A stretch of 64,000 bases of DNA from Neofusicoccum parvum (taxonomy: Eukaryota > Ascomycota > Dothideomycetes > Botryosphaeriales > Botryosphaeriaceae), in the NCBI GenBank assembly GCA_020912385.1, contig CP087217.1, positions 1,178,001 through 1,242,000 of the forward strand, read 5' to 3'. A program made the translations under genes and the position numbers. Shown piece after piece: positions 1 to 64,000 of the stretch (positions within the stretch are counted from its first letter, which is position 1; each line of letters starts with the position of its first letter). The notes beneath the pieces were generated by a model. It was given only the letters and a program-made list of their open reading frames with translations. It did no database searches and was not told the origin of the DNA.

Positions 1-247
1 CAATGGGAGGCGGAGGAGGAGCCAGTGGGTGCCGAGCAAAGCTGAAGAAGTCGCGATGCTGCCAGTAGGGGATGAAGCCACGCTGAAAAGCTCCACAGGA
101 GTCTCGCCCGGACAAAGGGCTCGTGCGCTATCGCAGGCTATTAAATTTTTCGGCGCCTTTTTTTTTTCTTCTCCTTTCGCGCTCGAGCATCGTCCTGCCG
201 TTCCTTTCTAGAATTCTTTGTCTGCCTATGCTCCTCCGCGAGGTCCG

Positions 248-1441
248 ATGAGTGTCTTAGGCCCCTACCTTCCTCCAACGAGCAGCCTGCCTCCTATACG
301 CTCACTAGAAGCACTCACGGAGGAGCAGATTTCCTTGGCCCTGCAAAACCTCCACTTTCTCTACTGTCCGCTCCGCCCCTTTCAGTCGCACCTGAAGTCC
401 CGGAAACCGTCAAGAGCCAGCATCTCACCCACGCCGGTCGACTCCGGATACGTGTCCAGGAACGAAGACGACGACGATGCCGACGAGGACGCCGAGGACG
501 CGGCGGCCGCGCTGCGCGCCGACGAGTTCGAGCGCAGCTTCGCGGTGCGCTGGCTGACGGCCTTCATCGCGCGCGCCGACTCGGAGCTGGTGCGCGTCGG
601 CTCCGAAGAAGCGGCGCAGCGCCTCGTCGACGACGCCGCGTCCATCCTCGCATCGTTCAGCGAGACCACCGACCCGGACTCGGACGACGAGGACGCCGGG
701 CTGACGCGCGAGTTCGAGTTCGCGGTGAGCGCGACGGCAGCGGCGGCAGCAGCGGTCTCGGTCAAGCTCAACGACGCCCCGCTCAAGGGCACCGACCACA
801 CCGCCGTCGGCCTGCAGAGCTGGGGCGCCGCCATCGTGCTCTCCGGCCTCATCTGCGCCGACCCCGAGCGCTTCGGCCTTCCCACCCCGTCCGGCGCCAC
901 CATCGTCGAGCTCGGCGCCGGCACCGGCCTCGTCAGCCTGACCGTCGCCGCGCTCCTGCAGCAGCAGCACTCCAGACACCCGCCGCCCACCGTCGTCGCG
1001 ACCGACTTCCACCCGGCCGTCCTGGCCAACCTGCGCCGCAACGTCGCGGCCAACGCGTCGCCCGTGCTGGCCCGCCCGCTCGACTGGTCCGCCCCCGTGC
1101 TGGAGCCCCCGCTGGCCCCCCGCCGCGCCGCCGTCCTGCTCGCCGCCGACGTTGTGTACGCGCCCGAGCACGCGCGCTGGCTGCGCGACTGCGCCGCCGC
1201 GCTGCTCGCGCCCGCCGGCGCGTTCTGGCTCATCGCGACGGTGCGCAACGCCGGCCGCGGCGGCAAGTTTGAGGGCATCGTCGACACCGTCGAGGCGGCG
1301 TTTGGGGACTCGGATGCCTGCCCGACGGCGGAGGATGGGAAGGTGTTGGCGATTTTGGGGGTCGAGTGGGTGGAGAAGAGGAGGGGGGTGGGGAGGGGGG
1401 ATGAGAGTGGGTATAAGCTGTATAGGATTGGGTGGGCTTAG
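248..1441 (+). CDS. METTL21-like SAM-dependent protein methyltransferase
   Basis: Single-exon gene of 397 residues. The glycine-rich SAM-binding motif VELGAGTGLVSL lies near residues 219-230, followed by an acidic strand end (ATDFHP, about 253) and the late motif LLAADVVYAPE. This order, with the SWGAA stretch before motif I, is that of the Methyltransf_16 family, which methylates lysines of translation factors and chaperones. Residues 75-90 and 140-155 are acidic, low-complexity insertions. The frame stays open upstream to a TTG at 218, but the first ATG is at 248 and the protein from there looks complete. Coding GC is very high in the middle of the gene. The target protein cannot be predicted; FAM86/EEF2KMT-type and Rkm5-type enzymes are both possible. 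Confidence 0.8.
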   Translation: MSVLGPYLPPTSSLPPIRSLEALTEEQISLALQNLHFLYCPLRPFQSHLKSRKPSRASISPTPVDSGYVSRNEDDDDADEDAEDAAAALRADEFERSFAVRWLTAFIARADSELVRVGSEEAAQRLVDDAASILASFSETTDPDSDDEDAGLTREFEFAVSATAAAAAAVSVKLNDAPLKGTDHTAVGLQSWGAAIVLSGLICADPERFGLPTPSGATIVELGAGTGLVSLTVAALLQQQHSRHPPPTVVATDFHPAVLANLRRNVAANASPVLARPLDWSAPVLEPPLAPRRAAVLLAADVVYAPEHARWLRDCAAALLAPAGAFWLIATVRNAGRGGKFEGIVDTVEAAFGDSDACPTAEDGKVLAILGVEWVEKRRGVGRGDESGYKLYRIGWA

Positions 1442-3061
1442 ATTTTTTTCTTTTCTTTTCTTTTTTCGAATGTAAGAGTATAGAGCTCTAAGAGGGTAGA
1501 AGGAGTAGACATGGGTTCAAAGAGGACGAGCATAGAGAGAGGGTTTATAGAAAGAAGATGACAGAAGGGAATTATAGAGAGCACGAATAGACGAGGATGA
1601 TAGATGGTATAGACATACTTTAGACATTTTTCCTGGTTTTTCGGGTTTAGTAAGTACGAATATCTTCTCTTATCATCTCGGACATTTTCACCCAGCTATC
1701 GTCTCCATTTTTCAAGCACCTTTTTCTTTTATGTGTGTCGTCCGGTTGTAAGGGGCCACAAGCGATCGGCAAGTCAGCCGCAACACGGCGCGCCATCCAG
1801 ACGGGCCCACAACTCAACAGCAACAACAACCTCACCATATGCACACGCACCGCTCAATCCCTGAGAGGCAGGGCAGCCTCTCGTCTCTACACCGCACCAC
1901 CTGCTTCAACACCGTCTCCTCTACCGACTTCATCTCCATCCATCGCACTTGCGCCTACCGCCACGGCCAACGAACCTGCTTCTTGTCACGTCGCTGCCGT
2001 ATCCACTCGGCTCCCGCGACGGCGCAACAGACAATAGCGGCGGGCGGGCATCGTCTGCGAAAAATGACGCACGTGGGGAATGTCCTGAGAATTATGGGCC
2101 ACAGTGGGGCGTAGAGAAGATGTGCGTCATGCGCGAGAGAGGTGCTCGTTGGCCTATAGGACGACGCGTGAAGGGAGGAGGTGCGGGTGGTGTCCACGGA
2201 TGGTGGAAAGGTGGGGGTGGTTTGCATATGCGATGTGAGTCTGGTTTGGTTCTGTCTAATTCTTTCATCTCTTGGACCTATGGCTTGACATGCTGAAGGT
2301 TTAAGTCTGGTGTAGGTGTGTCTGCGGACAGCATTCGGGCATCTTTGTGGTAAGCAGCTGGGTGAGTGTTGGTGGCGGCGAGGATTGTGTTCCAGGGATT
2401 TGCCCTTGATTCATGGATGTCCAGGGTTCTTAAAGGTATATTCCTTTTACTATACTGTTCGAGTCAGCCAAGACAGGCTTGGTGTGCGTGTCGCGCCGGA
2501 GTATGAAGTGCTTTGCGCTCGTGAAAAAGAGGGTGTGAGCTAGAGTTTATACCTTGCCCATAAGCACGTCGTTCGGGCTATATATTCTTCGTTGCACTGG
2601 CATGGGCTAGGCCTGGAGAGGGGGCATGATGCTACCCAGTTTCCGAGTACACTTAGCGGGCTGTGCAACCTGGCAACCGGTGGGCCGTGCGCCGATTTGG
2701 TCAATACTGCTGTGGGGGCCATGCGGTTGATCTCCGCTCTCGTTCCACCTCCACAGCGGAGGTGGCTGATCCTTCCCGGGCGGCGTTAGCCGAATGCTTA
2801 CTGAACGCCGCAGCTACTCTTCCCCTTGCCCTTTTCGCCGCCTGTTGCGCTGCCAAGCTCAGGCAACTCAATCAATATGCACGTTCTAATGCACGCGCTG
2901 ACATGGGCCTGTCCAAACCGTTTTATTTGTGGCCCTGCGCCCCCAATCTTCAGAGACATTTGAGCCGGTGGTCTTTGCTGTCCTTTTGTCAGCGCGCCCA
3001 ATGCTGCTGTCTTTGCTTTCCCACCTTGGCGAATCCGCAGACCCGCCCCTAACCTGACTCC
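1442..3061. other. intergenic, no gene recognised
   Basis: The start holds pyrimidine-rich, probably 3' UTR sequence of the methyltransferase gene (T tract 1442-1466). The short open frames at 1.7-3.0 kb overlap on both strands, lack recognisable motifs and have no convincing splice partners. The last few hundred bases are probably promoter and 5' leader of the next gene. Confidence 0.6.
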
Positions 3062-4628
3062 ATGTCGAAAGGACAACCGCCAGCGCCGGATTACAGCACG
3101 CTCGAGGTCGACGAGGGCGCACAGCTGCCTGAGCCATACAAGCAAAAAAACGACCATGAGCTGCCCGAGGCGATCAATACCACCGGCAAAGAAGTCGTGG
3201 GCCCCGCCACACCCGCCTCGAGGAAACCGACAATATGTGGTCTGCGCAGGAAACTGTTTTGGATAGCGCTCGCCGTCGCGGTCTTGGTCATCGTCGGCGT
3301 CGGCCTCGGGGTCGGTCTGGGCGTGGGCTTGACGAGGAATAAGAGCTCTTCCAGCACAGCGAGCAGCACATCAGACAGCAGCACAGCAAACAGCACCATG
3401 CCCTACCGTCAGGGCGTCGCCGCGAACTCGCGCCTCGCCGCCAACAACTACACGGACGCGTCGGGTGTGGTGCACTCACAGCTCTACTACCAGGACAACT
3501 CGCTGGACATCTGGAACGCCGACTTCAACAACTCCACCAACCGCTGGTCGCTCGCCCCCGTCCGCGCCGACAACAACCGCACCGACATGACGCCCAAGAA
3601 CGGCACCCCCATCGCAGCCGGCAACTGGTGGCACGACAACAACGACGGCGTAAGCATTGCCCTCGGGCCCTCCCGCCCCTCGCCCTCCATCCACAAACTA
3701 ACGCACCGCCGCCACAGCTCGCCGACTTCCGCGTCTTCTGGGTCGACGGCAGCTCCATGATCCGCGCCGTCTTCGTGCTCAACGAGTCCATCGCCACCTC
3801 GGGCTGGTCCACGCTGTCGCAGCTGGACGCGTGGATCCCGGTCGACGCGACGTCGCAGCTGGTCGAGTACCTGCCCATGTGCAACCAGAACACGACGTGC
3901 AACTCGGCCGACTTCGTCGGCTTCGAGAGCCCGAACTCCGAGGGCGTGCGCCTGCAGTGGCCCTTCGCCAACGGCGACAACGGCAGGCTCGTGGCCGACG
4001 GCGGCGTGCCGGCCGACGCCGGGACGGCCATGGCGGTGGCCCCGATACCGGAGATCGCGAAGAGGAACGACAGCTACCCGACCGTGGCGCTGTATTTGGT
4101 GGGTGGGGGCGCGCTGGTGGAGTTGAGGGGCGGTGCGTTTATCGATTGGGAGAATACGAATCTGGAGGGTGAGTTTGTGCGCCTGCGGCTTGCGAAGCCT
4201 TTTGTATTTTCCTGCTCTTTTTGTTCCTTTGTTCTTTTAATTCTCGGTTCAGGGCCCCGTTGCTAACAAGTGTGAAACTCTTTGCAGTTGATGGGAGCCA
4301 TGTAACGGTGGACAGCGGCGCTCAGCTCGCGGCGCTTTCGCAGTACAGAGAGGACGACTACAACGTGCAGGTTCTGATGTCGCAGACCAACGGCGGCGTG
4401 AAGATGGCGTACATGAACGGAGATGGGTGGAACTCCACGGACTCGGTCGAAGGTATGGAGAACGTGTTGCCGTTGTCACCCATCGCGGCCAATCAGCTCG
4501 GCCGGGTTTACGCAATGGAGAACGGGACCGACGGCGGAGCCCAGATCGTGGAGTGGCAGCGGATAACTGGTTCGATGCCGAGTTTTGAGCGCGTGGGTGT
4601 GGTGGATACCACAGGTAATGCGGTGTGA
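3062..4628 (+). CDS. type II membrane protein, lectin-like beta-propeller ectodomain
   Basis: Three exons, 3062-3649, 3718-4168 and 4288-4628, give about 460 residues. The introns have good donors (GTAAGC, GTGAGT), and the second has a CTAAC branch site at 4262-4268. The N-terminal 64 residues are polar, followed by one membrane helix (about 66-90, VLVIVGVGLGVGLGVGL) next to basic residues, then a Ser/Thr-rich stalk and an extracellular domain. The ectodomain repeats short sheets around Trp/Tyr and Asn-Gly (LYYQDNSLDIWN, NWWHDN, FRVFWVDG, VKMAYMNGDGW). That pattern resembles the fucose-specific lectin (AAL-type) propellers common in ascomycete membrane proteins. Many NxS/T sequons fit secretion. 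The fold is an inference; sugar binding is not shown. Confidence 0.72.
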
Positions 4629-6478
4629 ACCGTCCATTTCATTGGAGTTTTCAGGCGGTCTGTGCTGCGGGTCACGATATTAGCAGCGTCCATGATGATT
4701 AAAGATACCTCAAAAGAATCAATGTTTTATTTTTCTTAGTAGTATCTGCACTACAGAAGTTTTGGTCGCGTGACGGACGATTCAGTAAAGGCATGTGTAG
4801 TTGAGTAACAGAACTCATATTGGCATATCTTTCAAGGCCATACATAGAGAAGGCGGCTTCCTCAGCTTGGTGACGCTACCGGCTAGTGGTAATGGCGTTG
4901 TCGGTAGCGGCGTTCACAGTGAGCTTCTCTCTCCTTAACGGGAAGAATCAACGCAGGCATCCCGAGGATTGCATGCCTGCTAAGACCACGCCAAATGCCA
5001 AGCGGAGATTCTGACTGATTACAGACTTTGCGAATGAAATCCAGATGATAACCTCCACGTCTTGTTCCCTGGGTTAATAGATATAATTTTAACTTCCAAA
5101 CGCTGCTGTTGCTCGAATCCTGTCCCCAAAATATGGAGCTTTCAGTCACAGAACATATAAATTTCCTCTACATAGGTAGAAGATATGATGCATACCGCTC
5201 TACCACCTTTCGAGCGAGGAGTCTCAAAGTTGGGGAATGCATCGCTGCGGTCGATGAGATATCCTTTGGATGAATCGACTCACAGAGGTTGACGCGGGGA
5301 TTCAGGCTCCGTACGCGTCATCGTATCAGCAAGCCATTAACCTTAAAGCTTAAAGCTAAGCTTATAATTCTTTTAAAAAAATGTGCACATTGGAAGCTCC
5401 CCTGTTGGGTTCGAGCTGATGCGCATTGTTTTCGAGCTCGTCTATTCTCGCAGCCCCGCGGACGCGCGGTAGCACAGCTCCAAAGCTCGCCATTTTTCAT
5501 GCTTATTACGCAACTACAGTGCATATGCAGTAGCTCAGACAGGCGGCGCAGTGTGCTCATTCGTCATCAGAAGCATCCAGTCCGCAGGAAGCGCTTGCCG
5601 GCTCTCTCCCCAAACATGCGAATGCGGTGGGATGTCTGTGAGGCACGCAACGCATCACGGCAAGAGAATACGAGCCACTGAGCCAGTATTTAAAATTACC
5701 CGCTCGATTCGAATCTCTCCGCACCGCTACGATTCAACCACACAGCCCCAAACCGGCGCCGGCCCCTGTCAGCCGGGTCCGCAGTCGCAGGAGTGTTCCA
5801 AACCCCGCGCCCCCGTCCACTGCTCGCGTGCGGCTTCCCGCGCGCGTCAGCCCACCCAGCCACCATGCCGTCCCGACACAAGTTTGAAGCTTGGCTAAAG
5901 CTTGGCCTGCAGTGACCCTGCGTGTCCAAAAGCTTGTCTGGACTTGGCTTTGGAACTAAGCTCATGGTGAGGTTTTGGTGTGTCTCAACTCCCAGCGGCC
6001 GCCGCCCAATGGGCGCGCCTCGCTTGCATGCCGACCACCACGTCTGGCACTGTGCGTTTGGCTAGAGCCACTGGCCGGCGGTGCTCGAAAAACACCGCAC
6101 TGGCGAAGACTGCCTCGCCTCTCTGACGTGCTGATTGTCAGCGCAAGGCGTCGCAAGGCCAGAGCAGCCTGACCGGCCCCGACGACCGGCCCCGAAGCCA
6201 CAGGGGCACTCTGCTAACGCCATCTGGCTCAGACCGATGTCCAGAAAACCGTCCACCATGAGGATTGCCGCCCAGCAACGGCAACAGCAGACCCCTCCAT
6301 GCGGAGACCAGGCCGCGGACGGCAGGCGGCATGATGGAGACAGGACCTGCCTCAGGACCAGTCATCCCAGGAACTCGATGAATATAAATGAGTCCTCCAA
6401 CTGGCGTCAAGACCTGCCAGACAACAGCAATCAACCACTCTCTTTTACTGCAGGTCAGGACTTTACTACATAATCATC
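4629..6478. other. intergenic, no gene recognised
   Basis: The 4.7-5.4 kb part is AT-richer, with short T and A tracts; the 5.7-6.4 kb part is GC-richer. No open frame has recognisable motifs or a plausible exon chain, and no tRNA-like fold was found by eye. The last 100 bases carry the TATA box of the next gene. Confidence 0.6.
6383..6388 (+). promoter_or_regulatory. TATA box of the KKG/GST-repeat gene
   Basis: TATAAA lies 96 bp before the ATG at 6479. The distance is plausible for an ascomycete core promoter with a short leader. There is no experimental support. Confidence 0.5.
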
Positions 6479-7749
6479 ATGCGTTTCTCCTACAGCACCC
6501 TGCTGGCTCTGGCCTCAGTCAGCACCCTCACGGCCGCCCTCCCCGCAGGCGGGAAGACCAACAACACCGCATCCGCCGTCGGCGATGCCAATAATAATAA
6601 TCAGCTCGGCGCTCTGGGTGGGGAGCTCAACGCTCTGCTCGACAGCCTTCCGAGTAAGCCTCTCCCGCACATTCCTCTACTCGCCCGTTTTCCATCTTCC
6701 CCAAAATCCCTCCTACTCTCTCCTTACCTCCAACCAACCCACTAATCCGCTTCCCAGAGCGCGACGACACCGACGTCGCCACCGTCGACGACGAGGAAGA
6801 CGAGGTTTCCGACCTTGCCGTCGACCCGTCCACCCGCCGCCTGACCCGCGCTGCCAAGAAAGGCAAGAAGGGAAAGAAGGGCAAGAAGGGCAAGGGCAAG
6901 AAGAAGGGCAAGAAGGCGGGTGCCGCTGGAGCCGGGGCCGCTGCCGCTGGCGCCGGTACTGCCAATGCCGGCACTGCCGGTACTGCTGGGACTGCTGATG
7001 CTGGCACCGCTGGCACGGCCGGTGCGGCCAACACGGGCTCGACCGCCAGCACGGGCTCGACCGCCAGCACGGGCTCGACCGCCGGCACCGCCAACGCCGC
7101 CGGCGCCGCCGCCGGAAACCGCAAGCTCGCGGTGCGGTTCGGCGACGTGAGCGAGGCCCTCGCGCTCGAGGAGAGGGACGCGGAGCCGGAGGCGGAGTTC
7201 GACGAGCTGGAGGCCAGGGAGCCGAAGAAGGGCAAGAAGGGGAAGAAGGGCAAGAAGGGTAAGAAGGGTAAGGGCAAGAAGAAGGGCAAGAAGGCGGGTG
7301 CCGCCGGGGCTGGCGCCGCGGCTGCCGGTGCGGGTACCGCTAATGCCGGCACTGCTGGTGCGGCTGGTGCGGGTACGGCTGGCACTGCCGGCACGGCTAG
7401 CACAGGTGCGAAGGGCTCGACCGGCTCGACTGCGAGCACGGGCTCCACCGGTTCGACGGCCAATACGGGCTCGACTGGCTCAACTGCTAACACGGGTTCG
7501 ACTGGCCCAACTGCCAACACGGGCTCGACTGGCTCTACCGCCAACACGGGCTCCACCGGCAGCACGGGCTCGACGGCGAACACCGGAGCCACCGGCAACA
7601 CGGGCTCATCCAGCTCGACGAGCGGCACGGGCTCGACGGCCGACACGGGCGCGACCGGCTCCACGGGGTCCACGAGCAGCAGCGGCAACACCGGGTCGAC
7701 GGCCGACACGGGCTCGACTGGAACGAGCGGATCCGCCAACGAGGCGTGA
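6479..7749 (+). CDS. secreted low-complexity protein with duplicated KKG and GST/ANT repeats
   Basis: Two exons, 6479-6653 and 6758-7749, give 388 residues. The intron has GTAAGC and CCCAG sites with a CTAAT-like branch. A clear signal peptide ([20 protein letters not shown]) opens the protein. The splice junction creates LPKRDD, a possible Kex2 cut. The mature part holds two copies of one module: a Lys-Gly block ([17 protein letters not shown]), then an Ala/Gly stretch (AGAAGAGAAAAGAG), then Gly-Ser-Thr repeats. The second copy ends in a long run of nine-residue units of the type GSTGSTANT. An acidic spacer with KLAVRFGDV separates the modules. No enzymatic domain is visible. A cell-surface or matrix protein, cationic and probably O-glycosylated, is the best inference. 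Confidence 0.8.
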
Positions 7750-7978
7750 GGGGCCGGCACCGCGGCTGGTGCGGCTTGAGACGGCAGGAAAGACGGGGGG
7801 AAGGGATCCATGGGCGTGGCCGCCTCCTGGTGAGGCCGGAATGTATGATTAGTGGATAGTCTCTCCTCGTGTCTTGTGGTCGATTTAATACACGACGTCT
7901 CCCGCGTGTGGTTGGATCGGTGTGAAGGTTTATGCGATTGATGTGGTGTTCATCCGGTTCCGCAAAGGAGCGTTGTAA

Positions 7979-10447
7979 CTACAGATCTCTCAATCCACCG
8001 TGCGGAAAGCTTGCCCGACCATTCTCTCGTTGGTCGCCTTCGAATGTTAGGAATTCCCAGCTGGAATCAGGTGTGGGAATACGGATATCCTGAAGCTGAT
8101 CAAGGTCGAACCAGGGAGCCCAAGCGGATTCTTCGGATTCATTGGTGCATTGTAAGTTCAGCTGGGGGACCAAATTCTCCGTGCTCCCATCTTGAGCTGT
8201 AGTTCTCCAGGTGTCGTTTAGGGGCTCTGTAGAGGAACCAACCGGAGATATTTGAGCCGATGTTCTGGTTTCAGGACAGTTTTGTTCTTCAGATCGAGCT
8301 GGAGCTCTGACGTCGTTTGTCTCGGCGGTTTCGAGGGTCTCCGATCTCCGTTCTTGTTGCCGGAAGAGAGAAATCAACTCTCCCTGTGACCTGCGAACAA
8401 TATCCGGTAGCTGGCTTCTCAACCACTCTTCCAGACCTTGAGTGCCACTTTCAATGGCTACTTCAAGTCCCCTCCTGACGAGGTCAGGTAGTCGCTCGCG
8501 ACTAAAATGGTCGTAGCGTTCAAGGATATGGGAGTCTGACATGGACGAGAGTTCATCATTCGCGTCGTAGTCGCAGTCTACAGCATTATTAGAAAGATTT
8601 CGCAGACCTGAACAAATGTTTTCGTCCAACTCACATGGATCCGGTGTGCAGCTTGCATCAACGTATGGGAACAGAACGAGGAAAACTCGCTTCCATTTAT
8701 CCTCCTCCGAGTTCTGCCCTTTTGACCGCTTCTTGCACTTCAGCAAGGCCTCTTGATCGTTTGTGATGACCTGAATTTCGGGATCTTCTGGAAGCTGAAC
8801 ACATCTTTCATCCTCTCGCAGATGAGAATTTAACGCAGCATCGTTGTCGAAACTCTGGAAGCATCGACCACACCGGTTCGGAACTCTGTGCTCTCTGTAT
8901 ATGTGCTCTCTGCATGATGAAGTTAAACCCGGAGCTACGTGTCACAGCAATCGATTGGCTACTTACTTGACTCGTGAGACGGAGCCGAACCCTGGGAAGT
9001 AGCAGGAGGCTGCCTTTGGGGGTCTTGGCGAGAATTTCTTGAAGAATGGACAAGCTAATCTCCTGGTTATGCTTTGAGATTCGGAATCATCCGTGCTTGC
9101 CGTCTTCAGACGCTTTCTTCTCCCAGAGTTGCCGTTAGAGCTCTTGCTGGAACCTCTAGCACATCGTTTGTCCTTTTGGTTGGAGGATGTCTTGCTGCAA
9201 GCATCGGATTGATTTGACTGATGTTCTTCTCGGTCTTGACCACATTCACCCCCGGTATTCTTGTTGGCTGCGTTGCTTCCTCTTGTATTTTCAGTTCGAT
9301 CCGCAAGACTAACCTCGCTATCTGAATCAGATTCTCCAAGAGTGGAAGAGTCTACATCTGATTCTTCATCACCCGAAGAGTTTGGCTCCGATCTGAAAGT
9401 TTCCAGAAACGTTTCCATCACGCGATCCACAATTTTCCTCTTCATAGGTGAAAGAGCCGATCGTAGGATATCGGATTTGACCGAACGTGAAATGTCACTC
9501 GATGACTGGGAGAACTCCGTATCGTTGGATTCTCGTTCGGAAGGACTGTCTTCGGCGTCGGGCACATGGGGGTTGTTTTGATGCCAGCGTTCCTCCAAGG
9601 AGCCATGATCGCCGTGCAATTCTGTGCGACCAGCATCTATTCCACCTCTTAAGCGGGCCTGAGATGATTCACTAGTGATGTCGCCATTACCATACAGGCG
9701 TAGGCTCTGGTCCCTTTTGTCGACTGGCATACTTCGCTTCCCTTGGTTGGATTCTTGGTGTCCTGGGAAGTCGTACAACGTAAACAACGGATCTTCCGTA
9801 CTCATGCTTGTAGGTTCTGCACCCCGTGAAGTAGTAATACCAGCAGTGTTGGGGACATCCGAGACTTCGACATCGGTCTCAGTATTCTTGATCTTGGCCA
9901 TCCGTCTCACTCTCCTGCTTCGAAGACGTGGGTCTTGGTTACTGTTCCTCCAGCTGTCGACCGCGCGGTGGATCAATCCACGCTTGCCGCGCAAGCACGG
10001 GTTCAGCTGGGCGAGCGCCCATCCGACCGTGTTGCACTCGGTCTCGTAATGAAGGCGGTTTCCCTTGTACTGATCCTTGTGGCAGCACGCGCGCGGGTAA
10101 ACGCAGTTCTCCGTCTTGAATTCCTGCGGGAGCTCGTCGACGTTGACCGACTCGACGTCGCAGCGGATGGTGTACTCCATCTTCACGCGATCTCTCGAGT
10201 ACTCAAATGCGATCCACCGAAAGCCATTTTGGTCTTGCCTAACGACCAGCGGAGCTGTGGCGGGGATCGGACCGGGTGCGGTATGCATGCCTGCACTGCC
10301 GGGAGGTCCAGTCGGGGTGCCTTGAGGGGGACCCAATCCCGAATGTGGTCTCTGCATCGGGGTCTGGATGAGCTTCGTTCTCGGGCTGCCAACCGTGTGA
10401 TCTGACAGCAAATCATACGGCGACGGATGCGTCTGGTAATACGGCAT
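7979..10447 (-). CDS. DUF8032 protein fused to a fungal C2H2/C2HC zinc-finger region
   Basis: Two exons, 10447-8967 and 8909-7979, joined across a 57 nt GTAAGT intron, give 803 residues. Residues about 70-185 are a full DUF8032 domain: the WIAFEYSRDRVKMEYTIRCD stretch, the Cys pairs in ENCVYPRACCHKDQ, then ETECNTVGWALAQLNPCL and the basic end DPRLRSRRVRR. A long acidic, Ser-rich linker follows. The C-terminal third matches the fungal zinc-finger type that runs ACPFFKKFSP, GFGSVSRVKEHIYREH, then RCGRCFQSF...LNSHLRE...C, with the KWKRVFLVLFP block after it. The intron falls exactly between VSRVK and EHIYREH, which supports the join. The protein is probably nuclear; its DNA target and role are unknown. 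Confidence 0.82.
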
Positions 10448-10990
10448 TTCCGAGCCCGGCGTCCCGCAGAACGGCCGGCGGCGCTACCTATACTGTGGGG
10501 GCTGGGTCGATGCTGGTTTGTTGGATTGTTGTGAGTTGACATAGATTGGCGGGCGTTGAATGGTCGCGGTCGGTGGGGGGTTCAGAATCCCGTAACCCGA
10601 ATGTTTCGTCTCACTGGAGTGCAGCTTATCTTGCTCCTCCTCGGCGCTTAAGCTGTTTCTGATGAGAGAAATTTGATGTGGACACTTAAGCAAGTGGACG
10701 GCCGACGTGCGGGAAGGCTGATGCTAAGATTCGTGGACGGACGTCTGGCTTTAAAGCAGATGATATCTCCACCCCGCAAGGCTGAGGCTGGATTGTGCGC
10801 ATTTGCGCATGACTGTCACCGCGAGCTGCGCCACTTGGTCCGAGCGAGGCGCTGACAGCCCATCCTGCAAGCCAATGGCGAGCCAGAAACCAAAACGCAT
10901 GCGGCTTAAGCGAATCCAATGGGAAAATGCCTCACGGAAGCACCTTTTGACGGTCACTGGAAATGCTCTTTGCGGCGCCCAGCGGTACGG
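10448..10990. other. intergenic, no gene recognised
   Basis: This lies between the start of the DUF8032 gene and the 3' end of the EBP-type gene, both on the minus strand. It probably holds the DUF8032 gene promoter and 5' leader. No coding signal was seen. Confidence 0.6.
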
Positions 10991-11880
10991 CTAGGACTGA
11001 GATCGTTCCTGAGTGCGGCCACTGCCTGTGCTGATCCCGTGATGCTTTGGTGGAGGATGACTGACCATGAACATTAGATCTTCATCTGTGCGCCGAGAAA
11101 AAGGTGGGGGCCACCTACACGCAGGAACCACAATCCAGAAAGCATTCATAACGACAAAATAGCCCCAGAAGTAGAGCGCCTCAGGACGAGAATGCAACAC
11201 CCCCTTCTGCATGTCCAAGATGCTCGTCACATAGTACAGCGTGTCGCTGAAGAGATGCCCCGTCGAGACAAGAGCCTGAGACGGGAGCCTGTACGGTGAA
11301 TCGGACACGATGAACCATGAAGTCAGGAGCGAAAGCGGGCCCCACACGAACTGAGGGTGGAGGCATAAGCAGGTGCGGGTGGAACCAGCAGGTCAGCGCG
11401 GAATGACGCAGGGAAGACGTACAACGGTGATGGTCTCCAACGTCAAGACCAACGAGTCGGCTGCCAGGTACCGCGAATCGGACTTTGCGTACTCCTTCCA
11501 CAACTGGCCGAAGAAGTCTTGCATTGCGGGCATGTGTGGGTGGTTGAGGATGAAGTAGCCTTCGAAGAAACAGTGGAGCGAGCCAGCTGAATGCGGGAAG
11601 CAAATGTCAACACCATGCACGGCTGATTGGCAACTGAGGCAGCACCAGCGGCGTTGTCTCTGCCCGCTCGTTCACGGAACTTACATAAGACAAACCAAAG
11701 CGCCAGGAACTGGTCGAGACCGCTGATGGATGGGCGGTATCTCCGGGACAAAAGGAGTGCGGTTCCCAAGATCACGGATGCGCCAGCTGAGAACCCGAGT
11801 AGCAAGGTCACCAGACCGATGGTGTTGTCGGTATATCCCGACAGCTCGAGGTCAAGCGGATAATAAGGATGGTTGGCCAT
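10991..11880 (-). CDS. EBP-type 3-beta-hydroxysteroid Delta8-Delta7 isomerase
   Basis: Three exons, 11880-11685, 11586-11423 and 11350-10991, give 239 residues, close to human EBP (230). The protein should move the sterol double bond from C8 to C7 in the ER membrane. It carries the EXPERA layout: HPYYPLDL at the start, SLHCFFEGYF, QLWKEYAKSDSRY, LETITV, FVWGPLSL and YFWGYFVVMNAFW. His70, Glu74 and Glu116 have the same spacing as the human active-site residues His76, Glu80 and Glu122; Asn189 and Trp192 also correspond. The frame is open to an ATG at 11967, but the MANHPYY start at 11880 fits the family. Most ascomycetes do this step with the unrelated ERG2 protein, so this may be an extra or specialised isomerase. 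Confidence 0.88.
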
Positions 11881-12341
11881 GGTGGTAGCAAGAGAGGGTT
11901 GCTGACGGAAACAGTCAGGAGAGCCGAGTGTCCAATGGCTGATCGGCGCTGGCGAATGGCCAGCCACACCAAACTCCCCCAGTAGAGTGGATTGTACGCT
12001 GTATCACGATTTCCAGTGAGAGTAAATTAGCTCTCGCTTAGAGAATGTGCGCTTAGTCAGCATTCCTGAAGTGCAGAAAGGAAACGCCGCCGCAAGTGTG
12101 AGTCTACAAATGCAGGCAGGAGATGAGTTGATCAGGAATACAGGCGGTAAGACATGTGGACCCTAACTACAAGAGCAAGCATTCAAAAACGGCTCTGTGG
12201 CTTCTAGACCTAACAATCAATGAAGCCAATGAGATAAAGGCTGAACTGTGGAAGGAAATGTTGGAATGAGATACCATCACAATTGGCATCAAATCAAGGC
12301 CTGCCAAGCCACAGAACGCTGACAAAACGCCACTCTCGAGG
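11881..12341. other. intergenic, no gene recognised
   Basis: Upstream region of the EBP-type gene. Short minus-strand frames near 12.2-12.5 kb lack motifs. Nothing else was recognised. Confidence 0.5.
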
Positions 12342-12784
12342 ATGCAACAGGTTCTCAACCCCTCGAGCAGGACGGAGAGCCCCTCAAAGACTACCCTACT
12401 ACCAAACGAGTACAACGTTGAGGGCCTTCGGATCAAGAAGGGGCATCTCAACGTGACTTGTCTCTTACTTTTCCATGGAGATTTTGATCCAACACGACGG
12501 AATCGAGACGGCTCGATGTATTGGGGATTCGCTGAGGAGTTCGAGGGTCCAAGCTGGGGACTGGCCCGGGATTTGCTCAAGGAGAAGTATGACGAGCGGA
12601 TGAAGATCAGGCCGAGTCGAACAGGGAGTCCCAGGTGGCCGGGTGGGCCAAGGCACAGGACGAGGAGAACGAAGGGGCTGGAGAGCTGCTGCGGTGGTTT
12701 GGCGGAGCGACGGAGTATCTGTGGGAAAGAGGAGAGTTGGGGGAGATCGAGATGGGGTTCGGTACGAGAGATTTTGGAGGATGA
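12342..12784 (+). pseudogene. possible frameshifted gene relic
   Basis: From ATG 12342 the frame reads a plausible protein (IKKGHLNVTCLLLFHGDFD, SMYWGFAEEFEGPSW, LARDLLKEKYDERM) up to about 12600, then turns into Arg/Pro-rich, unnatural sequence. From 12602 a different frame takes over with equally natural protein (EDQAESNRESQVAGWAKAQ, LLRWFGGATEYLWERGELG) and stops at 12784. No intron of usable size can bridge the switch, so a single-base indel is likely. The family is not recognised. It may be a decayed gene, or a sequence error in a small intact gene of about 147 residues. Confidence 0.4.
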
Positions 12785-14097
12785 TTACGCGTCTTTCAGT
12801 GACTCGTGGATACTCCAAAGGAAGGCGCAGACGGCGCTTGAGCGCTAAACCGAGTGAAGACGGCGCGTGTGCTCGGACACGTTGGAACAAGCTCGTGGCG
12901 CCTGCTTTCGATTCAGGCGTCCAGCAGAAAGCTTGGAAAGCTTGCCTTGCAGGTCGCCCAACTGGCCGAAATTAACCTCCTGTCCACCCACGTCCTCCAC
13001 CCGCCGCATGCACTGATTTTCCTTGAGAGAGGCGTCAAATGCTCGTCACACGCTGACCCGGGGAGCAGCAGGTGGGCGGGGGGCGCCGAGGCGGGGGCTG
13101 GGGCCTTGGCGCAAACAAGCTTTGCCAGGCGGGGGGCCCGAAAGCTTCGCCAGAGTTTCACCCAACCGATCGCGGAACCTCACGGAAACCAGCGAGGCTG
13201 TTCGGCTCCTTCCAGCCGCCGTGGCTTGTCTCATTCGCTGTTCCCATAGGCGCCCGTGCATCCCTGGGGACGGCATCCACCCGGAGTGGATTGTTGTCGT
13301 TGGAGTCTATTGCTTTGCACATCGTATTCGATTTCGGGAGATAACATTCGCAAGGCCCAATCGACGTCGGACACCAATCCAACATGCGTCATGTTGGAGC
13401 AGAATGACGCCACCGGAGAGGGCTTGGCTCCGGCTGAAGGACGCGACACTTATCAGCCGCAGCTGCGGAATCACAACGGTCTCGGCTGCAGCAGACCCCT
13501 GAGCCACGCGTACGGGTATGTTGACGCTCCCCGCCAGGCTGCAGTCTGCCTCGCAGTCTGCCTCGTGCCTTTGCAAGGTAAGCGGAGGGAAGCTTTTGCC
13601 CTCTTGTTCCTGTCTCAGAACTTTCTCGCCCCTGACTTGCAACATGTCTCCGGCCAGATCACCCCTCTGCTCCCGATCGAGCATGACATTTGTTACATGG
13701 CTATATTAAGAACATTATGGAACATTTGCATCATGAGATGAAATGGTCCGAGTAATCTCTACTGTAAACTCTACCAGGTCATTACACTGCCAAAGAGAAA
13801 ACGCCGCGGTGTCCGTGTGCGGATGCTCCATTTTCGCCGCTTTCCATATGTTCAAGGCTTTGACCTTGGCCCCAGATTTGATGCTTTACCCCATCCACCA
13901 AGAGTATCCACCTGTAATGTAATGGGAATTCTTTGAGGCTGTCGCCCCCATCCTGTCCCGCGTATTGGTGTGGTTAAATGGCTTCGGATACGACTGTCCA
14001 ACTCCAGCTCGCAGTCCTGCGGCAGCCATGGCGTGTGTCCTCTGGATTGATGAAGGGATCCATCGGGCATTTTCTCGCAATCCAGGTGTAGTGCGAT
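12785..14097. other. intergenic, no gene recognised
   Basis: Overlapping short frames on both strands at 12.9-13.7 kb have no consistent protein character or splice partners. The part after 13.75 kb is probably 3' UTR of the minus-strand GT90 gene. Confidence 0.55.
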
Positions 14098-15648
14098 TCA
14101 GCCGTCTTCCTCGAATTTCACGGGATATTTCGAGTCTGGATGCGCAAAGACTTCCCAATCCACGCCGCGCTGCTTCTTCCATACACTGCCGTCTGCCTGC
14201 TTGACGTCGACGTAGGCATTTGGTTTAAAGGCCTGGACTTCTGCCCAACGGCGGATAAGGCGGCGCCAGTAGCATGCTTCAGCGGCGGGAGTCAAGTATT
14301 GGTCGCGAAATGTGTTGGCGCTGTTGTTCGCAATCCGGGCAGCCTCAGATGGATGAGCGCGGTAGTACTCTATTTTCTCCTGCAGGTCCGAGAAGTCATT
14401 GTTGACTTTGATATAATTCTGACCCGGTCAGTGTTTGACTTGTTCCTCTCGAAAGCGTTATTCCATACCTGGTCCGGACCCTCGTGTACTAACAGATCAT
14501 AGTAATGGGCTTGGTGCTGCAGGGGTTGGTGAATCACCGGGGCGGAATTGCAATTGTGTATGTACCGAAGCCTGCCGCTCCATGTGTTGCCCTCGGTGTG
14601 GATCGGAAATTGGTACTTGCAGAACTCAGCCATGTGCATGCGGGTGTCTGGCGTCAATTTTTGGACATCTGCCCAGTCCGTCTCGTTAGTCACGTTCATG
14701 AGAGCGACTCGAACTTTGTTGTTCAAAGCTCCGCGCCACACAGGTCGAGGATCCTTGTCTTCAAAGGGCGTTTCGATGAACTGCAACCTCTCACGGAAGG
14801 AGATGTAAGATCCCAGGTCGGACTTGGGAAACTGAGGAAAATACTTTCAGTCATACATCTCGTTTATGGGGAAATGGTTAGGTCTTACAGCCCAGCCGTC
14901 GAAGTCGGGTACGACCCAGGTGTTGAGGTTCGTCTTTGGTCTGTTCCACGACCACACAACGCGGTCTTCAGGCACCCCTACCGTTGGAGTGTCTTCAATG
15001 TCGAGAATGAACTCGACATCCGGAATAGTGGTAGGGTCATCGACGGCAGTAATTGCTCTGTAGAGATTTGCGAGGCCTGCAAGGCCCCGTGCGCGGTTGC
15101 TGGCACCCTTCTTCTCATTAATGACGTACATCTGGAGCACCGGTCAGAACACATGGTAAAAGAAGACGAATTGGTCATGGCTGACCTGTCCGTTGTAGAT
15201 GAGCACATGCAGCTGGCCGTGCTTGTAGGGCTTGTTGTCAGGATGTATCTTAATTTGGTCTTGGTGGATGGATGCGGGACCAAAGTGGTCACGGGCACGG
15301 TCAAGCTCTGTGTAAAGCTTGGGGAAAGCAATCTTATGGATGGCTACATCAGCGAGGAGTGCGTGCCGGTAGGGTTGAGAGGATATCTACATCACATTGC
15401 TCATCCGAAAGATGAAGATTTCTTGCGTCCCTGATGGGCTCGAATCGCCACGTCCTGCCCTGGCCATCGGAGAGTGGAACTGGAACGCTGGGATAGGGCC
15501 GGGGATTGTGATGAGGCCTGGTTGGTGTGAATCTTTGCGAGAAACTGCTGAAATAAACAAACAAGGCCGCGATGGCGGAGGCGGAGGCTATGTAGAAAAC
15601 CATAGGTCTCCGCGCACGCATCCACGCGGGCTTCGCTGACGTAGACAT
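14098..15648 (-). CDS. GT90 (CAP10-like) glycosyltransferase, Golgi type II membrane protein
   Basis: Five exons, 15648-15391, 15332-15186, 15131-14889, 14831-14469 and 14418-14098, give 443 residues; every junction keeps the frame. Residues about 16-36 form one membrane anchor (VFYIASASAIAALFVYF) after a basic N terminus. The family landmarks follow: LSDEQCD, the ILDIEDTPT strand, PDFDGWA, FEDKDPRPVWRGAL, TEGNTWSGRLRYIHNCNS and the terminal HEGPDQNYIKVNNDFSDL. CAP10-like enzymes add xylose or glucose to glycans in the secretory pathway; the substrate here is unknown. The donors of introns 1 and 2 (GTAGAT, GTCAGC) are weak, but the reading frame and the family pattern support them. Confidence 0.88.
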
Positions 15649-17710
15649 GTTAAAAGAAAAGGTGGGAAAAATGAGATATAAAGTGTATCTCGGTTCAAAC
15701 TACAAGACAGGTGCAAGAAGAAGGACGATGTGGGCCGGAAATATGCGGAAGGAGGACAAAACGAGCAGAGCCGGAATGACGCGGCAGTGAGAGAATAAAA
15801 GGAGCACAACTGTTTCAGCCTGCAGTGTGGCTCACAACCTTGATTCTCTTGCCCGTCAACCTTATTTAGTTCTGGGTGCAGTGGGGCCACGCTTGCTTCC
15901 AATCAAGAGTTTCACAGCCAAGCCACTTGTCTTGATTCGACCGATGCGACGCGTAACGTCTTCTGCAAGTCTAGGCTCTAGAACTCGAGACCGCTCAGCC
16001 ACCAGTGGCCACTGTCAATAGCGCTAAGTATGAAAGGTTGAAATAATGCCATTTCTTATCTGTGCCGGCCTGAGCTTGATTGCGTTATCTCACCGATTTT
16101 GACGCCGCATCATTTCAAGTTGTCTCCTGTGGCGGCTTGATGGCTGGGGAATCTGCCACACATTGCTTACGGTCGCAAACTCTTATACTCAGTGTCATGG
16201 ACCTTTGGAGTTGATGTCCTGCTGTGCGCGCTTGTACAACCACCGGCGGCTACCTGGAATGCACGGCGTAGAACATGGGTAAGACGGTGAGCGTCAGTAA
16301 AGTATAAGCACAACTGTACTATTTGACACGCAACTGACGTCATGGTTGCGCATATTGATCGACGGCGCTGTACCGTATCATGGCTGCTGATGCACATGAG
16401 TCTTGACGCGGTTTGCGACCGACGCGGTATGTATACAGATTTCCCGATCCGGACACCGCTCCTGCCGGCCCGACTCTCAAACTACCAACCAAGTGTGCAG
16501 CAATACGGGACGGCCCGAAACTGACACTTGCTCACATCCATATGATCACCATCGTAAGCCGTCGCTGACTGTTACAGATGTGTCTCGACACGGTTGCGCT
16601 CTCACACTCGGCAAATAAGACGCGAGGAACTACAAACGAGGCTTTGCAGGTCCACGGGGCTGGATCAGACTGTTCTCGATAGTGCTTGGATCCAATCTAC
16701 TGGGAATGTCAGTGCAGGCGCCGCATGATCCTGGTTTCTTTTTTCCCTTCCTCAATCCACAGAGGCATCTCAACGAACAAAACAAGGAAGAAGATCAATG
16801 ATCGTGGAAAAAGATACGGGCCTCCATATCCGAAGCAGCTCGGAGTTGTGAGATCACGATACTCGATGAGGACACAGCTTGTTGGCTTAATGTCCCCGTG
16901 AGATCGCCGTCCGCCGTTCAGCTGATTCATAGAGATACCCCAGGTCTTTGGTTCGACAAGCGCCTCGAAGCCATGCTGAGGCTCTTTGATAACATTATTG
17001 GAAGCTCTGAAGCTCATATGAACGTACTTCTACAGAGCCCGACATGCAGCACGACATGCAACAGCTTCTGCAATCCAAAACCGGCGCCATCATCGTCGTC
17101 CCACACGCTCCTGGAGCTTTGCGCAATGTTGATACCCACCGAGCAATGCTTTCCATCCAGCGTTGCGTTTCCCCGCACCCCGCAGAATGTCAGATAAGCT
17201 CTCATTGTTACGGGAAACAAGGAGTTCCCACGCGGGGGCGGAGTTCCGAGGGAACGGATGCTTATGGAGAAAGCATTGCCACTTTATCGGTCATTCTTGG
17301 ATGCAGCGGCAACACATTCACAGTGCGCACAAGGAGCAACGTTCAGGATTTAAATACGGGGGAAGCACACTGGCTACTCCTAGGTCTTCTCTATAGATTG
17401 TCATCACGTGTGACATTATTGAAAATATGATCAGCGCTCGCATCCGTCCATATGTTCTCTTCACATCTTGTGATACCTATAGGTTCGACGGCTAGTCTAT
17501 TAAGATCGATATGAACATTATTAGGACTCGCACCTTCTTCCGTACTAACCCAGTTCCTGTACTATGCGACTTCTACCTTTATCACCGGCACAGATGGAAA
17601 CTCTCACACCCTGCATCGCCAGCATATCCGTCTCTCCCCTGGCACAAGGTAGTGACAGTCTTCGGAAGCTGTTCAAAAATTGGTTCTGGCAAAGGGTAGG
17701 ATGCATTTAT
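15649..17710. other. intergenic, no gene recognised
   Basis: Two kilobases with short, overlapping frames on both strands and no motif. The first few hundred bases are probably the promoter and leader of the GT90 gene. Confidence 0.55.
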
Positions 17711-18981
17711 CTATGTACAAAGCTGTAGCGGAACGCGCACCGTCAAGGATGACAAAGAAGAGAACGTGAGAGTAAGATCCAGACGGTATGTCCGAGACAC
17801 CAGGCATGAATTGAACGTTGGCACGAGGGCCTTTCCCGCCGGGTATTCAATCGGTATCGACAACTTCAGCAAGTAGTATGCTCCTCCACTGTACGCACTC
17901 GAAGGCGCAACGACATCCGGCCTTCCACCGCCATGCAACTGCTCGTGTGCCCAAGACGGCCCGTGTTTCTGCCACCGCGCGCCGGAGACATGCAGTGAGG
18001 GAAGATGAATTGCCTCAGAGTATGAGCGCTGCGTGGCACGAGCGAGCTGACCAAAAATGGGATCTTCCATCTGCCCACCGCGGAAGACGGTGGCGGCCTG
18101 AATCTTCCTCTTGACATCTTCCAGCGGCGGCGGAAGGCAATCTTCGGCAGCAGGATCGAACCGGAGAACCAAGCTGGTTGATGCTGGTGACCATTTCATG
18201 CGCAGCCCGCCCTTGAGAGCGCTGGGTTGCTGTGCCTCCATGACGAGAGAGCCTGATCTGCCTTTGAGGAAGCCGCGGCTGAACGCTTTCTCCTGACGAA
18301 GGCGGTACTCGGACGCATCCCTCAGGAACAATGGCGGTGCTTCGGGGAACTCCGGCACAATGCAGACCTTGTGAGAAGAGCTGGAAAGGTCGGATAAAGC
18401 GTACTGTTTGCTGTAGACTAGCTTTGCCGTGATCTTGTAGGAGACCTTCACCATGCTTGGTGTTGGGTCATCCAATACTTCCCCGTTGTGTTCCCAGTGT
18501 TGGCCACCACCCATGGTAGGCGGCAGAAGGAGGTGATCATCGGAGTTGCAGGACGGACAAGAGCTCGGTAGGAGCTGTTCGGGAACGGTGAAGTTGAAGG
18601 GGAAAGAGTAGGGGCGGTTTGCCTTGAGTATCATGCCGCCCAATGACTTCTCAGTCGGTTGTTCAAGATGCAAGAATCTCTTCTCGGTAATCAATGGTAA
18701 GGACATGGTGGGTGAAGGGCCAAAGCTGTCGAGGCGGGTCTGGGTGTATCCTACCAGGGCGGTCAGCTTTCTTCAGTGCAGGATGGCCGGCTTGTATACT
18801 TACCGATTAAAGAGATGTCTAGGTCGTCAACGTGGACGTCGTCGTTGGGAGTTACAACGACTTCTCCTGCTATTTCGTCTCCAGTAGAGTAGACCTGGTG
18901 GCTCAGGCAACTGCCCTCGCTCGTCAGGTTGATTGCAAGGTGCATCGTGGATGTGTTGAACAAGTTGGAGATAAAGGACAT
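17711..18981 (-). pseudogene. arrestin-like protein gene with apparent one-base frameshift
   Basis: Exon 1 (18981-18804) starts MSFISNLFN and reads STGDEIAGEVVV and VHVDDLDISLIG, an arrestin N-terminal beta sheet. A GTAAGT intron follows. Exon 2 begins at 18751 with YTQTRLDSFG in the expected frame. That frame then runs into a stop, while the rest of the protein (ITEKRFLHLE, NRPYSFPFNFTVPEQLLP, LPPTMGGG, VKVSYKITAKLVYS) continues in another frame down to 17711. The switch is at the GGGCCC run at 18717-18722; one G fewer would restore an arrestin-like protein of about 406 residues. No alternative acceptor fixes it. Either this is a fresh pseudogene or the base count is wrong. Fungal alpha-arrestins recruit ubiquitin ligases to plasma membrane transporters. 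The upstream ATG at 19116 is less likely as start. Confidence 0.72.
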
Positions 18982-19896
18982 ATTGGACAGCAGGAAATTG
19001 GAGATATGAGAGCCACCTGCAAAGATAACAGGCATGCAGAGGGGGGCCTTTGGGTTATCTACCAGCGGGCCAGTCCGACGGGCATGACTCTGTTTGGGAG
19101 CTGCCAAGGCCGGCACCTTCGTAGATCCCGCTTCCGCTTAACGTTAGGGGAAACTCGCTTACGCGGTGGATCCGGCAATTCTAAATCCGTCTATACTTAA
19201 CGTTAGGGATACAAACCACCCCAGAATGACAGAATTCAATTTTCAATGACACACCGCTATCTCGCGCCCGCCGCCGAGTGACAAATTCCACCCCCCACGT
19301 GTGCCTTGTTCCTCGGCCATGAGGAATGCTTTTCTGACTGCGGCTTAGCCCACTGGCACAGACGACAACGCCCTGCCAATGACAGCTACCCCAGACAAAA
19401 GGCAGCCTGCGGCCTGAGCTCACGCATGCGCGTAGGAGCGCTGCAAATAATCCCGGTCGAGGGCCAGTAAGCACCACACCGGGAAACGTGTTTCCGAAAG
19501 ATAAACGCTCTTGAACGACTTCGACAAAAGAACGGCGTTTGCGGTCATATCAGCCTCAGAACAACTATAGACCAGAGTGCCTTGCGAGTGATGAAGAGCG
19601 GATTTTCAATAAATTTTCTCTTACTATCTACTTCATATTGTAGAGCCTCAGGGACTCATCAATCAATCTTTAGACTTTCTCGTACGGTGTTCACCAGACG
19701 GACCACTGTTTCAGTTCAGCCTGGGTTTAAAAAGTCTTTGTACCAAAGTGTTGGGAAGGGCCCCAAGTAGGCGAACATTGTGGAATCCAAGTTACTCTAT
19801 ATTTCATTTTTTTTTTTACCAGCTTTTGGTCTCTCATCCCTCTGGTTTCTACCGCTGGAAACTTTGCAGATTATAGAGTGGACTGCTGAGCTGAAC
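18982..19896. other. intergenic, no gene recognised
   Basis: Contains the upstream region of the arrestin-like gene and the 3' flank of the DUF3176 gene, with a T tract at 19808-19818. No coding signal was seen. Confidence 0.55.
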
Positions 19897-21973
19897 CTAA
19901 AGTGGGGGCGAAACGGACCTCCGAGACATCCGAGACTGCGGCCTTGATGTACGACTTGCTATGGACACATCAGGATCCGGCACCAGCAACGAGCCTCTTT
20001 GTGCACTGTTTTCGTCTGAGGTGAACCCTGCCTGGTCGAGGTTTTTTACTTCTGCTCCTCCAGCGGATGCCTGCACAAACTTCAAACCAGACTCCCCAGA
20101 GCATAATTGCACCCGCATGTTCCGTGCAATATTCTGCATTTCTTGTCCAGAAACCGCGGGAGCAGCTGCATCCGTAGGCACCTCGACAGGGCTGCGAAGC
20201 TTCTCGTGCGTATTGCTGTCAAACCCGTGAAAAAGTGGCACGAGGATGGAGGACTTCCAGGTACCCTTCTGCCACCAGAGGCGGCTGTCTGATTGGAAAG
20301 CCGACTTTAGCAGCAGTACCACCAAGAAGCCAACGGCCAAGAGCCACAGGGCAATCGGCAGAGCAAACCACTCCCAGCGCACCCGAATACACGTTTTCGA
20401 CGCCAGCGGCGTGCCCGTTGCATATCCGGTGCTTGGTGTTTCACCTCGTGTTCGGATATTTTCGGTCATCGAGATCGTGAGCCCTTCCATAAACGCATCG
20501 GTAGTGCTCATGTTGGCGGTGCCGTTCCGGTACAGATTCTGCAGCCACAGATCTCCTGTGATAGCGGTCGGGACGGCGTAGTACTGTAGCGCATCGCCGT
20601 CGATCATGTTGTCGAGGAACTCTCGAAGTGGCATTGCTGACGTGTAATTGAAAACCCAGATGCATGAATCTGGGTAGTAAATGTTGGCTTCCGTTCCCTC
20701 TTCGGTGCCCCATAAGGTTCCATTGGGCCCGACTCCCACGTCGTTGGAAGACGTGGGGGAGGATGTGGCATTGCAGTCACGCCAGACTCCATTGTCCAAT
20801 GTGCGGTTGGTGGCGAGAATCCAGTAGTAACCATTATCAATGACGTAAGGAAGGTCCTCAGAGGATATCAGCGTCTCGCTGTATACGGACTCTGTCACAT
20901 TGGCCCCATACGTCTGTAGACATGGTCTCAGAGAACAACTAACTGCAAAAGGATTCTCCGGACTGCAGTCTGAAGATTTCTCTTCCGTTGCCGTATTGCA
21001 ATTGTCGGGGTAGTTCAGCATCAGAGCATCAAAAGCAAAAAGTTCGTCTGAGTAATTCGCACGAACGGTGGATGCAAGCACTTCTCTTCCAACCCAGGCT
21101 CCTGACTCCAGGGTGTAGTTTTTCGGTACGGTATTGTTCACGGAAACGGTGTCCGAGATGTCGGTACAGGAGTGGCACATGGCTAGGGTAGAGAAGGTTG
21201 CACCGGCATCTGCGGGGAATGTGCAGTTGCCTGTTGAACAGTCTACAGAGATGCTTGTAGATGAGTTCGAGGGCGGGTTAAGAAGACCCATGTATATTCC
21301 CACCTGCGTCGGCCCATCAAGGGTTGCTGATCCGGCACCGGTATGCATTCCGCCAACGGAGTATCGGTTCGTCTTTGGTATCCGGGCGATACTCCCTGGA
21401 ACGGTTTGCAGACAATCGTAATACTGGAGAACCTGTTGTGTGAACGGGTCCACCGCAAGCGCAGCTATGGTAATGAAGGCCCCGAGGCTGGCGAGATAGC
21501 TTAAATTTGTTAGCTTAATTCCCACATGGGCAGGCATCAGGGCGGTAGGTACTGTCTGCGGGCGTGGAAAAGTAGAAGCAAAGACCCCCAAGGGCCTCTA
21601 CTTGCAATGTCGAAACGGTCGAGGTCAATGAGTGGCCGGGGCTCGTTGAACCAATACCATTTAAGTTGACTTATCCCTTTTGTGACAATGAGCATATACT
21701 TAGATTCGCCAGATGGTTGAAGGTACCTTCAGCGATGGGCATGATCAGGGAAGCCTTGAAGATCGCAGTAAATATAGATATCATGGAGTTTATGGTTATC
21801 GGGTGCGGCCAGTTCGGGAGCGTTCGACCATTGTAGACAGCAACTGTGGCTATTGTAGCCGCTAGAGCGGCCAGCGCCAATATGCAGCTGACGATTTCCA
21901 GAGACCATGACAGGGGAACGCGAGTTCGGGGCTTGGAAGGGGTACCCTGGAGGGGCGTCTGGTATGCCTCCAT
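19897..21973 (-). CDS. DUF3176 multi-pass membrane protein
   Basis: Three exons, 21973-21727, 21676-21553 and 21499-19897, give 657 residues. The short middle exon holds the family signature around SQLKWYWF, RPLIDLDRFD and RGPWGSLLLLF. Predicted helices lie near residues 27-49, 60-85 and 125-142, and one more near 501-523. Between them is a large, presumably extracytoplasmic domain with several Cys pairs (DCSTGNCTFP, MCHSCTD, CSLRPCLQTY) and many NxS/T sequons. The tail is cytoplasmic, Ser/Arg-rich. The third intron boundary has a GCTAAC branch site. Pezizomycotina carry many paralogs of this family; its function is unknown. Confidence 0.88.
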
Positions 21974-22477
21974 TTCAACGAGGGCTTTGGGAAGCCGAGT
22001 GACTGATGCACGTCTATCGTGAGCAATGGCTGCTCTTATAGAGCCGGCACAGCCTCAAAATGGGGGCCGTTGCAAGAAACGTTTTCTCTGTGCACATCCT
22101 TGCGCTTTTGAGATGTTTGGCCCCCATCACGCGCCATTTCTGTGGAGCATCAGATGTGAGTTTCGGCTTCATAGGCTTATGGCAGAGGAAGCATTTGTAG
22201 CCCTGTTTCCGAAGATACGCGTCTCCCGACCCTGCCGATAAAGGTTCCACCGATACGCAAGCTTACCACTGCGCTGGCCATCCTGAATTAAAAATAGCTG
22301 TTTAGAACGCAGAAACCTCCACAAAAAACAATGCCGATCACGGCTGCTTCTTCTTTTCCGCACAGTATGCGCGGTGGTCAATGTTCCGGTTGAAGAAGCC
22401 TGGATTGAAGCTTGCGCTCTGCTGTTCCTCTGCCTGAACATTGGTATGTACGCGGGCTCGAATTCAACAACTCCAGT
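21974..22477. other. intergenic, no gene recognised
   Basis: Upstream region of the DUF3176 gene. Short frames on both strands near 22.0-22.5 kb lack motifs. Confidence 0.5.
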
Positions 22478-23251
22478 GGCGAGGAAACAGTTGTTCAGCC
22501 TGCTTTTCACCGCCTTCTACATCCTGGGCGCCTTCACCCTGAGGCCTTGCATCACCGTGAGCGCCGACGGCACCTTCAAGGTTGCCACCTACGGCAAGCT
22601 CCTCGTCAACGCCGATCGCACGCTTCCTCCTTCAACGTAGGAGTACCATTTTGTGATAAATAGACCACGAAATCCAGCTGGACCTCCGGGTTCAGGCTTG
22701 TCCTCGAGGCCGCCGTTGGCCTCGTCGACCTGCCATCCCTGCAGACCAGGGCCCAACTGTCTCGAAAAACGAGGCCAACAAGATTGATGGAGGCCGGTAG
22801 GAGTATATCCACGGGGCTTTATAGGAGGGAATAGCTGTATGCCTAGGCAATCATGAAGAAATTTCTGATCATCTCGTGTTTTGACAAGAGATTACCATTA
22901 CATGGTGCCCAGCAGGGGAAGCCTGCGCAAGATTGCATCACGTAATCTGAACCCAAGAACCTCGCCGCATCATACGCGAGTGATGACACGGGGTTCATTG
23001 AGCTCGCTCACGCGAGCATCATGAGGATCAGCTGCGCCTACGGCTACTTGTACGTCGGCTAGCAGCCCAACGAAGATGACCTTCTCAATTCCTGCACCAA
23101 GCTGCTCAGCAACAAGGGTGACACGGCCGTGATGGAAGGAAGCTCGTGGCTTCTATTCTACTACAAAAACATCAGGTCGCCCCTTGGCGTCAGCCGTCTC
23201 CGTACCGTCGACTCCTTCGGAGAGCAGTTTTACCCCATGCTTTACAGCTAA
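22478..23251 (+). pseudogene. decayed gene for a small secreted protein
   Basis: At 22478-22639 the frame reads a signal-peptide-like stretch (LFSLLFTAFYILGAF) followed by CITVSADGTFKVATYG, then hits a TAG. GTG stands where the start codon would be expected. After a stretch full of stops, a second good frame at about 22950-23251 reads DDTGFIELAHAS, CAYGYLYVG, an in-frame TAG, then QPNEDDLLNSCTKLLSNKG, SSWLLFYYKN and FGEQFYPMLYS before TAA. The two parts may be ends of one dead gene or two relics. The family is not recognised. No promoter or splice set that restores one open frame was found. Confidence 0.5.
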
Positions 23252-23621
23252 TAAAATACTACCATGCCAGCTACGTTTTTCGTCAATTCTGACGTGGCGA
23301 AGGACGAAAAAAATGCATAAGTCCCTCGACGTCGTGTATTGCGTTACTGGCGGGCTGGTTGGTTGAGGACTGCACGCTTTTAAGTTTGGAAGCAGGCAGT
23401 AAGCACCGCGACCAGTGTCGGCACGGTGATCGAATCGAACCCGGAAGCAACGGCGGTGGAAAATTCAATAGCAATGGCGGAGGCGGCTTAATGTACTCTT
23501 CTCTGGTCGGTGGCAGGGGATAAATTCTTTGGAAACTGCAGCTGTTGCACACCTTTTACTCATGTTGGCACTGATGGAGGCACTCAAAAATCAAACACAG
23601 TGGAATAAGAGAACAAAGGGG
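23252..23621. other. intergenic, no gene recognised
   Basis: Probably contains the 3' UTR of the minus-strand kinase gene. A GGGTTCGATT-like stretch on the minus strand near 23431-23443 recalls a tRNA B box, but no cloverleaf fits around it. Confidence 0.5.
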
Positions 23622-26086
23622 TCATGTATCCAGCAAAGACCTCGCCACTTCAAACTTTTCCGGCTCTTGAGCAAAGCAGGTCAGCCCCTGCACCCTCAAT
23701 CTGTTTCGGACCTGTACGGCCCTTGGGCGATCCTTCGGCTCCTGGTTGATCATATCCGCAATGAGCAAACAAACGCCACGTTTTTCCAGCGGCAAGGAAT
23801 CGACCATGTTTCTTAAGAACGTCTGCACAGCGGAAATATTGGCGTGGAATGGACGGTGTCCGCTGCTCTCCCTAAGATCCGCAAGCCGGTCTCGGACGAA
23901 ATATGAAACGGCCATCATCTCTGCAAACACACAACCTAGCGAAAATACGTCAACTTTGAAACCACGGGTATCCTGATTTGCCACTTCTGGTGCCGCGTAT
24001 AGCGGGGTGAAGCTGGTGGCTGAGTTGGTTTCAGATTCGGCAGACGACGTGTAAGAGCGTGCGATGCCGAAGTCGGCGAGATAGACTTTGTATGGAAGAC
24101 CCAGGTGGCGGTGACCCACGTGTTCGATGTTCCTGACAAGGATGTTTTCTGGTTTGATGTCCATGTGTTTGATATTTTGCTTCTCGTGAAGAAATGCGAG
24201 AGTGCTGGCCAAGCATGGGAAGAAGAAGAGTAAGACTCTCTGGAAATCCGGAACCCCATCATTCTCCACCTCATCCATAAACGTACCAAGATGATACTCA
24301 GCAACGGGGTACATCAATATGAAGAGGTCTTTCTCCTTTTCGACAACGTAAGTGCCCACGACCCGCACAATATGTGCGTGCTGGGCACTTTGCAGGTGAG
24401 CAACCTCTCGGATGGCGTCCTCTCTTTTCATGCGCCAGTTACACCTAACTCTTTTGCGAGCTAGGCGTACTCTTCTGCAGCGTACACTCTCTACTAATGC
24501 ATACGCGCCGTGCCCAAGAGCTCGCTCCACGATCAACGGAGGGCGCTCTAGTCTTTTGAATTCGGCATGTTGGCCCCTTCCCGACCAGTCGAGTTCCATC
24601 TCTGGGGTAGGAAGGAGATGCATCGATTTCAAGAGTTTGTGCCAATCGCTAATCCCAATGGAATTCCTGCTGTCCAAGGGGGAGCTGAACTCGAAGTTGT
24701 CTATCTCGACGTCCGTGGGCTGTCTCTCCATGGGGTTTGAACAATACTTGGAGTAGCAACGGAGGGAACATGGGCCGCCAATCATTACTTCGTGCGTCCT
24801 CGGAGAGTAGCAGCCGATGCTAGTCAGTATAGGAAATACTCCGGAGATTTTTTTGGGAGGATCAGACCACTTGTAATTTAGTTCCTTGTTGACCAAGAGG
24901 ATCCGTGGTTCTGCTTCCAGCAGCCTTCTGGCGATGGTAGCACCACATTGGTGAGCATCGGCAACACCCCAGAGAAGCGATTTGTAAAGAAACAGACCAG
25001 CCAATGCCAGTATAAGCTCCTCTAGCTCAAAACCAGTGTCGTGTTGAAAGATAAGCTGCAGCCATGTGCAAAGGGTCCCCAAAGCCCATGGCTCAGAACA
25101 TAAGTCAAAATCGGCCTTCCTGAGTTTTGAAACATTCCGCAGTCTACGTTCAAGTGCCAAATCTAATTCGAAGTCAGAGAGACTCAAATCAGTTGCTTCC
25201 TGCATTGTTCTTGAGTTTTCCATGTGGCGGCTAGCTTGAACACGGCTGACAAGAGATTTCAAGTCAAGGCGGAGGTCTGGCGTGAAAATTGGAAGGGCGC
25301 CTGATTGATTGTTTGCGGCCGCACTCGGGTTACGGCTTGGTGCAGTGATATAGCTCGCTGTACTATTGGTTCTGGCGGTCGTATAGCTGTTGGAGCTCAT
25401 GTTCCGAGCAGGGACATCAACAGTCGAACGATATGCAAAGGTCAATGGGGTGGAATATGAACACCACACTGTGGGTCGGGAAGAAGAATACGGAAATCTC
25501 TCGGGTTCGGAGTGTTCCAAAGCTGACTCTTCTTCCTGACTCGGCAAAGCCGCTTCCTCAGCTTCTGTAGCTGTCGATGTTTCCGTCACAGTTATTCTGT
25601 CCGTACTCGACTCCACGGCAGTGGATGTGGGGCCGGCAGAATTAGAAACCTCTTCAATATTTGGTAGAGTTACGACCCGAGAGGAATCCGGCTGTACAAC
25701 TACACCTCGTCCAGATGCTTGGAGGGCAGTCCATGTGTTGTTCTCTGGCCCTGAGATACCGGTTTTGTTGGCCATAGTATCAGAAAGCGGATCTCTATTG
25801 CCTGCGTCGAATTCCGATACCGTACATTCATTGACAGGGAGGGATTTTCGTTGCCGTACCCTGACCGAGCTACGCCGACGGAGAGGCGGGCTTCTAAGAC
25901 GTTAGCGGATATCTATCAGGGTCGAAAGAGAACTAATACGTACACATCTTCACCAGTTTTGCCGGACGCGTCGAAGCGGCTATCGCCCGTGGCCGCACCG
26001 AGGTGCTCTTCTTCTCTCTCAGAGAACGAGGTAGTATTAGATTTACGGCGCGCGAAGCCGAGGCCGAGGTATCCGATAGACGGCAT
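23622..26086 (-). CDS. Ser/Thr-type protein kinase with long N-terminal region
   Basis: Two exons, 26086-25944 and 25893-23622, give 804 residues. The 50 nt intron has a GTACGT donor and a CGCTAAC branch site, and exon 1 (MPSIGYLGLGFARRKS) joins in frame to the longer exon. The N-terminal 500 residues are Ser/Thr-rich, with a helical middle part. The kinase domain spans about 500-780: glycine loop LGHGAYALVESV, the Lys of LARKRV, catalytic loop KHMDIKPENIL near 624, ADFGIA near 655 and YAAPE. The catalytic loop has HMD instead of HRD, but Asp, Lys and Asn are kept, so activity is likely. The next gene upstream on the same strand encodes a HET protein. Pathway and substrate are unknown. Confidence 0.82.
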
Positions 26087-26575
26087 TGAGATAGTCGTGG
26101 GCTAGGTGAGGCTGAAGAGTCGTGTGCGAGGTGAGGCTGAAGGGTCGTGCGCGATATTAAGAAATTGGCAGCAAAGCCTGGCCTCAGCCCCGCCATTCCG
26201 TATATATGCACGGTATCGCAAGACACATTGGCAGCCAATCGTATGCATCGAGACAAGGCTGGCCAGCTTTCGTGCCAATGAGCCATCGCAGACCTTGCCC
26301 CCACCCCAGATAAGCCACCGCCAATGCAGGATGTGAGCACATGACATCAGCGCTAAGCATGACGGCTTTCTTGAGCCCCACTCTGCGACTTTCGTCTGGC
26401 AAGGCTGTCGCGAGAGGAATTGGTGGGGAAGTTGCGGGGGACGAGATTCCGTATCTGCACACGCCTGCGAAGCAGCAACCCGGATCTATGGAAGCGGCAA
26501 CCGGAGCAAGACGGGGAGATTGGATTTCTTTCGGGATTCGTGACATTTAAGTGTAGGTATATAAGACGTAAAGCT
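26087..26575. other. intergenic, no gene recognised
   Basis: Lies between the kinase start and the HET gene stop. It contains an imperfect direct repeat near 26100-26156 (GAGGCTGAAG followed by GTCGTG twice). Otherwise nothing was recognised. Confidence 0.5.
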
Positions 26576-28297
26576 CTAACGAATGCGAAATCTCTGCGGA
26601 GGGATATTTTTCTTGATACACAAGTCCATGAACTCCCCTTCCATGATTCCATTAACCTGGATGGGACAAACAAAGGAGTACTCTGAAGAGCCAGGCGCAA
26701 ATGATCTGAGAACGACTGGAGAGGAACAACCAAGCATCACGCACACTATGTCGCCCTTCTGTGCCATATCGTTGGAAAACGCCGACCATTGCGTTGCTTT
26801 CAAAGGGAGTTGAGCTACCCTGGGACTTTTATCTCTCATTGACTCGTTGAACCTCTCCACCTCTTTCTCTACATCAGTCGTCTTACGGAATTCTGCGAAG
26901 TCGTTGTCGTCGTCCAATTTGACGCTCCCGTTTCCGGTGTAAAAAATCGGACAGTACAAATGCCCTGAAGCGATAAGGGTGAATGTACCACCGATTTTCT
27001 CGATACAATAGTCTGGCGCTGTCGATAATGAAGCTCGGCTCCTTTTATCTGGCAACGAGTCATAAATGCCTTCGTTCCCGCCGAAAGTTCCGCAGCGGCA
27101 GGAATTCCTGGCGCCAGCGCCCAGGCAGGGAAGCCAGGATTCGGCGCCGTTCAAGTCCGCGGATGGGTAATGCTTCGCACGAAACATGAAGTCTAAACTC
27201 CCAGCACTGTCCACGATGACCTTGAAGCATTGCACGAAAACATCCTCAACAGTGGTGTTCTTTGAGTAGTCGGGGATGATTGCTTGACGGATTTCATCCT
27301 TGAGCAGGGACAATAGTGAGTACACTATATCCCGAGGATCGTAGCAGCTTGATGAGAAGAACTTGGTGCAGATATGTTCGAGATTCAGCTCGGATGATTC
27401 TGTGTCTCTCTCGATGACGCCCCGAATATCGTGAATTGCCGAAACAAGGTGAACTGTCGCGTGAGTTTTCTGTGATATTGGGGCCAGGTGTCCAGAGTTT
27501 GATTCTCGGAGGAGAATCTCAGAGACCCTCGGAAGGTTACACCACGGAATGACTCGATTCCCGCATAAGATCACTGGATCTCGAGCAAGAACAGCCTCTT
27601 GAATGATCCATCTTCTCCCGAACCAAGGCCGCTGCAGGAGGTTGCATAGCGCATCCCAGTGAGCCGTCCAAGAGCGGGTTTCCTCGATGAATTTTTCATG
27701 GTCGATGTCGCGGTGGCGACACGCGCCGTCATGTCTTGAAAATTTCGAATACTCGTCCAGGAGATCTGCAGCAAGCTCACTTTGATCTGTACTGTCTCCC
27801 AGCCAGACGCTTACGTACTTGGCGCCTTTGTACACTAGGTCCATGCGTCGTACCTGGTGGCTCTTTTCTTCATCGTCTGCTTGATTGATACAGATCCCGT
27901 CCGCCCAAGCGCACCAGCCTTCGTTTGGTTGTCTGAGATGACGGAGTGCCTTCTCCAGATTGGAACTGATGCGAAGCTTTCGACGGACGGGGAAATAATT
28001 CTCCATAGCAGTAACCGGATCTGACGGGAGGGTGTTCTGCACGTCGTTTTTTCTTTGGATATGATATGGAGTTTTTGGGTCGAATCTCAGTCTAACCTCG
28101 ACCTCAGCATCTTGCCTCTGGTCTCCCCATGCATATGACAATGCATCGTAGTTGATAGTTCTCTTCGCGCCAAGGTCCATAATCTCGATTCCCATGCGTA
28201 GCGGAGCCTCTGGGGGATCCGGGAATATAACCAACACCCGCGTCTGAGCGTCAGGGTGAGCCAAGGGCTCGTATGTGAACTTCAGGACGTCATCCAT
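26576..28297 (-). CDS. HET-domain (heterokaryon incompatibility) protein
   Basis: Intronless, 573 residues from ATG 28297; the frame is open further to 28414, but MDDVLKFTYEPL is the more typical start. The HET domain covers about 54-230 with its three blocks: YDALSYAWGD, then WCAWADGICINQADDEEK and RMDLVYKGAKYVSVWLGD, then RWIIQEAVLA. The C-terminal half has the usual helical part (SSCYDPRDIVYSLLSLL) and no added repeat or nucleotide-binding domain. HET domains trigger cell death when genetically different hyphae fuse, often downstream of NLR-like sensors. Which partner activates this one is unknown. Confidence 0.92.
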   Translation of the reverse strand: MDDVLKFTYEPLAHPDAQTRVLVIFPDPPEAPLRMGIEIMDLGAKRTINYDALSYAWGDQRQDAEVEVRLRFDPKTPYHIQRKNDVQNTLPSDPVTAMENYFPVRRKLRISSNLEKALRHLRQPNEGWCAWADGICINQADDEEKSHQVRRMDLVYKGAKYVSVWLGDSTDQSELAADLLDEYSKFSRHDGACRHRDIDHEKFIEETRSWTAHWDALCNLLQRPWFGRRWIIQEAVLARDPVILCGNRVIPWCNLPRVSEILLRESNSGHLAPISQKTHATVHLVSAIHDIRGVIERDTESSELNLEHICTKFFSSSCYDPRDIVYSLLSLLKDEIRQAIIPDYSKNTTVEDVFVQCFKVIVDSAGSLDFMFRAKHYPSADLNGAESWLPCLGAGARNSCRCGTFGGNEGIYDSLPDKRSRASLSTAPDYCIEKIGGTFTLIASGHLYCPIFYTGNGSVKLDDDNDFAEFRKTTDVEKEVERFNESMRDKSPRVAQLPLKATQWSAFSNDMAQKGDIVCVMLGCSSPVVLRSFAPGSSEYSFVCPIQVNGIMEGEFMDLCIKKNIPPQRFRIR

Positions 28298-29003
28298 GGG
28301 TTTCTGCGTGAAATACACGGTCCAAATTTGGTTGAAAGAGGCAGTAAGGGAAATCGAGTAACGGGAGATCATCAGAAGGTTGAAATAATCCCGATTCAGG
28401 AGTTTGGTCATCAATTTGGCTAAACGAAAGGAATCCGATCATGTTTCGACAGGCAGTGTGGAATATTTAAATAGTGGGAGGGTAAACTTCCGCGGCGTTG
28501 AACGTGTGGGGTTTGTGGGGGCTGGAACCAATGCCATTCAATTGCGCATTCCTGGAAAACCAGGTGTGAGTTGGCAGGTAAGCCGTAAGCCGTTCCTGGA
28601 AGTTGCTAGCATATTATGTTCCCTTTTTGCACTAGTAGCCTTCTTTTTCTTTCAGAAAAGCAAAGAGATTACTGCAAGGCTGAACAATGTTGGGTGGGGG
28701 CCCTGATGAACCACTGAACTTTGATAGTGATAACAAAAGAAAGCGATGGAGAACTTACTGTTGCTCAAACAAGAAATAGAAAATGCTTCCCTTTTAAGAT
28801 TCCCCTGCACAACTTAGAATCATGCCACATACAGATATAGCTGCCACCACGAATGTCTTGGAGGATTGGAGGAATTGATTTAGGGTCATATCAAACGTGA
28901 ATGTCAAAATATAGAGCCTCATACACATATATTACACACCCCCGGTTTGACAAACGTATATCGCCGACGGAAGCCGGTGTACACCACCACTCCCCAAAAT
29001 TCC
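28298..29003. other. intergenic, no gene recognised
   Basis: Holds the HET gene promoter side and the 3' flank of the saponin-hydrolase-like gene. An AT-rich TATTTAAATA palindrome lies near 28463-28472. No gene was seen. Confidence 0.5.
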
Positions 29004-30911
29004 TCACGTCTCATTTGCCGGCTGCGTCCAGACCTCCCCATCAATCGTTGTATTCAACGTCCCATTCGCGATGAAGATATTTGTCATCGCATCAATCCTC
29101 AAATGAAACCCATCCACGCTTGTCTTCTTCGTCGCATTCGTCGCCCCCGTTTGCACCAGATCGGAGAACCAATCCACCTCCTCCAACGTCGGCGACGGAT
29201 TCCGCGTCGTCACGTTTTCGTGCCCATTGAGGAAGGTCTCGCCGTCATCCGAGAAGCCGCTGTACGTGACCACGATATTGCTAATGGCCGTCTTGTCGCT
29301 GTTCTCCGTGATCACGACCTCGGCAGATCCAGCCGCCTTCCCGGCCAGCGTGTACGTTCCCCCCGGCACGAACGACCGCGCCGGGCTCTCCGCGCCAGGC
29401 TCGTACACCGTGCCCCAGGGCACCGCATCCGAGATGACCGCCACGGGCTCCCGCTGCTTGGGCACGCGGCTCGTCAGGTGCGCCAGCATCATGCGCGCAG
29501 TCCGGCCGCCCTGCGCGGTGGAGTTGGGGCAGGGCAGCGGGTTCGCGCCGCCGCAGGCCGGCGGCATGACGAGAGTCTGCCAGTAGGCGACGCGGGTGCC
29601 GTCGGGCGACCACTTGGGGTCGGCCATGCCGTTCCAGTTCGGGTCGTTGACGGCGCCGTCGGAGCCGTTGCCGGCGGAGTTGAGGCGCTGGCCGGCGTAG
29701 GCGCCGCGGTCGCCGTGGCGGTCGATCAAGTAGGGCTGGAAGAAGCGGCGCGCGCCGTTGTTGCGGGTGGACGAGGCGGCCGTCGTGGTGATCAGGTCGA
29801 TGATGGGCGGGATGTGCCGCATGCCGGCCATGAACATCTGGCGGCCGCTGCCGCGCGTGTCCATGGCCACGGTCCAGGCGTCGTCGGGGGAGATGTCGAC
29901 CGGGTCGGTGTACTCCGGGTGGCTGGTGAGGCGCCGGATCACGCCGGTGGAAAGGTCGGCGGCGAAGACGTCGATGTTGGAGGATTCGGCAGGGTAGCCG
30001 ATGTACGTGACTTCTTTGCCGCTACCGCTGAATCCGCGTAGCTCGCCGACCGTGATGGCATCCGGGTTGATGATGAGCTGGTCACCGTCGGCGGTGACGT
30101 GCTGCTTGTCGGCCGGATTGAACAAGAGAGTGGTGTTGGCCAAGTCGTACCGCGGGGCAAGCGGCTCGCCTGTCGTTGGCGAGGGGTTGAAGTTCAGACG
30201 AGCCATATAGGAATACTGGTCCAATTTTCCGGCCGTTACCCCGGCCGAGCTCCAGCCCAGGTGCACGTCGTCGGGATGTAAGCGCAGCTCACGCATGCTC
30301 CCACCGGCGCCGGAGCCGTCAGGCTTGACGTTCCAGCGGATAGGGTATATGTGCGTGCTCTCAGGAGTACATTCTTCGCTGGCCAGTTCGAACTCGCCGC
30401 AATCAATGATGTTGGGGCCAGCCAGTAGACGCTTTCCGTCAGTGAAAGCCTGGGGATAGTCCAACGCATCGTTTCGGCCCACTGCGTTCTCCTCGGGCAT
30501 ACCGCAGGTAACACACTTCCATGGATCACCGCTAGAGAAATTGGTTCCATCAGACTTGACAAGAATGATCTGACCCCCAGCGTAGATGCTACCCGGGTCG
30601 GGGGCAGCCGGCGCACCTGCGAAGGTCACCCTGGCGACAACGTGATTCCCATCAGGTAAGAAACTCCCAGACTGCACCAGTCCATTGGTCTGTCCAATGC
30701 ACCCGGTTCTGTTTGGGTTTATCTCCGACGTGCAAGATCCTTCCTCTGCGCTCGGCGTCACAGGCGGCAACGGCAGCTCAGTGACTGAGATGGGTTCGGG
30801 CTCAGGCGGTGGAGGAACAGTGCTCGCTTCTGGAATGACTGACTGGGCGGCCACAGCGGTCAGAGCCTTCGCATAAAGAACTGTGGCGCTGGCGGTGATA
30901 GCGAGACGCAT
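29004..30911 (-). CDS. secreted saponin hydrolase-like protein
   Basis: Intronless, 635 residues with a signal peptide (about 1-22) and a Pro-rich linker (VPPPPEPEPI). The body looks like a TolB/WD40-type beta-propeller with repeated blades (GSFLPDGNHVVARVTF, TYIGYPAESSNIDVF, PKWSPDGTRVAYWQ). It resembles fungal saponin hydrolases, secreted glycosidases that remove the glucuronosyl sugar chain from soyasaponins. This assignment comes from recalled family features, not a search. Several Cys pairs (CVTCG, CGGANPLPC) and NxS/T sequons fit an extracellular enzyme. A TATA box lies 65-70 bp upstream of the ATG. Alternative: a secreted propeller protein of unknown substrate. Confidence 0.72.
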   Translation of the reverse strand: MRLAITASATVLYAKALTAVAAQSVIPEASTVPPPPEPEPISVTELPLPPVTPSAEEGSCTSEINPNRTGCIGQTNGLVQSGSFLPDGNHVVARVTFAGAPAAPDPGSIYAGGQIILVKSDGTNFSSGDPWKCVTCGMPEENAVGRNDALDYPQAFTDGKRLLAGPNIIDCGEFELASEECTPESTHIYPIRWNVKPDGSGAGGSMRELRLHPDDVHLGWSSAGVTAGKLDQYSYMARLNFNPSPTTGEPLAPRYDLANTTLLFNPADKQHVTADGDQLIINPDAITVGELRGFSGSGKEVTYIGYPAESSNIDVFAADLSTGVIRRLTSHPEYTDPVDISPDDAWTVAMDTRGSGRQMFMAGMRHIPPIIDLITTTAASSTRNNGARRFFQPYLIDRHGDRGAYAGQRLNSAGNGSDGAVNDPNWNGMADPKWSPDGTRVAYWQTLVMPPACGGANPLPCPNSTAQGGRTARMMLAHLTSRVPKQREPVAVISDAVPWGTVYEPGAESPARSFVPGGTYTLAGKAAGSAEVVITENSDKTAISNIVVTYSGFSDDGETFLNGHENVTTRNPSPTLEEVDWFSDLVQTGATNATKKTSVDGFHLRIDAMTNIFIANGTLNTTIDGEVWTQPANET

Positions 30912-30975
30912 TTTGATTGGGTCTCAAGGCGACTTAATCGGTGGTGGAAGTCCTAAAGAGGACGGCATTGAGCCC

Positions 30976-30981
30976 TTTATA
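30976..30981 (-). promoter_or_regulatory. TATA box of the saponin hydrolase-like gene
   Basis: TATAAA on the minus strand lies about 65 bp before the ATG at 30911, a usual spacing for a fungal core promoter. Confidence 0.5.
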
Positions 30982-31128
30982 CCTAAACATAGGAGAAGTT
31001 TGCCGCTACAGAGGCCCGCATTGCCGTAAATTGAGTAATAGGTAACCCCCAAAAGAGCAACACTGTGGGTAACGAGTGGTGCTACTGTCTTCCATACGGA
31101 TACGTTGATACGGATGCGAACACGGGTA

Positions 31129-31175
31129 ACGTAGTTTACAAGCGAGCCGCCACTCCAAGCGAGCCGCCACCCTCA
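31129..31175 (+). repeat. left terminal inverted repeat
   Basis: It is identical to the reverse complement of 32938-32984. Inside it, the 14-mer AAGCGAGCCGCCAC occurs twice, three bases apart; this may be a double transposase-binding site. Confidence 0.92.
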
Positions 31176-31209
31176 CCAACTTTACGCGACGCGTCACCTT
31201 TCGACTACA

Positions 31210-32862
31210 ATGGCTCAACCAACTACTACTCGATCAACCTACAACGAAGCAGATATCTTCCTCGCTATCTTAGCTATTGATAAGAAGCAGATCCGGAGCG
31301 TAAAGCGCGCTGCATCAACGTTCAACATCCCCCGAACCACGCTCCGCGACCGACGCGCTGGAGTCGCCTCACGACGCGATTGCGAGCCCAATTCAAAGAA
31401 GCTTACAAAATCCGAGGAGGAGGCAATTATTCAACACATACTTGACCTAGATTCGCGAGGCTTTGCGCCTACGTTGGATGCAGTGCGGGATATGGCTAAT
31501 AAACTGCTTGCTGAGCGCGCTGCTGGGCAGGTTGGCACGCATTGGCCAAGGAACTTTGTTGGGCGGACTCCGCAACTCAAAACTCAATTGAATCGACCGT
31601 ATGATCGCCAGCGGGCCTTGTGTGAGGATCCTAAGGTCCTTAGCGAGTGGTTTAAGCTTGTACAGCGTACGAAGGAGAAGTACGGCATCCTTGACGAAGA
31701 CACCCACAACTTCGACGAGACTGGCTTTATGATAGGCAAGATATTGGCTCAGCTCGTTGTTACAGGCTCGGAGAGGCGCAATCGACCAAAGGCGGTACAG
31801 CCAGGCGACCGTGAGTGGGTGACTGTCATCCAAGGAATCAACGCTGCTGGGTGGGCAATTCCACTATTCATTATCTTCGCGGCCAAGCACCACCTCTCTG
31901 CCTGGTATGGGGACGACGATATACCTGGCGATTGGGCCATCGCAGTTAGTGACAACGGCTGGACAACGAATGAGCTTAGGGTTGCGTGGCTAAAACACTT
32001 CAACAAGCATACGAAGGCGCGTACGGTAGGGACGTATCGGCTGCTGATTATCGACGGCCACGAGAGCCACAACTCGCTTGAATTCCAGGCGATCTGTAAG
32101 GAGGAGAAGATTATCACCCTCTGTATACCTCCACATTCGTCGCATCTACTCCAGCCGCTTGATGTAGGCTGCTTCTCGCCGTTGAAGCGCGCGTATGGGG
32201 ATCAGATTAGAGGCTTGGCGCGCAACCACATCAACCATATCACCAAGCTTGAGTTCCTACCAGCCTTTAAAGCAGCCTTTAATAAGTCAATTATAAAGGC
32301 TAACATCTGCGCAAGCTTTCGAGGAGCTGGGCTAGTGCCGTACGACCCAGATGCGGTGCTATTAAAGCTTGAGGTGAAGCTTCGTACGCCAACACCACCA
32401 GCTGCCCTAGAGGCTGCTCTATGGGAGTCGAAAACACCAAGCAACGCGCGAGAACTAGAGTCCCAATCAACCCTAATTCGCGATCGGATTCAAAGGTACC
32501 AAGATTCATCGCCTACTTCAATGATTAAGTCGCTTAATCGGCTTACCAAGGGGGCTCAGCTGATGGTGCATGAGATAGTCTTGTTACGCGATCAGGTCTC
32601 CAGCCTTTAGAAGGCAAATGAGGCTGCCACGAAGCGTAAACAGCGCAAAAGAAAGCGGATCTAGAAGCGAGGCACCTTAACAAAGGTAGAGGATGAGGAA
32701 ATTATTGCTCAAAAGGACGTTAATGAGCAACTTGAGGGCGAAATGCGTCGAGGCAAGGCGCGATCTGGTGTGAGTAGGCAGCAAACAGCGCGCTGTAGGC
32801 GCTGTAGGGAGCCAGGGCACAATTCTCGTACGTGCCAAAAAGATACTGTGGAGGCTTCTTAA
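31210..32862 (+). pseudogene. pogo-family DDE transposase with two in-frame TAG codons
   Basis: From ATG 31210 the frame is open for 466 codons to TAG at 32608. It continues in the same frame through a second TAG (32662) to TAA at 32860-32862, about 551 codons in all. Order of parts: helix-turn-helix (ILAIDKKQIRSVKRAASTFN, RTTLRDRR), a CENP-B/Tc5-like binding domain, the DDE catalytic core (NFDETGFMIG, VSDNGWTTNEL, LLIIDGHESHNS, PPHSSHLLQPLDVG), and a C-terminal zinc knuckle, CRRCREPGHNSRTC, beyond both stops. The catalytic core is intact upstream of the stops. Both stops look like CAG-to-TAG changes. The shortened 466-residue product might still fold but lacks the knuckle. Confidence 0.9.
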
Positions 32863-32937
32863 GCTAGGATAGTTGTTGTTCTTATTATATTTCAATGCGT
32901 TGTTGAACGATATGCGTGTGAAGGCGTAGAAAGCTGA

Positions 32938-32984
32938 TGAGGGTGGCGGCTCGCTTGGAGTGGCGGCTCGCTTGTAAACTACGT
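32938..32984 (-). repeat. right terminal inverted repeat
   Basis: Exact inverted copy of 31129-31175, followed by TA. It includes the same doubled 14-mer. Confidence 0.92.
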
Positions 32985-32987
32985 TAC

Positions 32988-33380
32988 GGCACAAACGAAC
33001 TTCTGACGTCAGTGCATGCACGTTCTCTTGTTCAGAATGTGGAGGCAAGGACCAGAGTAGGTTCTCAAAGTCCGCCTCGTCGAGGTGGCGTCGCCTTTTA
33101 CGCGACACCTTTCCGTAGGCACTGGGAATGACTTGAAGCCTGTGCATGAGTGCCATCTCAACAGAGTACAAGATGGTACTTTATAAATTCGTAAAATTGG
33201 GTGAGAAACTGCGCAGCTCTCTCTCAATCCCGCATGTTTTGTTTTGGTTCCGCTGCTCGTCTATCATTCCCATGTCTTTTTGATGTTCCGATCCATATGC
33301 TGCATGATTTCCTGATGCGTACCGTCCGCCCATAACGCCGGTAAATGCACTCAACGCCGCCTCCCAGGACTCAGCCACCC
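32988..33380. other. intergenic, no gene recognised
   Basis: Flank between the transposon and the stop of the ELP3 gene. It probably carries the ELP3 3' UTR. No gene was seen. Confidence 0.5.
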
Positions 33381-35178
33381 CTACTCTTCATCACTGCTAT
33401 CGTCGTCATCCAACGGAAGCAATTCCTTGCTCATGAAAGGGCCATCCAAAGAGTACCCAAGTTTTCGGTAGTAGTCCCGGACACCAACACCCGAGATGAC
33501 ACTGATCTTCTTGCTGCCATGCTCCTCCCTCGCAATCCTCTCCGCCTCCTCCATCAACAGCGTACCGTAGCCCTGATGCTGGAACTTCTTCGGATCACGG
33601 CCGTGCATGGGGACAGCTGTGCCGTAGACGTGGAGCTCCCGCACCATGCTGGTGGGCTGGCCCGTCAACTCTGGACGGAACGTGTGCGTCTTGCTGAGCT
33701 TGCGGAGACGCAGCAGGCCGATGAGGATATCCTGCTTCGGGTCCTCGTACGCCAGGAATGTCTCCCAGCCGCCGTTGGCGACGTAGTCCCTGCGCACGAG
33801 CTCGACCTGGCTGGGGCGGATCTTGTTCTTGACCTCGTTGATGCCAACCTCGCGGGTGCGGACGTCGCGACAGGTGGTGCCGAAGTCCTTCATGCGGGCG
33901 AGGGCCAGCTCGCGCAAGTTGCCGTTCTCGACGCCGGCGGTGACGAGCGGCATGGGGATGTCGCGCTGCACGCGGTAGATGCGCGTCCACGGCGGCACGA
34001 GGGCCAGGATGCGCGCGACCAGGTCGATCAGCGCATTAGGCGTGTAGTTCTTGTAGCGGCCGGTCCGCCACAGCTCGTACAGCCCCGTGCCGCGGATCAC
34101 CAGCGTCGGGTAGATCTTCAGCCCGTCGGTGCGGAAGGCGGGGTTCTCGAAGTACTCGCGGAACTGGTCGAGGTCGCGCTCCATTCCTACATTGGGCAGG
34201 TCTGGCATCATGTGCGACACCACCTTGAAGCCGGCGTCCTTGGCCAGCCTGAACGTCTCGGCCACGGCGGCGACGGTGTGCCCGCGGTTGGTGTCGCGCG
34301 CTACATCCTCGTAGAGGCTCTGCACACCAATTTCCAAACGAGTGCACCCATACCGCAGCATAGCGCTCAAGTGTTGGTCCAGACAGTAATCGGGCCTGGT
34401 CTCGATAGTGATGCCCACGCATTTGACGTTGCTCATTTCGCCCGCCAGCACGGCCTCGTCCACGTTGGTGGTCTGGTATCCGCTCAGCGCATTGTGCAGC
34501 TGCGAGATGAACTCGTCCCTGTAGCTCTCGGGCAAAGACATAAACGTGCCACCCATGATGATGTACTCGACTTTGTCTACGCTGTGCCCCAGCGCCTTGA
34601 TCTGATCGACTCTGCCCCGCGCCTGCTCGTATGGATCGTAACGTGCGCGGATGGCGCGCATGGATGTGGGTTCATAGCCGGTATACGACTGGGTAGAATA
34701 TTCGAAGTCGGAATCGGGACCGCCAGGGCAGTAAACGCAAATGTTGCCGGTGTAGGAAATGTGCGGGCAGCGGTGGGGCTTGCACATAACCGCCACCACG
34801 GCGATTCCTGACGATGTGCCTGCAGAAATTCAGCACATGCCTACCAAATCCGCAACCTCAGCGCAACATACGAATCGGCTTTGCTATAAGCTTCGGTAGA
34901 ATATATTTCTTGTAGTGCTCGGGCACGGCGGCGATAATGGCAGTGAGTGGCGGCTGCGTGCTCAGATAGTGCTTCTTGGCCATCTGGCCGCGGAGCGCGT
35001 TGAGGTTGATGTCCTTCTTGGGCTTGGAGCCGTCCAGCGAGGCCTCGTAGTCCTGGATCAGAGCGCTGGCAATGTCTGCGCAGGCGCGCATGTAGCGCTC
35101 GTTCTCGGGCGGCAGCTTGACATTCTTAGGCAGCTTGCGGCCCTTGGGCACGACCTCGGTCACAGTCATGGTCGCCAT
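33381..35178 (-). CDS. ELP3: Elongator catalytic subunit Elp3 (tRNA U34 modification)
   Basis: Two exons, 35178-34872 and 34819-33381, give 581 residues; yeast Elp3 has 557. The GTATGT intron joins KPIR to [11 protein letters not shown]. The radical SAM domain carries the Elp3-type CX9CX2C cluster at Cys120, Cys130 and Cys133 ([15 protein letters not shown]). The C-terminal acetyltransferase domain has [16 protein letters not shown] and [13 protein letters not shown]. Elongator adds cm5 side chains to wobble uridines, which tunes codon-specific translation. The protein ends in an acidic tail, DDDDSSDEE. It diverges from the succinyl-CoA ligase gene with 261 bp between start codons. Confidence 0.97.
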
Positions 35179-35439
35179 GGCGGGCAGCGGCCGTCGGGCG
35201 GGCTGGAAATCCTTGCAGGGCTGGGTGGTGCGGCTCGTGTGCGGAGGTGGAGCTTATGACATGGGCGGGCATGTGGGTGCAGCACATGGCATCGGGGTCT
35301 AGGCGACGCGGTGCCGATGAAAACCTCCAATCGGTCCCTGCGCTTGCAACACCTCCGCGTCCCAGCTGCAAGCAAGCAACCCTACCTCGCACCCCCGTCC
35401 ATCCCCATCTCCCCTCTCTCCCCCAGCGTAAAGCCCACC

Positions 35440-36638
35440 ATGCACGCTTTCCGCCGTCCCGTCGCTGCGGCGCTGTCTGCTGCTGGCCGCAGGCAGGCCT
35501 ACTCGACCGCTACGTCGCCCTACGCCTCCACCAACGTCAACCTCCGCATCAACAAGGACACCAAGGTCCTTTTCCAGGGCTTCACCGGCAGGCAGGGAAC
35601 GTGCGTCAGCTCTCTATCGCCCAAGCGCACCGCGATGCTAACACGTCCGCAGTTTCCACGCCCAGCAGGCCATCGAGTACGGTATGCAGCTCCCGCCCCG
35701 ATAGTCGCACCCGCACCACGTTGATAGAAGATTAAGGCACGAACGTCGTCGGCGGCACCAACCCCAAGAAGGCTGGAACTGAGCACCTGGGCAAGCCTGT
35801 GTTTTCCAGCGTCGAGGAGGCCCGCAAGGCCACCGGCGCCGATGCCTCTGCCATCTTCGTTCCCCCGCCGCTGGCCGCCGCCAGTATCGAGGAGGCCATC
35901 GCCGCCGAGGTTCCTCTCGTCGTGACCATCACCGAGGGTATCCCGCAGCACGACATGGTCCGCATCACCGACATGCTCAAGACCCAGAGCAAGACGCGCA
36001 TGTTGGGCCCCAACTGCCCCGGTATCATTGCGCCGGTAACTATCCGCATCACTGAGCTTGGAGGGGCATAGCTGACGCGGAAGCAGGGCCAATGCAAGAT
36101 CGGTATCATGCCGGGTTTCATCCACAAGCGCGGCCGCGTCGGCATCGTCTCGCGTTCGGGTACCCTGACCTACGAGGCCGTCAACCAGACGACCCAGACT
36201 GGCCTTGGCCAGTCCCTCGTCGTCGGCATTGGCGGTGACCCCTTCTCCGGCACCAACTTCATCGACTGCCTTGACATTTTCCTGAAGGACGAGGAGACGG
36301 ATGGCATCATTATGATCGGCGAGATTGGTGGCAGCGCAGAGGAGGATGCCGCGGACTTCCTGAAGGCCAACAACACGGCCAACAAGCCCGTTGTCAGCTT
36401 CATCGCTGGTATCTCTGCGCCCCCGGGCAGGCGCATGGGTCACGCCGGTAAGTCCTTCATCAATTGATTTGTAGTAGAGCAGCAACTGATTAAAATAGGT
36501 GCCATCGTCAGCGGCGGCAAGGGCGACGCCAACTCCAAGATCACTGCTCTGGAGGGCGCGGGCGTCGTCGTCGAGCGGAGTCCGGCGGCTCTTGGCAAGG
36601 CTCTTCACGCTGAGTTTGTCAAGCGCGACCTGATATAA
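35440..36638 (+). CDS. succinyl-CoA ligase alpha subunit, mitochondrial
   Basis: Five exons, 35440-35600, 35653-35681, 35737-36035, 36087-36447 and 36499-36638, give 329 residues, the length of yeast Lsc1. Exon 2 is only 29 nt. The N terminus is an Arg/Ser/Ala-rich mitochondrial presequence. [14 protein letters not shown] is the CoA-binding start, [10 protein letters not shown] and GPNCPGII follow, and RMGHAGAIVSGG holds the phosphorylated His (His282). The enzyme makes ATP or GTP from succinyl-CoA in the TCA cycle with a beta subunit encoded elsewhere. All junctions keep the frame and restore conserved sequence. Confidence 0.96.
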
Positions 36639-37033
36639 ACAAAGTGTAGACGGGACGGAAGGAACAGGTGGGGTGGCTGGGTTGATATGGTTTTAATGCC
36701 GGAGCAGAGCTTGGGATTCTAGCGGTTGTACCTGCATCATCTCCGGCGGCGGTTTTTGCTCGCCGTTGTACAGTTATTTTAGATTGGCGGCAACATGGCG
36801 GTTCTGGCACTGTTATCCCGAATACCCGCGACAGCAATATGAATTGGGCTGAGATGAACTGGGTGCTGTGCTGTGCTTGTGCCGTGTGTTCGGCGGCTGG
36901 GCGGGCGGGCGCAGCTGATCCGCGGTGATCCCTGCTCCGCTCCGCCCCGGATTATTGTAATCACCATCACCCCTCGATTCTCCTCCTACCCAACACCCTC
37001 CGTCCGTCCCCTCGCTCTCGCCGCTTAGTGAAG
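36639..37033. other. intergenic, no gene recognised
   Basis: 3' flank of the succinyl-CoA ligase gene and promoter/leader of the AP-2 mu gene, both plus strand. No other gene was seen. Confidence 0.55.
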
Positions 37034-38523
37034 ATGTGCGTCGCCCCCTCCGTCGCCGTACAGCCGTAGCCGGCAGAAGCTGACCCCACCCTCGCGCAGG
37101 CTCTCCGGCATTCTCATCTTCAACCAAAAGGGCGAGAACCTCATCTTCCGCGCCTTTCGCAACGACTGCCGCCCGCGCCTCGCCGATGTCTTCCGCATCC
37201 AGGTAATCAGCAATGCCCAGGTCCGGTCGCCCATCCTCACGTTGGGCTCCACCACCTTCAGCCATGTGAAGCACGAGAACATCTACCTGGTCGCTGTCAC
37301 CAAGAGCAATGCCAACGCCGCCCTGGTCTTCGAGTTCCTGTACCGCCTGGTCGGCCTGGGCAAGGCCTACTTCGGTAAATTTGACGAGGAGGCCGTTAAG
37401 AACAACTTCGTGCTAGTCTACGAGCTTCTCGATGGTGCGTTCGGAACAAGCTATATACAATAGGAGGGGCACACAGGGCTGACGCCGGACACAGAGATCC
37501 TCGATTTCGGATACCCGCAAAACACGGAGACGGAGACGCTGAAGATGTACATCACGACCGAGGGTGTCAAATCGGAGCGGGCAATGGTACGCGCGAGAAT
37601 GCTCGGACGGAAATGGAGCACACGGCTGACAATCCCCGCAGGAGGACTCTTCGAAGATCACCATGCAGGCCACCGGCGCGCTCTCCTGGCGGCGATCCGA
37701 CATCAAGTACCGCAAGAACGAAGCCTTCGTCGACGTCATCGAGGACGTGAACCTCCTCATGTCCGCAACCGGCACCGTCCTACGCGCCGACGTCAACGGA
37801 CAGATCATCATGCGGGCCTACCTCTCCGGCACGCCCGAATGCAAGTTCGGCCTGAACGACCGCCTCACCCTGGGCGAAGACAGCCTCTCGGCACCGTCCG
37901 GTAACCGCGCCGGCACCAAGGCCACGCGTGCCGCCGCCGGCTCCGTCACGCTCGAGGACTGCCAGTTCCACCAGTGCGTGAAGCTGGGCAAGTTCGACAC
38001 GGACCGCATCATCAGCTTCGTGCCGCCGGACGGCGAGTTCGAGCTGATGCGGTACCGCGCGACCGAGAACGTCAACCTGCCCTTCAAGGTCCACGCCATC
38101 GTCAACGAGGTCGGCAAGACCAAGGTCGAGTACAGCATCGCCATCCGCGCCAACTACGGCTCCAAGCTGTTCGCGACCAACGTCGTCGTGCGCATCCCGA
38201 CGCCGCTCAACACGGCCAACATCAGCTCGCGCACCAGCCAGGGCAAGGCCAAGTACGAGCCCGAGCACAACAACATCGTCTGGAAGATCCCCCGCTTCAC
38301 CGGCCAGAGCGAGTACGTCCTGTCGGCCGAGGCCACCCTGACCAGCATGACCAACCAGAAGGCCTGGTCGCGTCCGCCGCTCAGCCTGAGCTTCTCCCTG
38401 CTCATGTTCACCAGCTCCGGCTTGCTGGTCCGCTACCTGAAGGTGTTCGAGAAGAGCAACTACAGCAGCGTCAAGTGGGTCCGGTACATGACGCGCGCCG
38501 GCAATTACGAGATCAGGTTTTAA
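37034..38523 (+). CDS. AP-2 clathrin adaptor complex subunit mu
   Basis: Exons 37034-37035, 37100-37434, 37495-37586 and 37642-38523 give 436 residues; human AP2M1 has 435. The start codon appears to be split: AT ends exon 1 before a GTGCGT donor, and G opens exon 2 after CGCAG, giving MLSGILIFNQKGENLI. The N-terminal longin domain covers about 1-140. The C-terminal mu homology domain includes SWRRSDIKYRKNEAFVDVIE, SGTPECKFGLNDRL and VKWVRYMTRAGNYEIRF. The GYPQNTETETLK segment favours AP-2 over AP-1. The subunit binds YxxPhi cargo signals at the plasma membrane during endocytosis. Confidence 0.95.
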
Positions 38524-39596
38524 AAAGAAAAGGAAAGCTCACGAAGGGGACAATTCTACGAAAGAGAAGGGAAAGCCCGCATGGTTTTTTTGTACATGAT
38601 GAGCGGAGGTATAAGCCGCGAAACTTGTGTGTTTAAAGATAAGGTGGGGTCGCCGCTGGCTGGCTCTGGCGTTTTAGGGGGAGTGAAAGCGTTCTATTGT
38701 GCTTGTGCATGGTCGGGATGATATCACAGACAGACCCCCAGGCTTGCATTGGGTTGGTGTTTTTGGTCTCCTTTTTGAATTCCTTTCTCAGTCTCTTTCC
38801 AGGTGGAAGCGAGCGTGCGCGCTCTTACCACGAGATTTGTGGCGGTGATATCCGGACAGATAGTATGAATTAATTGCCTTGTTTACGAGGGCTTTTTGGT
38901 GGTATTGAGAATTACTGGTCTTCCTTGCCGTGTTGCATGAGAGCTGTGATATAACTGAACTTTCTATAGGAAACCATTCACTACATGGCTGGAAGAGGTC
39001 AGGCACACTCAATCTGAACTCGGAGGACGTTCTCTTCAACCAAGTGTTTTATCTTCACATTTGAACAAGCAACAGTGACACTACAACCCACCCATACTCG
39101 AACAATGATAACGAAGAAAAACAACCCGCTGAAGAATGAATGCCCTCCCAGAGAGATTCTTTCTCTAACATTACGCCCTCCCATCTCCAATCAAAACAGG
39201 AAAACGGCAAATCCCATACGCCAAACAATCTGAACCAACCCGACAAGAAGATGTTTAAAATGTTTATAAAGGGAACGCCAGAATGTCCAGAAAACTTCTC
39301 TCTCGAATCCATCCGGTGAGAACTGCGGGTGGGCGTTGTGATATGTGTAGTGTGTATACGTTCATTTCCCCATTTCCCAGTGACGAGCCCAGGTTTCCCC
39401 CTTCCCTTCCCTGCTGAAAAGATGCAAAGCAAGTGTCATAATTGCCTCCCCTCCATGATTCCCTCCCCCAAACCCTCACCCTTCAACCCTCCCTCACCCA
39501 TCGCTCTCCGTGTTGAGTTCGCATCTGCAGTTCTTCAATTCCAGGCTCGTAGCGCGAGGTAGGTTGTAGGCGTGCAAAGGAGAATCGATGCGGTTT
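38524..39596. other. convergent intergenic region, no gene recognised
   Basis: Lies between two converging genes (AP-2 mu on plus, V-ATPase f on minus) and so probably holds both 3' UTRs. Short frames are present but have no motif. Confidence 0.55.
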
Positions 39597-40454
39597 CTAC
39601 GAGAGCGCGATGGCGCCGCGTCGGCTCTCGCGCACGTGCAGGAACGCCTGGCCGGCGCAGAATACTAGGAAGACCTGGACAGCAAATCAGCACATGTGAC
39701 CCAGCCAGGCTCGTACTGGAGGCTTTCTTCGGCTTTGTGGTGAGAACAGGACGGCGAATACGTACAGCGTAGACAGCGACCGCTCCGAACACGGCTCCCG
39801 CGACGGCCTTGCCATCTTCCGGGTCCTCGGTCGAGCCGGTCATGATGTGGTTGTTTGACTGTTGGAGACGCAGTGTTAGCTAGTCCCCTCTGATGTTTGT
39901 TTGATCGGCGCGGGAGGGTATAACGATGGAGACTGGGATCTGAAATAAGTGGCGGCGGGCGGCGATAGTGCGGTGCTGCGGTGCGGCGTAGTATCGCAGG
40001 TTGAAGGATGCCATCATCTTCCACCCGATCTACCATGCTCCGCTCAACGCTAACCGCAACGTCCGGGTCTGGCATCTGCCGTCCCTTCGCATCCCTCATT
40101 CCATCTCGTGTGTCTCGGCCCGAAGCTTGAGCTTATACAGCCACACATGGGCGTCTGCACACCGTGGACAAAATGTACGTGGAAGATCGGAGGGCTCGGA
40201 AAACCGGCATCAACGCACCTTGAACAGCGAGCCGACGACTGACAGGATAACGATGGCAAAGACGGACACGACGATGCTGCGAGAAACAAAGATCGCGGTC
40301 AGCGGATGGGTGTTCATAGCTCCTGCGCTTGTATCCGACACCGGGCTGCCCGCCGGACACAGATGCCGCAGCGGTTCGGCGGCGGCCGGCGCGGGTGCGA
40401 AGGTGGATGGGCGTACCATGTCCATGCGTTGAGGGCGGAGACGACGGGCTTCAT
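39597..40454 (-). CDS. V-ATPase Vo subunit f (yeast YPR170W-B / RNase K family)
   Basis: Four small exons, 40454-40417, 40276-40219, 39858-39766 and 39674-39597, give 88 residues; the yeast protein has 85. The protein starts MKPVVSALNAW, then has one membrane helix (IVVSVFAIVILSVVGSLF), a loop with NNHIMTGSTEDPEDGKAVA, a second helix (VFGAVAVYAVFLVFCAGQ) and a basic end RESRRGAIAL. This matches subunit f in order, length and the conserved SxxDPEDGxAVA loop. It sits in the membrane ring of the vacuolar proton pump. Intron 2 is long (360 nt). All phases agree. Such a small split gene is easily missed by gene finders. Confidence 0.88.
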
Positions 40455-41212
40455 GATGGTGGCGGTGGGTGTTGGTTGATGCTTCGAGGGTGGGCGGGAG
40501 AGCTTGTCCTGCTGCGGCGTGGGCGGCGTGCGGCTGGTGATGCGCGGTGTCGAGGGCTGCGCGGACGTCGGCGGCGGTGCTCAGGACGATGTAGATTGAC
40601 GTTGGTGGTGTGTTCGAAGGGGTGCAGTATGACGCGGCGGTCGGATGTGTGACGGGAGCTGATGTGAAGTTGGTTGAGGCGGCGCTTGGCAGCGGGCGCG
40701 GCTGCGACGCAATCCTTCGAGCTTCTGTCTCGGTGGTGACGATGTTCCGCCCGGACAATGCGGACAAGAAGTGAGACGGCAGCTGACCGCGGGGTCGCAA
40801 GCACGCTACCCTTCAGCGATGTGACCTCACGTCAAAATTACGCATCGTCGTCTTTGGCATCGCACAGCATAGCGAGTTGGCCGGGCAGCGTTCTGCGCCG
40901 AGCCTCTGCAATCACTGATCATAGCCACCGTCTTGATCCAGCTGGTCGCCGAAAATGGCAATCTTATTGACTTTTGGTCTGTCCTTACTGTCACGGAGAC
41001 TTTGCCGCCGATTTTCCAAGCAACATCATGATGTTCAGAGCTTGCTGCTCTGCCATCATAGCACTTCCTACCAAACCCTGTGTTCTATTTTTGGATATCC
41101 CGATTCATCGCCGCTTCATTTCCGGCCCACGTACCTTTTGGACTCCTGACTTTTGTGTTTACGATCATATCTGCATTCTTGCAGAACTCATCCCACTTAC
41201 CTGCTCGATCAT
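40455..41212. other. intergenic, no gene recognised
   Basis: Lies downstream of GARS and upstream of V-ATPase f, both on the minus strand. No AIRS-like sequence is present here on either strand, which matters for the GARS gene structure. Confidence 0.6.
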
Positions 41213-42613
41213 TTACTTCTTGAGCGCGCGGCCCGCGATGTCCTTGCGGAACTGCATGCCCTCGAAATGGATGGCCTCGACGCCCTTGTAGGCTTTCTGA
41301 ACTGCCTCCTCCAGAGTGGGCGCCCACGCTGTTGATGCGATGACACGACCACCGGAAGTGCGCAGGACACCATCCTTCAGCGAAGTGCCAGCGTGGAAGT
41401 GAACGGTATCTAGAGCTGGTTAGATCACGGTGGAACGAGTCCGCGTAGAATCACCCACCATTTGGCACCGGGTCGAGATTCATCTCTGCACCCTTCTTGT
41501 ACGAGCCAGGGTAGCCACCCGCAGCAACCACGACAGTTGCAGCACTCTTCTCTCCCACTTTGAGGTCGACACTCCCCAGCTTACCCTCAGTGCTAGCCAG
41601 CATGACCTCAGCAAGATCACTGTCCATGAGGGGCAGCAGCGACTGGGTCTCGGGATCACCGAAGCGGACGTTGTACTCCAAAACCTTGGGTCCGTTCTTG
41701 GTCATCATAAGACCAGTGAACAGACAGCCAACCATGGGGTAGCCTATCAAGGTAGCCATCAGCTGACTGCGACTTCAAGCATGCATGGCATCTTGAGCAT
41801 GAACATACCCTCGGCACGCATGCCGTCAACGGTGGGCTGCAGCACTTTCTTGTGGACCTCGTCCACAATCTCTTTGGGAGCGATGCGCGTGGGTGAGTAG
41901 GTGCCCATGCCACCAGTGTTGGGGCCCTGATCGCCATCGAAGATGCGCTTGTGGTCCTGAGCCGGGGGCAGGCTCTTGATGGTAGTGCCGTCGCTGAAGG
42001 TCAGGATGCTAAGCTCGTCGCCCTCGAGGAACTCCTCGATGACGACCTCGTCACCGGCAGAGCCGAACTCACGGTCCAGCATTATATCCTTCAGCGCCTG
42101 GTGCGCCTCTTCCTTCGTGGTGGGGATGATGACGCCCTTGCCGGCAGCCAGGCCAGAAGCCTTGATGACGACGGGGTGCGAGACACTGTCGAGGTAGGCA
42201 CGGGCGGCGTCGTGGGAAGTGAAGTTCTGGTAGGCGGCAGTGGGGATGTTGTGGCGGTGCATGAAGTCCTTGGAGAAGGTCTTGCTGCCCTCCATGCGGG
42301 CAGCGCTGCCAGAGGGACCGAAGCAGCGGATCTGCGGCGCATGCTTGTTGAAGTGGTCGACAATGCCATCGACGAGCGGCGCCTCGGGGCCGGGGATGAG
42401 GAGGTTCACGTTGTTCTCGAGGGCGAACTTGCTGAGGGCGGGGAAGTCGTCGGCCGCGACGGAGTCGACGTTCTGGGTCTTGGTGAGGGCGCCGGTGCCG
42501 CCATTGCCGGGCACGACAAAAATCTGGTCGATGCGGGGAGACTGCGAGAGCTTCCAGGCAATGGCGTGTTCTCTGCCGCCGTTGCCAACGAGGAGGACGC
42601 GCGTGTCGACCAT
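41213..42613 (-). CDS. monofunctional phosphoribosylamine-glycine ligase (GARS, PurD-type)
   Basis: Three exons, 42613-41809, 41743-41459 and 41409-41213, give 428 residues, the size of bacterial PurD (429). It joins phosphoribosylamine and glycine with ATP, purine step 2. Landmarks: LLVGNGGREHAIAWKL at the start, the ATP-grasp KASGLAAGKGVI, GPNTGGMGTYSP, EYNVRFGDPETQ and the end HFEGMQFRKDIAGRALKK before TAA. In most fungi this domain is followed in the same chain by AIRS (Ade5,7). Here it stops at the domain boundary, and no AIRS lies downstream. The ATG at 42613 is chosen over the open upstream frame to 42793 because MVDTRVLLVGNGG fits the family. It diverges from the homoserine kinase-AIRS gene. 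Confidence 0.95.
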
Positions 42614-42735
42614 TGTGTCGGATGGGGGTGCTGGAGGTGCTGGTGCTCTGGGTGCCCCGCGGTTTGGCTTGAAATTTTGGTGGATCAGGGCCGATTGCGG
42701 GGCAGCAGCTGGAACTTTTCTGTAGGGCTGAGCCA

Positions 42736-42747
42736 CCAATGTGACTC
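42736..42747 (+). promoter_or_regulatory. CCAAT box and TGACTC (Gcn4/CpcA or Bas1-type) site in shared promoter
   Basis: CCAAT (42736-42740) and TGACTC (42742-42747) sit near the middle of the 200 bp between the two divergent start codons. TGACTC is the core bound by Gcn4/CpcA (amino acid starvation) and, in yeast, by Bas1 at purine genes. One site could therefore serve both genes. No binding data are available. Confidence 0.5.
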
Positions 42748-42813
42748 GAACCACCGCCGCCCGCGCCCACAAACCTGCACAAGAACATCCCAAAATCGAG
42801 GACGCGGTGAGCC

Positions 42814-45140
42814 ATGGCGTGCGTTATCAAGGTGCCCTGCTCGTCCGCCAACATCGGCCCCGGCTTCGACGTCATCGGCCTCGCCCTGTCCGTCTACCTC
42901 GAGCTGCACGTCCAGCCCGACCCCTCCGCCGCCCAGCTCAACCCGCTCGGCTGCCGCGTTACCTACGAGGGCCAGGGCGAGGACGAAGTCAGCCTCGACC
43001 CCGAAGTCAATCTCGTCACCCGCGTCGCCCTCTACGTCCTCAAGTGCCACGGCCAGAGGAAGTTCCCCGGCACCCACGTCCACATCAAGAACCCCATTCC
43101 ATTGGGCAGAGGCTTGGGAAGCAGCGGTGCCGCAGTGGTAGGACTCGCCTGAGCTGTGCGACCTTGCTGCGAGCAGTGGCCAGCCTGCAAATGGCGAGCG
43201 CATGCAGAGGTCGCGTGTGGCAGCGGAGCCTGTTCGCCGCCCGCCTCGTACGACCGACATCGTGCTCGCCAGCGCTCAGCTGGCCATTGGCTGCGGCGGG
43301 ACATACACACACATTGTATCGGCTGATGCGTGTCTAGGTCGCCGGTGTGAACCTCGGAAATGAGGTGGGTAACCTGGGCCTGTCCAAGGCCCGCATGCTG
43401 GACTACTGTCTCATGATCGAGCGGCATCCGGACAATGTGGCCGCCGCTCTGTACGGTGGTTTCGTGGGCACCTACCTCAACGAGCTGGATCCGGCCGACA
43501 TGTCCCGCAAGGAGATTCCCCTGGCTGAGGTGCTGCCCGAGCCTGCTGGTGGCGTGGATACCGGCCTGCAGCCTCCGGAGCCGCCGCTCAACATCGGCCA
43601 CTACAAGAAGTTTAAGTGGGCGAAGGAGATCAAGTGCATTGCCATAATACCCCAGTTTGAGGTCTCGACGGCCAAGGCGAGAGGAGTCCTTCCCGACAAG
43701 TACAGCCGTGCCGACATGGTCTTCAACCTGCAGAGAATAGCTCTCCTCACTACCGCTCTCGGTGAATCTCCCCCAGACCCTGACATGATCTACGAGGGCA
43801 TGCAGGACAAGGTCCACCAACCCTACCGCAAGACCCTCATTCCAGGTCTCACTGAGATTCTCCAATCCGTTACCCCCAAGTCGCACCCTGGCCTTCTTGG
43901 TATCTGCTTGTCTGGCGCTGGTCCCACCATCCTGGCTTTGGCCACGCACAACTTCGACGGCATTGCGAACCATCTCATCAACGAGTTCAAGAAGGAGAAC
44001 ATCACCTGTGACTGGAAACTCTTAGAGCCCGCCGAGGATGGTACCACTGTCACTCGGAGCTCGTCTTCACAGCAGGAGGCTATGACCTACGCTTCTGCTG
44101 GTGTGAGCATTGATGCAGGAAACGAACTCGTCCAACGCATCAAGGCTTCCGTCAAGTCTACACGTCGTCCAGGTGCCGATGCTGACATTGGTGGCTTCGG
44201 AGGTACCTTTGATCTTGCTGCTGCCGGGTACAAGGAGGCTCCCATCCTCGTTGGAGCCATTGACGGAATTGGCACCAAGGTCAAGATCGCTTTCGAAATG
44301 GGCAAGCACGACACCGTTGGTATTGATCTCGTTGCCATGAATGTCAACGACCTTGTGGTCCAGGGTGCCGAGCCGCTCATGTTCCTCGACTACTACGCCT
44401 GCAGCAAGCTGGACGTCGATGCAGCTGCCGCCTTCGTCCACGGTGTCGCCGAGGGCTGCAAGCAATCCAACTGCACACTCGTTGGCGGCGAGACCGCTGA
44501 GATGCCTGGTCTCTACTCCGCCGGCGAGTATGACGCCGGCGGTGCCGCCATCGGTGCGCTCGCCCGCAGCCAGCCCATCCTCCCTGACACCGCCTCAATG
44601 GCCGAGGGCGACGTCCTCCTCGGCCTTGCCTCCAGCGGCCCGCACTCCAACGGCTTCAGCCTGATCCGCAAGATCGTCGAGCGCGCCGGCCTGACTTTCC
44701 ACGCGCCGGCTCCCTGGAGCCAGTCGGGCGAGACCGTCGGCGTCAGCCTGCTCACGCCGACCCGCATCTACGTCCGTCCTCTCCTCGCTGCCTCGCAGCA
44801 GCGTCTACTCAAGGGCATGGCGCATATCACTGGCGGCGGCCTCCTCGAGAACATCCCCCGCATGCTCCCCGCCCACCTCACCGCCGTCGTCGACGCCTCC
44901 ACCTACCCCGTTCCCCCTGTCTTCCGCTGGCTCAAGCAAGCTGGCGGCGTCGAGGACAAGGAGTTCTCACGCGCCTTCAACACCGGTCTCGGCATGGTGT
45001 GTGTGGTCGACAAGGCGAAGGTCGAGGCTGCGAAGAAGGTGTTGGAGGAGGCGGGAGAGAAGGTGTTCGTGGTGGGTGAGTTGGTGAAGAGGACGGGTGG
45101 AGAGGGTTGCGAGGTGAAGAACATGCAGGTGTGGAACTAA
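42814..45140 (+). CDS. homoserine kinase fused to AIR synthetase (AIRS, PurM-type)
   Basis: Two exons, 42814-43137 and 43338-45140, give 708 residues. Residues 1-348 are a complete GHMP homoserine kinase: CSSANIGPGFDVIGLALS, NPIPLGRGLGSSGAAVV, ERHPDNVAAALYGG, ICLSGAGPTILALA and the terminal CDWKLLEP. Without a stop codon the frame passes through a short linker (SSSSQQEAM, from 349) into a complete AIRS from about 358: YASAGVSIDAGNELVQRI, GAIDGIGTKVKIAFEMG, LVGGETAEMPGLYS, LASSGPHSNGFSL, HITGGGLLENIPR. The chain should catalyse both threonine synthesis (homoserine to phosphohomoserine) and purine step 5. The join lies inside exon 2, so it does not depend on a splice call. The intron is 200 nt, longer than its neighbours. 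Confidence 0.95.
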
Positions 45141-47190
45141 AAGGACTGAGGTGATGGACACACTACACGATGTTTTGATGGACTCAAGGGAACGTGGTTG
45201 CATTTTCGGGTCTTTGTGAATCTTTTGAGAAAATGGATCAATCTTTAGATGATGTGGATCTGGCATTTGAAGACTAGATGAGGGTAGACAAAAGGAGTTT
45301 ATGTTCGGTCAGATGTGAAGGTGATGTGATCGCGGTGGGTATCTGTTGACTGTTCCAAAGCATCAAGTGAATAGACGGCCGGAGTGACCATTCTTGGTTC
45401 TCTGGACTGTTGAGACAGGCCTGCATAAAATTCAAGATTTCAAACGTCTCCTTCGGGACTGTCACGCTATTCTTTAAAACTGTATCGTCTTTCCATTGTC
45501 GCTTTACGTCTGGTCGTACCTGAGGTACAGAAGTGAAAGGCATCACTCATACTGCATTATTCCTTTAGTTTGCTATGTTTGTGTGCGTCTCAATGGAAAG
45601 GCAAGTTACACGACACCGCAAGGCGAATCGACTGCCGGCTCTATTCAGAAGATAACTGGGTGCTACGAGATCCCATCAGTCCTGGATATCTACGGGTGTT
45701 GCTCCCGGCAATTCTCCATGCTTATCTCCCAGCGTTGAAAAATCCCTCCTCCGCTTTATTTTTATTTCTCGAATTTCACTCGCTCTAAATAATCCTCACA
45801 AAGCTTGAGGCAAGCGGTCAAACCTCCTGATGTCATTGAAGATTTAGCATTGCATGTCTTTTGACACGAATAAGATATAAAGAACTATACTTAGTCATTG
45901 CGTAATAGCAATATGAGCATTTAAGGTCCACAACAAGCTTTTGGTGAATCAACTCTTCGTGCAATGACAAGTGTTTAAGCATATCGATGTAGTCATGATC
46001 CACGCCATTGCTTTAAGGTAGTCAGATGATCAATAAACTGTGCATCTCGGTCATATTCCTAAAGCCAAGTATAATGGATCCAAGAATGGACTGAGGAGAC
46101 GCGGCCCGTACACCCACCATTGGGTTGAGCTCAAGCTGTTCCCGCGCAAAAAGGTTGACTCACGCGTTGAATCCCACAAGACCATTCCCTTCTTCATGCC
46201 CGAGAAGCAAATGTGACCAGGTAAGGCAACAAGGCTTCAACGTGCCAAGCTAAAGGACTCGTAAGCACATGGGAACGAGGTGACGGAATCGGACCATCAC
46301 ATGAGAAGAGGTTGAAGAACAGCTGATCATTTTCCTTGCAGCAGAGTGTGATACCATGACGTCTCAAGCCTGACACAAAAGAAGACTCAACGCTTTCCTT
46401 CTCGAAAGCTTCTATTCAACCTTCTTCACCTTCTGTAATTTCCCCTCCTGGTTGCCCGTGCATTGGCGTGAGACATGTCCCACTTCGACTCACAACAGCA
46501 TTTGAGAGGTCTCGTGGTCGTGACGACATGTGCCGCAAAACTTAGACCGTGGGCTGCTTCTTGCCGGAAGAAAATTCAGCTTGATGATTCTTCCAGAAGC
46601 AACAAGAGAAGAGGGCAAAAGGTAAAATCCCTGCGCTGTGTCAGACCCTTACATGTCATTACTCAGGGTCCTCCTCTCCAACTACCCGCAGCCGTCATAG
46701 GAAATAATTCAAGGCAAACCATTGGCCACTTGGATTTCCCCTCGATCAGCCAATGAGTAGCAGACAGTATAGCAGATGATTTAATTCTCGCCACCTTTGC
46801 AAGGTGTCGATGATCGGATCACGGTTAGAAACTTTAACGCTCAAACAGTACCTGTAACTGACTACGGCACCACACCCATGCAACAGGTCCCAAGAAAACA
46901 CCACGTGCATTTTTCCTGTTTTCTCTTCGTCCTTTTCACAAGCCTTCCCAGCAAACCCTCCCCGCCCATGACAACCTTCGATTTACCTCTCAGCCATCCC
47001 TCGATCCGGACAACCCTCCCAACCTCATCACACCTGACTGCCCCTGCGTGACACTTCATGCGCCATTCCACGCCCCCTTCACACCCGCTCCCCCAAACCA
47101 CCACATGCGCTTCCGTTTCCCGCGCTCACCCGCCCCTCGGCCACCCGCTGCGCCGCGCCGGCCCCACGTATATCGTATCGCACGGCAACC

Positions 47191-47214
47191 ATACCCCATA
47201 CCCCATACCCCATA
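47191..47214 (+). repeat. ATACCCC heptamer microsatellite
   Basis: Three full copies of ATACCCC plus a partial fourth, in tandem. Confidence 0.85.
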
Positions 47215-47564
47215 ACACTTCCCGACAACCAGATCCGAAAGAATTCCCCCCCCGCCACGCCAAACCCACCACGTAGCCCCAGCACCCCGCCGAGCCGGCC
47301 GAGCGCCGGAGGGGCTGTTTCCTCCACCCCCGGCACTGGAAGTTGGAGGGCGAGGCGGGTGCCGCGGCGTCGGTTTGGCGGAGCAGTCCTGCCGCGCCGG
47401 GGCTGGGCCGGGCGGGCGCTCAGGCACGGTTGACCCACGCGCGCGTCTGTCGCGGTTGGCGTGCTGTGCTGGGGCGCGGAGGGACGGTGGCGGTTTGGCG
47501 GTGGCTTCGAGGACGCCGCTGCACGGCCGCACGGCGGGTGGATCACGAGCCGTTGCGGTGCGCT

Positions 47565-47590
47565 GCACACGCACACGCACACACGCACAC
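47565..47590 (+). repeat. CA/CG-type dinucleotide repeat
   Basis: Short imperfect run of CACACG and CACAC units. Confidence 0.75.
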
Positions 47591-50500
47591 GGCGCAATAT
47601 ACGTATGTTGTCTGGGTGCTTTGGGGGCACCGGTACGTGTAGCTAGACGCTTGGTGTCCCCACGGGCTTGGTGCGTGGGGCCCACATGCACAACACTGGT
47701 CCCGCAAATTGACATATGGCGCAAGCATGGTCGCTGCTCGGCCGCTTCGTTCCGAGCGAAAAATGCGGAGGAAAAAAAAAGTGGGCGAGTGGTTGGGGCC
47801 GGGCGTGCTCTTTTTTTTTTTTTCTTGTTTAAGCTTACCGCTAAAAAAGACGTCTGGGAATGCTTGTCCAAGAGGGCGAGTTCAGAGAGAAACACAAACG
47901 TAATTGCGCTTATCATGGCACGCGGGGGAACAACGACGCAGCATCCGGAAGGAGAACAGCCGAGCGGTGGTGCAGGGTAGATGGATACCCAAACGGGGAA
48001 ACGCGATGGGAAGTGGGATGTTGTGTTTGGGGCGCAAGTGGGAGCATAACAACCGCCACGTCATGGCGCAAGGCGGCAAAGCACGAGCAAAAGCAGAGTC
48101 GGAACTGAGCGGCGGACGTTTTCGATACCGGGGAACCTGTGATAGCGAAAAGAGGAGGCGAGGCCCGGCAGTCGATGCCTCGGAAAGATGAGCGCCAGAG
48201 ATTGAGAGCGCCAGAGACGCCAGGATCACCGATCTGGACTGCGCGATCACCTCTCGAGGAAACAACAATACAAAAGCGGCACCCGGAGTAGCGGCACGGT
48301 GGCCAGACGCGCGCTAGACTGCGTGCTGTCCGGGCGTAGTGTATCGTTGGCGTCGGCAGCATGGATCCTTCGTCCACATCGTCGACAGTCCTTCACGCCT
48401 CCTTGCTGCAATTACCACAGCGAACTACCCGCCGAGATACTTCTCCCCAAACCCCCACCGTCGCCGTCATCCCGCGGCATCTGGTGCGGGCGTTTGCATC
48501 TGCAATGTTTTCTTTTTCTCCTCCTCCGTCTGAAACGCAATCCTTCGCGTCCTTGCTTGGCATGGCAGTTCGAATGCCGTCTTTTTAAGGCACGTACATG
48601 TTTGCGCTAGACAGCTAGTCGGCCTGCAGCACAGCGACGTGCGTCAAAATACATCGCACTAGACCACGCCGGTCCAGACAGGCCTCTCGGCGCGACACTC
48701 CGGGCGGACGGGGCGGCTTAGCTGCTGTTCAGAGCATCAAACAAGCACCAACCTTGTTCCTCAGCAATAATTCCCACGGCCGCGGAGGGGCAGCGTGACG
48801 TGACGCACGCACACCACCCCGTCGGTAGGGGCAGTCGGCACTAAGTAGGTGTAGATTAGCGGCGGCGCGGGACACAAGGTCCTGGCGTTCACGGGCGAGC
48901 CAGGTTTGGTTGAGGAGGAGTAAAGTCGTTCAGGCCCTCCGTCCACGGCCGGCACCAGGGAATGGCTAGCGGTGGTTCAGGCCGGCAGAGGAGAAGTAGT
49001 CGGTTTAGCTCGGCAGCCGCCTTCATTACAGCAAGCCGATGCAAAGACTGCTGGGCGGTTCGTGGACGGGAGCTTGTAGAAAACAGTAGCGGGTTAAAGT
49101 TTTTGCTAGGGAAAAGTGGGTAGGGTAGCAGTCGGATTAGACCAAAGACGGGCAAGAGGGGGCAGACACGGCTCGAATGGGGTGCGGTGGGATAATAGAG
49201 GAGCTATGCACGCATCGGGAGGGCCCGCCGTGGCTGTCCCACGTTCCCACTGGCCGAGGCGGCCGTGAAACCGGGGAAGGGATGCGACGGGAAAGGTTTC
49301 AGGAATTCGACAAACTCAAAAAATAAAAAGCACCTAGCTGCCAGAAAACGGTCGCCCTTAAAACATGTGGATTAATGTCGGCCAGGAGGATCACCAGATC
49401 TGGATGCTGCGGTGCCCGTGTTTCGTCAGGGTTCAGCTACAGATTCAGCAGAGCAGTAGCGCGACAATGGGGAGATGTCGAGATGGCGAAACAAACCCCC
49501 CACAGGGAGGTGTTTGACGGCGGCGTTTCGCTGCTGGGGATGCGTGGTGGTCGAATGGTGTTCGTGTGGCGCGGCGGATCTCGGTGATCAAACGAACGCC
49601 TCAGCAGGCGCCCAGATGTCCTGATCATCCCCTTTCCCTTCCTCGAATGAAGAAGCGCCGCGCCCGCCGAACCCTCCCCGTTCCTTCAAGCCACGATCTG
49701 CAGCGCATAAGCTGGCGCCGCGGAAGGATGACGACGCTTCTTTCAACACCACGGGGGCGCCAGGGAAAAAAAAAAAGGGTCCTCCAGGCTCCGGCTGGCC
49801 TCGCGGTCAGGCGCCGCAGAACCGTGGGCTGCGCGCCGCCGAGAGGCCGTAGTGTACCAAGCGGCGGCGAGGGCGCACATTCTAGAATGGCTTCGGTCGG
49901 AGAATTACGAATGGCGAGGAAATACGACGGCGCGCGCGAGATGAACGGTTCGGTGGTTGCTAAGCTCTCCCGTCGTCAGCCGTCGTCAGGGTCATTTCGG
50001 CGATTTTGGTCGCTCTGTCCGCGTTTGATGATGTCCTGCCACGCTGCTGTACGCCTGACCCGTCTGACAATCTCAGCGGGCGCCTGTGTCCTGTCGCGGC
50101 CGGAGCAGTCGCCGTGAGCGGTGGTGGGTGGAGCGCGAGCAGCAACGACGGTTATTTTAAGCCATCGAGCCGCCGGTATCGAAGCCGACCGCGGATGCGT
50201 GTCAACGCTTCCTTGCCCGCGGTAGCGAGACCCTGCCGCTGCTGCGCTCTCTCCACCGTCGCGAGAGCGAATGGGTTCCCAGGCTTGCGATGGGGTGTTC
50301 GGGGTCTGCGCTCGCTTGCCCGCCGCCAGAAAGCGCAATAACTGCGCAGCCCTGGCGATATTACGCCGCCAAACTCCCCGAGCGAGACCCGGCCCGCGCA
50401 ACAGAGTGACACCTACCCGCCGACGTGGCGGGGGAACTGCTGCACGACGCGCCTGAGGCTGCAGGATTAATGGCCCCTCGCTCGGCGGCCGGCCTTTGCT

Positions 50501-53500
50501 CTCGGGCGCACCCGATCCGACGTCAAGCGCGCGACCGCCGGCCGCCGGCTGGCCGCTCCCGTCGCAGCCGGGCGCCTGGCGCTATAGGCCGGCATGCTTA
50601 TTAGCATAGTCCATCATGCACCTCCCTCGTGCATGCCGTCTCCATCGCCAGCTCTCGTAGCGTGCGCCCCTGCCCAATCGCTCCTCGCGCCCTACGCCCG
50701 CTCGAACATCGTCTTGCTGCAACGAGTAGCAGTGCGAAGCTCCGCACCGCCAAAACGGCATAGTGTGGCGCAGCTGCAGCCGACGACTCCATCGACGGCT
50801 GCGCGCGCGCACGCCTCTGAGCCTTGCTGCCGTCTTCCTCACCGGTCGTCTGCCGATAGCCAGCCGACATTTCGTGCGTTTATCCTCGAGCTTACGTACC
50901 TGCCGGCCGGAGCTCCCCTCTTCCTCTCGCCCGCGCTGGCTCCAACGATAAAGTCGCGGTGGAGTTCACACGTGCGCCCATCCACACGCCCGACCCTTCC
51001 GTTTCATGCCAAAGGACCATAAGGACCACGGCGAGGCGCTGCCCGGACCGCCGGCTGCGCGCGCCGCGTATCGAGGTCGAGGAACGGGCAGCGCTGCGGT
51101 TCTCTGCCTCCGCGCACGTGAATGCGCTGCCACGCGAGGAGCCAGCATGTGCCAGTGCTCCGTGTGCGCTTGGACGCTGCGCGGTGGATCAGTGGGTTAG
51201 GGAGGTTGGTCTCGACTGCGCATTGGGTCGTGCTGATAATATCGATAATAATGACGCAGTGGAGGATCGAGATTGGAACGGTATAAACGATAGACGCTCG
51301 CCATGAGAACGAGAGATCAGAATAAGTACCGCGGGGAAATAGGTCAGAACGGTATACGAGAAATAGCCGCGCCGGTGAGCGATCTTCAATGTACGGGCGT
51401 AAGCTGACGAAGAGCGCCAGCAGAAGGGCAGAATGCTGTTGTACAAGCGATGTGAGTGTATTAGCGTGCTTCTGGTGTTGGGCGCGTGGTGCGAGCAGCG
51501 CGGTATCCTCAGGCAGCGCGTTGACCAGCTGCATGAAATGTGGGAGGGGAGCTTAGGTTTCATGGCAACCTGGGCACGTCTCTCTCACAAACTGCTGCCT
51601 GCCGCCATGTCCACCGACTCCATCCGTCTCCGAGCGCAGCGCCCTGAGGTGCACCAATGCAGGTGCGGCCGCTCGAGGGTCGCCCACCGGCGTCGTTGCT
51701 GCAAGCTTCCACACGACAAGCCACTGGGCGACGGGCTGCGGGGAAATCGCAGCGCGTCCCCAGGCCCAGACAAGGCCTCCACACCTCTATTGCTGCAGCG
51801 TCTCCACCGGCGCTGGCGCTGGTCTCCGGATCAGCGCGACCGAGCGGCATGCTCTTGGCGTCGGTGGTTCGTCCGGCCAGTTGGGTATCGCCGGCGCGAT
51901 GTGCAGAGAGGCCGCCAGGCCAGCGCGCGCTCAACACCGAAGAGGTGCCTTTTACAGCCTCCGCGCGCCGCAACTACTGCTCTTCGCGGCGCTGGAGCGC
52001 GCAGCAACTGCCGAAGTGAGGCGGGCGGTCGAGCTAGCGGCGGATAGAAGCGATCCTCTGAGCTCCAGCGCAACGGTAATGAGCGAGTCGCGCCGCGCCG
52101 TTTGAGGTGGTGCGAAGGGGAATGGCGCTGGGCAGATCGTTGCCTGCGGAGTGGGTGAAGGCTGGGTGACGCTGGAGGTGTGCGTGCCTGGTGTGAGGGC
52201 GCGGTAGCGGTAGTGCGGTGCCAGCAGCGCGCCTGAGCCTAAATGCCAGTTTCGGGGCCCACGGGACGTGATGCGCAGCTATCCCCAAGACGCGCAAAGC
52301 GGCCGACTTTGACATTTCGGTGCCCTGGGTTCAAGGGTCGCAGCCAAAACCGAAGCAGAAGGTGCGCCGCGTGCAATTGCCAGGGAATATGCAAAAGGCT
52401 GAGATCTTCAGGGATTGCGCGCGACCAGAGGGGGCGCAAGCGAGACGTGCGAGATTGCGAATCAGATACGGCGCTCCACGCGCGATCCAGTTCGCTGGCC
52501 AGAGCCTAGGCCAACACCTTCGAGATTTGCTTCTTCTTGGACGTGGATAGCGGTTGCCATGGCTGGCAGACAGGATCGACGCCGCGACTCAATCCAGCTC
52601 GGTGGCCAGCTCTCCGGTCCGTTGGTACGCTGATCAGTCCCACGACAGATAGCTGTGCGGCGTGGAGAGCCAGGTTGTTGGATCGTGTCAATTCATTGCG
52701 TAAATGCTTTGAAATGAGCACACGACTCTGAAGGATTCGCCAAGCAGGGAAGACGGACTGCTGCTGGCAAAATGCAGGCGCTGCCATTGAAGGGAAAACC
52801 GTTGCCATGCAATGTGCATGAATCGTCTCCCGCCGGCATTTACCTTCTTGTCTGCGACGCACCACTTGTCGACTGCAGAATGAAACATGAGGAATAAGAA
52901 AAAGCCAGGGCGGACTTAATGGTGTGATGAGTGAGGCGTAGAAGAAAGATTATACGAAATGCACCTACGCTCCTCAATGCCACTCCCTTCTGCTTTCTGA
53001 ACGAACATGCCGTCTGTCGGCCGAAGTTCACGCGCCAAAGGACGAGCATCCCTTGCCTCCGCCGTAAGGTCGTTGGGCGAAAGAAGGAAGGGACATTTCA
53101 GCTGACGGAAAGAAAGGCAGATGCTTACTCCATTGGTGTCAGCGGGAGGAGATTCCAAATCCAGACGGGACCTGGAAGCTTCAGGGCCTCAGGAAAAGCA
53201 GACAGCAGTAGTTCTGCCTGTGCAGGGATGCAGAATGCGCCTCAAATAGCTGCGTGTGTTTGAAGCGTTGCAAATCAGGTACAACTGATGGCGACATCCC
53301 GTCACTTTAAACTCTGGCGGCGAGAAAAAGTTTTGCAAGCAGCGATGTTCCTTTCTGAGGCGGCGGCAGCAGGCAGGCAGCAATTTGGTGGCAATGCGTG
53401 CAGAGCTCCACGCATCCCCACAGCTACGGTTGGCATTGGCCCGCCCAAGGTCTTTGTCAGTGAGGGGAAGTAGTTCCGCCGCCCACGCGAGTTTCGACAC

Positions 53501-56382
53501 TCCGGAGCCTCCGGTTTTGCGCTCAGAGCAACCGCGGTTTTGTATGTGGGCCCAGTCTCGGGTCCACCGCCGACGCTCGTAACCTGTCGGGATTGCGTAG
53601 CACTCATCAAAGTTAGAACGCCAATAGCAGAGCAGGACACTCAGCTCCAGCGTCTGCCCAACTGCCAGTGCTCGGCGGTCTGCAAATACGAGCGAGATTG
53701 GCATTGATGCACCGGGGAACTGGAATACCCGCGGCTAGGCGGTATGATGCTCGGGACCCCAACGATCGCTGCCATCTTGCCGTTAGAATTGAGCTGCAAT
53801 TGCTTTTCCGTGCCGTCCGTTGTCTCCCAAGGATTTTGGAACGGCTGATGCGAAAAGCAAACGAAAAAAAAATCTGCGATCAGATTCGGAGCCGAAGATA
53901 AGATCTGGATACGTACTACGTAAAAGCTCGGCGGCCGGCACCGGTTGAAGCAGACGATCACAGCCCTTGTGGCCAAGTGCGGCGTGGCTCAGAAAGTTTT
54001 GCTAGAGCGATCTCGGTGTGGGCGGTGGGGTGGAGAGGCCGGTGAGAGATCATCCCAGGTCCCAGCGCAAATCTGCGTGGCCGCGCCAGACGCTGGCAGG
54101 CCGGTGGAGAGCAGACGGCCGTCTTGTTGGCGAGTGGCAGGGACAGGCTGCGCAGGCTCGCACGCACTGAGCAGCGCGCCGTCGCCGGGCGCGGGACGTA
54201 GTGGCTGTTCCTGCAGCATGCCTGCAGCTCAAAAATAGGCTTGACATCACTGGCGGAGATGCGGATGCGCGGGAAGAGACGCACTGGCCGCCAGGGATCG
54301 AATCGTCGCGCAACCCGACACGAAGCTTCTGACGACGAGGTTTTTGCAGCGCGGGCTGCATGCGCGGCGGCCATTTTTGGCGCGCTGAGTTCTCGCGCCC
54401 ACCGCTCTGGCAGAACGCACCAGGCACTGCCGGCCGTTACGCGGGTCTTGAGCGTTCCACAGGCCCGGGCGGGCCCCGAGCCGATCGGGATGCTGAAGAC
54501 TGCGCAGCGCTCCCGCGGGCCGCCATTGGCCGGCATTTGCGAAAAATAACAGCAACGGTTGGCCATGGAAATGCTGAAACGCCACTGAGGCAGCGAGGCT
54601 GCGGAGAAAAAGCCCCAGAGCCTTCTTTTCTCCGTGGGCGATCGGTGGCTAGAGCTTGTCGTCGCCGGCACGCCTGAAACGATAGTCCAGCGCTGCTGTT
54701 CTCGCGGCGGTGCGTGGGTGCTCAGAGCAGCGGTTCGTCAGCGACTCGCAGCGCGCGGAAGCAGCTCCCAGGGTCGACGTTGCACGGCGCGCATGCCTTC
54801 GCCGCCCGTCGCGTGGCTTTGTTTGGACGGCAGCCGGCTTTGCGCATGCAGTGCGGCGTCGCCAGAGCCTGCATCACCGCGCACAGGAATCGATGCTGCA
54901 ACGTCAGCATGTGAGCGCAGCTGCAATGGGACGGCACGAGATCGCCGGCGGCACAGCGTCCAGAGGCTCCGCCAGCAGGCGAGGGCGGCAGTCGCGTGAG
55001 AACGGCGCGGGAGGGCGTTGGCGTTGCTGGCGGCGCTCGGGGGCCTCACGACGGCTGTGTTTCACGCGCCGCCATTGTTTGCTGGCGGCGCTGAAACGCG
55101 CAAACATGTCTTGGCCGCGGCCTCTTCTGCGGCCTCGCAGCGCGGCGGCATCGCAGGCGCCTCTGCGCCCTGGGATCGACGGGCTCCATGAGGCTTCCCC
55201 GCCCAGCGCTCAGCGGGCCTCGGCCGCGTCTGCTGTTTCGAGTGCCTCCCGGGCTCGAGGCGCGCGGAGCACACAGGCGCGTCGTGGGCCGCGGCCGACA
55301 CGAGCACCTCCGCCGGCCTGCGTCCTGCGCCGCCAGGGGTGGCGGTCCCTGATTCGCCAGGGCCGGCGACGTGAGCGCGCGCTGCCGCAGGCCTCGGGCG
55401 CGTTTGAGGTTGAGCGGGCGCGTCGCGCATAGACGCCAGAGCAGAGGGCTGCGGGCTGCGGGCTGAGGCCGGGCTGGCGTGGGCGTGGGCGGGCGGTGGG
55501 CAGCGGGCAGCAGCTGGGCGGCCGGGCAGGCTGTGGCAGAGGCAGCGGGCGTGGTTCAGCCCAGCGCGGGACTCGTGCGCGCCCCCCTGCACGCAAATTG
55601 CGGAACCACAACGGCGGATGTGCTGCTGCCACCGTGCCCCCCCTTGGCCTGCACGGGCTGTCAGACGATGCCCCCCGGCGGCCGCCCGAATCGTGGGCTC
55701 AAGGCCGGCCGGTCCCTGTCGCGCGTGTGCAGGCCGGCCCTGGGCTGCGCTTTCTCCACCTGCGCGCGCGCCCACGGCTCCGTGCCTTAGGCGCAGTGTC
55801 ACAGATCTGCGGTGCCACGAGAATCGCCGCTTGCCGTATACATTTGCGCCTGTCCTGCCCGCTGCCCCTTCAGGCCCCGTGCTCCCGCCCACTCGCCCGC
55901 CCATAGCCACTGCTGAGGATTGCTGGTGCGGCATCCAGGCTCCGAACGCGCCCTCCAACCGCCCCGCAGCACTTATACCGCATGGCTGCCGCGCTCTAGG
56001 CTGGCGTCTGTTTCGTTTTCGACACCACCGCCTGCTTCTGACGTCGGTGGAGGGCCGCCCGAGGTACGTCGAGCGCTGTTGCTGCTGTCCTGTACATACT
56101 GTCTTGCAATCTGCCGCCTCCTGAACGATGCTGTCCCGGTGCTATCTTTGTCCCTTGAGATTGCCGACTGCCTCGTCGCCGCCCGCGCTCCGTCCAGCTA
56201 ATTTCCTCTAGCTGTCCTTAGCTTCCCATCCGCCGTCCACCACGTCAACCTCCGCCAATTTGATCTCCCGGCGCCACTAGTTCGCGAATCTCAGCGCCGC
56301 CTATTTGTTTATGCCCACGGCCCTGCTGTCCACCGCGGACACAGTCGCTGCCGGCCAGCACCACCCGCCCGCTCCTAGTTCT

Positions 56383-59051
56383 ATGGATCTCTTCAAGCGC
56401 AACAACGGCCCGCCCAGATCGCGCCAGGGCTCGCTGGACGCCGCCTTCATGGACGACAGATCCTCTGAGTCGTGGGCACCCGGCTCCCACGCCCAATCTC
56501 ACCCGGATCTGCCGTCGCCGCCAGACCGCCGCCTGCGCGATCAGAGCAATGTCCGCCGGAGCTCCGTATTTACCCTGCGCTCCCGCAGCAACACGGCCAA
56601 TTCCATGTCCTCCAAAGCGCCCAATTTCGACGACCAGGACCGCAGCCAGCGCAGATCATCGCGGGATATTTCTGCCATGAATCCCGCGCACGGTAGCTCA
56701 GGGAGCATCTCTGAGCCCGCCGCCGGCAAGCAGAAGCCTTCTTCAATGTTCGCCTCAAGAGGGAGGAAGCTCCGCCGCCAAAGCAGCAAGCTCAGCTCCA
56801 CCGCCGCCGCCGCCGACGACGTTGAAGAGGTATCCAACGGACGCAGAAGCTCAGTGTTTGGCAAGGACCGCAAGCGGAGTACCTACGAGACTGTTGAGCA
56901 GTGTGAGTTGCGCTCCCACGTCGTGCAAGCTGCATGTTGCTGATCACTGCTGTCTTAGACAACCTCAGGATGCGCCACATCTCTAGCCCCTTCGACTTCC
57001 AACATCTAACCCACACCAACTCTCAACACCTCCAGCAGGCCCTTGAGAGCAGCCAGAATGAACTGGTCGCCGAGTTCTGGGCCCACAGGGCCTCGCAGAT
57101 GCCCAACAAGGAGCTGCGCGGCATCAAAGTGGAAGCCTTAACCTCCACTAATGGCTCCTCCGAGGCGCTGAGCACCGCGCAGCCCAGCAGCGACTCCTCG
57201 TCTATCGATAGATCGTCGATTGTGAGCCCCAAAACACGCGAGCTTCCGAAACACCAGTCCCCTTCGCCTAAGTCGGATCCGCAGGCTGTCCGCCACACGC
57301 GTTCCATGGGCAGCTTCTCGCAGCCTATCCCGCCCACTTCCCCTAAGTCGCCCAAGTCCCAGGACCCTCACGTGCCCATGGTTCCTCCACGGATGTCATC
57401 CCGCTTGGCGTCTTCACGGGGTGAGGATACCCCTATTGCGCAGGCTATATCCAGCAGCCGTAGAACTTCTGGTATCTGGAATAACTCCTTCCACCGTCCA
57501 TCCGTCTCGAACGAGTTCATCAACGACCTTCCCTTCATTCCCCACGCAATTACCACTCCCGACGACACCGCCATGCCTTCCGTCTCTCCCTCATGGAACG
57601 CAACTGATCTGGAGCACATCGCTGAAGAGGAGGAGGGCTACTTTGGTCGCAAGTCTTATGACCAAAGCATTCTCTACTCACCTTCGCCAGAGATGTCGCC
57701 CACCCAGAAGCCAGATGCCGAGTCGGACCTCCCGCTGCGTTCGGACCATATGGGCCCTCATGAGCAGTTGAAGTCGTTCGCAAACCATCGTCCCACCAGG
57801 CCCCGCCCTCTTTCGCAGATGTCGGATACGCTTGGTGCTCCCTTCTGCCCGCCTCAGTCTGGAAAGAAGACTCCCGGTGCCATGGGCGCTCTGCAGCGTT
57901 CGGCTACGATGAGGAGACGCTCGACCTTCTTCAGGAGCCTGGAGGACACCAACACATGGGAGGACGACATCGACTACTGCTACGATATTGGTGCCGATGC
58001 GGACTGCGACTTCGAATGGGACCGCATGTCGAACGATGCGAAGGCCAGCTACACTCCCAACGAACCGAGCTTTGCTATTCGTACGTCAACGGTTGTGGAG
58101 GAAGAAGAGGAGGAAGAGGAGGAAGATGAGCAAGAAGATGGCTGTGGAACTGAGGAGAAACTCAACTCTGGTTTCATGCCCAGCACATTTCGTCCCTCCC
58201 TAGTGGTGCCCAGCAAGACTTCGATCCCCGATCTGGATTACCGCTCCGCCGTCTCCACGTCGACCAACAGCCTTCTAACGCCGGTCGATGGCTACACCTC
58301 CAATAACCCGAAGGATCGCAGCACTGCTGCGTACCAGATGGGTGAGGATCAAGGTGCTTACACCCCGTCGTTGCTTGTTCCGCAGGACTTTAAGGAGCAG
58401 GTCGCTAAGGAGGAGATGTACGAGGATCTGCTCAACGACTACGAGTCCGACCGCCACTATCCCCTGATGCACGCGCGCTCGGACAACACGCTCAGCATCG
58501 CTGAGTCCAGCCGCAGCGGCCCATCTCGCTACAGCATGGGCAGCTCCTACGAGAGCAGCCTTCGCTCTGCTTCAGTATCTCTTGCGAGCCCTGCTCGCGC
58601 CGCTCGCAGCTCCACTGGTTCCGTGCCTGATCTTGTGCACAGCCGCCGGGCCGCCCGTCGTACCATGGAAATCATGGTCAACCGCCTGTCCAAGGAGTTG
58701 ACGTTCGAGGATGACGAGGACTGCGACGGAAGCGCGTCAACGGAGCAGCAGACGTTCTTCGCCGATGACCAAGATGGTTCGGACGACGAGACCGAGGACA
58801 GCAGGAAACCCGAGTCGCGCCCCACTACCCGCGGCGGGGCCATGGCAGCAGAGGCCATGATGCGCTCTCCCGTTTCCCCTTACCATGAGCGCTCCGCTTC
58901 CGATGGTGCGGCAAAGCTCCTGGCCAAGGCCGGCGTCAAGGCGCAGCACACGCGCACGGCCAGCTCGGAGTCACAGGCGCAGCGTAGGGGCAGCAAGACG
59001 TACACCTTGAGCTTGTTCCCCGCGCCGCCGAAGACGCCGAAGAACTTCTAG
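56383..59051 (+). CDS. CRIB (p21-Rho-binding) domain protein, probable Cdc42/Rac effector
   Basis: Two exons, 56383-56902 and 56959-59051, give 870 residues. The GTGAGT intron joins YETVEQ to YNLRMRHISSPFDFQHLTH, an intact CRIB motif at about 175-192. CRIB motifs bind GTP-loaded Cdc42 or Rac and link them to cell polarity. The N terminus is Ser/Arg-rich (MDLFKRNNGPPRSRQ); the region after the CRIB holds many SP and RRS sites, likely kinase targets, and an acidic run of Glu near residue 560. No kinase domain is present, so it is closer in layout to Gic-type scaffolds than to PAK kinases. MPTALLSTAD at 56311 is a possible earlier start in frame. Confidence 0.85.
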
Positions 59052-61462
59052 GTTCGAAGTGACTCTTCCGCATCTGTCCCTACTGCTTCACTTGAGTACT
59101 GTATAAACACCTGCTTTACGCGTTCTTTCTTTTTCTTGTTTCAACTGTCTACAAGGTGTGCTGTTTTTCTGAAGCCACCGCTGCATTTTTCCTTTCGGTC
59201 GTTTCTCGTCGCGCTCCCTGTTGCTCCCATTGTTTCCGAGCATTTGATGATGCTATGTACTATCTATGACCGGGTCGACTCCACGGGGTTGTGGAGAGGG
59301 TTGGTTGGTTCAAAGGGGGCGGTACCGGTCATACACAAAAAAGCAGGTGTGCTTTTTACCCGCGGAGTTTCATTGCGTCTTGGGAGAGGTTGGTCAGGAG
59401 CTATAGGACGTTCTTGGTTGCTGGTGGTCATCTGTATTGTTTTAACTCCCCGTGTCCCTGGATTCCAAAAAAGACGGGACTGGCGTTCAAGTCACATCAT
59501 TTCCTTGGTTTGTATCTCTCTCCCCGCCTGTCTCCGCTGTTTCCTATCTAGTATCTGTCCAGCTATTTCCTTTTGCCCAGCGTCCAGCCCAGAGCTTTGC
59601 TGCTTTATCCGCAAAGCTGGGCTTTGCTGTGGGGGTTTTCTGCTGCGTTCATACCACATAGAGCGGTTGTGGGCTAGTCGTCTTGTTTAGTTCTTGCTGT
59701 CTATTTGAGCGAGGTGTTGGATTGGCGGCATAATACTGTTACCATTAGAAGGAGAGGTTTTTCGGCGGTGCTTAATCGGCGCGCGCTTGAGAGCAGCTGC
59801 AAGCAGAGTAAAGAATAGGAGAAACGCAGCAGGCCCCGCCTTGGGGACTGCTGTTCCCAAACCTTTGGCCCCCACCGGACGAGCGTTGTGATTGCACCAC
59901 CCGCATCGAGCAGGTCCGTAACAGACCCAACAGGCACCCTTGGCCGCCATCGACAGGCGCAACGGCACCACCCGGGATTTCTGCTGTCGTCGCGGTGCTT
60001 GGCTCCTACGTCAGGGAGGGGGATGGAGGAAGGATGGAGGCTAAAATCGGCGCCGACCCGATGCACCGGAAAACCCGCAGCCTGTCCCCACAAAGTACGG
60101 ACGTAATGCACGCCCGCACGCCCGCTCAATCTATCGCGCGTCGTCCGCTCCCGGCGCCTGCCTGCGCAGGATCACAATTGCAGAAGACAGGAAATTTCCC
60201 ACCACCCGGGTTATGACCCCGGTCCGGAGCATTCTGGGTGATCGCATCGACATCGCACACCGGGTCCTCTCGTGTTGTCTCCACCGCGAGAGGGAGGGCT
60301 GGCCCGCCGCTCTGTACCCAATCGCGTTTCTTTTTTGGCCCATCGCAATGTCTGCGCGGTAGGTCTTTCTTTTCCCTTGCATATCGGCATGTCGGAGCTT
60401 TGAGACGGCTCTTTTTTTTTTCCCCTCTCCCCCCACACCGTGTCTGAGAAAAGAGATGCACTCCGGCCCAATCGATTTCGATCGACTGCGCGCCGGCTGG
60501 CCCCCAAAACTATGCTTTCGTTTCTCCCGGCTTGGAGGGAGGGCACGACGGGGGGCACGCGACAGCGACAGCGACAACGATGCGCCTTCCTCGGCATCTG
60601 GCCTGGCCTGGTCATCGTCATGCAGGCCGTCGAAGCGAACACCCACATCGCGACATCAGATCCGCGCGGTGGGCGGCCGATGGCGGGCAAGGCGGCGGCT
60701 CGGTACGTTGTGCCTGTCAGCCACCCGTCTGACACGAGATCGCGAGTGGAGCAGAAAAGGGGAGATGCCCGCCGGGCGTCCCATGTGCGGCCGCGATCGC
60801 GACGCGCGGAGCCGCTGCAGGAAGGGCTGGACTTTGGGGTGGTGGGTGTGGGTGGGTCTGGGGCTGGAATCCGCGAGGTGTTTTTTTTTTTGTTTTTTTT
60901 GCCTTGCCGTTTGGGGGCCGTCTTTGCTGCTGCTGCTGATGCTGCTGCCGCGTCGGTGAGGCACAGCACACAGCTCAGCCAACTGCCTGTCCGCTCCTGC
61001 AAGCATGCTCGTCAGTAAGCCACCTGCAAGCCTACCGCGCGGCGCGGACGCGGGCATCGAAGTCTCAGATCGCCGCCGTTGGCCGCTGACGCTGCATATA
61101 TTTCCTTGCAAATCGACTCTTTTTTGGAGTCGCAGCCTGGCTCCCATCCTCCCGCGTTGCGCGCGCGCGCGTTGTTGGTTCATGCGTCGCCCGTTCCTTC
61201 CAGAGCGAATTATTATTGTCTTTCGTGCCCTCGGCGAACCTTGCGTGTCGGACGACCGTCGAACGGTTTGTTTCTATTCGAAGTACCTCAGCTCTGTGTC
61301 CCGGGGGTCCTGGCGGTGAGAGGACCGTGTTGCTGAATCGCGTCTACCGGCCACTCGGATTCAATATATTGAGACGGACTGCCGATTGGGGGCTGAGAAG
61401 GGGAAACGGCGGTTACGCAAAACCTGTGGGAAAGAAGCGAGACAGCCATTAGCTGCCGTAGC
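59052..61462. other. intergenic, no gene recognised
   Basis: The first 600 bases are pyrimidine-rich and probably contain the 3' UTR of the CRIB gene. The rest holds T tracts (60412-60421, 60881-60900) and overlapping frames without motifs. The last few hundred bases are probably promoter of the LaeA-like gene. Confidence 0.55.
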
Positions 61463-63132
61463 ATGGAGGCGTCGTCGGGGTCGCCGAGTGAGACGCTGTC
61501 GGGTGGGAGGGAGGGTCTGCGACATGAACAGTGGCATGAGGAAGAGCAGCGCCTAGTGGGCGAGACGTTGGTCGTTGACGTATGTTGGATTTTTAATTTT
61601 TGTTCATGCGGCCCGTTTCTTTTCGGATTGCGGCGTTGTACGCGCGCTTCGTGAGGATATTTGTGTGACGTGAGTGTTGAAAAATTGTTGCCGTTGACCT
61701 CCTGCGCAGGATGATGACGAGTTCGACGATTCGACATACGAAGACGAGGATTCTGGGTCGTGAGTGATGTCAACCTGCTCTGGAGGGAGGTTGAAGTGTT
61801 GAAATGCTCGAGTAGATATGAGACATCGCTGGCAAGCTCGGCCACTGACTTCAAGTACGAGCTTGGAAGACGATACCATGCGTTCAAGGACGGGAGTAAG
61901 TGGAAACAGCAAGTTTCTCTTCCGTACCCCTCAGATTGGGCACCTTCACAACCTTCTTCACCTTTCGACTTAGCATTTTCTTCCAGAGGACTACCGCCCG
62001 GCAGTAACTGACTCTGTTGCCAGAATACCACCTTCCAAACGATGAGCGTGAGATCTCCCGCCTCGAACTACAGCACCGCATCTGGTACCTCACTCTGAAC
62101 GGCCGTCTCTTCCTCTCCCCTCTCTCCCTATCCCCACCCTCAACTCCAACACATCACCCCTCCACATCTCCTCCCACCTCCACTACCACCTTCCACCCCC
62201 AAACCTTCGAAGTCCTGGACATAGGCACCGGAGCCGGCAATTGGGCCATCGACTTCGCGTCCGCCCACCCGAACGCGCAAGTCACGGGCACAGACCTCTC
62301 GCCGATCCAGCCCAATAACGTACCAGGCAACTGCTCCTTCATCGTCGACGATGCGACCGAGGAATGGGCGTTCGGGAAGCAATTCGACTTCGTGCACGCA
62401 CGAATGATGGGCATGGCGTTCAGGGACTGGCCGAAGTTCTTTGGCAGCGCGTGGGCGGTGCTGAAGCCGGGTGGTGAGTTCCTTTCTCCCCTCTCCTCCT
62501 TTCCTCTCCTCCCTTTCTCCCTTCTCCTTCCATTCCTCCCCTTCTTTGGGTGATTGCAGGGCGCTCCGGCAAGATGCGGCACGGCCGGGGAATGCGTGAA
62601 GCGCGGGCTCGCTGACGGGCGGCGCTCCGCCAGGCTGGATCGAGCTGCAGGAGTGGACCGCGCCTTTCCGCAGCGACGACGGCTCGCTGCCGCCCGACTG
62701 CGCCTTCAGCCGCTGGAACTCGGGCGAGGCGGCCGCCAAAGCCGGCATCGACGTCTCCGTGCCGAGCCGCTTCCCGCAGCTGCTGGCCGCGGCGGGGTTC
62801 GCGGAGGTGACGGACGTCCAGACGAAGTGGCCGTTGGGGCCGTGGCCGAAGGGGAGGAAGGAGAAGCGGTTGGGGGACCTGTTTTTGGATGATATGATCG
62901 AGGCGTTGCCGGCGGCGAGCTTGAGGTTGTATACGAGGGTGCTGGGTTGGGAGGAGGAGAGGGTGATGGCACTTCTGGAGGAGGTGAAGCGGGATATGCT
63001 GGATCCGAGCATTCATGCATATATGCCGGTGTAAGTGGTTTAGTGGCTCCCGTTTCCTTGATGCGGCGTGGTGCTGATAAAGTCTACAGCCATATCTGTT
63101 ATGCTCAGAAACCGCTTGATGCCGAGAGTTAA
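61463..63132 (+). CDS. LaeA/UMTA-like SAM-dependent methyltransferase
   Basis: Six exons, 61463-61579, 61710-61759, 61813-61895, 62024-62473, 62634-63030 and 63090-63132, give 379 residues; all phases agree. An acidic N terminus (DDDEFDDSTYEDEDSGS) leads into FKYELGRRYHAFKDGKYHLPNDE, the family signature before the methyltransferase fold. Motif I is VLDIGTGAGNWAID near 147, followed by VTGTDLSPIQP, DFVHARMMGMAF and KPGGWIELQEW. Residues about 114-143 form a Ser/Thr/Pro-rich insertion not typical of the family. Members range from the secondary-metabolism regulator LaeA to cluster methyltransferases; this one cannot be placed further. No biosynthetic cluster is visible beside it. Confidence 0.9.
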
Positions 63133-64000
63133 TGCGGAGCATGATTTTCTCCCTAGCTCGAGGCTGTTAATTTGAGAGCTTGGTGATGAAATTCAGATGG
63201 GCCCCATGATGCAGCACTTCGTTGAAATTCAATCAACTGTTTTTCCTCTTTTGCGTTGATAACAAACAAAGTTCCTCCCCCAGAGACTCGACTCGCAGTT
63301 CTTGTCCACACTGCATGTTGATGCTACCACAGCCTGTCTATTTCCACGGTCTGCTGTATAGCCGAAGAGGTATCACCAAGCGAGTGCTCTTGAACCTGGT
63401 CTTCAGATCCAGCAGGGCAAATGCTGATTACGGCCGCGCACCTGCCGCATCAGGCTAGCGGGCTCGGCGCGGCGGGCGCACCTTTGCGCTCACCATCGGT
63501 CGATCGTCATCCTGCGCCCAACACCCCTTACGTGTAGATGGGTGCCATAGACACGCGACACTAGCTACGGATAGCTCGGTATGTTTGTGTGAGGCTTCGG
63601 CCAATAGTAGCATGACGACGAAGCCAGTCGCCGTCCGCCAACAGCGCGAGTGACGTGTCCATGGCTCCGCAGTCTGCCTATCAAACAGCACAAACCACCC
63701 CTCCACGGCATTCAAGACGTACGCTGATCTGTCAGCACCAGCCTGGCCCAGTTCCATGGTCACCAGCGGACTCGCTTCCGCAACTTTGGCCGCGATCAAG
63801 CTCTCCTGTTCTCTCTCGATCGTTGACTTGAACCCACGGAACCCGAATCCCCACGCCTACTTCAAGCCTGGAATCCCGACAAGCATTATCCATCAAACAC
63901 TGCCAGTTCCTCTCACCTTCAACATGTTTCCACCAAAAAAAGGTGACCACCGAAGCCCTATTAGGGCAGAGTCTCCAGCCATGCAGGAGAGCGTCCCAGG
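63133..64000. other. intergenic, no gene recognised
   Basis: 3' flank of the methyltransferase gene and sequence to the window edge. No frame with recognisable protein character was found. Confidence 0.5.

What the first reader, a model, noticed from the sequence alone, without database searches (positions are those of the whole stretch)
42814..45140. Homoserine kinase fused in frame to AIR synthetase
A single exon runs from the end of homoserine kinase through a nine-residue linker into a complete AIRS domain, with no stop or splice site needed. AIRS in fungi is normally the C-terminal half of Ade5,7. A chain joining threonine and purine synthesis is, to my knowledge, not a standard architecture. 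Both domains keep their catalytic motifs.
Basis: partly seen in the sequence, partly recalled or inferred. Interest (0 to 1): 0.92.

Follow-up and report, generated by a model that had tools for sequence, protein, structure and literature searches.

The report
Homoserine kinase fused to AIR synthetase
In this fungus an enzyme of threonine synthesis and an enzyme of purine synthesis are joined in one protein, and the same fusion recurs across the Dothideomycetes searched, whose usual two-part purine enzyme has been broken in two.

Summary
One gene (42814-45140, one 200-bp intron) encodes 708 residues: complete homoserine kinase, short linker, complete AIR synthetase. It is not a one-off: 120 of 120 listed homologues span the junction, and the 51 with an organism name are Dothideomycetes as far as I can tell. 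In the 44-Mb genome each of the three activities was found at this locus only. So the usual fungal Ade5,7 (GARS-AIRS) is split, and AIRS rides on homoserine kinase. Other Ascomycota keep GARS-AIRS; I recognise no Dothideomycete among the 120 listed GARS-AIRS hits. Linker remnants place the break within about five residues of the old GARS-AIRS linker. The simplest origin is one inversion of a divergent THR1/GARS block in an early dothideomycete; gene order outside the class could not be checked. The Met at the AIRS start is Leu or Ile in 71 of 121 rows, so a separate AIRS start is unlikely to be general. No paper on the fusion turned up in the open-access library searched.

The parts
42814..43137 (+). 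exon 1 of the fused gene: first 108 residues of homoserine kinase
43138..43337 (+). intron, 200 bp, GTAGGA...TCTAG
   Evidence: removal gives a protein that agrees with P0002 across the site
43338..45140 (+). exon 2: rest of homoserine kinase, linker, AIR synthetase, stop
44058..44081 (+). linker codons (residues 349-356)
   Evidence: between the thrB and purM matches; poorly conserved, 0.49 mean majority share
44082..45140 (+). AIR synthetase domain (residues 357-708) and stop; the first codon is an internal ATG
   Evidence: TIGR00878; the Met is not conserved
42614..42813 (.). 200-bp region between the two divergent start codons, presumed shared promoter
   Evidence: position; promoter role inferred
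41213..42613 (-). GARS-only gene, 428 residues; exons 42613-41809, 41743-41459, 41409-41213
   Evidence: TIGR00877 over residues 5-426. Intron 2 was chosen among several possible splice pairs (the one that keeps the domain longest without extra residues)

Best explanation
The gene makes one bifunctional chain. Its N-terminal domain phosphorylates homoserine (threonine pathway) and its C-terminal domain closes FGAM to AIR (purine step 5). The domains most likely work independently on a flexible linker. It arose once, in an early dothideomycete: an ancestral head-to-head pair THR1 / ADE5,7 suffered one inversion with breakpoints at the 3' end of THR1 and in the GARS-AIRS linker. That turned '<-THR1 GARS-AIRS->' into '<-GARS THR1-AIRS->', kept the shared promoter, and joined THR1 in frame to AIRS. 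Because both enzymes are single copy and needed for growth without threonine and adenine, the accident was locked in. Shown: fused frame, single place for each activity, separate GARS, recurrence in many Dothideomycetes, GARS-AIRS kept outside, break inside the old linker, one fused clade. Inferred: expression as one chain, both activities, the ancestral divergent pair, and that the event was an inversion.
For: Fused frame and complete domains. One place each for purM, thrB and GARS in the genome. Junction covered in 120 of 120 listed homologues. GARS-only in 120 of 120 listed GARS hits (length-limited to 235-749 aa). GARS-AIRS in 120 of 120 listed hits of the joined probe, none a recognised Dothideomycete. 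GARS ends 7 residues after KDI in 86 of 120; fused AIRS keeps E (98 of 119) and A (83 of 119) before [L/M]TYA as canonical proteins do (E 91, A 73 of 117). 22 fused AIRS rows form one group, 100/95. GARS and the fusion lie on contigs of equal length in 5 of 29 species, on both sides of the first fork of the fused clade, and head to head 200 bp apart here. Frequent within-chromosome inversions in this class (PMC3516569 passages; PMC3219968 abstract).
Against: No transcript, peptide or activity data. Gene order outside the class was not seen, so the divergent ancestor is unproven. In 24 of 29 species the two genes are on contigs of different length, and in NU459 the gene numbers are 12 apart, so the tight pair might be a later state of Botryosphaeriales. 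The GARS tree is poorly resolved (GARS-only branch 52/100). Lists were capped at 120, and Arthoniomycetes, the sister class, were not seen by name.
Confidence: 0.72

Rival explanations
1. The locus gives two proteins: AIRS is made separately from the internal ATG at 44082, or the chain is cut in the linker, so the fusion exists only in the DNA and mRNA.
For: An ATG stands exactly at the AIRS start, and Met is there in 50 of 121 rows. The linker is variable.
Against: The residue is Leu in 69 and Ile in 2 of 121 rows, and canonical proteins also have Leu there in 108 of 117, so Met is a common alternative to Leu and not a kept start. No other Met column present in more than 30 rows lies between residues 300 and 419. 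Cleavage cannot be excluded.
Confidence: 0.08
2. The fused gene is real and ancient, but arose otherwise than by one local inversion: for example AIRS moved to the end of THR1 by a longer or repeated rearrangement, and GARS came to lie beside it later.
For: The two genes are on contigs of different length in 24 of 29 species, and 12 gene numbers apart in NU459.
Against: A single inversion explains the strand, the order, the 200-bp head-to-head spacing and the break in the linker together; contig-sharing species lie on both sides of the first fork.
Confidence: 0.18
3. Assembly or gene-model artefact: two neighbouring genes wrongly joined.
For: Some database models are evidently mis-joined, e.g. 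P0094, with a phosphoribosyltransferase after a cut AIRS_C.
Against: The frame is open in the DNA itself and the same junction is in 120 of 120 listed homologues from many genomes and metagenomes.
Confidence: 0.01

Closest known systems
Ade5,7 (GARS-AIRS), the usual fungal bifunctional purine enzyme
   Same: AIRS is the C-terminal domain of a two-enzyme chain; the AIRS part shows no shifted column among 124 conserved at 95% in both sets, and 1 of 148 at 90% (I/V at 419).
   Different: The N-terminal partner is homoserine kinase; GARS is a separate, divergently transcribed gene.
Stand-alone homoserine kinase (ThrB / Thr1, GHMP kinase family)
   Same: Residues 4-348 match TIGR00191 over 2-303 of 304 positions.
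   Different: Carries a second enzyme at its C-terminus. The solved homoserine kinases listed are all 331 aa or shorter.
Animal trifunctional GART (GARS-AIRS-GART)
   Same: AIRS as one domain of a multifunctional chain (fish row P0122; PMC10912719 passages).
   Different: All its domains belong to purine synthesis; the present chain joins two pathways.

Membership tests
Homoserine kinase (TIGR00191) | full-length profile match above the curated cut-off | tested here: met
   347.6 bits against 168.25, profile 2-303 of 304
Homoserine kinase (TIGR00191) | GHMP ATP-binding motif (P-x-x-x-G-L-G-S-S type, recalled) | tested here: met
   IPLGRGLGSS in the product; I95-S104 invariant in 60 fused rows
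Homoserine kinase (TIGR00191) | phosphorylates homoserine | not testable with these tools
   needs an assay or thr1 complementation
AIR synthetase / PurM (TIGR00878) | full-length profile match above the curated cut-off | tested here: met
   414.5 bits against 236.35, profile 1-331 of 332
AIR synthetase / PurM (TIGR00878) | conserved active-site segments (DGxGTK, GGETAEMP, HSNG; choice of segments recalled) | tested here: met
   present in the product; D417 G418 G420 T421 K422, G491-P498 and H544-G547 invariant in 60 fused rows
AIR synthetase / PurM (TIGR00878) | forms AIR from FGAM | not testable with these tools
   needs an assay or complementation
Ade5,7 (GARS-AIRS) | GARS and AIRS on one chain | tested here: not met
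   GARS is a separate divergent gene with its own stop codon; the only GARS and the only purM found in the genome are on opposite strands

The most novel reading that the evidence does not exclude
The fusion is not only a frozen accident: it couples threonine and purine supply. Threonine is a source of glycine (threonine aldolase, recalled), and glycine is the substrate of GARS, which here shares a 200-bp promoter region with the fused gene. One regulated locus would then set threonine-forming, glycine-consuming and AIR-forming capacity together, and the lost GARS:AIRS 1:1 ratio would be replaced by a kinase:AIRS ratio across the class.
Probability: 0.12. Interest if true: 0.78.

Novelty: new variant of a known kind. 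Interest (0 to 1): 0.6.

Why it matters
It is a shared derived gene structure, a fission and a fusion in one, present in all Dothideomycetes I could recognise in the lists, and so a marker for placing disputed lineages. It is a candidate case of an inversion making a lasting fused gene in a class known for inversions, and gene order in outgroups would test this directly. It also bears on annotation: database names call GARS-only proteins 'bifunctional' and the fused one 'homoserine kinase' or 'ADE1'. In these fungi, loss of this one gene should give a double threonine and adenine requirement (inference).

Tried and rejected
Artefact: rejected, since 120 of 120 listed homologues share the junction. 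Separate AIRS start: unlikely. Changed AIRS active site after fusion: none seen (0 of 124 columns at 95%, 1 of 148 at 90%; GARS for comparison 2 of 166 and 3 of 197; rows P0052, P0234 and P0237 were dropped because the start pattern failed, and fish P0122 was left out). Origin of AIRS by transfer from bacteria: the AIRS tree holds only fungal rows and one fish, so it shows one fused group beside fungal GARS-AIRS but does not test bacteria. GARS tree: weak, and row P0355 was cut wrongly because its N-terminus is another enzyme. Contig comparison: I left out Elasticomyces (several clusters) and genera whose two proteins came from different species; one of 120 contig lengths (P0015) was not typed in the all-against-all check.

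Literature: searches were seen as listings; nothing listed describes the fusion. PMC3219968: outline and abstract. PMC3516569: passages. PMC9925542: a term search with no occurrences. PMC6816169 and PMC10912719: passages, nothing on this fusion. A 2012 survey of fungal gene fusions by Leonard and Richards is recalled and was not seen; it may list this case.

Full report
What is there. The window is a 64-kb piece of a 44.0-Mb, 18-contig genome. Its GARS protein is 100% identical (rounded) to one of Neofusicoccum parvum UCRNP2, a member of Botryosphaeriales, Dothideomycetes. The gene at 42814-45140 has two exons (42814-43137, 43338-45140) and one intron of 200 bp, and encodes 708 residues. Homoserine kinase (TIGR00191) covers residues 4-348 and AIR synthetase (TIGR00878) covers 357-692, both almost the whole profile and above curated cut-offs. 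Pfam gives GHMP_kinases_N, GHMP_kinases_C, AIRS and AIRS_C in that order. The junction is inside exon 2. Within 43950-44200 the other two frames have stops between 44009 and 44183, and no GTRNGT...YAG intron fits there; that pattern would also miss the gene's own GTAGGA donor, so it is supporting evidence only.

The missed half. Directly upstream on the other strand is a GARS gene (start 42613, stop 41215-41213, two short introns, 428 residues). It matches TIGR00877 over residues 5-426 and ends there. The two start codons are 200 bp apart. In the whole genome the purM search gave one place; the GARS_A and thrB searches gave two matches each, which are two exons of the genes here. The tool calls its counts lower bounds for repeats and large families. 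Two other AIRS_C matches share one 1378-aa frame on another contig, which I take to be FGAM synthase (inference). So no Ade5,7 was found in this genome: its halves are separate, and the AIRS half is the tail of homoserine kinase.

How widespread. A search with residues 200-500 found 3596 proteins at E up to 0.001 and listed 120. All 120 cover 100% of the region at 76-96% identity; 115 carry PF00288 with both AIRS domains, and 5 shorter ones (573-582 aa) lack PF00288. Fifty-one listed rows have an organism name; all are Dothideomycetes as far as I can tell. Lineages were checked for Microthyrium, Coniosporium, Myriangium, Neophaeotheca, Elasticomyces, Saccharata and Glonium; the rest are recalled. 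A GARS search listed 120 proteins, none with an AIRS domain, mostly about 430 aa (Tothia lineage). That search admitted only 235-749 residues and so could not have shown full GARS-AIRS. The complementary search, a joined probe of GARS and AIRS, listed 120 proteins, all GARS-AIRS (one is a fish). Named rows include Xylonomycetes, Coniocybomycetes, Sareomycetes and Lichinomycetes, two of uncertain place, and Leotiomycetes, Eurotiomycetes, Sordariomycetes and Pezizomycetes (recalled). I recognise no Dothideomycete among the named rows; many rows have no name. The sister class Arthoniomycetes was not seen by name in any list.

Where the break fell. In canonical proteins, between the KDI near the GARS end and the T of TYA at the AIRS start, 15 residues is the commonest length (60 of the 110 of 117 in which KDI was found). 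GARS-only proteins most often end 7 residues after KDI (86 of 120; 7 have no KDI). Fused proteins keep the canonical E-A-[L/M] directly before TYA (E 98 of 119, A 83 of 119; canonical E 91 of 117, A 73 of 117). So about 7 residues stayed with GARS and 3 with AIRS, which leaves about 5 for the break. In a tree of 43 AIRS rows chosen by me, the 22 fused rows are one group at 100/95 against 20 canonical rows. GARS behaves likewise but is poorly resolved (52/100).

Why one inversion. If the ancestor had '<-THR1' and 'GARS-AIRS->' head to head, one inversion between the THR1 stop and the GARS-AIRS linker gives '<-GARS' and 'THR1-AIRS->' with the promoter region unchanged, which is the observed layout. 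GARS and the fusion lie on contigs of equal length in 5 of 29 species named in both lists: Lasiodiplodia, Aplosporella, Saccharata, Coniosporium apollinis and Dothideomycetes sp. NU459 (equal length is taken to mean the same contig). These sit on both sides of the first fork of the fused clade, so nearness is probably ancestral. In the other 24 the lengths differ, which fits later scattering but also other histories, and in NU459 the gene numbers differ by 12. Inversions within chromosomes are the described mode of genome change in this class (PMC3516569 passages; PMC3219968 abstract).

How it works. Conserved motifs of both enzymes are invariant in 60 fused rows. In 121 rows the mean majority share per column is 0.88 in the kinase, 0.83 in AIRS and 0.49 in the linker, whose length runs from 10 to 22 residues. 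AIRS has no column that shifted between fused and canonical proteins at the 95% level (0 of 124). This fits two independent catalytic domains on a flexible tether, each kept because it is the only copy (inference). An internal AIRS start is unlikely in general, because the Met is Leu or Ile in 71 of 121. The region between the genes holds one TGACTC (about 0.05 expected per 200 bp from the window) and one CCAAT; this is weak evidence for any shared control. No structure model could be made.

Literature. Searches listed no paper that describes this fusion. The domain layout is visible in public protein records, whose names are inconsistent. Subscription papers were not searched, so it may be in print there.

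Verdict. The finding is real and larger than described: a widespread fusion together with a fission of Ade5,7. Expression as one chain, both activities and the ancestral gene order remain to be shown.

Noticed in passing
protein P0355 (Microthyrium microscopicum): The GARS protein of this dothideomycete carries SAICAR synthetase at its N-terminus (19-277) before GARS (309-730), 732 aa: either a second purine-enzyme fusion after the split or a joined gene model.
   Followed up: partly
protein P0094 (Bipolaris maydis): Fused protein with an extra C-terminal phosphoribosyltransferase domain (731-838) after an incomplete AIRS_C match; probably a gene-model run-on.
   Followed up: partly
window 42736-42747: CCAAT and TGACTC (a Gcn4/Bas1-type core, recalled) stand side by side in the 200 bp between the two start codons.
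   Followed up: partly
proteins P0243, P0253, P0262, P0327, P0358: GARS-only proteins bear names that claim AIRS or a bifunctional enzyme, so names carried over from canonical Ade5,7 are misleading in this class.
   Followed up: no
window 31210-32610 (+): Open frame with a DDE_1 transposase domain and Tc5-type DNA-binding domain.
   Followed up: no
window 26576-28414 (-): Open frame with a HET (heterokaryon incompatibility) domain.
   Followed up: no
window 37663-38523 (+) and about 40800-39535 (-): Adaptor-complex medium subunit, and pieces of a V-ATPase subunit f-like gene in several exons, next beyond GARS.
   Followed up: no
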